From positions 1-43,358 of the IMG/VR virus record IMGVR_UViG_3300042564_000583: DNA of 43,358 nt; one strand, written 5' to 3'. This document shows positions 1-43,358 of the stretch, one piece after another. Under the pieces are notes generated by a model. The model ran no database searches and had not been told where the DNA came from. It saw only the letters and a program-made list of their open reading frames with translations. Each line of letters begins with the position of its first letter. The first letter of the stretch is position 1. This DNA is from a virus. A program made the translations under genes and the position numbers.

Positions 1-213
1 AGCATTATCACAGATATGGCTAACTCTAGTTCTACTACACTTGCTACATCTACAGCAATCAAAACTTATATTGATGCTAACGTAGGTAGTCTAGGTAACT
101 TAGAAGGAGCATGGGACGCATCTAGTGCTTCTTTTCCTGTAGGATCAAGCCCAGTTGCTGGCACTAAAGCTGGTGATTACTGGTATGTATCTGTAGCAGG
201 AACTAGAAGTTAA
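1..213 (+). CDS. tail fibre protein, 3' part of a gene entering from the left, truncated by frameshift
   Basis: The reading frame is open from base 1 (SIITD precedes the first Met at 16), so this is probably the continuation of a longer fibre gene and not a 65-residue protein starting at 16. The content is typical of phage fibre shafts: a segment reading ANSSSTTLATSTAIKTYID, then a glycine/serine-rich stretch ending in GDYWYVSVAGT. In related fibres this last motif normally continues for some tens of residues into a segment like the one found just downstream in another frame. Here the frame hits TAA-TAG at 211-216. It is best read with the fragment at 206-661 as one damaged gene. The fibre assignment is confident; the start lies outside the window. 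Confidence 0.7.
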   Translation, partial: SIITDMANSSSTTLATSTAIKTYIDANVGSLGNLEGAWDASSASFPVGSSPVAGTKAGDYWYVSVAGTRS

Positions 214-661
214 TAGAGATCAAGCTACAACAACTGTATTAGGTTTAGTATTCCTTGCTACAAATGCAGAGACACAAACTGGTACAGATACTGTAAAAGC
301 AGTAACACCTTCTGCTTTATCTTCTCGTACTGCTACAGAAACTCGTACAGGTATTGCAGAACTTGCAACACAAGCAGAGACTGATGCTGGTACAGACGAT
401 GCTAGAATCGTTACTCCACTTAAATTAAAGACTTTATTAGATAACAGAACTGGTGGTTATGCCGCAAACATTGGAGGTGCGGGTACTTCTTATGCTTTAA
501 CACATGGCTTGAACACTATAGATGTAATCGTGATGATTAAAGATAATGCCACATTAGAAGAAGTAATTACAGATGTAGTTATTACTGATGCTGCAACAGT
601 AACTGTAAGTTTTGCTGTAGCTCCTTCTGCCAATGCATATCGTGTAATCATCAAGAAATAA
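206..661 (+). pseudogene. C-terminal fragment of the broken tail fibre gene
   Basis: This frame (+1 relative to the upstream fragment) reads EVNRDQATTTVLG and continues for 151 codons to TAA, with no ATG until about codon 110. It carries a fibre segment with ELATQAETDAGTDDARIVTP, then a C-terminal domain with SYALTHGLNTIDVIV and SANAYRVIIKK. I recognise this as the beta-sandwich tip found at the end of many phage fibres. The join with the upstream frame at about 205 looks like a deletion whose length is not a multiple of three, because the usual linker between the GDYW and EVNRD segments is missing. No slippery heptamer is visible at the join, so programmed frameshifting is unlikely. A real lesion or an assembly error are the two main options. 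Confidence 0.6.
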
Positions 662-671
662 TAAACTCTGA

Positions 672-3600
672 ATGAAATTTCTATCTGACATACTAGCAAA
701 AGCTGGTTTGACAGTAGATGGTGTAGTTACACTTAACAATACTGCTACTGGTCAAACCCCTGATGCTAACGACAATTCTACTAAGTTAGCAACCACTGCA
801 TGGGTTAGAACTTTTGTTCAACCCTACAGTTTACCTATTGCCTCTGCAAGTATACTTGGAGGTGTAAAAGTTGGATCTGGTCTGTCAATAGATTCAGGAA
901 CAGGGGTATTATCTGTAACCGGTGGTGGAGCTGCATCTATCAAATCTACACAAACATTTATTGCTACAGGAGGTCAAACTGTATTCACTGTAACAGGTGG
1001 TTATACAGCAGGACTTATTGATGTATTCTTAAATGGTGTATACTTATCTCCTAATCAAACTACAGCTACTAATGGTACTACAGTAGTATTAGATGAAGCT
1101 GCAGCTGCTGGAGATATAATAGATGTTATTGTAGCCAGTCCTGTTTATGAAGGAGCAACTACTACTACAGATCAACTCCCTGAAGGAGTTGTAAATTTAT
1201 ATTATACAAATGCTCGTGCAAGAGCAGCAGTTAGCTTAACTACTACAGGAGTATCAGGAGTAGCTACTTATAATTCTTCTACAGGAGTATTTAATATCCC
1301 TAACTATCAAGGACTTGTTCCTTCTGGTGGCACTATTGGTCAGATATTAACTAAAAATAGTTCAACAGATTATGATTCTGTTTGGATGGAGAATTATGCA
1401 GAATGGACTGCAGTTCTTAAACATAGAGTAAAAGCTGGAGTAGCTATCACTAAAGGACAAGCTGTATATGTATCATCTTCTGATGGCACAAACATGATTG
1501 TTTCTAAAGCTTCTAATGCCTCTGAAAGTACATCTAGTAAAACAATGGGTCTTTTAGAATCCACTGTCTCTACTAATGGTTTTACAAATGTTATTACAGA
1601 AGGTCTACTTGGTGGTTTAAATACAGCTACAGCAACAGCTGGAGATCCTGTATGGCTAGGAACTGGGGGTAATCTTATTTATGGATTACTTAATAAACCT
1701 TATGCTCCCGCTCACTTAGTATTTATTGGTATAGTAACTAGAGTAAACGCTAACAATGGTGAGATTTTTGTAAAAGTACAAAACGGTTTTGAGCTAGATG
1801 AACTTCATGATCTTTCTGTAAAGAATGCATCAGATGGAGATATGATTAAGTATGTAGCTTCAACAGGTCTATGGACTAAGATTGCTGCATCAACTACAAA
1901 CATTGTAGAAGGGACAAATCTTTATTACACTCAGTCACGTTTTGATACAGCATTTGCTGCTAAATCTACCAGTAATTTAACAGAAGGTACAAACCTTTAT
2001 TATACTACTGCTAGAGCAAATACTGACTTTGATACAAGACTTGCTACTAAGTCTACTACTAACTTAGCTGAGGGTACTAACTTATACTACACGGACGCAC
2101 GTGTAGGTATATACTTAACTGCTAACTCTTACGCTACTCAAACTTATGTAAACACAGCGGTTTCTAATTTAGTAGATGCTGCTCCTGGTACATTAGATAC
2201 ATTGAATGAGTTAGCGGCTGCTCTTGGAGACGATCCTAACTTTGCTACTACGGTGGCAACAAGTATAGGTACAAAAGAACCTATTATTACTGCTGGTACA
2301 ACTAGTCAGTACTGGAGAGGAGACAAGTCATGGCAAACACTTCCTATATATACTTTATCCGGATTAGGTGGACAACCACAACTTAATGGTTCAGGCTTTG
2401 TAAAGATAAGCGGTACTACAGTGAGTTATGATAACTCAACTTATTACCTAGCTTCAAATCCTAGTGGATATATAACAGGAAACCAAAATATTACACTTAG
2501 TGGTGAAATTACTGGTAGCGGTACTACATCTATTGTTACTACTATAGCAAATAATGCAGTAACTACAGCTAAGATTAATAATGGTGCTGTAACAGCTGCA
2601 AAACTTGCAACATTTGGAGCAAGTGAAGGTATATCATGGGCAGCCAACACAGATGGTGCATTTATTAGATTTATTTCTACTAGTAACGCTACAGGTGCTT
2701 CTTATCTGGAGATTGGTACTGTAGATGATCTAAATGAGGAAATTTTATTTACTCAATCAGGTGTAACTCGTGTAAAAATACATACAGATGGAAATCTAAA
2801 AAATGGAAGTAACCAGTTTTATTTATATGAAAATGGTGCTGTTTGGGGTATTAGCATAAATGGTAATGCTAATTATGCTACTACTGCTGGAGCTTTGTCA
2901 AGTATGAATATATCTCAGTTTACAAATAACTCTGGGTATATTACAGGTTACACTGAAACTGATACTTTAGCTACAGTTACTGCACGTGGAGCTAGTACAA
3001 CAACTTCAATTACAGCAGAAAGATTTAGAACAAATAATTCATTAGTACTTAATACTTTTACTACTGTTAATCCTTCTTCAAATGTATTTTTATATAGTCA
3101 ACCAAATGATAGAGATTCTTGGATTTATTTAGATAGTGCAGATACTGGTTCTAACTGGGGAATTTATCACAGACAAATAGACTCAGCAGTTAGTGGACTA
3201 GAAGGTAATTCTATAGGTTTTATTGGAGGTGGTGCAAGCGCACTAAAGGCGTACATTGGGCTTAGTACAGGAAACGGATACTTTGCCGGTACAATATCAG
3301 CAGCAAACTTTAGTGGAACACACAGTGGTTCTTCTAGTGGTACAAATACTGGTGATCAAACTAATATTAGTGGTAACGCAGGTACTGCTACTTATCTTAA
3401 ATCTCCATTTCCATATAATATTAACATTACAGATGGGACTACAGCTCAGTCACTTTCTGATGGAAGTTTGACATCTGTAAATATGCACGCTAGTCATGGG
3501 TTGTTTGGGGGTTTTGCAACCACTTTGACAATGTCGGGATATGATAGATATGGTGTGTATCAAATTTCTGGTAACTACAATGCTACTGTACCAGAGATTG

Positions 3601-5921
3601 CAATGCGTAATTACAATCAAGCGATTGGTGGATATACTTCATGGATAAGACTTCTAAGTAGTGCTAACTATAACTCTTATGCACCCACCCTTACAGGTAC
3701 CGGAGCTAGTGGAACTTGGGGTATTAGTATTACAGGTAGCGCAGGTTCACTTTCTAGCATGAATATTTCTCAGTTTACTAATAACTCTGGATATATCACA
3801 TCTTCAGCTACATCTTTATCATTAACAGGTAATTTAATAGTATCGTCTGGTAACGCAACTGGTGGAGGTATTATACTAGCAGATGATGGAGATATAGTAG
3901 ATCTTAATGATAGTTACTTATCATTAAGATTTAGCTCAGGAGTTAGAATATTCTCAGCCAATAGAGGCGGATCTGTTGCAATAACACTGGGAGGTAATGG
4001 CGTAGTTACTGCAACAACATTTAGTGGAGCACTTAGTGGCAATGCTACAACAGCTAGCTCTATATCTGGTTTTAATAATCCTACTACAGCAGTTACTGCT
4101 AATACAATAGTCTATAGAGATGGTAGTGGTGATGTAGCTGCAAGAGAATTTGTTTTAACAGCAGCTACTATTCACACAGATACTCCTTCTTCAATGATTG
4201 GCATTTATCCTACAACTAATCAAGTTGTAAAGTTTGGGAGTGGTGCTTCAAGAAACTTTTTAAATGTTCCTACTAGAACCGGAGGAGACGCAAGTGGTAC
4301 ATGGGCTATTAATAGTACAGGGTATGCAATTCAATCTCATAGACATCATTCAGGAAGAGATTTTCCTGCTGGTACTTTAATTGAAACTACTATTAATTAT
4401 TCTGTAACTTATGGTGATCCTTTTATTCTTGAAATAACAGGAAACTCATATGGATCAACTATTCCTTTTGATATACAATATCAGGGTTATATATATGCAG
4501 ATACTATTATTAACCATGGTGGAGTATCTAATGGAACCAATATTTCAGGACTTGTTGCTATAAATTATAATGGTAAACTTTGTTTTTGGTTTCCTAGTCA
4601 AGCTTATTGGCAAGGGTTTAATGTTTATGTTTATACTGCTTATGGAACATATGCTGCTAATGTAGTAACAAATATATCAAACACTGGTAAGCCTACCACT
4701 GCTAAGGAAGTAGACTTAAGTGGAAATATAAGACAATCTCTTCATTCAGGAAATTTTACTTCATACGCAGCTTCTTCTAGTCATACACATACATCGTTTG
4801 GCAATCTATCAATTAGCCCAAGTTCGGCTGCATGGGCTGAAGGTATATCATTTACTATGCCTACAACTAGTACTTGGGGTGGTTTAAGATGGAGAAGAGA
4901 AAGAGGTAATGCTGATGGAAACTGGTATGTTGGTTATGTTGGATTTGATAGTTCTGATGATTTAATATTTGGTTCTAATAATGGAGGTGCTCAAATAGAT
5001 AATATTCTTAGGTTAACTAAAGGAGGATCAGTTGCTATTGGACTTTCTTCTCCAGAAGGTGCTCTTCACATAGCAAAGGTTGGGCAAGATGATCAGTTAG
5101 TTTTAGGTAGTGCTGCTACTAATAGAGATATAGCAATGCACATGTATTCAGGTACTGTTAAAGCTGAGGTTTTAAGATTTCAAAGTGGATTTAGATTATT
5201 AGTTGGAAATGGTTCATCTATTACTACACAATCATTTATTACAGGTGGAGTAGAAAGATTAACAATAAATAACAGTGGTGTAACAGCTAGTAGATATTTT
5301 GGTAGTGGTTTTAGTATTGCAGCTGGATCTGCATTAATTTTAGCAGGTTCTGGAGCATCTTTTGATAATAGTACAGGAGCAAGACTAACTGAATCTTATG
5401 GTCCTGTTTGGAATTTATCTAATGGGTCTACATGGCATCATCAAATCATTAACGGTTCATCTTTAGTTGGTATTTCTGCTGCTGGTACAAACTTTGGTAA
5501 TGGAAACATATTAGCTTCAGGTGATATTACTGCATATTATTCAGATATGAGGTTAAAAAACAAAATATCTAATATTGAAAATGCATTAGATAAAGTTTTA
5601 ACTTTAAGTGGTTTTTATTATACTAATAATGAAGTAGCTAAAGAACATGGTTATATAGATAATAAAATTCAAGTTGGTGTATCAGCACAAGAAGTTGAAG
5701 CTGTATTACCTGAGATTGTTACACTAGCACCTTTTGATATTACCGGAAATGATGCAGGTGATTTTTTATCTAAATCTGGTTTTAATTTTAAAACTGTAAA
5801 ATATGATAAACTAGCTCCATTGTTTATAGAAGCTATTAAAGAACTTAAAGCTGAGAATGATACTCAAAAAATAGAAATAGAAGAACTTAAAGATTTAGTA
5901 AAACAACTTATAAATAGATAA
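672..5921 (+). CDS. giant tail fibre with C-terminal S74 intramolecular chaperone (fibre 1)
   Basis: This 1749-residue protein is a host-recognition fibre. The N-terminal part (about 1-90) is a virion-attachment/shaft region with DNSTKLATTAW and an LPIASASILGG module. The middle is built of short beta-rich fibre modules: EGTNLYYT repeats at about 410-480, an ELAAALGDDPNF module at about 505-535, and NISQFTNNSGYIT twice at about 745 and 1030. The C-terminal 126 residues are a peptidase S74 domain. It starts at S1624 in SDMRLK, with the Ser and Lys five residues apart that form the known self-cleavage dyad, and has a VGVSAQEVEAVLPE core and a terminal helix. In this family the chaperone trimerises the fibre and then cuts itself off. 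The start at 672 lies 10 bases after the preceding stop, without a clear ribosome-binding site. Confidence 0.9.
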   Translation: MKFLSDILAKAGLTVDGVVTLNNTATGQTPDANDNSTKLATTAWVRTFVQPYSLPIASASILGGVKVGSGLSIDSGTGVLSVTGGGAASIKSTQTFIATGGQTVFTVTGGYTAGLIDVFLNGVYLSPNQTTATNGTTVVLDEAAAAGDIIDVIVASPVYEGATTTTDQLPEGVVNLYYTNARARAAVSLTTTGVSGVATYNSSTGVFNIPNYQGLVPSGGTIGQILTKNSSTDYDSVWMENYAEWTAVLKHRVKAGVAITKGQAVYVSSSDGTNMIVSKASNASESTSSKTMGLLESTVSTNGFTNVITEGLLGGLNTATATAGDPVWLGTGGNLIYGLLNKPYAPAHLVFIGIVTRVNANNGEIFVKVQNGFELDELHDLSVKNASDGDMIKYVASTGLWTKIAASTTNIVEGTNLYYTQSRFDTAFAAKSTSNLTEGTNLYYTTARANTDFDTRLATKSTTNLAEGTNLYYTDARVGIYLTANSYATQTYVNTAVSNLVDAAPGTLDTLNELAAALGDDPNFATTVATSIGTKEPIITAGTTSQYWRGDKSWQTLPIYTLSGLGGQPQLNGSGFVKISGTTVSYDNSTYYLASNPSGYITGNQNITLSGEITGSGTTSIVTTIANNAVTTAKINNGAVTAAKLATFGASEGISWAANTDGAFIRFISTSNATGASYLEIGTVDDLNEEILFTQSGVTRVKIHTDGNLKNGSNQFYLYENGAVWGISINGNANYATTAGALSSMNISQFTNNSGYITGYTETDTLATVTARGASTTTSITAERFRTNNSLVLNTFTTVNPSSNVFLYSQPNDRDSWIYLDSADTGSNWGIYHRQIDSAVSGLEGNSIGFIGGGASALKAYIGLSTGNGYFAGTISAANFSGTHSGSSSGTNTGDQTNISGNAGTATYLKSPFPYNINITDGTTAQSLSDGSLTSVNMHASHGLFGGFATTLTMSGYDRYGVYQISGNYNATVPEIAMRNYNQAIGGYTSWIRLLSSANYNSYAPTLTGTGASGTWGISITGSAGSLSSMNISQFTNNSGYITSSATSLSLTGNLIVSSGNATGGGIILADDGDIVDLNDSYLSLRFSSGVRIFSANRGGSVAITLGGNGVVTATTFSGALSGNATTASSISGFNNPTTAVTANTIVYRDGSGDVAAREFVLTAATIHTDTPSSMIGIYPTTNQVVKFGSGASRNFLNVPTRTGGDASGTWAINSTGYAIQSHRHHSGRDFPAGTLIETTINYSVTYGDPFILEITGNSYGSTIPFDIQYQGYIYADTIINHGGVSNGTNISGLVAINYNGKLCFWFPSQAYWQGFNVYVYTAYGTYAANVVTNISNTGKPTTAKEVDLSGNIRQSLHSGNFTSYAASSSHTHTSFGNLSISPSSAAWAEGISFTMPTTSTWGGLRWRRERGNADGNWYVGYVGFDSSDDLIFGSNNGGAQIDNILRLTKGGSVAIGLSSPEGALHIAKVGQDDQLVLGSAATNRDIAMHMYSGTVKAEVLRFQSGFRLLVGNGSSITTQSFITGGVERLTINNSGVTASRYFGSGFSIAAGSALILAGSGASFDNSTGARLTESYGPVWNLSNGSTWHHQIINGSSLVGISAAGTNFGNGNILASGDITAYYSDMRLKNKISNIENALDKVLTLSGFYYTNNEVAKEHGYIDNKIQVGVSAQEVEAVLPEIVTLAPFDITGNDAGDFLSKSGFNFKTVKYDKLAPLFIEAIKELKAENDTQKIEIEELKDLVKQLINR

Positions 5922-5932
5922 TAGTAGGTGTT

Positions 5933-8900
5933 ATGAATAAACAAAGGAAGACCTCCAATATACTTAACGTATTTCAGTATGATGAGACTACAGGTGCAGT
6001 TACGTTACCTAGTACTCTTGTATTGACAGCACCTGCTAATAGTGATGATTCTACAAAAGTTCCTACAACTTCCTGGACTCGTAACTTTGTTGCTAGTCTT
6101 GGATATGTAACTGGTAATCAAAGTGTAACTATTTCTGGTGATGCCACTGGATCTGGAACTACTTCTATTGAACTTACACTTGCTAATACAGCGGTGACTC
6201 CTGGTACTTATGGATCTTCTACTCTTGTACCTGTAGTAACTGTTGATTCTAAAGGACGTATTACTTCTGTAACAACATCTGCTATATCAGGAGCATTGAC
6301 TTTTACAGGAGATGTAACTGGAACCGGCACAACTGGAACTAGTACACAACTAACATTAGCTAACTCAGGCGTAACAGCTGGAACATACACTAAGGTAACG
6401 GTAGACTCTAAAGGTAGGATTACCGTAGGAGCTAGTGCTACAACCTCTGACATATCAGAAGGTACAAATCTATACTATACAGATGCTAGAGTGTTGGCTT
6501 ATTTAGGTGCTAACAGCTATGCTACACAGTCTTATGTAAGTACACAGATTGCTAATCTAATTGATTCTGCACCTGGAACTCTTGATACACTTAACGAACT
6601 TGCTGCAGCTCTTGGGGATGACCCTAATTTTGCAACAACTGTTGCTACATCTATTGGGACAAAACAAAATCAGCTTAACGGCACTGGTTTTGTAAAGATG
6701 AGTGGAACCACTGTAAGCTATGACAACTCTACATATTTAACAACTAGTAGTGCAGCTTCAACTTATGTATCACTTACTGGATCATATTCTAATCCATCAT
6801 GGTTCACATCTTTAGGATGGAGTAAGATTACTAGCACACCTACAACCATATCTGGCTATGGTATAACAAATGCTTATACAGATGCACAGATCCAAAACTT
6901 TTTTAACGGTGCTAATGCTATTACTGGTTATAATAAATCTAACTGGGATACAGCTTACGGCTGGGGCAATCATGCTTCTGCAGGTTATCTTACAACATCT
7001 AGTGCAGCTAGTACATATGTTTCTCTTACAGGAAGCTATGCTAACCCATCTTGGATTACATCACTAGCCTATTCTAAGATTACTGGTGTACCGGCATTCT
7101 TAACTTCTTATACAGAAACAGATACACTTGCAAGTGTTACTGCTAGAGGTGCTAGTACAAGTACAAACATTACTTTGTCTGGTGGAGGGAATCAGTTTAA
7201 TGGACATCATTATTTTACAGCATATGATGCTAACGGAAATCATTATCCACATTATAATGCAGGTTCAAATGCTAATGGTTCTAAGTTAAATCTTAGAATG
7301 TTTGATAGTAGTGGAAATGCTATTTTGTTTTATTTAAATGGTAATGATAAATCTATTCAGTGGAATGGTAATACTATTTATCATGCTGGTAATATACCTA
7401 CCTGGAATCAAAATACAACTGGCAATGCTGCAACTGTTTCTAGTATTACTGGGAATACTGCTTTAATGGTTAATAGATTTACTCCAACAAGTTTTATTGA
7501 CGGGTTAACTACAAGTAATTTTAGATCTACACTTTTTGGAACAACATCTAATGGAGCTGCTATAGCTACTGCAAGATGGAATAACGTACCAACTCCTTTG
7601 TCAGGTATGACTTTGTATGGAACCATGATTGCATGGTCAGGTGATTCTGATACACAAGGGTTTCTAGCACTTAATTATGAAACTGCAGGAGCAACTGTCG
7701 GTGGTGGATCATCTAATAATATAACATGGACAAAAAAAATAGCATTTTCTGATGGTACAGGAGCGTCAGGTACGTGGGGAATAAATATTACAGGAAATGC
7801 AGATACAGTAGATGGATACCATGCAACTAATGCTGCAAGTGGTCTTGCTTATTATGCTTCTAATGGTTATTTAAATGTTCCTTCATGGATTAAAGTTGAT
7901 ACAGGTATTTTTTCAAGCACAAACAATGCTCATTTTAGACCAAATACAGGGTCTTATGGGTCTTGGGAAATTATTGGTACTAAAGGTGGGTGGTCAGGAA
8001 TATATTTTAATGATAGTGCCAATACCTTAATGATGAATGCTTCTGAATCAGGTCATTATAATCAAAGTGTAGGATGGCAGTTTAGATGGAGTTCAGGTAT
8101 TTTTTATATATCAACAGGAGGTTCAGGAGGAGGAACAGAGTATACTGCTCTTCATGCAGGCAACTACAATTCCTACTCCCCTACTTTAACAGGAGGCGGA
8201 GCGTCAGGTACGTGGGGGATTAATGTAACGGGCAATGCTGCTACTGCAACTGCGGCAGCAGGAGCTACATTTTTAACTCAACCAAATGCGACATGGGGTG
8301 CTCGTATGCAATTGGGAGGAAACGGAGCAGGTTCAGGTGTGGCTAACATTGCAGTTCTTCAGGCTACGGATGGGAACATTCACATGGATAACGGTGTTGG
8401 TAAGTCAACTTATTTAAACTATTACCATAATGGAATAATTTATCTAAATGGTGGTACTTATTATATTAGTGCAAATGGTTCACAATATAATGGTAATGCT
8501 GCATCTGCTACAACTGCAACACAGCTTAGTGGTTACGCTCAACAAACAGTCTATACGATTCTTGATGGACCTGCCAATGGACCCGTTATAAAAGTTCGAT
8601 ATGATGGTGCAACAGCTAACCGTTATATTGATATAGGTCATAAGGATGGCAATGGAGTGTATTACGAAGGGTTTAAAATTTTTAATGGTGGTACTCCTAC
8701 ATGGCAAGGTAATACAATATTGCACGCAGGAAACTACAACTCATACTCACCTACCTTAACAGGAGGTGGTGCATCAGGAACTTGGGGAATAAGTATTACT
8801 GGTAATGCAGCTACTCTTGGTGGATATGCTGAATCATCATTTTGGAGAGACAATCAAAACAGAACTGTTAATATATTAAATTTCACAGGAGTCGGAGCTA

Positions 8901-10291
8901 ATTCAGGAAACGCTAACCAAAGCTATGCAATATATCAAGAAGGCGGAGCTTGGGCACCACCATTCCCTGATTTATGTATAGGTTATCATACAGGTATTAA
9001 ACTAGGTGCATATTTTGGTTATAATGGTATTAGATTTTTTAATAACTCTGATTTTGCAACTCAAACATTTTCAGTTAATGATGGAGATAATCATGTAAGA
9101 GTAGCTTATAATTTATATGTTGGAGGGACTATAAGTGGAAGTAACTTGTCAGGTACTAACACAGGAGATCAAACAAATATTAGTGGTAATGCTTCTACTT
9201 CAACTCAAACAACTCCAAATTATGCAGGCGGTGTTCAATCTAATCCTCAAGTTTACTTTAATAATGGTATCGGGGTAAAAGTTGCAATGACAGGTCATGT
9301 TGTTACATGGTCAGACACTTTATGGATAAATGGATATACAGGAGGAGATGTATTGTCTATGTGTGCTCTTCATACATCAAGACAGGGGACTCCTCGTATG
9401 TGGATAACTACACAACAATCAACTGCAACTTCCTACGGAACAGCCTATGAATTTATAACAGATTATAATATTGCTTCTCAAACAGTATCTAAACTTAATC
9501 CTTTATCAGGAGATAGTAATTATAAATTGGCTTATACTGCTGATGGTGCTAGGAATAATGCAGGTGAGTGGGGAAGAGCTGTAATGTACTATGTTCCTAA
9601 TGGACAAACATATGGTATTAGAGTAGATAGAGCAGATGCTGCAAATAACATTACTGATTATACAATTAATCAAAGTTTAGGTACAAGTAGTAGCCCTACA
9701 TTCACTAATATATATAATAATGGTTGGTTTAGAAATAACAATTCAAATGAAGGCTTATATAATCAAGTAACTACACAACATTGGAGTAGTAATATAAATG
9801 GTGCTTGGGATGCGTCAAGTACTACTACAAGTTCAGGCATTAGATTTTATACAGGTGGGCATGTTTCAAGTTTAAGAGGTTGGGTTTATGCTGATAGTTC
9901 AAACAACATTGGATTTTTAACTAATGATGGTAATTGGGCTGCTAAAGTAGATAGTTCTAAAAACTTAACAGTAACAGGTGATGTAACAGCCTACTCTGAT
10001 ATTCGTGTAAAAACAAATATTGAAACAATTACAAGTGCTCTTGATAAAGTAATAGCCATTAGGGGTGTTTACTATAACAGAACTGACAATGGTGATACTG
10101 CTCAAAAGATTGGAGTGATTGCTCAGGAAATACAAAAGATATTACCTCAAGTAGTAAATGAACAGGCAGATGGTATGCTTAGTGTTTCTTATGGGAATAT
10201 TGTAGCTGTTTTAATTGAAGCTATCAAAGAACAACAGTTACAGATTGAAGATCTTAAAAATAAATTAGACTTATTAACGCAGAATAAATAA
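5933..10291 (+). CDS. giant tail fibre with C-terminal S74 intramolecular chaperone (fibre 2)
   Basis: This 1452-residue fibre lies 11 bases after fibre 1 and was probably made by the same modular evolution. It shares a 31-residue ELAAALGDDPNF-containing module with fibre 1 (about residues 214-244) and an EGTNLYYTDARV module. Several copies of an ASGTWGI(N/S)ITGNA segment, often preceded by HAGNYNSYSPTLTG, are spread through the shaft, a pattern common in phage fibres. The S74 chaperone begins at S1355 in SDIRVK (Lys1360), followed by IGVIAQEIQKILPQVV and a helical tail, about 98 residues in all. A short GTAGGTG before the ATG could act as a weak ribosome-binding site. The central variable part (about residues 400-1300) probably carries the receptor-binding faces. 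Confidence 0.9.
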   Translation: MNKQRKTSNILNVFQYDETTGAVTLPSTLVLTAPANSDDSTKVPTTSWTRNFVASLGYVTGNQSVTISGDATGSGTTSIELTLANTAVTPGTYGSSTLVPVVTVDSKGRITSVTTSAISGALTFTGDVTGTGTTGTSTQLTLANSGVTAGTYTKVTVDSKGRITVGASATTSDISEGTNLYYTDARVLAYLGANSYATQSYVSTQIANLIDSAPGTLDTLNELAAALGDDPNFATTVATSIGTKQNQLNGTGFVKMSGTTVSYDNSTYLTTSSAASTYVSLTGSYSNPSWFTSLGWSKITSTPTTISGYGITNAYTDAQIQNFFNGANAITGYNKSNWDTAYGWGNHASAGYLTTSSAASTYVSLTGSYANPSWITSLAYSKITGVPAFLTSYTETDTLASVTARGASTSTNITLSGGGNQFNGHHYFTAYDANGNHYPHYNAGSNANGSKLNLRMFDSSGNAILFYLNGNDKSIQWNGNTIYHAGNIPTWNQNTTGNAATVSSITGNTALMVNRFTPTSFIDGLTTSNFRSTLFGTTSNGAAIATARWNNVPTPLSGMTLYGTMIAWSGDSDTQGFLALNYETAGATVGGGSSNNITWTKKIAFSDGTGASGTWGINITGNADTVDGYHATNAASGLAYYASNGYLNVPSWIKVDTGIFSSTNNAHFRPNTGSYGSWEIIGTKGGWSGIYFNDSANTLMMNASESGHYNQSVGWQFRWSSGIFYISTGGSGGGTEYTALHAGNYNSYSPTLTGGGASGTWGINVTGNAATATAAAGATFLTQPNATWGARMQLGGNGAGSGVANIAVLQATDGNIHMDNGVGKSTYLNYYHNGIIYLNGGTYYISANGSQYNGNAASATTATQLSGYAQQTVYTILDGPANGPVIKVRYDGATANRYIDIGHKDGNGVYYEGFKIFNGGTPTWQGNTILHAGNYNSYSPTLTGGGASGTWGISITGNAATLGGYAESSFWRDNQNRTVNILNFTGVGANSGNANQSYAIYQEGGAWAPPFPDLCIGYHTGIKLGAYFGYNGIRFFNNSDFATQTFSVNDGDNHVRVAYNLYVGGTISGSNLSGTNTGDQTNISGNASTSTQTTPNYAGGVQSNPQVYFNNGIGVKVAMTGHVVTWSDTLWINGYTGGDVLSMCALHTSRQGTPRMWITTQQSTATSYGTAYEFITDYNIASQTVSKLNPLSGDSNYKLAYTADGARNNAGEWGRAVMYYVPNGQTYGIRVDRADAANNITDYTINQSLGTSSSPTFTNIYNNGWFRNNNSNEGLYNQVTTQHWSSNINGAWDASSTTTSSGIRFYTGGHVSSLRGWVYADSSNNIGFLTNDGNWAAKVDSSKNLTVTGDVTAYSDIRVKTNIETITSALDKVIAIRGVYYNRTDNGDTAQKIGVIAQEIQKILPQVVNEQADGMLSVSYGNIVAVLIEAIKEQQLQIEDLKNKLDLLTQNK

Positions 10292-10299
10292 TATAAGCT

Positions 10300-12960
10300 T
10301 TGTTTAACACTGACTCATTTGGTAATGTATATTTTCCTGCAGGAGTATCTGTAACGTCAATACCTGCTACTACTGGTACGCAGAATAAAGTTCTTGTGCC
10401 TGGACCTGGTGGTAGAATATCTTCTGCTTCTATATCACAGCTTATCACACAAAGCGGTGGTAACCTTGTTAGTTCTATATTTGGTAGAACAGGAGTGGTT
10501 ACTGCTGCTTTAGGAGACTATAATACAGATCAAATTACAGAAGGTCAATCTTTATATTTTTCTGCAAGTAGAGCTAGAAAAGTATTAAGTGTTACAACAT
10601 TTAATACTTCTGGTCCGGCTACTTATGATAGCACTACTGGTATTATCAATATACCACAGTATGGATCAGGAGAATCTAGTCCTGCTAACTTTGTTCCTCT
10701 TACTAGAAAAATTAGCATTAACGGTCAGACAGCAGATCTATCTGTAGACAGAATGTTTAGTGTTGAAGAGATGGTATACCCACCTTTAGGTATACCGGTA
10801 TCTAATGGTACATCATGGGCAGCAAGTATAACTAATAACTCTGCTAATTGGAATACGGCATATTCTTGGGGTAACCATGCATTAGCTGGTTATTTAACTT
10901 CTTTTACAGAAACAGACCCAATCTGGACTGCAGAAAAAGTTAATTACTATACAAAGATTCAAGCTGATGCTAGATATCTGCAGTCTTATACGGAAACAGA
11001 TCCTGTATGGACAGCAGAAAAAATAAACTATTATACTAAAACACAATCAGACGGAAGATACTTACAATCTTTTACAGAGACTGACCCTATATGGACATCT
11101 GAAAAAACTAATTATGCTTTAAAGACATACGTAGATACAAGCATATCTAACTTAATAGACACTGCTCCAACAACACTTAATACTCTTAATGAGTTGGCAG
11201 CTGCATTAGGAGATGATGCTAACTTTAGTACAACTATCACTACACTAATAGGTACTAAAGAACCAGCTATTACTCCAGGTACTACAGCACAATACTGGCG
11301 TGGTGATAAGACCTGGCAAACATTACCTATATACACACTTAGTGGTCTAGGTGGTGAGCCAGCAATAAGTCCAGGAACTACTTCACAGTATTGGAGAGGT
11401 GATAAAACTTGGCAGACTTTACCTATTTATTCATTACCAATTGCTACAGCATCTATATTAGGTGGTATAAAAGTAGGTTCTAATTTATCTATAAACCCAA
11501 CTACTGGAGTTTTAGATGCAACATTTACATACACATTGCCTACAGCTAGTGCTACAGTTCTTGGAGGCATAAAGGTAGGATCAAATTTATCTATAGATGG
11601 TAATGGGGTTCTTTCTGCTGGAAATAGTTATGTACTTCCAATAGCTTCTGCTTCAGTACTAGGAGGAATTAAAGTAGGAACTAATCTTAGTATAGATGCA
11701 AACGGTGTTTTATCTTCAACGGATACTAATACAACTTACGCTAATTTTACAAGAACAGTATCAGGACTTGTACCTAATCCTGGAGGATCAACCACTAATC
11801 GTTATTTACGAGAAGATGGTACATGGGTAATTCCACCAGACACTGATACAAATACATGGGTTGCTAACTCTGTTAACGTAGCAGGTTATGTAGCAGCTCC
11901 TGGTGCAGTTGCAAATAAAGTGTGGAAGACAGATGGTTCAGGAAATCCTGCATGGAGAGATGATGCTGACACTGATACAGTTTATGTTCACCCTACCACT
12001 GCCGGTAATAAACATATTCCTGCAGGAGGAACAACTGGTCAAATATTAAGATGGTCTGCAGATGGCACAGCTGTATGGGGAGCAGATAATGATACTACTT
12101 ATACATTAGCTGGATTAGGTGGACTTGCTTTATCTGGTGGAGTTATGACTGGAGCAATCACTTTAAAAGAAGGTGTAGGCAATGGTCTTAAGTTTCCAAA
12201 TGATGTATTTGGAGGAAGTGGAGATACTGCAGGTATGAGACTAGTTGCTCGTAGTGGTGAAGCTATGTCTTTAGAAGTATATCTTACTAATGATGCTGAT
12301 GATTGGTTTAATATATCTGTTCCTGATAATAATGCAGCTAAAGTAAATGGTAATACTATTTGGAATACTGCTAACTTAACTAATCTAAACCAGCTTTCAA
12401 ACGGTCCTGGTTATATTACATCTTATGTAAATACATGGGATGCAAATACAAGAGATGTTGCTGGATATGTTGCCGCACCTGGAGCTGTAGCTAATAAAGT
12501 ATGGAAAACTGATGCAAGTGGTAATCCAGCTTGGCGTGATGATGCCGATACAGATACTAACACAACTTATACAGCAGGAGCTGGGTTAACTCTTAGTGGT
12601 ACAAGTTTTAGTGTAACTAAAACAATTACTGCTTCTGAAACTGCAGACACTATTGCTTTAAGAAATGGTAGTGGTCAACTAGTAGCAACAGGTTTTTTTC
12701 AAGCATCTAGTAGAACACTAAAGACTAATATTAGTCCTTTTACAAGATCTGCTTTAGATATAATTAGAGAAGTTTCTGTTGTAAGCTTTAACTATAAAAC
12801 AGATGTTATAAATAAACATATTGGTTTTATTGCAGAAGATACTCCAGAAGAGTTATCTACAAGAAGTAAAAATGTAATGGATTCTAATAATACTATTGGT
12901 GTATTGTTAAAGGCTATACAAGAATTAGAAGATAGAATTAAAACCCTTGAATCTAAGTAA
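10300..12960 (+). CDS. tail fibre with S74-like C-terminal domain (fibre 3)
   Basis: This 886-residue fibre has repeated shaft modules. A 28-residue unit beginning TETDP(I/V)WT occurs three times, followed by an ELAAALGDD module and two QYWRGDKTWQTLP units. Three LPxAxAxxLGGIKVGxNLSI units and two copies of a VAGYVAAPGAVANKVWKTD segment follow. The C-terminal 84 residues resemble an S74 chaperone: SSRTLKTNI at 803-811, IGFIAEDTPEEL, and a final coiled helix. The usual Asp after the catalytic Ser is Ser here, so self-cleavage is less certain. A stop at 10294 forces the start to 10297 or later, and the only nearby start codon is TTG at 10300. The next in-frame ATG is about 150 codons in, so a TTG start is likely. 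Confidence 0.85.
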   Translation: MFNTDSFGNVYFPAGVSVTSIPATTGTQNKVLVPGPGGRISSASISQLITQSGGNLVSSIFGRTGVVTAALGDYNTDQITEGQSLYFSASRARKVLSVTTFNTSGPATYDSTTGIINIPQYGSGESSPANFVPLTRKISINGQTADLSVDRMFSVEEMVYPPLGIPVSNGTSWAASITNNSANWNTAYSWGNHALAGYLTSFTETDPIWTAEKVNYYTKIQADARYLQSYTETDPVWTAEKINYYTKTQSDGRYLQSFTETDPIWTSEKTNYALKTYVDTSISNLIDTAPTTLNTLNELAAALGDDANFSTTITTLIGTKEPAITPGTTAQYWRGDKTWQTLPIYTLSGLGGEPAISPGTTSQYWRGDKTWQTLPIYSLPIATASILGGIKVGSNLSINPTTGVLDATFTYTLPTASATVLGGIKVGSNLSIDGNGVLSAGNSYVLPIASASVLGGIKVGTNLSIDANGVLSSTDTNTTYANFTRTVSGLVPNPGGSTTNRYLREDGTWVIPPDTDTNTWVANSVNVAGYVAAPGAVANKVWKTDGSGNPAWRDDADTDTVYVHPTTAGNKHIPAGGTTGQILRWSADGTAVWGADNDTTYTLAGLGGLALSGGVMTGAITLKEGVGNGLKFPNDVFGGSGDTAGMRLVARSGEAMSLEVYLTNDADDWFNISVPDNNAAKVNGNTIWNTANLTNLNQLSNGPGYITSYVNTWDANTRDVAGYVAAPGAVANKVWKTDASGNPAWRDDADTDTNTTYTAGAGLTLSGTSFSVTKTITASETADTIALRNGSGQLVATGFFQASSRTLKTNISPFTRSALDIIREVSVVSFNYKTDVINKHIGFIAEDTPEELSTRSKNVMDSNNTIGVLLKAIQELEDRIKTLESK

Positions 12961-13688
12961 TGAGAAGTAATGGTTTTCAGATAACAGGAAATGAGCTTAA
13001 AGCCATGTCTAACGAAGGTTTGATAGGTGTTAAAACTTCTATTGAACAAACAAACCGTTGCTTAACACGTGAAGAAGTTTTTAATTCTGTTTATTGTTAT
13101 GCAGGTAGTGCACCATCTGGAAACTTTATTCCATTTACTAATGGTGCACTATCTCCAAATTTAACTTGTAACTTTGAATATATAAATCCAATAATAGCTA
13201 CTTCTGTAGTTTTTTGGATGAATCAAGAAGGTAACCCATATTTGAATTGTGATTTGTTTGCTAACATAAATGGTAATCCGCTAATGTTAGATCCAGCTAA
13301 CAATTTAAATGGTATGTTTTTTGGTGGTCCTCAAATATCACCTGATATGAAAACGGTAACTCCAGTTGGAGGTGTTGTTTATGTTCAAGCTAACTTTGGA
13401 TTAAATAGCCCTGAAGCAGGAAATGATTGGGGGTGGAATGCTCCTGGTATTGGTAAACTTGAAGTATATGCAAATGGAAGTTTAATAAGTAATCAAACTC
13501 TTTGGAAATATCCCTATAGTGGACCAAATGCAGAAAGTTTAAACTACTCTATTACAATACAGGCAGGTGTAACTTATTATATAAAAGCATATTCACTGGT
13601 AGCTTACACGTATGAAGGTTGTTACGATGTAACAAACGCTTATAATGCTTGTGGTGGTAGTGGTGAATGTGGATGCATAGCATGTTAA
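12960..13688 (+). CDS. unknown fibre-associated protein, Cys-rich C-terminus
   Basis: This 242-residue protein's ATG overlaps the stop of fibre 3 by one base (TAATG), which suggests translational coupling and a role linked to that fibre. I do not recognise the family. The N-terminal 50 residues look helical (GNELKAMSNEGLIGVK). The rest is rich in Gly, Asn and aromatic residues and predicted beta-strand, as in secreted carbohydrate-binding or tail-tip folds. The C-terminus has a cysteine cluster (YEGCYDV, NACGGSGECGCIAC). No signal peptide or membrane helix is evident. A tail-tip or fibre accessory protein is the best guess from position. Confidence 0.6.
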   Translation: MRSNGFQITGNELKAMSNEGLIGVKTSIEQTNRCLTREEVFNSVYCYAGSAPSGNFIPFTNGALSPNLTCNFEYINPIIATSVVFWMNQEGNPYLNCDLFANINGNPLMLDPANNLNGMFFGGPQISPDMKTVTPVGGVVYVQANFGLNSPEAGNDWGWNAPGIGKLEVYANGSLISNQTLWKYPYSGPNAESLNYSITIQAGVTYYIKAYSLVAYTYEGCYDVTNAYNACGGSGECGCIAC

Positions 13689-13691
13689 TAT

Positions 13692-15233
13692 ATGGCAAAT
13701 AACGCAATACTATATTCTTATTGTTCTACATTTAATGTAGGATGTCCTGTGTGGACTACTCCAGATAGAACTGTAGTAGCAAGTCCAGGTATATATTCTG
13801 CATTTGATTATAGTGTACAAGGTACTAGATATATTACTGTAGCTAATGGTGTAATTACATCTATTGATAATTTATGTCCAGTAGGACCTGGTAGTGTAAT
13901 TGCTACAATATCAGGATATAACACTGGAATAATAGAAGTATCTAGAGGAGAAAATAGTACAAGCATGACTCCATTTTATACATTAGGTAGAGATTGGATT
14001 GAAGCTAAATCTAGTACAAATGGTGTATATATATATGCAATTAGAAATCTTATTGTTCCAGAATCTGGTGGAAGAATTGAAAGATCATTAGACAGTGGTG
14101 CAACCTTTAATATTATTTCATCTGGTGTGACACCTACTCATAATCCAGTAGCTATATCAATGGACGAAACAGGTGATACTGTTCTTGTTGTAACTCAAAA
14201 TGGATATATTTATTATAACTTAGGACCTTATTATACTAACTTTAGTTCTTCAACTACTCCAGGAATAAGAAACTGGAAAGCTGTTGCTGTTAGTGCTGCT
14301 GGAAATCTTATTATTGCAGCTGCTGAAGATGGTACAGTTTGGAGAACTTCTAGATACCAATTAGTTAATACACCTAACACTCAAGGATGGGTTCAATCTA
14401 ATGTAGGTGGTGGCTCAAATTCTTGGACATCAATAGCAATGAACCGTTTAGGTTCTGTTATATGGTTGGTTGGAAATAATACACATCCATATTTATCAAC
14501 AGATGGTGGGCAAACTTTTATACAAGTACCAATAACAGTTACCATACCTAATATAGGTACAATAAGTAGTCCTTTTAATTTTTCAAATATTGCTACAGAT
14601 AATCTAGGTAATAATACAGTAGCTACAGTTGAGCCAAGTAGTAATTCTGCTAATCTTAGTTTTATTGCAAAAAACTTTATTGGTGGTTCTGTGAACTATA
14701 ATAACTGGTCATGGGGTTGGGGGTATACAGGTTATTATCCATATAATGGAATGCCAAATGGCAATTGGACAGGACTAACCGTAAGTTCAAATGCTGCTAC
14801 AATATACGCTGTTAACAATCATCCAACACAAGGTGGATTATATATATCACAAGATAATGCTTCAAATTTCTATTTTACTGGAGGTGTAAAATCTTATACA
14901 TCAATAAGTTATATAAGAAATCAAACTTGTCCAGCAAATGGTACAGTTTTAGATCAATATTGTGATGGAACAAGTTGGATACAAGTATTTGCAAATGGGA
15001 CATGTGGTACATATACTACTGTAGATTATAACTCTCCTAACTGTCAATCTCTAGAATGTAATGCTTATTCTGTATCTGATTTTGGATATGTATCTTATGT
15101 AGATTGTAATGGTGATAATCAGTTTGTATACTACAGTCCTGGAGATTTCTTTTGTGCTCGTACTTTTAACTATGGTCCAGCATATCTATATGCACTTGGT
15201 TGTGATGTAGGACCTGGAGGAGGATTTGTTTAA
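13692..15233 (+). CDS. Asp-box (BNR/sialidase-like) beta-propeller virion protein
   Basis: This 513-residue protein starts three bases after the preceding stop. Two clear Asp-box motifs of the S-x-D-x-G-x-T-F type are present: SLDSGATF at residues 132-139 and STDGGQTF at 269-276, with a degenerate SQDNASNF further on. Repeated strands between them (AISMDETGDTVLVV, AVAVSAAGNLIIAA, SIAMNRLGSVIWLV) have the spacing of propeller blades. Asp-boxes are structural, so enzyme activity on a glycan is not established. The C-terminal 95 residues form a separate Cys-rich module (CPANGTVLDQYCDG, then FANGTCGTYTTV and NSPNC), a type I associate with phage adhesins. Glycan binding at the cell surface is the likely role, by inference. 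Confidence 0.65.
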   Translation: MANNAILYSYCSTFNVGCPVWTTPDRTVVASPGIYSAFDYSVQGTRYITVANGVITSIDNLCPVGPGSVIATISGYNTGIIEVSRGENSTSMTPFYTLGRDWIEAKSSTNGVYIYAIRNLIVPESGGRIERSLDSGATFNIISSGVTPTHNPVAISMDETGDTVLVVTQNGYIYYNLGPYYTNFSSSTTPGIRNWKAVAVSAAGNLIIAAAEDGTVWRTSRYQLVNTPNTQGWVQSNVGGGSNSWTSIAMNRLGSVIWLVGNNTHPYLSTDGGQTFIQVPITVTIPNIGTISSPFNFSNIATDNLGNNTVATVEPSSNSANLSFIAKNFIGGSVNYNNWSWGWGYTGYYPYNGMPNGNWTGLTVSSNAATIYAVNNHPTQGGLYISQDNASNFYFTGGVKSYTSISYIRNQTCPANGTVLDQYCDGTSWIQVFANGTCGTYTTVDYNSPNCQSLECNAYSVSDFGYVSYVDCNGDNQFVYYSPGDFFCARTFNYGPAYLYALGCDVGPGGGFV

Positions 15234-15264
15234 TAATTTAAAAAACATTTAATATCTTTACAAT

Positions 15265-15741
15265 ATGGCTTTACCAACAGCTGGAAATAGCATAAGTATT
15301 TCTCAAATTAGAACAGAACTTGGAACTAGTTCTGGAAGTCTTAGAACTTTATCATCATTGGCTGGTAAATCTACACCAGATGCTATGAGTGAGTTTTATG
15401 GATATAGTAGTGCTGTAACAGTTAACATTAATGCTTTTGTTCCAAGCAATATGGGTTGTTACAACAACTATACGTTTGCTGCAGCAACTGAAAGTTCAGT
15501 AGCTGTAAATACAAATGTAAGTGTTAACGTATACTGGTATGGTGATTTAGGTGGTTATATTGCAGGATATTTTACCATAAATTCAGGAAATTATTGTGGA
15601 AGCACAAATATATCTACTGGTGGTAGTATAAACTGTATAGGTGAATATATTTCAAACATTAGTTGGGAAGTAACTCCATCAACTAGTGGAAGTCAAAATT
15701 ATTTTCCTTTTAACTATTATACTGATTTATTTCCTTGTTAA
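15265..15741 (+). CDS. small tail/fibre-associated protein with ISxSQI N-terminal module
   Basis: This 158-residue protein opens with ISISQIRTELGT, followed by LRTLSSLAGK and a MSEFYGY segment. This roughly 45-residue N-terminal module recurs in small tail-associated proteins of many phages and probably mediates virion attachment. The remaining 110 residues are beta-rich, with Cys, Tyr and Asn (SNMGCYNNYTF, VSVNVYWYGDLGG), and look like a small binding domain of unknown target. It lies 31 bases after the Asp-box protein gene in an A/T-rich gap with no obvious ribosome-binding site. Confidence 0.6.
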   Translation: MALPTAGNSISISQIRTELGTSSGSLRTLSSLAGKSTPDAMSEFYGYSSAVTVNINAFVPSNMGCYNNYTFAAATESSVAVNTNVSVNVYWYGDLGGYIAGYFTINSGNYCGSTNISTGGSINCIGEYISNISWEVTPSTSGSQNYFPFNYYTDLFPC

Positions 15742-15758
15742 TTATTAAAAAATAAAAT

Positions 15759-15986
15759 ATGATAACTTACAAACTAAGACCTGACACAATTCCAGTTAGA
15801 ATTGATACTGAGGCTAAAACTATTACAAATGTTGTAAATAAACCTGATCAAAAAATATTAGGTTTTATGACTAATGAAGATTATTATAGCAAGTATGTAG
15901 CTGATGCTGGTTCTTGGCCTCTTATTACAGAAGAAGAATTTAATACTGCTAAGGCAGAAGTTATAGCAGCTTTATCTGTCATTTAG
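15759..15986 (+). CDS. small unknown protein ending the fibre operon
   Basis: This 75-residue protein (MITYKLRPDTIPVRID...) has no motif I recognise. It looks like a short beta hairpin followed by acidic helical segments (TNEDYYSKYV, TEEEFNTAKAEVIAAL). It starts 17 bases after the preceding gene, and a putative promoter array follows it, so it is probably the last gene of the fibre transcription unit. Small proteins at this position can be fibre chaperones or adaptors, but nothing in the sequence decides this. Confidence 0.55.
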   Translation: MITYKLRPDTIPVRIDTEAKTITNVVNKPDQKILGFMTNEDYYSKYVADAGSWPLITEEEFNTAKAEVIAALSVI

Positions 15987-16010
15987 ACATTAAAACATGT
16001 GAATAAACTT

Positions 16011-16044
16011 TTTGGTTGTATATTTGTATATATTTGTATATTCG
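16011..16044 (+). promoter_or_regulatory. putative Bacteroidota-type promoter array
   Basis: Two exact TAnnTTTG boxes (TATATTTG at 16019-16026 and 16029-16036) and a third near-copy (TATATTCG at 16037-16044) lie in tandem. A TTTG at 16011-16014 could serve as the upstream -33 element for the third box. TAnnTTTG is the -7 element of the Bacteroidota primary sigma factor. The array sits in the largest gap of the left third of the window and precedes the gene at 16074 by about 30 bases. Confidence 0.55.
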
Positions 16045-16073
16045 TAGCAGATTAATCTAAAATAAAAAAAACA

Positions 16074-16586
16074 ATGGAAAAAATTTCTCTTAAGTTGTTT
16101 GAGTTCTACAATCTAGATGCAGAGCTTAACGGTTTATCCAATCAACAAACAGGTGAAAAGATTGCTTCTGGTTTAATCCAGGAAAAACTTTCTCTGGTTA
16201 CTAAGTACTGGCTAACAGAACTTGGTAAAAAAGTAGCTGCTGAAAAGGCTTCAGTAGAAGAATTAAAGAACGACCTTATCAAGAAGTATGGTAAGGAAGA
16301 TGACAAGGGTGGTATATCTATCCCTATGGTCATTGAAGAAATGGACTCAGAAGGTGAGCCTAAAAAAGATGTAGACAAGGATGGTAATTGGTTTACTAAA
16401 AAAGTAATCAACCCTGACTTTCAGTTGTTTGAGAAAGAGTTTAACGACTTGCTTCAGACTGAAAAAGAACTTGAGTACAAGGCTTTTACACTTGAAGACT
16501 TTGAAAAAGTTGAGACTTCTGAGAACTATGGAACTTTCTTTAAGCTTATTAAGATTGAAGAAACTAAGGTTGTACCTTTGAATTAA
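16074..16586 (+). CDS. unknown charged helical protein
   Basis: This 170-residue, lysine- and glutamate-rich, largely helical protein has no cysteine and no membrane segment. It has its own putative promoter upstream and an intrinsic terminator downstream, so it may be expressed separately and strongly. I see no catalytic motif. The segments LVTKYWLTELGKKVAAEKAS and FEKEFNDLLQTEKELEYKAF suggest an oligomeric helical or scaffold/chaperone-type protein. A tail-assembly chaperone is possible but not shown. Confidence 0.6.
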   Translation: MEKISLKLFEFYNLDAELNGLSNQQTGEKIASGLIQEKLSLVTKYWLTELGKKVAAEKASVEELKNDLIKKYGKEDDKGGISIPMVIEEMDSEGEPKKDVDKDGNWFTKKVINPDFQLFEKEFNDLLQTEKELEYKAFTLEDFEKVETSENYGTFFKLIKIEETKVVPLN

Positions 16587-16610
16587 GACAATCCTCCCTT
16601 CCATATATAA

Positions 16611-16643
16611 AAGACCACTCTATACTTAGGGTGGTTTTTTTGT
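16611..16643 (+). terminator. intrinsic terminator after the 170-residue protein gene
   Basis: ACCACTC (16614-16620) pairs with GGGTGGT (16629-16635) around an eight-base loop, giving a seven-pair stem with one G-T wobble. A run of seven T residues follows directly. It lies about 25 bases after the stop of the preceding gene. Confidence 0.75.
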
Positions 16644-16660
16644 TATTTCAACAAAAATAA

Positions 16661-16680
16661 TGTATATTATATTGTAGACT
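16661..16680 (+). promoter_or_regulatory. possible phage promoter element, shared 12-mer
   Basis: TGTATATTATAT at 16661-16672 followed by TGTAGACT occurs in the gap between a terminator and the ATG at 16705. The same 12-mer followed by ATGTAAACT occurs at 40553-40573, before another gene. A promoter is expected after the terminator. The match to the host -7 consensus is only partial (TATATTG), so this may be a phage-specific element. Confidence 0.35.
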
Positions 16681-16704
16681 ACTTAAAATCTAAACACAAA
16701 TATT

Positions 16705-17211
16705 ATGGCACTTAAGATTACAGCTCAGATTGGAACCGATAAAGGGATTACATCTGAGGCATATGTACGCATTGCTGATTATCAGATCTCTAAATATGGT
16801 TCTGCTAACTTTAGAATTGAGCTTTTTCAGAGTGAAGCTGACTCAGTTCCTGCAACATCTTATCCAGGAATGTCTGGAGGTGTAGCTCGTAACCAACAAA
16901 TTGGTGAGAGCTTGTATATTGCTATGACTAAACAAGTTGAGGAAACAATGACTGTAAAACGCATGGTTCCTGTACAAGTAGAATTTACTGAAGAAGCACC
17001 TGGTCCTTTAGATGAAGAAGGAAATCCTACAAGTACAACTGTAACAAGAACTCGTACAGAAATGCAAGAGCAAGATGTAGAAGAGACAATGACTAAAACT
17101 GTTCCTGATTTATCATCTGCAGAAGGTGTCGATGTATTTGAGTTTGGCTACAGTCACTTGAAAACAAAATTAGAAGGTCTGTTTGGTGCAGACAACGTGG
17201 TTGATTGTTAA
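16705..17211 (+). CDS. unknown small protein, possibly structural
   Basis: This 168-residue protein begins ALKITAQIGTDKGITSEAYVRI, a beta-rich opening of the kind found in small phage virion proteins. The middle holds repeated Thr/Glu-rich, low-complexity segments (VEETMTVKRMVPVQVEF, RTRTEMQEQDVEETMTKT). The end, FGYSHLKTKLEGLFGADNV, looks like a helix. No enzyme motif is seen. It follows a terminator and a possible promoter and is 24 bases upstream of the Cys-rich 409-residue protein gene. The reading frame is secure; the function is unknown. Confidence 0.6.
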   Translation: MALKITAQIGTDKGITSEAYVRIADYQISKYGSANFRIELFQSEADSVPATSYPGMSGGVARNQQIGESLYIAMTKQVEETMTVKRMVPVQVEFTEEAPGPLDEEGNPTSTTVTRTRTEMQEQDVEETMTKTVPDLSSAEGVDVFEFGYSHLKTKLEGLFGADNVVDC

Positions 17212-17235
17212 TAACTAATTGATATCCAATATTAT

Positions 17236-18465
17236 ATGCTACCTGTAAAATCCAATACTGCTGATAAGGGTTGTTCTCCGGTATCCTCCAATTGTGTAAT
17301 TTGGCAAGGACCGGATCTGTCTTGCATTAACCTCTGCAACGGTGATGCTATTTCTGATGTAGTGTATAAACTAGCAACTCAGCTATGTACAATACAGACT
17401 TCTTTAGACTTATCTACTATAGACTTATCTTGTCTAGTTTCATTTTGTTCGGCAACTAACCCAGCCCCTACTAATAAAACCCTGTCAGCAGTTTTGGATT
17501 TTATTATAGATAAAGTATGTTGTTTAAATACAACTATTGCAAATTTACCTGGAGCAGGATCTAATGGTTATACTGAACCTAATGTAGCATTGCCTACTTG
17601 TTTACAATATCAAGATCCCGGAACAGGTCAAACTGTTACTGTACTTCAACATAGTGCATATACTTTAAGACTTGCTAACCAGCATTGTAGTTTAAAAGCT
17701 GTTGTAGATAGCCACACAACAACTATTGCTTCTCATAATACAAGAATTACTGCTTTAGAAAATAGTCCTTCTGTAGTATTACCTACAGTGACACCTAATT
17801 GTATTCTTTCTCCAGTACCTACTGCTATGAACGTAGTATTAGATGAGTTAGAAGCACAGTATTGTAATTTAAGATCAGTATTAGGAACAAATACATCATT
17901 AACGGCAGCCGTTGCCCAACAGTGTCAAGGACTTGGAGCATCTGCTGCTTTAAGTTCTGCAGGTACTATCAGTAGTTTAACAGGCTGGAACGCTAGTTCA
18001 ACTACTATTTCGTCTGCTGTTCAAAATTTATGGGTAGTTCTTTGTGATATGAGATCTGCTATTTTTGATCTTAAAACTACAGCTGGTGCAACTGATTGCT
18101 CTGCGTTTATTCTTAACTTTAGTGCAGCAGCTAATGAAGCTCGTACAACAGTTACATTATTCTTTTCTGGAACTACAGTAGTACCTGCAGGTTTTGCAAA
18201 CTGTACTGCTCAAGGATCTAAAGTGACAATTAAAGATACATCTGGCAAAACGTTTACTGGTTACGTTGATTTGATTGCAGCACAAACTGATATTGATGGA
18301 ATAACATTTACAGTATCTGGAGCATCGTTAAATCCTGGTTCAAATTATACAGTAACTGTAGAAGGTTGTGTAAGCAAAAGTGGAAATACTTGTACTAAAA
18401 TAGTCAACTTTGATGTACCAGTACCTTGTCCTATTATTACATCAGTAACTGCAATATTATCATAG
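17236..18465 (+). CDS. Cys-rich virion anchor with repeated helical segments and beta-sandwich tail
   Basis: This 409-residue protein has an N-terminal module with NCVIWQGPDL and LCNGD (residues 19-40). A similar module occurs in the 218-residue protein at 19047, so it may be a common virion-docking element. A helix with a fixed Cys is repeated five times through residues 35-280: KLATQLCTIQTSL, FIIDKVCCLNTTI, RLANQHCSLKAVV, ELEAQYCNLRSVL and NLWVVLCDMRSAI. The last 120 residues form an Ig/FN3-like domain ending VPCPIITSVTAIL. The fold suggests an oligomeric coiled stalk carrying a beta-sandwich tip, probably a head or tail decoration fibre. This is inference from sequence pattern. The stop is one base from the next ATG. 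Confidence 0.65.
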   Translation: MLPVKSNTADKGCSPVSSNCVIWQGPDLSCINLCNGDAISDVVYKLATQLCTIQTSLDLSTIDLSCLVSFCSATNPAPTNKTLSAVLDFIIDKVCCLNTTIANLPGAGSNGYTEPNVALPTCLQYQDPGTGQTVTVLQHSAYTLRLANQHCSLKAVVDSHTTTIASHNTRITALENSPSVVLPTVTPNCILSPVPTAMNVVLDELEAQYCNLRSVLGTNTSLTAAVAQQCQGLGASAALSSAGTISSLTGWNASSTTISSAVQNLWVVLCDMRSAIFDLKTTAGATDCSAFILNFSAAANEARTTVTLFFSGTTVVPAGFANCTAQGSKVTIKDTSGKTFTGYVDLIAAQTDIDGITFTVSGASLNPGSNYTVTVEGCVSKSGNTCTKIVNFDVPVPCPIITSVTAILS

Positions 18466-18466
18466 T

Positions 18467-19021
18467 ATGAACGTAACACTAACCTGGACACCTGGTGTAG
18501 GATCTACATCTCAGACTGTGCAATATAAACTTGCATCAACTTCTACGTATACTACATTTAGTACTTTAACAGGAATAGCTACTACAGAAACTGTTACAGG
18601 GCTTAGTGATAATCTAATATATGATTTTAGAATTAGTACTGCTTGTAATGGTGGAACAAGTACCTTTAGTCCTGTTGTACAAAAGATTAATATTATTTGT
18701 CCTACTGTAACAATAACCCCTTCGTCTGATAGTCTTTCTTATAGTTTTCCAGAAATAGGTGGTTCGGTTGGAAGTTATTCTGTTAAGTTGTTTAACTCAG
18801 CTGGTACATCAGAACTAGCGTCTCAAACTCCTACAGGTACTACAACTCTTACAGGAACATTTAGCAGCCTTACAGCAAGTACTACTTATAAGATTAGAGT
18901 GGTTCCTACAGCTGGAACAATTACTAAAACTGATTGTGCATTTGCTACTGGCACAACTTCTGCTCCTCCTGTGTGTAATGCACCAACTGGAGTAACTGCT
19001 GTGTTAGCAGCTGAAACCTAA
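18467..19021 (+). CDS. fibronectin type III-like virion protein (two domains)
   Basis: This 184-residue protein has two FN3-like domains. The first spans about residues 1-75 (VTLTWTPGVGSTSQTVQYKL, then VTGLSDNLIYDFRISTAC). The second spans about 80-170 (SYSFPEIGGSVGSYSVKLF, LTASTTYKIRVVP). It begins two bases after the stop of the 409-residue protein, whose own C-terminus is Ig-like and ends with VTAILS. This protein ends with a PTGVTAVLAAE segment that resembles an FN3 linker. Tight spacing argues for co-translation and a shared particle. Such domains in phages usually promote weak binding to cell-surface polymers. Confidence 0.65.
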   Translation: MNVTLTWTPGVGSTSQTVQYKLASTSTYTTFSTLTGIATTETVTGLSDNLIYDFRISTACNGGTSTFSPVVQKINIICPTVTITPSSDSLSYSFPEIGGSVGSYSVKLFNSAGTSELASQTPTGTTTLTGTFSSLTASTTYKIRVVPTAGTITKTDCAFATGTTSAPPVCNAPTGVTAVLAAET

Positions 19022-19046
19022 TATAAACATTTAATAATATAACATT

Positions 19047-19703
19047 ATGTCATGCGGTTGTAACGATACTCCTCTACCTTTAGGTAATTGCAATGATGGT
19101 TGTGCAGATTGCTCACCAACTAATGCAGTAAATCTACCTCCTTGTATAGGGGGTGAAGCTTGTGATGAAATAGCATTTACAGATTGTGTTAAGTTTGCTG
19201 GTCCAAATCTTCCAGCATTAAAAATTCTTAATGGTGATCGTTTAATTACTGTATTAACAAAACTACATAGGGTTTTAAATGGACTTATAACTCCTACTAT
19301 TCCTTTAGTTAGTCATGTAGCAACATCTACTACAACAACTCCTTTAGTTGTAAGTTATTTAGGACTTGGTCCTGTTTATACTTCTACAGCAGGAGCTACA
19401 AGTAGTGGAGCAACAGTTACTGTAGGTTCAACTACAGGTTTAGTTGTAGGTATGACATTAGAAGTGACAGCTGGTCTTGGTGCATTTGCAGCTAACAGCA
19501 CTGTTCTTTCTGTACCTACATTAACTACATTTGTTGCATCAGCAGCACCAACTACAGCATTATCTGGAGGTGCGAGTGTAGTTACTGCTACAGGATTGGA
19601 TCACCAAATATTTAACATATCGGTAGTTCAAGGAACTCCAAAAGCATTTAAAGCTTTTGTAGGATCTCCAATTAAAGTGAGCGGCACAGGTACAATCGTG
19701 TAA
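19047..19703 (+). CDS. small Cys-rich virion protein sharing the CVxxxGP-NGD anchor
   Basis: This 218-residue protein has a Cys-rich N-terminus (MSCGCNDTPLPLGNCNDGC, then CADCSP and CIGGEACDE). A segment DCVKFAGPNLPALKILNGDR (46-65) aligns with the anchor module of the 409-residue protein (C, V, GP, L, NGD, V, KL conserved). The second half is Thr/Val/Gly-rich beta-sheet (VTVGSTTGLVVGMTLEVTAG), a fold often seen in decoration proteins. The two anchor-bearing genes lie within 2 kb of each other. Attachment of distinct surface modules to the same virion site is a reasonable inference. Confidence 0.6.
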   Translation: MSCGCNDTPLPLGNCNDGCADCSPTNAVNLPPCIGGEACDEIAFTDCVKFAGPNLPALKILNGDRLITVLTKLHRVLNGLITPTIPLVSHVATSTTTTPLVVSYLGLGPVYTSTAGATSSGATVTVGSTTGLVVGMTLEVTAGLGAFAANSTVLSVPTLTTFVASAAPTTALSGGASVVTATGLDHQIFNISVVQGTPKAFKAFVGSPIKVSGTGTIV

Positions 19704-19717
19704 TAACAAATAATCAT

Positions 19718-20173
19718 ATGATATCATCATCTTGTAATACTTTAAAAACATTAACTATTGAATATGCTACATCTAGCATAATGCCTAGTAGTGGTTACAC
19801 AGTTCAATGGAGAGTTGTAGGAGATGAAGTGTGGAACACAGAGCCTAATAAAAGAGCTAATCCTATTGTAATATCTGGTATCCCATCTTGTTTTCCCTTA
19901 GAAGTAAAACTGTTAGTTGACTGTGGTAACGGATTAGAAGTAGTGGAAATATTTGGCGTACAAGGATCTGGTTCTAATTTGTGTTATGAGTTTGAGCTTC
20001 TTGATTCAGCTCAATATAGTTATACTCCATGTGGTGGAACAACTCCTGTATCTGTATACAATATTGCACCTTTAGGTGTAGAATCTTTAAGACAAACTAT
20101 ATGTGCTATAGATGGTTCTGTAATTGGTGGAAGATATACTCGTTCAGAACAATGTTTAGGAAACCAATTTTAA
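19718..20173 (+). CDS. FN3-like small virion protein
   Basis: This 151-residue protein starts 14 bases after the preceding stop. The first 75 residues show the FN3-like pattern of this gene cluster: SSGYTVQWRVVGDEVW, PIVISGIPSC, LEVKLLVDCG. The same SGY...V-W ... SPVVI(S/T)GL ... pattern heads the proteins at 20178 and 21499. The C-terminal half (CYEFELLDSAQYSYTPCGG, RQTICAIDGSVIGGRYT) differs from those paralogues. Its cysteines may form disulfides in the mature virion. Role is inferred as a surface-displayed module. Confidence 0.6.
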   Translation: MISSSCNTLKTLTIEYATSSIMPSSGYTVQWRVVGDEVWNTEPNKRANPIVISGIPSCFPLEVKLLVDCGNGLEVVEIFGVQGSGSNLCYEFELLDSAQYSYTPCGGTTPVSVYNIAPLGVESLRQTICAIDGSVIGGRYTRSEQCLGNQF

Positions 20174-20177
20174 ATAA

Positions 20178-21296
20178 ATGGCTAACGAATTAACTATAAA
20201 CTTTACAGCAGCTACTCCAGCACCATCTGGTGGATATCTGGTTAGATATTGGCAAACATCTACACCTGGAACTGTATTAACAACTACAGTTACAACTAGT
20301 CCTGTTGTTATTAGTGGCTTAACTGGTTATGACTATACAGGCACTATTGAATCTGTATGTAGTTTTGGTAACTCTACAAGAGTAGATTTTACAGATGCTG
20401 TTTGTAATGTAACATTTAATATTTCATCAACTGCTCCAACTAATCAAGGTGGTACTAATGGTACTGCTACAATTAGTAATATTGTAGGAGGTTCTGGAAC
20501 TTATACTTATAGCTGGAATACTACTCCTGTTCAAACAACATTAACGGCTATTAATCTAGTAGCTGGTCAAACATATGTTGCTACAGTTACTGATACTATT
20601 ACTAGTTGTGTAACTACGGAAAATATTGTAGTTGGTCAAACTAACTTTACATTTGATGCTGATTACATGGTGATTACTTATCAGTTTACAAATGGTCAAG
20701 ATCTTGATACACGAACAAGAATTGTATCTATAGACGGTACAACTTATGCTGATCAAAATGGACAGGGTAAGCATATTGGTTATGGTCAATATCAAAGAAC
20801 TCCACAAAGTGCTACTTACTTACAAGGAAATAGTAGTGTATGTACCTATCCTGTTAAACCATTAGCGATTTGGGGATCTGATAATACAGGTCTTGGTTTT
20901 GAAGCTGTAATGATTGACTTTACACAACTTGGAGTTGGTCAAAATGAAGTGGTTATAGATTGTCGTGCATTATGGTGGAGTACTATAGGTACTAATCCTG
21001 TAAATATAGGTTTTACTCTTTATAAAGGAGGTTGTATGATTAAGCAAGGTAGTACAGGTTCTCCAGCATTTGGTTTTACTAATCCTTCAGCTACTTCAAC
21101 TTTAGTTGGTGCATCTGCAAGTAAAGTTATTACAGCTTATAATAACGGTACTCTTGCTCTTGGATCTTCTGATCTTGAAAGTCCAAGTGTTAATGCTGGT
21201 TTATCAAGAGGACAACGTTTAGCTGTTATTACATATAACAGAAGTACAAATGCAGGTAACATAGATATTAATGATACAACAACTCCTGTAGTATAA
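20178..21296 (+). CDS. modular virion adhesin: FN3-like, SprB-like repeat and C-terminal binding domain
   Basis: This 372-residue protein has three parts. Residues 1-75 are the FN3-like head shared with its neighbours (PSGGYLVRYWQTS, SPVVISGLTGYDYTGTIESV). Residues about 77-155 fit the SprB-repeat pattern: GGTNGTATISNIVGGSGTYT, YSWNTTP, NLVAGQTYVATVTDTITSC. SprB repeats are known from the giant gliding adhesins of flavobacteria. The rest (160-372) is a separate domain with DADYMVITYQF, GKHIGYGQYQ, GSDNTGLGFEAVMIDF and LYKGGCMIKQG, which I recall from other Bacteroidota phage proteins but cannot name. The gene ends in a TAATG overlap with the next, so translation is probably coupled. Confidence 0.65.
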   Translation: MANELTINFTAATPAPSGGYLVRYWQTSTPGTVLTTTVTTSPVVISGLTGYDYTGTIESVCSFGNSTRVDFTDAVCNVTFNISSTAPTNQGGTNGTATISNIVGGSGTYTYSWNTTPVQTTLTAINLVAGQTYVATVTDTITSCVTTENIVVGQTNFTFDADYMVITYQFTNGQDLDTRTRIVSIDGTTYADQNGQGKHIGYGQYQRTPQSATYLQGNSSVCTYPVKPLAIWGSDNTGLGFEAVMIDFTQLGVGQNEVVIDCRALWWSTIGTNPVNIGFTLYKGGCMIKQGSTGSPAFGFTNPSATSTLVGASASKVITAYNNGTLALGSSDLESPSVNAGLSRGQRLAVITYNRSTNAGNIDINDTTTPVV

Positions 21297-21499
21297 TGAA
21301 AGAATTAACCGCAATAGTAGAAAATAATTTAGGTGGTGATTATGTAATTCACGCATCTTATAAACTTAATGATATTCACTATATTATATATAAAGAATAT
21401 GATGGTTCAAGAAGTGTAGTATTGAAAGACTATAATACTCTTAGTCCATTTTTTAATAACCTTATTGAAGCAGACACTTGGATAAATACTAATTCATAA
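21296..21499 (+). CDS. small unknown protein between two adhesin-like genes
   Basis: This 67-residue protein overlaps both neighbours by one base (TAATG at both ends), which supports it as a real, co-translated gene. The sequence is mixed alpha/beta, with GDYVIHASYKL, HYIIYKEYDGSRSVVLKD and a terminal helix. It has no cysteine, unlike its neighbours, and I see no known motif. It could be a dedicated chaperone or adaptor for one of the flanking proteins; that is a guess from position. Confidence 0.6.
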   Translation: MKELTAIVENNLGGDYVIHASYKLNDIHYIIYKEYDGSRSVVLKDYNTLSPFFNNLIEADTWINTNS

Positions 21500-22191
21500 T
21501 GGCAACTTTAAGTATATCTTTTCCTTTAATAACCCCAACTCCTCAAGCAGGGTATAGGGTACTTTATTGGCCTACAGATAGTCCAAGTAGTTCTGTTGTA
21601 GTTACACCTAATCCAATAAGTTCTCCTGTAGTAATTACAGGTCTTAATGCTACTTCATATACCGGTACAGTACAAGTTTCTTGTGGTGGGGGTACATTTT
21701 CTACTCCTGTTACTTTTACAGCAGCGGCCACTAATAGTGGAGCAGCTACTTTGTCAATAGGTACGCCTTGTGGTGCTGGTTCTGGTAATTATAATTTAAC
21801 AGGTACAGTAGGAGATATTGTAAGACTTAAGTTGGGTGTTACAGGTTTGCTTACTCCTAGTGATGTAGCATGGTTAACTGCAAGTATAGGTTCAGTTAAT
21901 CCTGACTTTTTTGCTATTGCGACTACAGAATGTTTTCAACCAGGAGCTAATGCAAGCATTAATTTAAACATATATAAAAATATTATAATACCAGTTGGTG
22001 GAGTTGTAAATATAAATACATCAATCTTTGCAAATAATTCAACATCTAGTATGGTATCAGCATCATTAACTATTATGACAGTTAATGGTGGGAATAATAC
22101 TTCAACAGGTAACACTCAGATTAATGGGGTTTGTGTAGGCAATTCTTCTACGGGAGGAAGTTGTCCTGGAGTTTCGTATATAGGTGATTAA
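21499..22191 (+). CDS. FN3-like modular virion protein, last gene of the adhesin cluster
   Basis: This 230-residue protein's N-terminal 75 residues are a clear paralogue of the head of the 372-residue protein (PQAGYRVLYWPTDSP, SSPVVITGLNATSYTGTVQV). The remainder is different: a beta-rich domain with VGDIVRLKLGVTG and INLNIYKNIIIPVGGVVNI, ending in a small Cys-containing tail (GVCVGNSSTGGSCPGVSYIG). Shared heads with unrelated tails indicate module shuffling. A long hairpin follows about 45 bases downstream, consistent with the end of the transcript. Confidence 0.62.
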   Translation: MATLSISFPLITPTPQAGYRVLYWPTDSPSSSVVVTPNPISSPVVITGLNATSYTGTVQVSCGGGTFSTPVTFTAAATNSGAATLSIGTPCGAGSGNYNLTGTVGDIVRLKLGVTGLLTPSDVAWLTASIGSVNPDFFAIATTECFQPGANASINLNIYKNIIIPVGGVVNINTSIFANNSTSSMVSASLTIMTVNGGNNTSTGNTQINGVCVGNSSTGGSCPGVSYIGD

Positions 22192-22237
22192 AATATAAAA
22201 AAGTCAGTGGTTTTCTTGGTTTCCACCTGGCAAACAA

Positions 22238-22265
22238 AGCCCCTGCTATTTCTATAGTGGGGGCT
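22238..22265 (+). terminator. strong 12-bp hairpin after the adhesin cluster
   Basis: AGCCCCTGCTAT (22238-22249) pairs with ATAGTGGGGGCT (22254-22265) around the loop TTCT, giving 12 continuous pairs including two G-T wobbles. The tract that follows (AATTTGTAAAA) is not a proper T-run, so it is either an atypical terminator or an RNA-stability hairpin. A smaller hairpin (GTGG 22207-22210 with CCAC 22223-22226) lies just upstream. Confidence 0.55.
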
Positions 22266-22289
22266 AATTTGTAAAATAATAAAATAATT

Positions 22290-22337
22290 GTGTATAAAAA
22301 AGTATTTTTATAATTAAGTTAACCTAACTTTATACAC
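22290..22337. promoter_or_regulatory. nested inverted repeats before the phosphoesterase gene
   Basis: GTGTATAAA (22290-22298) and TTTATACAC (22329-22337) are exact inverse complements. Inside them AAGTTA (22316-22321) and TAACTT (22325-22330) form a second inverted repeat around three bases. The element ends 22 bases before the ATG at 22360, in the 168-base gap between two gene clusters. It could be an operator or a 5' leader hairpin; no TAnnTTTG box is visible here. Confidence 0.4.
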
Positions 22338-22359
22338 CATATACCAAATATAAATAACT

Positions 22360-23673
22360 ATGACGTTAATCAATCAGGTGTATGGGTCTCTCAGATGGAA
22401 AAAAACTGATGAGGTCTGTGCTTCAAAATTAGGTATTTCGTTACAAAAGTACCAAGAAGTTAAAACACAAATTTTACAAACTAAAGAACTTTTACAAGGA
22501 GGCATTGATAATAGTCTTGTAGATTTAGTAGGTAGAAGGATGCTAGAACTTATAGATGATGATACAATTAAGAATCAGTACATCTCAGACCTTGAAAACC
22601 AATTGGTGGATAGTATCAACCAAAATAAAGAAAAGGTCGTAGAATGGAAGGAAAACCTTGATGAGGGCACAGCAGAGATTAAGGGTATAGCTTTCTCAGA
22701 ACCAAAGAGTCCAGAGGAAATTATTAGAATATTAAAAATTGACACTGAAAAGTGGAAACTTAGTTCTTATTGGAACAAACAACATAAAGACTACTGGCTT
22801 ATTTCAGCCATGGTTACGCACAAAACCTTGGAACCCAAGGACTTATTAGAACAAACTTTACTGAATTTTAATCCGTCATACCAGCCCGTTGCAGAGGTAT
22901 TTTTAAATGACACATTTCCTGAGCTTACCGTGGGGGTTTTGAGTATTCAAGACCTTCATTTTGGTAAAGAGGATAACGGGAGTATTGTAGAAGATTTTAA
23001 AAAGTCTATACAGAATCTTGTATTAAGAGCATATTACTCTCATCATGTAGATAAGATAGTATATGTAATAGGAGGTGATCTGTTAAACATGGATACTTTT
23101 TCAGGTCTTACTACTAAAGGTACGCCTGTAGATTCAGATCAAAGAGCTCAAGTTGCATACAATCATGCGTTTGATGCTATGTACTGGTCTGTAAATTACA
23201 TCAAACAGTTCTGTAATAAATTGGAAGTAGTGTATCTTCCTGGTAATCATGATAGACTTTCATCTTATCATCTAGTACATGCTCTTTCTAAATGCTTTAG
23301 TACAGAAGGTATTACATTTAATGCTGAGTATTCTGAAAGAAAGGTTGTCATTTTTGGTGAAAACTTTTTAGCATTTGAGCACGGAGATGTTACAAAGAAG
23401 ATGACTGCTCTTGTTTATGCTACAGAGTTTCCTGTAGAATGGGGACAAACTACATATCGCACTTGTTACACTGGACATTTTCATACTAAGAAAGTTACTG
23501 AGTTTGTTACTGATAATGAGGTTCATGGTTTTTCTATAAAGCATTTACCAAGTCTTTGTAAGTCAGACTATTGGCATTATCATAATAAGTTTACAGGTTC
23601 TAAGCGTCAAGCAGTTATGGAAATCCACGGTATTACCAAAGGAAAGCTATCTGAGTTTACTTATAATGCTTAA
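22360..23673 (+). CDS. calcineurin-like metallophosphoesterase with helical N-terminal domain
   Basis: This 437-residue protein's C-terminal half has the full set of metal-binding motifs of calcineurin-like phosphoesterases. They are D198-L-H200 (DLHFGK), D240 in GGD, G-N-H-D at 295-298 (N296, H297), H341 in EHGD, and G-H-F-H at 372-375. These coordinate two metal ions in the SbcD/Mre11-like and related families. The N-terminal 190 residues are helical, with a segment at about 20-40 (ASKLGISLQKYQEVK) that could be a helix-turn-helix, then SPEEIIRILKIDTEKWKL. The substrate is not evident; DNA or a nucleotide is likely. It is the first gene of the neck/tail cluster, after a hairpin and an inverted repeat. 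Confidence 0.85.
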   Translation: MTLINQVYGSLRWKKTDEVCASKLGISLQKYQEVKTQILQTKELLQGGIDNSLVDLVGRRMLELIDDDTIKNQYISDLENQLVDSINQNKEKVVEWKENLDEGTAEIKGIAFSEPKSPEEIIRILKIDTEKWKLSSYWNKQHKDYWLISAMVTHKTLEPKDLLEQTLLNFNPSYQPVAEVFLNDTFPELTVGVLSIQDLHFGKEDNGSIVEDFKKSIQNLVLRAYYSHHVDKIVYVIGGDLLNMDTFSGLTTKGTPVDSDQRAQVAYNHAFDAMYWSVNYIKQFCNKLEVVYLPGNHDRLSSYHLVHALSKCFSTEGITFNAEYSERKVVIFGENFLAFEHGDVTKKMTALVYATEFPVEWGQTTYRTCYTGHFHTKKVTEFVTDNEVHGFSIKHLPSLCKSDYWHYHNKFTGSKRQAVMEIHGITKGKLSEFTYNA

Positions 23674-23735
23674 ACTATAAAAGTTTAACTAGGAAACCTC
23701 GTAGATTTTTCGTAAATTATTAATGTAGCAGCATA

Positions 23736-24320
23736 GTGAAAACATATAAAAGACCTGACCTCAACGCTCCTAGATATAGATCTAAGAAGTTGAACTTTAC
23801 AAACTTAGAGTTTTACGATAGGTTTTTAAAAGAAAATCCAAAATATGATTCAGTAAGTATGGATAAATTCAAAGAAGTCATATCTGTGTTTAATGGAAAA
23901 CTTTGGGAAACAGCAGTTGAAGAACGTGATGGTATAGAGTTACCAGAGCAGTTAGGTAATTTGTTTATTGGTTCTTGTCCACGTAAAAAAAGACACAATA
24001 CTAATTATAAATTATCTAATGAACTTGGTTCTTTAGTTCAATGCCAAAACTGGGAAAGTGACAATTATGTAGCTAAAATTTTATATACTAACTATGAGAC
24101 CAAGTATCGTTTTAAAAATAACGAGATGTGGTCTTTTACTGGCATAAGAGATTTTAAAAGAACTGTAGCTAAAACATATCCTGAAAATTGGAAAAAATAC
24201 ATACTGCTTGATAATATGATTAAAGTAAGTAGAATTTTTAGAAAACAAAAAGTTCAGGAGTTTATTAAAAACGAAACAGAAATATTGTTAAACCAATATG
24301 ATGAGTTTAATTTAGATTAA
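23736..24320 (+). CDS. unknown basic protein, GTG start
   Basis: This 194-residue protein starts with GTG at 23736, 62 bases after the phosphoesterase gene. An upstream ATTATTAATGTAG tract slightly resembles the possible promoter at 16661. The protein is rich in Lys, Arg, Asn and aromatic residues (FTNLEFYDRFLKENPKYDSV, RKKRHNTNYKLSNELG, DFKRTVAKTYPENWKKY). No catalytic or metal-binding motif is visible. It lies four bases before the first probable ring protein, so it may belong to the neck or completion machinery. I do not recognise the family. Confidence 0.6.
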   Translation: MKTYKRPDLNAPRYRSKKLNFTNLEFYDRFLKENPKYDSVSMDKFKEVISVFNGKLWETAVEERDGIELPEQLGNLFIGSCPRKKRHNTNYKLSNELGSLVQCQNWESDNYVAKILYTNYETKYRFKNNEMWSFTGIRDFKRTVAKTYPENWKKYILLDNMIKVSRIFRKQKVQEFIKNETEILLNQYDEFNLD

Positions 24321-24324
24321 AGCC

Positions 24325-24999
24325 ATGGCTAAAACTACAATAGGGGATGTAATCTCTAGAATGCGTACACAGATAAAAGCTGTCAGACAGGATGCTTTCC
24401 TTACTGATAGAGCTATCTATGCATTTATATTAAAGCATGCTAAATGGTTGATGAAACGTGAAGACGGAAAGAGTCAACTACTTTCATATTCTGGTGTATT
24501 ACAAAGCATGGACTTTGTAGAACTTATTGAAGTGGATAAAATAGAAGCATGCTGTACAGGATTAACATCCGATTGTACTATTAAACGTACAAAAGAAAAA
24601 ATGCCTGTTTTTATGCAAGGGTTCAATGGACCTCTTATTAGATCTACTACTTCTATAGATGGGTCTGAAGAGCTTAACTCAACAAACCCTAGTTCATATT
24701 TAGCCATATCTAAATCTAAAAACTTTAAATTTAACAAGTCTAAATATTATTGGTATCTAAATGATTATCTATACTTTCCTAACTTAGACTGGGATGCTGT
24801 ACGTATAGAAGGAATCTTTGAAGAAGATATTTCTATTTTTACTTGTGCTGCAGATAGCTGTGTACAAAAAACAGATCAGCCGTTTAACGTACCTGATTAT
24901 TTATTTGGTGAAATAGAAAGTAATGTATTTAAAGATCTAATGGGAATGATGCAGATTCCTTCGGACTCTTCTCAAGATAAACAGAATGTACTTCGATGA
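24325..24999 (+). CDS. probable tail ring/neck protein (crAss-like type)
   Basis: This 224-residue protein opens with a helical region (TIGDVISRMRTQIKAVRQDA, RAIYAFILKHAKWLMKRED). A beta-rich middle follows (SGVLQSMDFVELIEVDKIE, FKFNKSKYYWYLNDYLYFPN) and then a closing helix (FGEIESNVFKDLMGMMQIPS). This helix-beta-helix layout matches small tail-ring or connector proteins that sit immediately upstream of the muzzle/stabilisation gene in crAss-like phages. It overlaps the next gene by four bases (ATGA), the usual sign of co-translation. The assignment rests on position and layout, not on a detected domain. Confidence 0.55.
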   Translation: MAKTTIGDVISRMRTQIKAVRQDAFLTDRAIYAFILKHAKWLMKREDGKSQLLSYSGVLQSMDFVELIEVDKIEACCTGLTSDCTIKRTKEKMPVFMQGFNGPLIRSTTSIDGSEELNSTNPSSYLAISKSKNFKFNKSKYYWYLNDYLYFPNLDWDAVRIEGIFEEDISIFTCAADSCVQKTDQPFNVPDYLFGEIESNVFKDLMGMMQIPSDSSQDKQNVLR

Positions 25000-25889
25000 A
25001 AACTGAAATTCAATATAGAACCTTTGATCAACTTCTTGATGAAGTTGTTACAGACTTTGTCATATACAATAATGAAGGTATGATTGAGCCTGCCCAGCTT
25101 ATTAAGGTGGCACAAAGAGTTAATTATGATTTAGGTCTTAGAATCCATGGAACTAAAGAAAAAGTATTAGATATTGAGAAAAGGAAAGTAAAACTTCCTA
25201 ATGATTTTTATGTACTTAATTATGCTTACTTATGTGGTAAGTATAAAGTGACTTATCCTTCTATGTCTGGTAGACACACAGAAAACGTAATACTAGATCC
25301 ATCTAAATGTACTGTTGTCAATGGTGTAAATACTTGCAATAGTTGTGGTGGAACCGATACTACTTGTATCTGTGAAAGAACATATGCTGTAGAATGTAAA
25401 ACAGGAGAGAAAGTATATGTACAAGTAGTTGAAAAACGCAAGCATGAAGTTAAGACTTACGAGACATTTGAAAAGTTAAGTATTGCTACTTCTACAGGAA
25501 GGGTAGATGCTCTTAATGATACTGATAAAACTGGTTATATTAAGAACGGATTTATCTACACTAATTTAGAAGAGGGTTCTGTTTTTATTTCTTACCAAGG
25601 ATCACTTGAAGATGATGAAGGAAACTTACTAGTATTAGATCATCCAGTAATTAATGAGTACTATGAGTATGCTATGAAACAACGCATTCTTGAAAATTTA
25701 TATATTAATGGAGAAGATGTTACTCAAAAGATGCAGCTTATTGAGCAGCGTTTGAGAGGAGCTCGTAACAATGCGTTAAGTATTGTAAACACTCCAGACT
25801 TTGCAGAGATGTATAAAGTGTGGCAGATGAATCGTAAAGCTCAGTACAATAGATATTATGATATGTTTAAAAGCACAGACGGTGTATAA
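24996..25889 (+). CDS. probable tail ring/tubular protein with CxxC-CxC cluster
   Basis: This 297-residue protein starts with FDQLLDEVVTDFVIYNNEGM and LIKVAQRVNYDLGLRIHG. A beta core (KVKLPNDFYVLNYAYLCG) follows, and the C-terminus is a long helical arm (YYEYAMKQRILENLYINGED, LIEQRLRGARNNALSIV). This is the architecture of gp4/gp11-type tail adaptor proteins, and the gene sits where crAss-like ring proteins lie. An insertion at residues 114-126 carries Cys114, Cys117, Cys124 and Cys126 (CNSCGG, then CIC), which could bind zinc. It follows the previous gene with an ATGA overlap. Confidence 0.6.
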   Translation: MKTEIQYRTFDQLLDEVVTDFVIYNNEGMIEPAQLIKVAQRVNYDLGLRIHGTKEKVLDIEKRKVKLPNDFYVLNYAYLCGKYKVTYPSMSGRHTENVILDPSKCTVVNGVNTCNSCGGTDTTCICERTYAVECKTGEKVYVQVVEKRKHEVKTYETFEKLSIATSTGRVDALNDTDKTGYIKNGFIYTNLEEGSVFISYQGSLEDDEGNLLVLDHPVINEYYEYAMKQRILENLYINGEDVTQKMQLIEQRLRGARNNALSIVNTPDFAEMYKVWQMNRKAQYNRYYDMFKSTDGV

Positions 25890-25892
25890 CAT

Positions 25893-26252
25893 ATGAGAAT
25901 AAGCACTACTATAAAGTTGCCAACATACAGTTGTAAGCTCGTTGTAGTAGTGGTGGAAAGTGTATCCGCATCTGCAGAAAAGCTTTACAAGAAGTATAAA
26001 ATAAAAGATGATTTTGGAGGAGAGGCTGAAGGGGCATTGATAATGCCAGACATAGATAACTATTATTTGTTACTAGGTGATCAGTTCTTAACTCATAATA
26101 CAATCGCTCATGAACTCTATCATGCTGTAGTTAGAATAACAGAAGATAGAGATATAACAGATGAAGAAGCACAAGCTTGGTTGGTTGGGCATCTTTCTGG
26201 AGAGATATATAAATTTTTAGATAAGAAGAAGTTAGTAATTAAACATGGCTGA
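25893..26252 (+). CDS. small zincin-like metallopeptidase (HExxH)
   Basis: This 119-residue protein has H73-E74-L75-Y76-H77 in HNTIAHELYHAVV, the HExxH zinc-binding motif. Acidic residues at 91-92 (DEEAQAWLVGHL), 14-15 residues on, are suitable as the third ligand of a gluzincin. The size and layout resemble minimal phage zincins. It lies between the probable ring gene and the muzzle gene and overlaps the latter by eight bases, so it is co-translated with virion proteins and may process one of them. That role is inference. Confidence 0.65.
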   Translation: MRISTTIKLPTYSCKLVVVVVESVSASAEKLYKKYKIKDDFGGEAEGALIMPDIDNYYLLLGDQFLTHNTIAHELYHAVVRITEDRDITDEEAQAWLVGHLSGEIYKFLDKKKLVIKHG

Positions 26253-29200
26253 ACAAGAATCACAAAATCCGGGAGCTGTTACCAACACCTTTAGCAAAGG
26301 TATGGTGAAAGATTACAATGAGACCTTTGTAGGTGAGGGATTGTGGACGCATGCTCGTAATGTAGTTAACAACTCACATGATGGTCAGATTGGAGTTCTT
26401 GGCAATGAACCAGCTAACTTATATTGTGTAACTCTTCCATACACTTTGATTGGTACTGTACACTATGGTGGTGATCAATGGGTAGTTTTTACAACTGATG
26501 ACCTTAACTCTGAGATTGGAATATTTGATGAGTCTGCTTGTTCATATACCAAAGTTATAAATGATCCATGTTTAAACTTTAAACGTAGTAATCTTATTAC
26601 AGGTGTTTGTCGTGAAAGATACGACTGTGAAAACTTATTATATTGGGATGACGGTTTAAATCCAACAAGAGTTTTAAACATTAATGACATTCCTTATGTA
26701 TGCACTACTCCATCAACTACTCAACCTTTTAAATATAAATTGATTGGAGCCACATGTAGTGCTAAAACTGCAACTACTACTCTTACCTATACAGATATTA
26801 ACTTTAACTCACAAACTAAGCATTTAGTAGATGGGGAAGTTTTTGAGTTTTTATCATTTGATAAACCACAATCAATGCAGATTACTAGTCGTAGTTGCAC
26901 TGATGAACCATGTTATACTCATACTATTAGTGTTACTATTCCTACTGCAGGACGTACTACATATGAACTATGTCTTACTGATAAGCAAGCTTACGATCAA
27001 CAGTTTCCTGATGGATCTCTTAATCCATTAACTGTCATTGCTAAGAAGACAGATAACAATGGTAATGCTATTCCTTGTGGTTGTGTTTCTCAAAGTACAA
27101 CAACTGCGTCTTATGTTTTAAATGATGTTACAAATTTAGGATCAAACACATCTGATACACTTACTTGCAAAACTCCTATTTGTTCTGATCGTTTAGATTG
27201 TGAAAAAATTAGATTGGCTTCTTTAGTAAAACAACCTTGTCTTTCCTTACAAAAAGGAAAGGGAGCCGGTACACTAGCAAATGGTTCTTATCAAGTAGCA
27301 TTGGCATACACTGTAGACAATGTTAGGGTTACTGATTATTTTGGTTTAAGTGAAGTTCAGTCTTTATTTAGTCATCAAAATTTATCTAGTTCTTTAGAAG
27401 TTAAGATTATAGATGTTGATAGAAACTTTGATGAGTTTGAACTAGTTGTAATATCTAATATTAATCAACAAACTGTAGCTAAAAGTTTTGGTTACTACTC
27501 TACTAGTCAAGGTGTAATTTATATTAGCAGTGTAGGACCAGAGTTAATTACTGTACCTCTTTCTTTTATTGTTTTAAGAACTGAACCAATTGAGAAATCA
27601 GACGCTATGTATTCAGTTAATAACTATTTACTACGTGTTGGTGTATATAGTAAGTTTAGATTTAACTATCAAAAACAAGCTAATGCTATTAAATCAAAGT
27701 GGGTAGCTGTACAGTATCCAGCAAATTACTATGTAAAAGGAGGAAACAATCCTTCATTTATGAGAGATGAGCAATATGCATTTTTTATAAGATGGGTGTA
27801 TAATACAGGTGAGCGTTCAGATTCTTACCACATCCCTGGTAGAGAAGCAAAATCTTTAGAAACTTCTATAGTAGGTGGAGAAGATGCTTATGAAATTGCA
27901 GATGGAATTTCTGTAGAACGTTGGCATGTGCAAAATACCGCTACTGTAGATTCAATAACTACAAGTACTTTATCAGATGGTGGTAAAATTATTGCATCTG
28001 GTCAAATGGGTTATTGGGAATCTACAGAGCTTTATCCTGATAACAATCCACAAGTATGGGGTTCATTATGTGGTAAACATATCAAGCATCATAAATTTCC
28101 TGATGCTACTGTAGATCCCGTTATTAATCATTATAACTCTGATGGTCAAAATATTGTAGTACTTGGTGTACAGTTTGAAAACATAACCCATCCATTAGAT
28201 ATAAATGGAAAAACTATATCGTCTATTGTGGGGTATGAAATACTTAGAGGAAGTAGAGAAGGTAACAAAACTATTGTAGCTACTGGTATACTTAATAACA
28301 TGCGTGAGTATGATGTTCAAGAAGGTGCTACAGGTATTAAAGGTCTTTATCAGAACTATCCATACAATGACCTTTCTCCAGATTATTATTTGACTTCTAA
28401 TGAATCTAATATAAATCAAGGTTCTTTTGAAAACCGTAAAGATAATCCATTAAGAAATTATAGAAAAGATATATTTTCTTTTCATAGTCCTGATACTACT
28501 TTTACACAACCTTTTTTATCTGCACAAGAACTTAAGATATACGGAGAAGCTTATGGTAATTCACAAGGATTGTTTGAGATACCATGGAGACATCCTAAAA
28601 ATAAGTTTATTGGTAAAGATGTAGAGTTTGTAAACAAAGCTTTACAGATAATTAGAATTATTAATAGTATATCTACTGAGCTTCCTCCTGGTGCTGTAGA
28701 GTTTATAGGTAACAATAAAGTTCCTGTTAAGCTTAATATTACTCCTGTAAAACCGGAACCAAAGAAAACAGTATTAGGATCAGTTCTTGGAGGTATTACA
28801 AATATTATCGCTCCTGGTGCTGGGTCAGTAGTATCTGGAATAGTTGATGGTATAGCTTATGGTATTAATGCAGTTAGTTATGCTGCACAACTGCTTGTAG
28901 TAAAATATATACATTCTGAAACTACTCATGCTCAGATACAAATCTTAATTTATGGGTTGATACCTAAGCGTCAATATGCTTTACAATATAACTCTCATGG
29001 ATTCTTTAATAAGTTTTCTCCTGCTAAAGACGGAAACAGAAGAAGAAAGATTGATGATAGTTTATATATAAAAGGAAACGTACAGAGTTTTAATAATGGT
29101 TTTAGAGTTAATAACTTATACAGAAGTAATTTTGTAATAATTAAACTTGCTGATGGTAAGTTTATTGCTAATCCAGATAATGTAGATGACAGTAGAGTAT

Positions 29201-31281
29201 TAATTAGTGATGTAAACACAGAACCTAAAAAATCATTCCAACGTAAAATATCTTCTCAATACGGAGCTTTAAAAATATCTTTACCAGCACAATACGGTCA
29301 GTTAGAGTCTGTTAAACAAATTCCAATTTCTAATTGTGTAGGTAAAACTAATGCTGCATCTGGAGCTAAGTTTACATCTGATATTATATTTGGTGGTGAT
29401 GTTTATATTAATAAGTTTACTGAAAAGAACACAATGCCTTTCTTTAATGATTGGATGATAGACTTTCCAGATGAAACAGCTTATGATTATAGAAACTACA
29501 TAAATGTGCCTTTTCCTAGGTACTGGATGAATACTGCTGAAGCAGAATATAAACTATTGCAAAGTTCAGCTAAAGAACATCATCACTTAGATAAAAGTGT
29601 AAGTAGATTCTTTTATATCCATCAAGGATATATGTATTTATTTAACTCTGGTGTAAGAGAGTTTTTTGTTGAGTCTGAAGTTAACCTAGCTTATCGTGAT
29701 TGGGAAGATGAAACATCTAAGCGTCACTATGATAGTAGTTCATTTACTGATCTAAGTTTAATCTTTAGAAGTGATATAATTAAAAGTGGTAATTATTATA
29801 AGTATGATTATTCTTTAAGTTTGTCTAAACTATATAATAATTTTATATCTTGGGGTAATCTTTTACCAAGAACATATGATCCAATAACTTATTCTAGTTG
29901 CTACACATACAGACCAAATAGAGTAATTTATTCTTTACCACAACAAGATGAAGTGAGTAAAGATAACTGGAGATTATTTTTAGCTAATAACTATTCAGAT
30001 TTTGGATCTAAAGTTTCTAGTGTAAAATCAGTAAACTCAAGTGGTGCATTATTTATGATGGCTACTCAAAGCCCAATTCAGTTTTTGGGAGTAGATCAAC
30101 TTCAGACAGATGCAGGTACTAAAATTACTATTGGTGATGGAGGATTGTTTAGTCAACCATTACAAAACTTAGTTAACTCTGACTCTTCTTATGAGTATGG
30201 ATCTAACCAGGGTAGATTTTGTTCAGTTGGTACAAACTATGGTGTGTTTTGGATAAGTCAAAACCAAGGTAAGGTATTTCAGTTTGCTGGACAACTAAGT
30301 GAGATATCTCGTAACGGTATGAAGTGGTGGTTTGCTAAGTATTTACCTAGTGAACTTCTTAAAGCATTTCCAGATTATCCTTTATATGATAATCAAGTTG
30401 CCGGTGTTGGAGTTCAGATGATTTATGATAACACCCATGAGATCATATACATTACTAAGAAGGACTATAAACCTAAGTTTAGTGATTTACTATATGATGA
30501 TAAAGGTTTTTACAGAGTAATTTCTGGTCAAAAAACTTATTATACGTTTAAGAGTGAGGCTTTTGAAGAGGCATCATGGACAATGAGTTATGATCCTAAA
30601 AACAAAATGTGGTTATCATTTCATGATTGGATACCTACTTTTTTAATTCCAGGTAGATCTCATTTCATGTCTGTTAACATGAACACTGTATGGAAGCATA
30701 ATCAACGTTGTGATAAGTTTGCTAATTTCTATAATAAAGATTATCCTTTTGAAGTTGAGTTTGTATCTTCTACTGGTCAAACATCTACTACTATAAGAAA
30801 CTTAGAATACATGTTAGAAACATACAAGTATCATAATGATTGTAGAGATAAGTTTCATGTGTTAGACGAGAATTTTGATCAAGCAATTGTTTATAACTCT
30901 GAGCAGATTTCAGGACTTTTAGAACTTTCTATTAAAAGTAAAGTGAACCCTGTAGACTTGTTATCTTACCCACAGGTAGGTACTTCTTCTATAAAGATTA
31001 ACTATGCTAAAGAAGAAAACAAGTATAGGTTTAATCAATTTTGGGATGTAACTAAAAACCGTGGAGAGTTTCAAGGGGTAAATGTTCCTATGTTTAATAC
31101 TAAAGCTAATGGTTATCAGTTTGAAATTAATCCTCAATATGTTAACTATCAAAAATCACCATTAGAACGTAAGAAGTTTAGACATAATATAAACAGAGTG
31201 CTTCTTAGAAAGCTTGAGAGTAATGATTTAAAAATGATTTTTAAAATATCTAATCAGAAAATACAACAATCTTTTAGATAA
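26245..31281 (+). CDS. giant tail stabilisation/muzzle-like protein
   Basis: This 1678-residue protein's N-terminus (NTFSKGMVKDYNETFVGEGL, WTHARNVVNN, QIGVLGNEPANLYC) and the first 500 residues of beta-rich repeats fit P22 gp10-like stabilisation proteins. Their crAss-like relatives form the muzzle at the end of the tail. A long Gly/Ala/Val stretch at about residues 842-887 (LGSVLGGITNIIAPGAGSVV, then INAVSYAAQLLVV) is unusually hydrophobic for a soluble particle protein. The second half returns to beta-rich, Tyr/Asn-rich sequence and ends in a short basic helix. Position directly after the ring genes supports the call. Cysteines are frequent in the first 330 residues. Confidence 0.7.
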   Translation: MAEQESQNPGAVTNTFSKGMVKDYNETFVGEGLWTHARNVVNNSHDGQIGVLGNEPANLYCVTLPYTLIGTVHYGGDQWVVFTTDDLNSEIGIFDESACSYTKVINDPCLNFKRSNLITGVCRERYDCENLLYWDDGLNPTRVLNINDIPYVCTTPSTTQPFKYKLIGATCSAKTATTTLTYTDINFNSQTKHLVDGEVFEFLSFDKPQSMQITSRSCTDEPCYTHTISVTIPTAGRTTYELCLTDKQAYDQQFPDGSLNPLTVIAKKTDNNGNAIPCGCVSQSTTTASYVLNDVTNLGSNTSDTLTCKTPICSDRLDCEKIRLASLVKQPCLSLQKGKGAGTLANGSYQVALAYTVDNVRVTDYFGLSEVQSLFSHQNLSSSLEVKIIDVDRNFDEFELVVISNINQQTVAKSFGYYSTSQGVIYISSVGPELITVPLSFIVLRTEPIEKSDAMYSVNNYLLRVGVYSKFRFNYQKQANAIKSKWVAVQYPANYYVKGGNNPSFMRDEQYAFFIRWVYNTGERSDSYHIPGREAKSLETSIVGGEDAYEIADGISVERWHVQNTATVDSITTSTLSDGGKIIASGQMGYWESTELYPDNNPQVWGSLCGKHIKHHKFPDATVDPVINHYNSDGQNIVVLGVQFENITHPLDINGKTISSIVGYEILRGSREGNKTIVATGILNNMREYDVQEGATGIKGLYQNYPYNDLSPDYYLTSNESNINQGSFENRKDNPLRNYRKDIFSFHSPDTTFTQPFLSAQELKIYGEAYGNSQGLFEIPWRHPKNKFIGKDVEFVNKALQIIRIINSISTELPPGAVEFIGNNKVPVKLNITPVKPEPKKTVLGSVLGGITNIIAPGAGSVVSGIVDGIAYGINAVSYAAQLLVVKYIHSETTHAQIQILIYGLIPKRQYALQYNSHGFFNKFSPAKDGNRRRKIDDSLYIKGNVQSFNNGFRVNNLYRSNFVIIKLADGKFIANPDNVDDSRVLISDVNTEPKKSFQRKISSQYGALKISLPAQYGQLESVKQIPISNCVGKTNAASGAKFTSDIIFGGDVYINKFTEKNTMPFFNDWMIDFPDETAYDYRNYINVPFPRYWMNTAEAEYKLLQSSAKEHHHLDKSVSRFFYIHQGYMYLFNSGVREFFVESEVNLAYRDWEDETSKRHYDSSSFTDLSLIFRSDIIKSGNYYKYDYSLSLSKLYNNFISWGNLLPRTYDPITYSSCYTYRPNRVIYSLPQQDEVSKDNWRLFLANNYSDFGSKVSSVKSVNSSGALFMMATQSPIQFLGVDQLQTDAGTKITIGDGGLFSQPLQNLVNSDSSYEYGSNQGRFCSVGTNYGVFWISQNQGKVFQFAGQLSEISRNGMKWWFAKYLPSELLKAFPDYPLYDNQVAGVGVQMIYDNTHEIIYITKKDYKPKFSDLLYDDKGFYRVISGQKTYYTFKSEAFEEASWTMSYDPKNKMWLSFHDWIPTFLIPGRSHFMSVNMNTVWKHNQRCDKFANFYNKDYPFEVEFVSSTGQTSTTIRNLEYMLETYKYHNDCRDKFHVLDENFDQAIVYNSEQISGLLELSIKSKVNPVDLLSYPQVGTSSIKINYAKEENKYRFNQFWDVTKNRGEFQGVNVPMFNTKANGYQFEINPQYVNYQKSPLERKKFRHNINRVLLRKLESNDLKMIFKISNQKIQQSFR

Positions 31282-31286
31282 AAAGT

Positions 31287-34200
31287 ATGAATAAGCTATT
31301 GCAACATATTATGAATGCTGGTGATGTAGATCACAAGATGCTTCCTGGATTGCAGAAAATGCAAAAAGGTGGTAGTGGTAAAGTATTACCTAAATCTCCT
31401 GCTGATCCTAGAGTATTCCCTAAAGAAACTTTAGAGAATAGGCAAAAGGTATACAGAACAGTTCGTCCTACAGTATATAGTGATGTTAAAAACTACGCAA
31501 GATTTTTGTTTAATAATGATAGAGATGAGTGGGATGATGCTCGTAGTGAGGAAGCTTTTAGAATGTATTTAGGTTTAGAAGACAAACCTAAATATTTTAA
31601 ACCATCTAAATATAAACCAACTATTAATCCTGATCCTAATGGATATTACTATAGTGCTGATGAGCAATTAGAACAAGATATATTTAATAGTTTTAAAGAT
31701 AAAGTTAAACCTGGTCAAATATTAGCTACAGATGAATACTTTGTAGATAGTAAATTTCCTGGTAATCCAGATGCTTTTTGGGAAGGTGATAAGCAAATGG
31801 TTAAGTTTGAACCTAATGATGAAAATCCATTTATAGGTAGACCTATGGTCAGTCGTGCTAGAGCGTTAGGTGAGTTTGTTGTTAGTAGAGGTAAAGATGA
31901 TCAAGGTGAATATCTTTCATATGCTGATCAGTATGATTTTCCACCAATACTACAAAATCAAATGCAGGGGCAACCATATAAAGTATATGGAAGAGTATAC
32001 TATCCTAAAGCTAAACCTGTTAAAATGTATGGTGGAGAAAATAATCCATACAAAGTTTTTGCAGAAGAAGGTGTTGAATATAAAGGACCAAGTATAGTAG
32101 ATTATTTAGCCACTAAAGGTTACTCAGGTAAAAAAGCATTTAGAAAAGATCTTGCTGAAAAATATAATGTAGAAGATTATAATTATTCTGCTGCTAAAAA
32201 TACAGAACTACTTAATAAGTTACGTGCAGATGATGCTTTATTACAAGAATATGATCAGCAAATTGCACCTATTCCGGTAGAAAGAATGATGGAAATGGAG
32301 CGTCAAGCTAGAACTGCTAGGGAAACTGCTCCTGTTACAGCTGCTCCTACATCTAACCAAAGACCAGCTAATCCTGCTCCTGTTTATAACTATAGTCCAG
32401 AGTTTCAGAATATGAGGATACCTCAGACTAAAGTTAATACATCACTTCAGCCTAAAGTAATATATGATAACAAGTTTTCTTTAAGTCCGCAAATGGTTGT
32501 GCAAGTACCGTCTGTTTCAAGCAAACCTACTCCAACTACAACACCTAATCAACCTAGACCTACTGTTACTAATACTACTGCTGTAAAACCACAGACAGTT
32601 ATTCCTCAATATAATCCTTTTTCTTTTTCACAATATGCAGATCAAAAACCTTTAGGACCAGTTGTTTTAAATAAACCAGCCCCTGTAAATAGACCTGTTT
32701 CTACAGAAGCACAAAAAGTTGGGATACTTGGTATTTCTAAACCAATTGGTAATAAGTTTATGTTTGCTAATGAGTATCCTTATTCATTTAATAAACAAAA
32801 ATCTGAGTATTTACCACAGGTTGTTCCTGCTAACAAACCTGTTGTTAAAACTGAAAAGTATACTACTAAATCTGAAGTAGAAGAAAAACCATGGTATGAA
32901 GAAGTGGTTGATGATACTTCTAATTTTTTCTCAAGAGCTTATGATTCTTTTGCTGAGTCTGTAGATAAAAGTCCTCTTGATTTTAGAGGTATGAACTTTG
33001 GTTCAACAGGCATCTCTCCGCAAGGAGCTAAAGAAATGACAAGAGATCTTACAAAAAATATATTATCTTTTGTATCTCCAGATCTTGCTCAAAAGTTTGA
33101 AAACAAAATGAGCAGGCAAGATGCTATTAACAATCCTAAAGAACGTAAAAGTTCTCTTGATCCATCTAAGATTAAATTTGATCCTATTGTTGTTACTGGT
33201 GATACTATTCCAGATACAGATAGACGCTATCATATTCCAGAGCTAATGGATCTTGACTATATGCGTTTTGGTGTTCGTAACCGTGGAGACTACAAAGAGA
33301 TTGAAACTGAAGGTGCACCTATTACAACTTTTGAACCTTTTCAAAGTTCTAAACAGTATTTTGCTAAAACCAAAGATCCTGCTAATGCTACTTATATTGG
33401 AGTTGCACCTGATGGAAAAATTAAAGTTGGAGGCAAAGATCAGTTTCAAGATCAAGAATATCAGATTACTAAAACTTTTGGAAATAAAGTTGTAGACTTT
33501 AATAGAGACGATAAAGGTGTTATTAAAAAAGTCGCATCTAACCCTAATGCTTCTAGAGAAACTCTTTCCCCTTCTGTAAAAGTAATGGGGGATGATGGTA
33601 AGATTATAGATGGTAAGCTTAGTTTGTTATTACCTCGTGAAGGTAATCAAGAAGAGTCTTTTGATCTTGTTACTGGTGGACGTTACATTTTTCAAACTCC
33701 TGATGGTAAAACAAAGCTTGTAAGTGGATCATTAAATAATATTGAGACTGCTTTCTATAACATGAAAAAGAACAATCCATATGTTAATGTAATAACATTG
33801 GATAATGGTTCTTATGCTCGTGGTATTCGTACTTATGATCAAAAGCTAACTAAGCAAGATCTTAAAGGATATGATAATCAAAACACTGGTGGTGGAAACA
33901 TTGCTTATATTCTTCCTGGAGCGTCAACAAGATATGAGTCTAAGTTTTCAGACTTTGAAAAAGAAGCTAAAGCTAGACTTCAAGCAAAGTATCCTGGTAA
34001 GAAAGTTAGTGTTGGTTATCAAGACACTGGTCTTTATGATAAGACTGGAGGTCGTGATATTGAAACTCAAGCTGCTATACAACAAAAAGGAAACTCTCAA
34101 ACTCCAGTATCTCTTCACAACTTTGGTGCTGCTAGAGATTATATGCTTTATGTAGATGGTAAACCTATAGATGCCGGTGCAAATAAAGACTTGTATGCTG

Positions 34201-35384
34201 ATATACTATGGACTAGTGCAGCTAAAACTGGACTACATCATGTAGGAACTAAAGAAGATAACTGGGACCCTACTCATATAGGACTGGCTAAAGAAGGACA
34301 GAAGACTGCTTTTGATGAATTGTATTCTAAGTATCCAGATATTTTTGCTAACCCTAACTTTGTTAAAAGTTTAAATTTTGTTAACAAGAATAAATCTAAT
34401 CCTAATTACAGAGAGTATTATGAGTTGTTAAATAATATTCAACCGTTTACAGGACAGCCTCGTACTACTGAAGCTATGAGAACCACAGCAGCTAGAAAAC
34501 AAGAAGGTGGGCCTATATTAGATCCTCGTGGTCAATGGGCTTACCCTGGTAAGGTTACTCGTATACCTAGTCCTAATATAACTATGCAAGGTGTTCCTTA
34601 TCCTGTGTTTGGTGTAGGATCTAATGGTCAAAAACAAATGATGTATCCAGAACAAGAGTATAACTTTGGTGGTGCATCTTATGTAGATGAGTATCCAATG
34701 ATGAAGAATGGCGGTGGACTTCTTAGTAAGACTGTTTCTTGTTCTAATTGTGGATGGTCATGGAAAGCTGTAGAAGGTGGACATGATCCACTTAACTGTC
34801 ATAAATGTGGTGGTACTATAAAAATGCAAGATGGAGGAGAAGAAACTTATGGTACTTACAACTTACCAGAAGTGGTGGTTACTCCTACATCTGATATTGA
34901 TAAAAATAGTTATTCTTCTTCAAGAGGATCTATTAACCCAAGATACACAAATACTTTATGGGATAAAGCAGGTGGAGCATATAGAAACTTTATGCATAGT
35001 AGACCTATAGAAAATATTAAAGATGTAGCTCCATTAATTAAATTATTTGATCCAACAGGCGTTACAAACTGGCCAGATTTGTATAATGCAATGACTAAAG
35101 GCTCATTAGAAGATGTAACTACAGAAGGTTTTGCATCATTGCCTTTAATAGGAAAAGCTGGTAAATATATATCTATAGCAGACAAAGCTCTTATAGGTAA
35201 AAAAACAGGAGTACCTTTATTTAAAACATTAAGAGTAACAGCAAGTGGTAAGAGTTTTTTAAATGATGCTAAAAAAACTGTTGATAAAAAACAAAATGGT
35301 GGATTTACTACCTATTTTCCTAGTGAGCATGGTAAACAACCATTAGAAAAGAAACACAATATTAAAGTAACTTATAAAAAATAA
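31287..35384 (+). CDS. large virion protein with M15-like peptidase domain and zinc ribbon
   Basis: This 1365-residue protein has a low-complexity Pro/Thr/Asn-rich linker at about 350-500, typical of extended virion proteins. Residues about 890-1010 carry an M15 peptidase pattern: H944-x6-D951 in SLHNFGAARD, then E990, W993 and H997 in EDNWDPTHIGL. These fit the two His, one Asp and catalytic Glu of D-Ala-D-Ala/L-Ala-D-Glu peptidases. A zinc ribbon follows (C1152, C1155, C1171, C1174; CSNCGW and CHKCGG). Several xxGG motifs flank these (QKGG, QEGG, NFGG, KNGGG, QDGG, QNGG). It is probably packaged and cuts peptide cross-links of peptidoglycan during entry. Confidence 0.75.
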   Translation: MNKLLQHIMNAGDVDHKMLPGLQKMQKGGSGKVLPKSPADPRVFPKETLENRQKVYRTVRPTVYSDVKNYARFLFNNDRDEWDDARSEEAFRMYLGLEDKPKYFKPSKYKPTINPDPNGYYYSADEQLEQDIFNSFKDKVKPGQILATDEYFVDSKFPGNPDAFWEGDKQMVKFEPNDENPFIGRPMVSRARALGEFVVSRGKDDQGEYLSYADQYDFPPILQNQMQGQPYKVYGRVYYPKAKPVKMYGGENNPYKVFAEEGVEYKGPSIVDYLATKGYSGKKAFRKDLAEKYNVEDYNYSAAKNTELLNKLRADDALLQEYDQQIAPIPVERMMEMERQARTARETAPVTAAPTSNQRPANPAPVYNYSPEFQNMRIPQTKVNTSLQPKVIYDNKFSLSPQMVVQVPSVSSKPTPTTTPNQPRPTVTNTTAVKPQTVIPQYNPFSFSQYADQKPLGPVVLNKPAPVNRPVSTEAQKVGILGISKPIGNKFMFANEYPYSFNKQKSEYLPQVVPANKPVVKTEKYTTKSEVEEKPWYEEVVDDTSNFFSRAYDSFAESVDKSPLDFRGMNFGSTGISPQGAKEMTRDLTKNILSFVSPDLAQKFENKMSRQDAINNPKERKSSLDPSKIKFDPIVVTGDTIPDTDRRYHIPELMDLDYMRFGVRNRGDYKEIETEGAPITTFEPFQSSKQYFAKTKDPANATYIGVAPDGKIKVGGKDQFQDQEYQITKTFGNKVVDFNRDDKGVIKKVASNPNASRETLSPSVKVMGDDGKIIDGKLSLLLPREGNQEESFDLVTGGRYIFQTPDGKTKLVSGSLNNIETAFYNMKKNNPYVNVITLDNGSYARGIRTYDQKLTKQDLKGYDNQNTGGGNIAYILPGASTRYESKFSDFEKEAKARLQAKYPGKKVSVGYQDTGLYDKTGGRDIETQAAIQQKGNSQTPVSLHNFGAARDYMLYVDGKPIDAGANKDLYADILWTSAAKTGLHHVGTKEDNWDPTHIGLAKEGQKTAFDELYSKYPDIFANPNFVKSLNFVNKNKSNPNYREYYELLNNIQPFTGQPRTTEAMRTTAARKQEGGPILDPRGQWAYPGKVTRIPSPNITMQGVPYPVFGVGSNGQKQMMYPEQEYNFGGASYVDEYPMMKNGGGLLSKTVSCSNCGWSWKAVEGGHDPLNCHKCGGTIKMQDGGEETYGTYNLPEVVVTPTSDIDKNSYSSSRGSINPRYTNTLWDKAGGAYRNFMHSRPIENIKDVAPLIKLFDPTGVTNWPDLYNAMTKGSLEDVTTEGFASLPLIGKAGKYISIADKALIGKKTGVPLFKTLRVTASGKSFLNDAKKTVDKKQNGGFTTYFPSEHGKQPLEKKHNIKVTYKK

Positions 35385-35388
35385 AGAT

Positions 35389-36732
35389 ATGTATTATCAA
35401 CAAGGTGGTCAACAGGATCAGATTATGATGGTTATTCAGCAGTTTGCTCAAATGAACCAAGTTAATCCTGAACAGATTTTACAGCAGCTACAAAAGATGT
35501 CTGCAGAAGAACAGCAAAAAGCTTTTGAACAAATGATTCAAGCTGTACAACAAGGTGCTTCTCAGCAGCAACAACAACAACCTGATATGGCTCAAGCTGC
35601 TATGGCTTACGGTGGATATACAACAGGCATGTTTGGAGGTGGTGGAGAAATGATCCGTAGAGCTGATGGTTCTTATTCTAAAAGAGGATTATGGGATAAC
35701 ATCCGTGCTAATAAAGGATCTGGTAAGAAACCAACTCCGGAAATGTTAAAACAAGAGAAAAAAATTCGTAACCAAGAAGCAGCTTATGGTGGTGTTTTTG
35801 AAAACGGTGGCACTAACAATGCTGGGTTTGATGCATTACCTGACTACGTGCAAGCTAAAATTTTAAGAAACATGGGTTATGGTGGTTATATGACAGGAAT
35901 GTTTGCTGAAGGTGGTGAACCAAATGGTGGTATGGCACTAGGTCAAATGTCAGCTGTTGCTGATAAGATGAATAAACTACGTCAGTTTGTTTCTTCTGAA
36001 CAAAATTTAGATCCATGGATTGCTTCTAAGTTAGCTGTAATTGATGATAGTGTTAATAGTATTTCTGATTACATGATGTATAATCCTGAAGCTCAAGAAG
36101 AAGAAGAGATGGAAGAAGAAGGACTCATGCCAGAAATGGGTGGGGGTGGTTACACTGTAACTAGAAGTAGTGATCGTAAAGGTAAAACACACAAAGTGAC
36201 AGGTCCTGGTGGGGTTGTTAAATACTTTGGTGATTCTAAACTAGGTCAACACCCTAAAGATCCTAAAAGAAAAGCAGCTTTTTATGCTCGTCATAAAAAG
36301 AACTTAGCTAACAATCCTTTTTTTAGAGCATTTGCTAGAAAGACTTGGAAAGAAGGTGGCTCTACTTTTAGTGGTAATGCATGGTATGAGAATGGTGGTA
36401 CTAATAATGAAGGCTTTAAAGCCTTACCTGAGTTTGTTCAACAACAGATATTGTCTAATATGGCATACGGTGGTATACAATTAGATCCTGCTAAAGCTGG
36501 TACATTTAAAGCTCAGGCTACTCGGATGAACATGGGAGTACAAGAAGCTGCTTCAGCAATACTTAATGCACCAGAAGGAAGATATAGTCCTGCTATGAGG
36601 AAAAAAGCTAACTTTGCTAAGAATTTTGCTAAGCAAATGGGTGGTCCGGTAGAAGGTGATGTGTTAGATGTTACTCCAGAAGAATTGCAAATGTTAAAAC
36701 AAGGTGGTTATAATTTTGAAATTATTGACTAA
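35389..36732 (+). CDS. Gln-rich virion protein with duplicated GGTNN module and basic domain
   Basis: This 447-residue protein begins Gln-rich (YYQQGGQQDQIMMV, with a Q6 run near 65). A 29-residue module starting ENGGTNN(A/E)GF(D/K)ALP and ending (M)xYGG occurs twice (bases 35800-35886 and 36388-36474). Between them is a basic domain at 255-320 with RKGKTHKVTGPGG, KYFGD, DPKRKAAFYARHKKN and FRAFARKTW, which may bind nucleic acid. An acidic run (EEEEMEEEG) precedes it. At least eight xxGG motifs are present. The C-terminus, TPEELQMLKQGGYNFEIID, resembles that of the next protein. It overlaps that gene by one base (TAATG). Confidence 0.65.
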   Translation: MYYQQGGQQDQIMMVIQQFAQMNQVNPEQILQQLQKMSAEEQQKAFEQMIQAVQQGASQQQQQQPDMAQAAMAYGGYTTGMFGGGGEMIRRADGSYSKRGLWDNIRANKGSGKKPTPEMLKQEKKIRNQEAAYGGVFENGGTNNAGFDALPDYVQAKILRNMGYGGYMTGMFAEGGEPNGGMALGQMSAVADKMNKLRQFVSSEQNLDPWIASKLAVIDDSVNSISDYMMYNPEAQEEEEMEEEGLMPEMGGGGYTVTRSSDRKGKTHKVTGPGGVVKYFGDSKLGQHPKDPKRKAAFYARHKKNLANNPFFRAFARKTWKEGGSTFSGNAWYENGGTNNEGFKALPEFVQQQILSNMAYGGIQLDPAKAGTFKAQATRMNMGVQEAASAILNAPEGRYSPAMRKKANFAKNFAKQMGGPVEGDVLDVTPEELQMLKQGGYNFEIID

Positions 36733-38540
36733 TGAAAATACGTATCACAGGAAAAGGTTTGCCTAAAGCTCAATGGGCTGGTCAACAGTCTTTTAAAAAT
36801 TCTGTTTCTATTAATGGTGTAACTTATTTTGAGGGAGAACCTGGTTTTGAACAAGCTAAAAAAGAAGCTGAACAAATGAAACAGGAAAACTCTGCTTTTA
36901 GTAATTATATTAATTCTCGCATTAGACCAGGTATGACTAATAGAGCAAATGATTTAAAATCATTTATACCTCGTATTGGACCTGGTATAGAAAATGCTGT
37001 GAGTGATGTTAAAAACTTTGCTACTAATAAGTTTCCAAAACTGACTTTTAAACCACTTGCTCAAGCACCTATTCAACCTACTGGTACTACTCCAATAGTA
37101 AATACTACACCTGCTGCAACTACTCAATTAGAAGCTCCTAAAAGATTTTGGCATTCTGAATGGGACGATCAAGGATTTGATACAGATCCTGAAGGAGAGT
37201 TTTATCAAGGAAATAACCAAGCTGCAGCAGCTACTGCTCAATCCAATACATCTGCAAATCCACTTAGTTGGTATAGTAAAAACATTGGTCAACCTGTAGA
37301 AAAAGCTTTTCAAGGTTTAGATAAAAATATAGGATATGCAAACTTTGCTACTCAACTAGTTAACAGTAATAAGAAAAAAAAAGATTTTGATAAGTTTATG
37401 AGACGTCAAACTTCTACAGATTCTTTATTTCCTGAAGTAACAAGTGATATGTCTGGTAGTCGTGGAGACTATGTAGTTAGCGGAAGTAGATTTGGTGAGT
37501 TTAGACCTGATGAATATGTTGTAAACAAAGGCATGTACACTGGTCAGTTCTTACCAAGAATGGCACAGTATGGCGGAGGAATAATACCTGATGAGCTAAG
37601 CATGCCTATAGATCAAATTCAAATGTCTCAAGTACTAGAAAACCCTATTACTACAGGAGAAGCTTTTACTAGTCCAGCTCCTGCTTCGGCAAGTCCTGTA
37701 TCATCAGTTGGTGTTAACAAACTTGCTGAACAAACATGGGAAGAAGTTTCTTCTCAGTTTGAAGGTGTTAAGCATCTAGGTATATGGGGAGATAAAAGAC
37801 ACCAAAAAACTAAAAGTGATCACAACAGTGGAGATGCTTTAGATATTGGTATAAAAGATCCTGGTCAAGGTGAACAAATTGCTCAAAAACTTATTACAGA
37901 AGCTCAAGATAAAAATATTAAATATATCATTTGGAATAAGCAGATATGGAATCCTTCTGTATCTAATTCTTGGAGACCATATAGTGGAGATAACCCTCAC
38001 ACTTCACATGTACATGTAAGTTTTAATAGAGCTGCTGATAAAAGTCAAAATGGAGAAATTGCTTTAACTCATAACAATCCGCTAAACATACATCATAGTG
38101 AGTTTACTTCTAATTATGGTGGGGTAAAAGGTGATAAGGATGCTGGTGGTTTTGTGAGTAAGTTTCCAGATTTTGAAACAGGAATCAAAGCAGCTAAAGA
38201 TCTTTTATTTGGTCCGGCTTATTCTAACCTTACTATATCTCAAGCTAGAAATAAATGGGTTAGTGGTGATCAAAATACGTCTAACAACTCAACTTCAGAT
38301 ATTGTAAAAACAATGGGAGTTGATAAAGTATTGAAAGATCTTAGTCCTACAGAACGTGAAAAGTTAATAAAACAGTTTGCTAAATGGGAAGGTAAACAAG
38401 CATATACTAAACTAAATGATATGAAGATATATGCAGATGGTGGGACCACAATGCAATATGAATCTGGAGGTGTTTATGAACTATCAGAGGATGAAATTAA
38501 GAATATACTTTCTTCAGGTGGTGACGTAGAATTTTTATAA
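36732..38540 (+). CDS. virion peptidoglycan hydrolase: M15-like peptidase plus NNPxNI lysozyme-like domain
   Basis: This 602-residue protein has two domains after a Pro/Thr-rich N-terminal half. Residues about 330-430 carry SDHNSGDALDIG with H364-x6-D371, then PHTSHVHVSF with H423, H426 and H428, an M15-like zinc peptidase pattern. Residues about 445-560 start with NNPLNI (448-453) and continue with GGFVSKFPDFETGIKAAKDL, typical of phage lysozyme/transglycosylase-like domains. It ends YELSEDEIKNILSSGGDVEFL, a tail shared with the upstream protein. Two lytic activities in one protein, beside a second M15-like protein, suggest a virion-borne cell-wall opener. It starts in a TAATG overlap. Confidence 0.75.
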   Translation: MKIRITGKGLPKAQWAGQQSFKNSVSINGVTYFEGEPGFEQAKKEAEQMKQENSAFSNYINSRIRPGMTNRANDLKSFIPRIGPGIENAVSDVKNFATNKFPKLTFKPLAQAPIQPTGTTPIVNTTPAATTQLEAPKRFWHSEWDDQGFDTDPEGEFYQGNNQAAAATAQSNTSANPLSWYSKNIGQPVEKAFQGLDKNIGYANFATQLVNSNKKKKDFDKFMRRQTSTDSLFPEVTSDMSGSRGDYVVSGSRFGEFRPDEYVVNKGMYTGQFLPRMAQYGGGIIPDELSMPIDQIQMSQVLENPITTGEAFTSPAPASASPVSSVGVNKLAEQTWEEVSSQFEGVKHLGIWGDKRHQKTKSDHNSGDALDIGIKDPGQGEQIAQKLITEAQDKNIKYIIWNKQIWNPSVSNSWRPYSGDNPHTSHVHVSFNRAADKSQNGEIALTHNNPLNIHHSEFTSNYGGVKGDKDAGGFVSKFPDFETGIKAAKDLLFGPAYSNLTISQARNKWVSGDQNTSNNSTSDIVKTMGVDKVLKDLSPTEREKLIKQFAKWEGKQAYTKLNDMKIYADGGTTMQYESGGVYELSEDEIKNILSSGGDVEFL

Positions 38541-38560
38541 ATTTGTAATATATATATAAC

Positions 38561-40507
38561 ATGAAAATGTATAAAGTAAGAATTAAAAAAGCACCAGACT
38601 CTATGGCGTATGGTGGACAAAAGAATTATGGATTAGATTTAAACCAAAGAGGTAGTTATGCTGACATGACTGATAATCCATACGATTCTGTGTCTAACAC
38701 TTTACAATCTGTTGATAGGGAGGATGCTAATATTGAAGCTGAATTAGGTGAAACTGCATATGGTGATTTTGACAATGATGGTCAAAATGAACATATGAAG
38801 ATTGGTGGTAAAAGACATACACAAGGTGGTACACCACTAAATGTTCCTGAAGGTACATTTATTTATTCTGATACTAAGAAGCTAAGAATTGGTGGTAGTG
38901 TTCTTGGTAATTTTGGTAAGTCACCAGATACTAAGAAGAAGTATACACCTGCTCAGTTAGCTAAACAATATGATGTTAACAAGTATAAAGCTATACTTGA
39001 TGATCCATATGCTGATAAGATGTCTAAAGATACAGCAACAATGATGGTTCAAAACTTTGAAAAGAAACTAGGTGGTTTAGCTTTGGTACAAGAAAGTATG
39101 AAAGGTTTTCCTCAAGGTATTCCTGATGTAGCTAAGTCTGTATTACCTGAAGGCATGGGAGAACAATTGGCTCAGATGGGAGGTTTTTATGGGGATGATA
39201 CTTACTCTTACATGCGTGCCGGTGGTACTGGTGGTGATCCTGTTCCTAAAAAAGTTGATAAGTCTGAAATTGCTAAGTATGAAAAGGAAGGTTATCAACG
39301 TGTAGGTAATAGCAATGTATGGAAAAAAGAAGGAAAGACTATAGAAGCAAAAGATCCTATCAAAGGTGCTCCAGGAATACAGCCTGTTACTAGAACTACT
39401 CCAGGTAAGACATATGTACCAAATGAAAATGCTTGGTGGAAAAGTCTTACTCCTGAACAAAAAGCTGCTCATAATAAAAAAGTTCGTGAAAAAATTGCTA
39501 CTGATCCAGAGTATCAACCTAAAACAGAAATTGTTACTCCTGGAACTCAAGGAACACCCGACACTTGTCCAGAAGGATATGCTTTAAACCCTGCTACAGG
39601 AAAGTGTGAAAAGATTACACCATTTATTGATCAAATAACATATGAAGAAAGTATAAATACTGGTGATGGTGGTGGAGGAACTGAAGAAGTTTTTCCAAAA
39701 GGAAGACGCCCTTATTTTGGTAAACAGTTTATGGTTCCTCCTAAGCGTTATACTCCTTATGCTGCTCCTCTTAATGCTATGATTCCAGAGCCTACGTTCT
39801 ACGATCCTAATAGAGAGTTAGCTGAAGGTGCTTCACAACGTAACATGATGGCTGCCTATATGCAGCAAATGGACCCTCAGCAGTTTTCTGCTAGAGCTAA
39901 CGCATTAAATGCACAAGGGGCTGAGCAAGCTGCCAATACTATTGGTAAATATCAGAATATGAATGTTGGTGTAGCTAATCAGTTTAGCCCTTTGCAAACT
40001 GATATTATGAATAAGGTCATGGCTTACAGAGCTGATGCTGCTGATAAATTAGTGTTTAACGCTGCACAAGAAGACAAAGCTTATCGTAATGCTATGAGAA
40101 TGGATCTAAGAAATAGAGATTTGTATGATATGAATGAGTACGATAATGCTACAAAACGTACTATGCTCAATCAAACTAATCCATATTACTCTTTAGAAGA
40201 TGGTCCACAAGGTGCTTACATTAACTGGAAAGATAAAAATAACTGGATGTCTTCTATTACAGGTCAACAACAACAAGCTTCTTCTAATGATTATGCAGCA
40301 GCTGAAGCAGAAGCTAGAAGACTTGAAAATCAAGGTGTAAGTAAAGAAGTTGCATTAGCTATGCTAAGAGGTAAGTTTCCAAATGTATTTGGATTAGGAT
40401 CATCTAGTAGAGCAACCAATAACGCAATCAATGCTCAATATTTAAACTCAGGCAGAGCTCCTATGGCTCAAAGTGCATACCCATTTGGGTATGATGATGG
40501 ACAATAG
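38561..40507 (+). CDS. large virion protein with GGKRHTQGG module
   Basis: This 648-residue protein has near the N-terminus (about 65-110) DFDNDGQNEH, which looks like a calcium-loop, then MKIGGKRHTQGGTPLNVPEG and FIYSDTKKLRIGG. I have seen this combination in Bacteroidota phage virion proteins. The middle is charged and linker-like, with PEGYALNPATGKCEKI around 341. The last 250 residues are helical and Asn/Ala/Gln-rich (AAYMQQMDPQQFSARANALN, YNAMRMDLRNRDLYDMNEYD-like). xxGG motifs occur at AYGG, KIGG, RIGG, QMGG and RAGG. There is no enzyme motif. It probably belongs with the flanking internal proteins. Confidence 0.65.
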   Translation: MKMYKVRIKKAPDSMAYGGQKNYGLDLNQRGSYADMTDNPYDSVSNTLQSVDREDANIEAELGETAYGDFDNDGQNEHMKIGGKRHTQGGTPLNVPEGTFIYSDTKKLRIGGSVLGNFGKSPDTKKKYTPAQLAKQYDVNKYKAILDDPYADKMSKDTATMMVQNFEKKLGGLALVQESMKGFPQGIPDVAKSVLPEGMGEQLAQMGGFYGDDTYSYMRAGGTGGDPVPKKVDKSEIAKYEKEGYQRVGNSNVWKKEGKTIEAKDPIKGAPGIQPVTRTTPGKTYVPNENAWWKSLTPEQKAAHNKKVREKIATDPEYQPKTEIVTPGTQGTPDTCPEGYALNPATGKCEKITPFIDQITYEESINTGDGGGGTEEVFPKGRRPYFGKQFMVPPKRYTPYAAPLNAMIPEPTFYDPNRELAEGASQRNMMAAYMQQMDPQQFSARANALNAQGAEQAANTIGKYQNMNVGVANQFSPLQTDIMNKVMAYRADAADKLVFNAAQEDKAYRNAMRMDLRNRDLYDMNEYDNATKRTMLNQTNPYYSLEDGPQGAYINWKDKNNWMSSITGQQQQASSNDYAAAEAEARRLENQGVSKEVALAMLRGKFPNVFGLGSSSRATNNAINAQYLNSGRAPMAQSAYPFGYDDGQ

Positions 40508-40511
40508 GTTA

Positions 40512-40546
40512 TTAAACTTTTAAGGTTTAGTTTTAAACTTTAAAGA
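40512..40546. promoter_or_regulatory. pair of direct repeats 21 bp apart, possible operator
   Basis: TTAAACTTTTAAGG (40512-40525) and TTAAACTTTAAAGA (40533-40546) match at 12 of 14 positions and start 21 bases apart, two turns of the helix. Each contains a near-palindromic CTTTnAAG core. They precede the shared 12-mer at 40553 and the gene at 40574, the only sizeable gap in the right-hand cluster. Confidence 0.4.
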
Positions 40547-40552
40547 TTTTAT

Positions 40553-40573
40553 TGTATATTATATATGTAAACT
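40553..40573 (+). promoter_or_regulatory. possible phage promoter element, second copy of the 12-mer
   Basis: TGTATATTATAT at 40553-40564 is identical to 16661-16672, and both are followed by TGTA and ACT with one base of length difference. Here the ATG follows only nine bases later, compared with 32 at the other site. If the element is a promoter, the transcript would have almost no leader. Confidence 0.35.
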
Positions 40574-43358
40574 ATGGCACAATACCTTCCTTATATACCA
40601 GAGACTATTCCTGAACCGGCTTTATATAAACCGGACTTTAATTTCTTTGATAAAATGCTTCAGAGAAAGCAGTCTATGTTTGAACAAGGTGCAAGCAGAG
40701 TTAGATCTGCTTATACTTCTGTATTAAACACACCTCTTTCAAATAAGAATAACATACCTCTTAGAGATCAATACATTAAAGATGCTCAAGAAAAGTTAAC
40801 TAAGTTAGCTTCTTCTGATTTGTCTCTTATGGAAAACGTGAGTGCTGCTGAAGGAATCTATGCTCCTTTTTGGCAAGACAAGTTTATAGTACAAGATGCT
40901 GCTATGACTAAAGCTTATCAAGCTGAAATGCAAAAATATACTGCTTGGAAAGACTCACCTAAAGCCGAAGAGCGTGAAAAGTATAACAGCATTGGTATGT
41001 TGTACCTTCAAAATGGATTAAGTAAGTTACAAAATGCTGAAAGAACTCCAGAAGCTTTTGGTTCTGTAGAAATGCGTAAAGCTGAGCCATTTACAAATAT
41101 TGAATCTTACTTAGATGGAATTGCATCTAAAGAAAAATTACAAGTTAAGTATGATGATCCTAATGGACCATACTTAATTGAAACAGTAAACGGGGAACGT
41201 TCTAAACAAAAGTATGCTACATGGGCAGCTTCTAGAATTGGTAATAACTTTCAAGGACAGTTTGATATAACAGGTACTGTAGAGAATGAAGAACGTGCTA
41301 AAATATTAAAACGTAACAATCCTAACATTACTGATCAAGAAGTTCAAACAATAATTGCTAAAGACGTTGTTTCAGAACTTAATAAAGGCTATACTAAAAG
41401 AAATCAAGAGGTAGATGTTGAAATTGCTAGAATAGATGGACTACTTACATCTATTGGACAGACAGGTGGACCACAAAACAAAGCTACATTTGATAGATTA
41501 GTATCAGAACGTGCTGAACTTGTTGGTAGAAAATCATCTATTGCTGAAGAGTATAAGTATTTTGATAAAGATAAAGATCAGGTATTTCAAGCTGTAGCTA
41601 ATGCACCTAAAAATTATTTTAGTGTACTAGCTAAACAACGTCTTATTAACAACTGGGCTACTGGTACTGCTAGTATAGATCAAAAGCTTGTAAAAGAAAA
41701 TGCTGCTTGGACTTCTGCTCAAAATCTTGAACTTAACAAAGCTAAGTTTAACTTAGACGTAATGAAAGTAGGATATGATCGTGAGCAACAATTATGGGAA
41801 AGAGCTAATCCTAAAGCTGCAACAACTACAGCAAATACTTCTCTTAAAGATGCTAATGGTAATGTTATAACTACAAGTGATGTACCAGGTGTTGATGAAA
41901 GTGGTTCATTGATGTATGCTGGTAAGTCTGGTATTGATATTACAAAAACTGCAGAAACAGCTTATGATGTCTTTAATAAAAATCAGCAACAAAGTTTTTC
42001 TGATGCTCATAGTTTAATATTTGATCAACGTGGTATTTTGGGTTTTGCTACTAAACTAGGATTATCTCAAATGGAAATATCACAAGTAGCTAGTGCTCTT
42101 AAAAAAGAAATTTCTAGTGGTTATACTTATGATTATACTAAAGAAGAAGCAGCTGCTAGTACTAAACTAAGTAATGCTTTGTTAAATAGTCAAGGAGTTA
42201 AGACTAAAGGTATTACAAAAATAACTGGACCAGGTACTATGAGAAATGCTTTGATAGCATATGCTTCAGATTATTTATCTGAACGTAGTAAAGTTGCTGC
42301 AGATGGTTCTGATATTCCATTAAGTAATGATGAGTTTGAAGCATTGATGAGATATTCAACTGCTGTTGCAAAACTAGAAAATTATACAGCTAATGAAAAT
42401 AATAGACAGAAACTATTAGAAGAAAATTTAGGTAACAATCCTGAGTTTGCTTCTGTAATTACAAAAGATGCAAATGGAAAAGCAGAGTTAATATCAATAA
42501 GTACTTTGGCTAAAGAAATGCCAACTCTTGAATTATTTAATAAAGCTGATAGATCTAAAAAAACTTTATCAAAAGAAGATGTGGCAAAATACTATATGCA
42601 AAATGGTATTGGTCAGACAAATATGGGTGAGTTAATTTTAGAGGATGGTGTTTATTACATTGATAAAGTTAATGGAAAAAAATCATCAACTTTATTTGGA
42701 GCTGTAGATAATACTTCAGTTTTATGGAACGATTTATATAATGATACTTTAGTTCCAAAATACGGAACACCTGAAGAGTTTGGTAAAAAAATGAAAGAGG
42801 CAAACATGTCTGTAGTACCAGATCTTTTAATGTATAAGAATTTAACTGGTCAACAAGGGTCTTTGTTTGCATTAATTCCTAAAGGAAATAAAACAATGAC
42901 ATCTGGAGATAACGCCACTGCTATTATATATCAAGCTTCTCAAGTAGGAAACTCAGAAGAAGTTACTGATGGTGATGGAAAACCCTTAGACGCTGATAAA
43001 ATTACTGCTATAAGAACGCTTTTACAAAGTGAAAAAAACATTGAAGATTACGTATCAGGTCAATATATACCACAAGGCATAAATGGTAAGCGTACAGTAA
43101 GAGTAACTCTTAGCAAACCTATATCTTCAGAAACAAAAGAAGAAATTGGTAATGTAAGTTTAGGAGACATAGGTACTACTTTTAATTTTATTATGAAAGA
43201 TGATACTTCTGGAACCTATCTTGATCAGTTACCTAACAATACTGGTTATCAAATTTATGATGCTGTTACAAGAGGTCAAGAAATAAAATCTGATCCAGTA
43301 CTTGATGCTGCAGGATTTAGTTATGTCATTACACCTAACGTTACTGGTGTAGATACTA
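40574..43358 (+). CDS. large internal (cargo/ejection-type) protein, cut by the window edge
   Basis: The frame is open from ATG at 40574 to the end, 928 codons with no stop. The N-terminus (AQYLPYIPETIPEPALYKPD, FNFFDKMLQRKQSMFEQG, then RDQYIKDAQEKLTKLASSDL) is one I recall from internal virion proteins of Bacteroidota phages. The chain is long, helical and charged, with coiled-coil-like stretches around 260-400 (QEVDVEIARIDGLL, FDRLVSERAELVGRK). No enzymatic motif is seen in the visible part. By position it would match the first cargo protein after the muzzle region of crAss-like phages, ahead of the virion RNA polymerase genes. That is inference, and the genes to the right are outside the window. 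Confidence 0.7.
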   Translation, partial: MAQYLPYIPETIPEPALYKPDFNFFDKMLQRKQSMFEQGASRVRSAYTSVLNTPLSNKNNIPLRDQYIKDAQEKLTKLASSDLSLMENVSAAEGIYAPFWQDKFIVQDAAMTKAYQAEMQKYTAWKDSPKAEEREKYNSIGMLYLQNGLSKLQNAERTPEAFGSVEMRKAEPFTNIESYLDGIASKEKLQVKYDDPNGPYLIETVNGERSKQKYATWAASRIGNNFQGQFDITGTVENEERAKILKRNNPNITDQEVQTIIAKDVVSELNKGYTKRNQEVDVEIARIDGLLTSIGQTGGPQNKATFDRLVSERAELVGRKSSIAEEYKYFDKDKDQVFQAVANAPKNYFSVLAKQRLINNWATGTASIDQKLVKENAAWTSAQNLELNKAKFNLDVMKVGYDREQQLWERANPKAATTTANTSLKDANGNVITTSDVPGVDESGSLMYAGKSGIDITKTAETAYDVFNKNQQQSFSDAHSLIFDQRGILGFATKLGLSQMEISQVASALKKEISSGYTYDYTKEEAAASTKLSNALLNSQGVKTKGITKITGPGTMRNALIAYASDYLSERSKVAADGSDIPLSNDEFEALMRYSTAVAKLENYTANENNRQKLLEENLGNNPEFASVITKDANGKAELISISTLAKEMPTLELFNKADRSKKTLSKEDVAKYYMQNGIGQTNMGELILEDGVYYIDKVNGKKSSTLFGAVDNTSVLWNDLYNDTLVPKYGTPEEFGKKMKEANMSVVPDLLMYKNLTGQQGSLFALIPKGNKTMTSGDNATAIIYQASQVGNSEEVTDGDGKPLDADKITAIRTLLQSEKNIEDYVSGQYIPQGINGKRTVRVTLSKPISSETKEEIGNVSLGDIGTTFNFIMKDDTSGTYLDQLPNNTGYQIYDAVTRGQEIKSDPVLDAAGFSYVITPNVTGVDT

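Follow-up and report, generated by a model that had tools for sequence, protein, structure and literature searches.

The proteases of adenovirus and ASFV carry out a GG-specific maturation of virion proteins, and double-glycine leader peptides are processed by C39 peptidases. The locus described here resembles the adenovirus and ASFV substrates in having a short motif that ends in GG, a large hydrophobic residue some positions earlier and several sites per protein, but the spacing of the large residue differs and no member of that protease family was found here, the control for that search being silent. With double-glycine leaders it has only the GG in common, since its tags are internal and several per protein instead of forming a single N-terminal leader, and C39 peptidases were found in 0 of 20 relatives. 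The prohead protease of phage SPN3US processes ejected proteins at the motif AXE, with cuts that remove N-terminal propeptides (PMC10052503). These, too, are proteins that are packaged and ejected and that contain short motifs several times over; unlike theirs, the tag reported here is xxGG and is internal throughout.

In phi-crAss001, residues 214-245 of the cargo protein C1 (gp45) line the tail barrel and residues 425-552 sit on the portal, RNA-polymerase-associated proteins and C2 were identified as virion cargo by mass spectrometry, and cargo passes constrictions of <50 Å in partly unfolded form (PMC10172136). Gel bands of the phi-crAss001 virion range from 15 to >300 kDa, the band of gp45 not being specified in the text (PMC6235969). 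Crassvirales rank with the commonest viruses of the human gut, and what follows bears on their packing and ejection of large proteins.

We analysed a 43-kb virus record (43,358 nucleotides, referred to throughout as the window) in which the ORF list places a muzzle gene at 26245-31281, followed by ORFs of 1365, 447, 602 and 648 residues. The cluster formed by these last four carries a recurrent five-residue tag, refined here to [M/F/Y/W/H/K]-x-x-G-G. The features of the region are as follows.

25893-26252, + strand: 119-aa protein immediately preceding the muzzle gene; its HExxH zincin motif reads HELYH, and the third conserved Glu lies in DEEAQAW.
26245-31281, + strand: muzzle protein, 1678 aa, tag count 0 (control); PHROG virion structural matches, 70 relatives.
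31287-35384, + strand: modular protein of 1365 aa, tagged at residues 28, 249, 1074, 1128, 1142, 1183 and 1338.
35389-36732, + strand: most tag-dense protein, 447 aa; 15 GG runs, tags separating modules.
36142-36366, + strand: module c, YTVTRSSDRKGKTHKV...FARKTW, flanked by the tags MGGGG and WKEGG; 52 loci, flank pairs, alignment.
36451-36651, + strand: module K, GTFKAQATRMNMGVQEAAS...ANFAKNFA, bounded by the tags MAYGG and KQMGG; 51 loci, C1 homology.
36732-38540, + strand: 602-aa protein with few tags; LysM-protein-like/peptidase-like stretch at residues 360-432, C-terminal module ESGGVYELSEDEIKNILSSGGDVEFL.
38561-40507, + strand: likely C1 (gp45) counterpart of 648 aa, with a portal-binding-like domain in its N-terminal part (~45-195) and a long helix at 439-539; tags at 18, 207 and 221.
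40574-43357, + strand: start of a tag-free block with a single GG run, truncated by the window end after 928 aa.

Judged by its relatives, the window belongs to a phage of Crassvirales type. The capsid gene itself lies outside the window, and membership was read from a close 131-kb relative (G009, muzzle 80 % identical) that carries the Crassvirus major capsid protein PF23898 (E 2.4e-30) together with the ring families CrAss_Ring_2 (2.1e-21) and CrAss_Ring_1 (8.2e-12). A muzzle search yielded 70 related loci, and four long relatives of 124-131 kb were compared. In all four, the tag-rich ORFs fall between the muzzle and very large ORFs in which the tag occurs at chance level only; the block starting at 40574 leads, in relatives, into such very large ORFs of RNA-polymerase type.

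The first-pass annotation had listed xxGG-like motifs in four consecutive proteins, and all of those listed are present in the ORFs at 31287-35384, 35389-36732, 36732-38540 and 38561-40507. Together the four contain twice as many GG runs as composition-preserving shuffles predict (44 against 22.1 +/- 3.9) and six times as many [MK]xxGG sites (18 against 3.0 +/- 1.7), neither count being reached in any of 2000 shuffles. The recurrence holds for the cluster as a whole but is weak in the 602-residue protein on its own (6 GG runs, 4.5 expected). The motif had also been described as rarer in the muzzle protein, which agrees with the 7 GG runs (6.4 expected) and 0 tags (0.5 expected) counted there; fibre-like ORFs below 16 kb (2 tags, 2.2 expected) and other structural ORFs (0, 1.3 expected) are equally unremarkable. 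After dereplication, ORFs downstream of the muzzle in the relatives hold 363 [MK]xxGG sites where 106 +/- 10 are expected, with no excess upstream (21 vs 21.8) or in the muzzle (11 vs 17.8). The motif is thus specific to this cargo cluster.

Position -3 relative to the GG matters most: in dereplicated contexts M is enriched 3.8-fold, F 2.2-fold and Y 2.0-fold, while L, E and D are depleted. Position -2 ranks next, with a preference for Q, K or A, and preferences after the GG are weaker. The GG and the large residue at -3 are conserved while adjoining residues vary, and this flanking preference is absent around single glycines of the same proteins. Because the Gly codons at tags vary synonymously and are not fixed, the signal lies in the protein; a DNA-level signal was rejected on the same grounds. 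We also rejected a simple helix C-cap: a predicted helix ends ≤5 aa before the GG at only 6 of 15 GG sites in the 447-aa protein and 1 of 9 in the 648-aa protein, and the depletion of L and E at -3 contradicts it as well.

Cargo ORFs of the relatives have segments of 30-200 residues in common, arranged in differing orders. The ends of these shared segments lie ≤4 residues from a GG in 40.3 % of cases, compared with 11.5 % under random placement, and among the 120 commonest dipeptides GG ranks highest at segment ends (ratio 3.49, median 0.82). Since a conserved GG at an edge counts as near an end by construction, the statistic speaks for GG at module edges but says nothing of the way in which the modules moved. 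The 447-aa protein is composed of modules b, d (twice), MALGQ, c, K and a C-terminal module, and its orthologues have cleanly lost or gained whole modules between tags. Module c has a GG directly before it and another two residues after its TW in all 32 distinct flank pairs, 30 of them with M or F at the upstream -3 position (our count from the printed flanks), and the sequence past the GG differs; as the loci are related, the 32 pairs do not represent 32 independent events. Module K stands alone in two short ORFs, where the GG is absent.

Confidence in the structure models is low (mean pLDDT 54 and 68). They place nearly all tags of the 447-aa protein in segments with pLDDT <50 and the tags at 18, 207, 221 and 224 of the 648-aa protein in low-confidence linkers. 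GG at residues 82, 89, 111 and 171 of the 648-aa protein and 274 of the 447-aa protein are probably not tags, because they lie inside or beside predicted folded elements. The earlier suggestion that the motifs often sit at domain borders is therefore borne out for most sites, by segment ends, module flanks and models alike, but not for some of those it had listed (KIGG, RIGG), which fall inside a fold. The joint is real and is conserved at the seams of modules exchanged between cargo ORFs.

The 648-aa protein is the likely counterpart of C1, as judged by profile comparison. Aligned to Crassvirales C1, its family matches over the portal-binding domain (gp45 465-543) with an alignment-to-alignment hhalign E of 5.9e-5, and at E 0.08 when gp45 is used as a single sequence; it also matches a phi17:2 protein (E 1.9e-9) and an Fpv1 protein (E 1.5e-6). 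A Foldseek search with the 648-aa model, which is dominated by its long helix, gave no match at E <0.001 and no C1. Module K is common to the 447-aa protein and C1 of human gut Crassvirales, with 53 % identity to cr128_1 C1 (E 8e-13) and a profile match at E 1.2e-8. Like the 648-aa protein, phi-crAss001 C1 has the portal-binding-like domain, and its gene lies just after the muzzle gene; Crassvirales C1 homologues carry module K as the 447-aa protein does and show an excess of tags, at P <0.05 in 6 of 7 tested, crAss001 itself giving P 0.06. Unlike in the C1 homologues, the content in the window is distributed among four ORFs, the modules are far more numerous, and the tags are of M-type, not F-type. 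The proteins of the cluster are probably carried and injected by the virus. The published atlas mentions neither tags nor cleavage in its text (PMC10172136), and no description of the tag was found in the literature searched, where absence is no proof; the Crassvirales cargo proteins themselves are known, but their conserved joint and the module shuffling across it seem not to have been described.

The reading we favour, though with confidence somewhat short of even, is that the tag forms a joint between the small modules of crAss-like, ejection-type cargo proteins. Each cargo protein would be a string of short domains of ~20-150 aa separated by [M/F/Y/W/H/K]-x-x-G-G, the tag serving as a hinge that is anchored by a fixed side chain. 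Such a hinge could keep neighbouring beads independent, so that the chain threads through the portal and the narrow tail, and would let the gain, loss or exchange of a module leave those beside it intact. A joint is supported by the module ends near GG, the flanks of module c, the clean gain and loss of modules, the low-pLDDT linkers and the short module-K ORFs that have no GG, as well as by the partly unfolded passage of cargo through narrow constrictions (PMC10172136). The preferences at -3 and -2 point in another direction: a mere hinge needs neither M/F/Y nor Q/K/A there, which suggests recognition by something. Either way, the conserved tag defines modules and, for C1 of a cultured phage, predicts where a hinge or a cut would lie, so that the occurrence of C1 in tail as well as capsid can be put to the test.

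Recognition by a protease is the first alternative, a double-glycine cleavage site having also been proposed in the first-pass annotation. The cargo ORFs would then be polyproteins cut after GG to free small proteins before or during ejection, which we consider unlikely. The strongest preference does lie upstream of GG, as in a substrate, and the self-contained, exchangeable modules give a polyprotein-like architecture. In crAss001 C1, the tail-bound segment 214-245 and the portal-bound segment 425-552 (PMC10172136) flank FAEGG264, so that a single cut there would explain how C1 comes to lie in two compartments. On the other hand, GG434 and GG447, contained in 425-552, are uncut within ordered density, though neither has M or F at -3. 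Other phage proteins are not depleted of the tag, and avoidance of Pro following GG is not seen either. Searches of the 20 relatives returned no C39 peptidase (PF03412; control positive in 8 genomes) and no S78 prohead protease (control positive); S77 prohead protease and Ulp1/C48 (PF02902) were likewise found in 0 of 20, in searches whose controls were silent.

The one phage-encoded protease candidate seen in the window is the HExxH protein (PHROG 1365), in which H73, E74, H77 and E92 are invariant across 20 relatives; in 35 of 71 loci its gene immediately precedes the muzzle gene, and a conserved protein of this kind in that place counts in favour of cleavage. Loci that have it show stronger tags (median 5.9-fold vs 2.3-fold), a comparison that is confounded by clade and in which L049 was wrongly counted among the genomes without it. 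Several strongly tagged genomes do not have the protein, and we rejected it as the tag protease. The gene between portal and capsid was also considered and set aside, as it reads by eye as an acidic, scaffold-like protein. The more specific proposal, that an unrecognised protease cuts these polyproteins at [M/F]xxGG and frees small injected proteins, some of them common with giant and polinton-like viruses, seems doubtful to us; if true, it would explain the finding of phi-crAss001 C1 in both tail and capsid.

A second alternative is that the repeats dock onto the portal, the tail barrel, the scaffold or each other and so load these proteins, which we regard as rather improbable. Specific residues at -3 and -2 would fit such binding, as would multivalent copies in proteins related to a cargo protein known to be bound at portal and tail. 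However, tags do not make up the stretches of C1 that the published map shows bound to portal and tail, 214-245 having no GG at all, and neither the RNA-polymerase-associated ORFs nor C2 show a significant tag excess. Because these are cargo too, a general packaging signal, as proposed in the first-pass annotation, is unlikely and was not borne out. A compositional accident, or a DNA-level seam in which a repeat drives recombination, is very improbable: M, Q and G abound in these proteins and modules do move between ORFs, but composition alone is refuted by the composition-preserving shuffles, single glycines lack the preference and the GG codons are not fixed.

Several modules that lie between tags in relatives of the window phage are known from elsewhere. 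Tlr6F/DUF5754 and DUF5872 of polinton-like viruses, giant viruses and phages have been described as small separate proteins (PMC4642659, PMC12220804). In relatives, these domains occur as modules inside cargo ORFs (L021:15997-20526, L044:18146-20077 and L050:14707-19983), the Tlr6F/DUF5754 match in L044 scoring 38.3 bits against a cut-off of 27.4. Module c of the window had no significant Pfam match, PF19058 included; its hhalign comparison with the Tlr6F module is co-linear over most of the length at E 0.15, which is suggestive only, and we did not assign it to Tlr6F. A SET domain match was seen in one relative, and 21 of 69 relatives (e.g. L005, L007, L018, L050) have zincin-type HExxH motifs at varying places inside tag-bearing cargo ORFs.

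Within the 1365-aa protein, residues 265-348 form a peptidase-like region matching PHROG 2307 (L-alanyl-D-glutamate peptidase), an M15-like H-D-H pattern was noted by eye near 945-1020, and a zinc-ribbon-like CxxC pair spans residues 1152-1175. The 447-aa protein contains an internally duplicated 22-residue module, TNNxGFxALPxxVQxxILxNM (window 35797-35886 and 36385-36474), with tags flanking both sides.

Muzzle-type tails are not restricted to phages of Bacteroidota, an example being the cyanobacterial Leptolyngbya phage Lbo-JY46 (15380-20344 in L099), whose muzzle relative is 28 % identical over 81 % of the query and is followed by a similar cluster with few tags. Two adjacent cargo proteins of the window end in similar C-terminal modules, DVTPEELQMLKQGGYNFEII and ELSEDEIKNILSSGGDVEFL (36646-36729 and 38460-38537), and an ending of this kind also occurs in Lbo-JY46.
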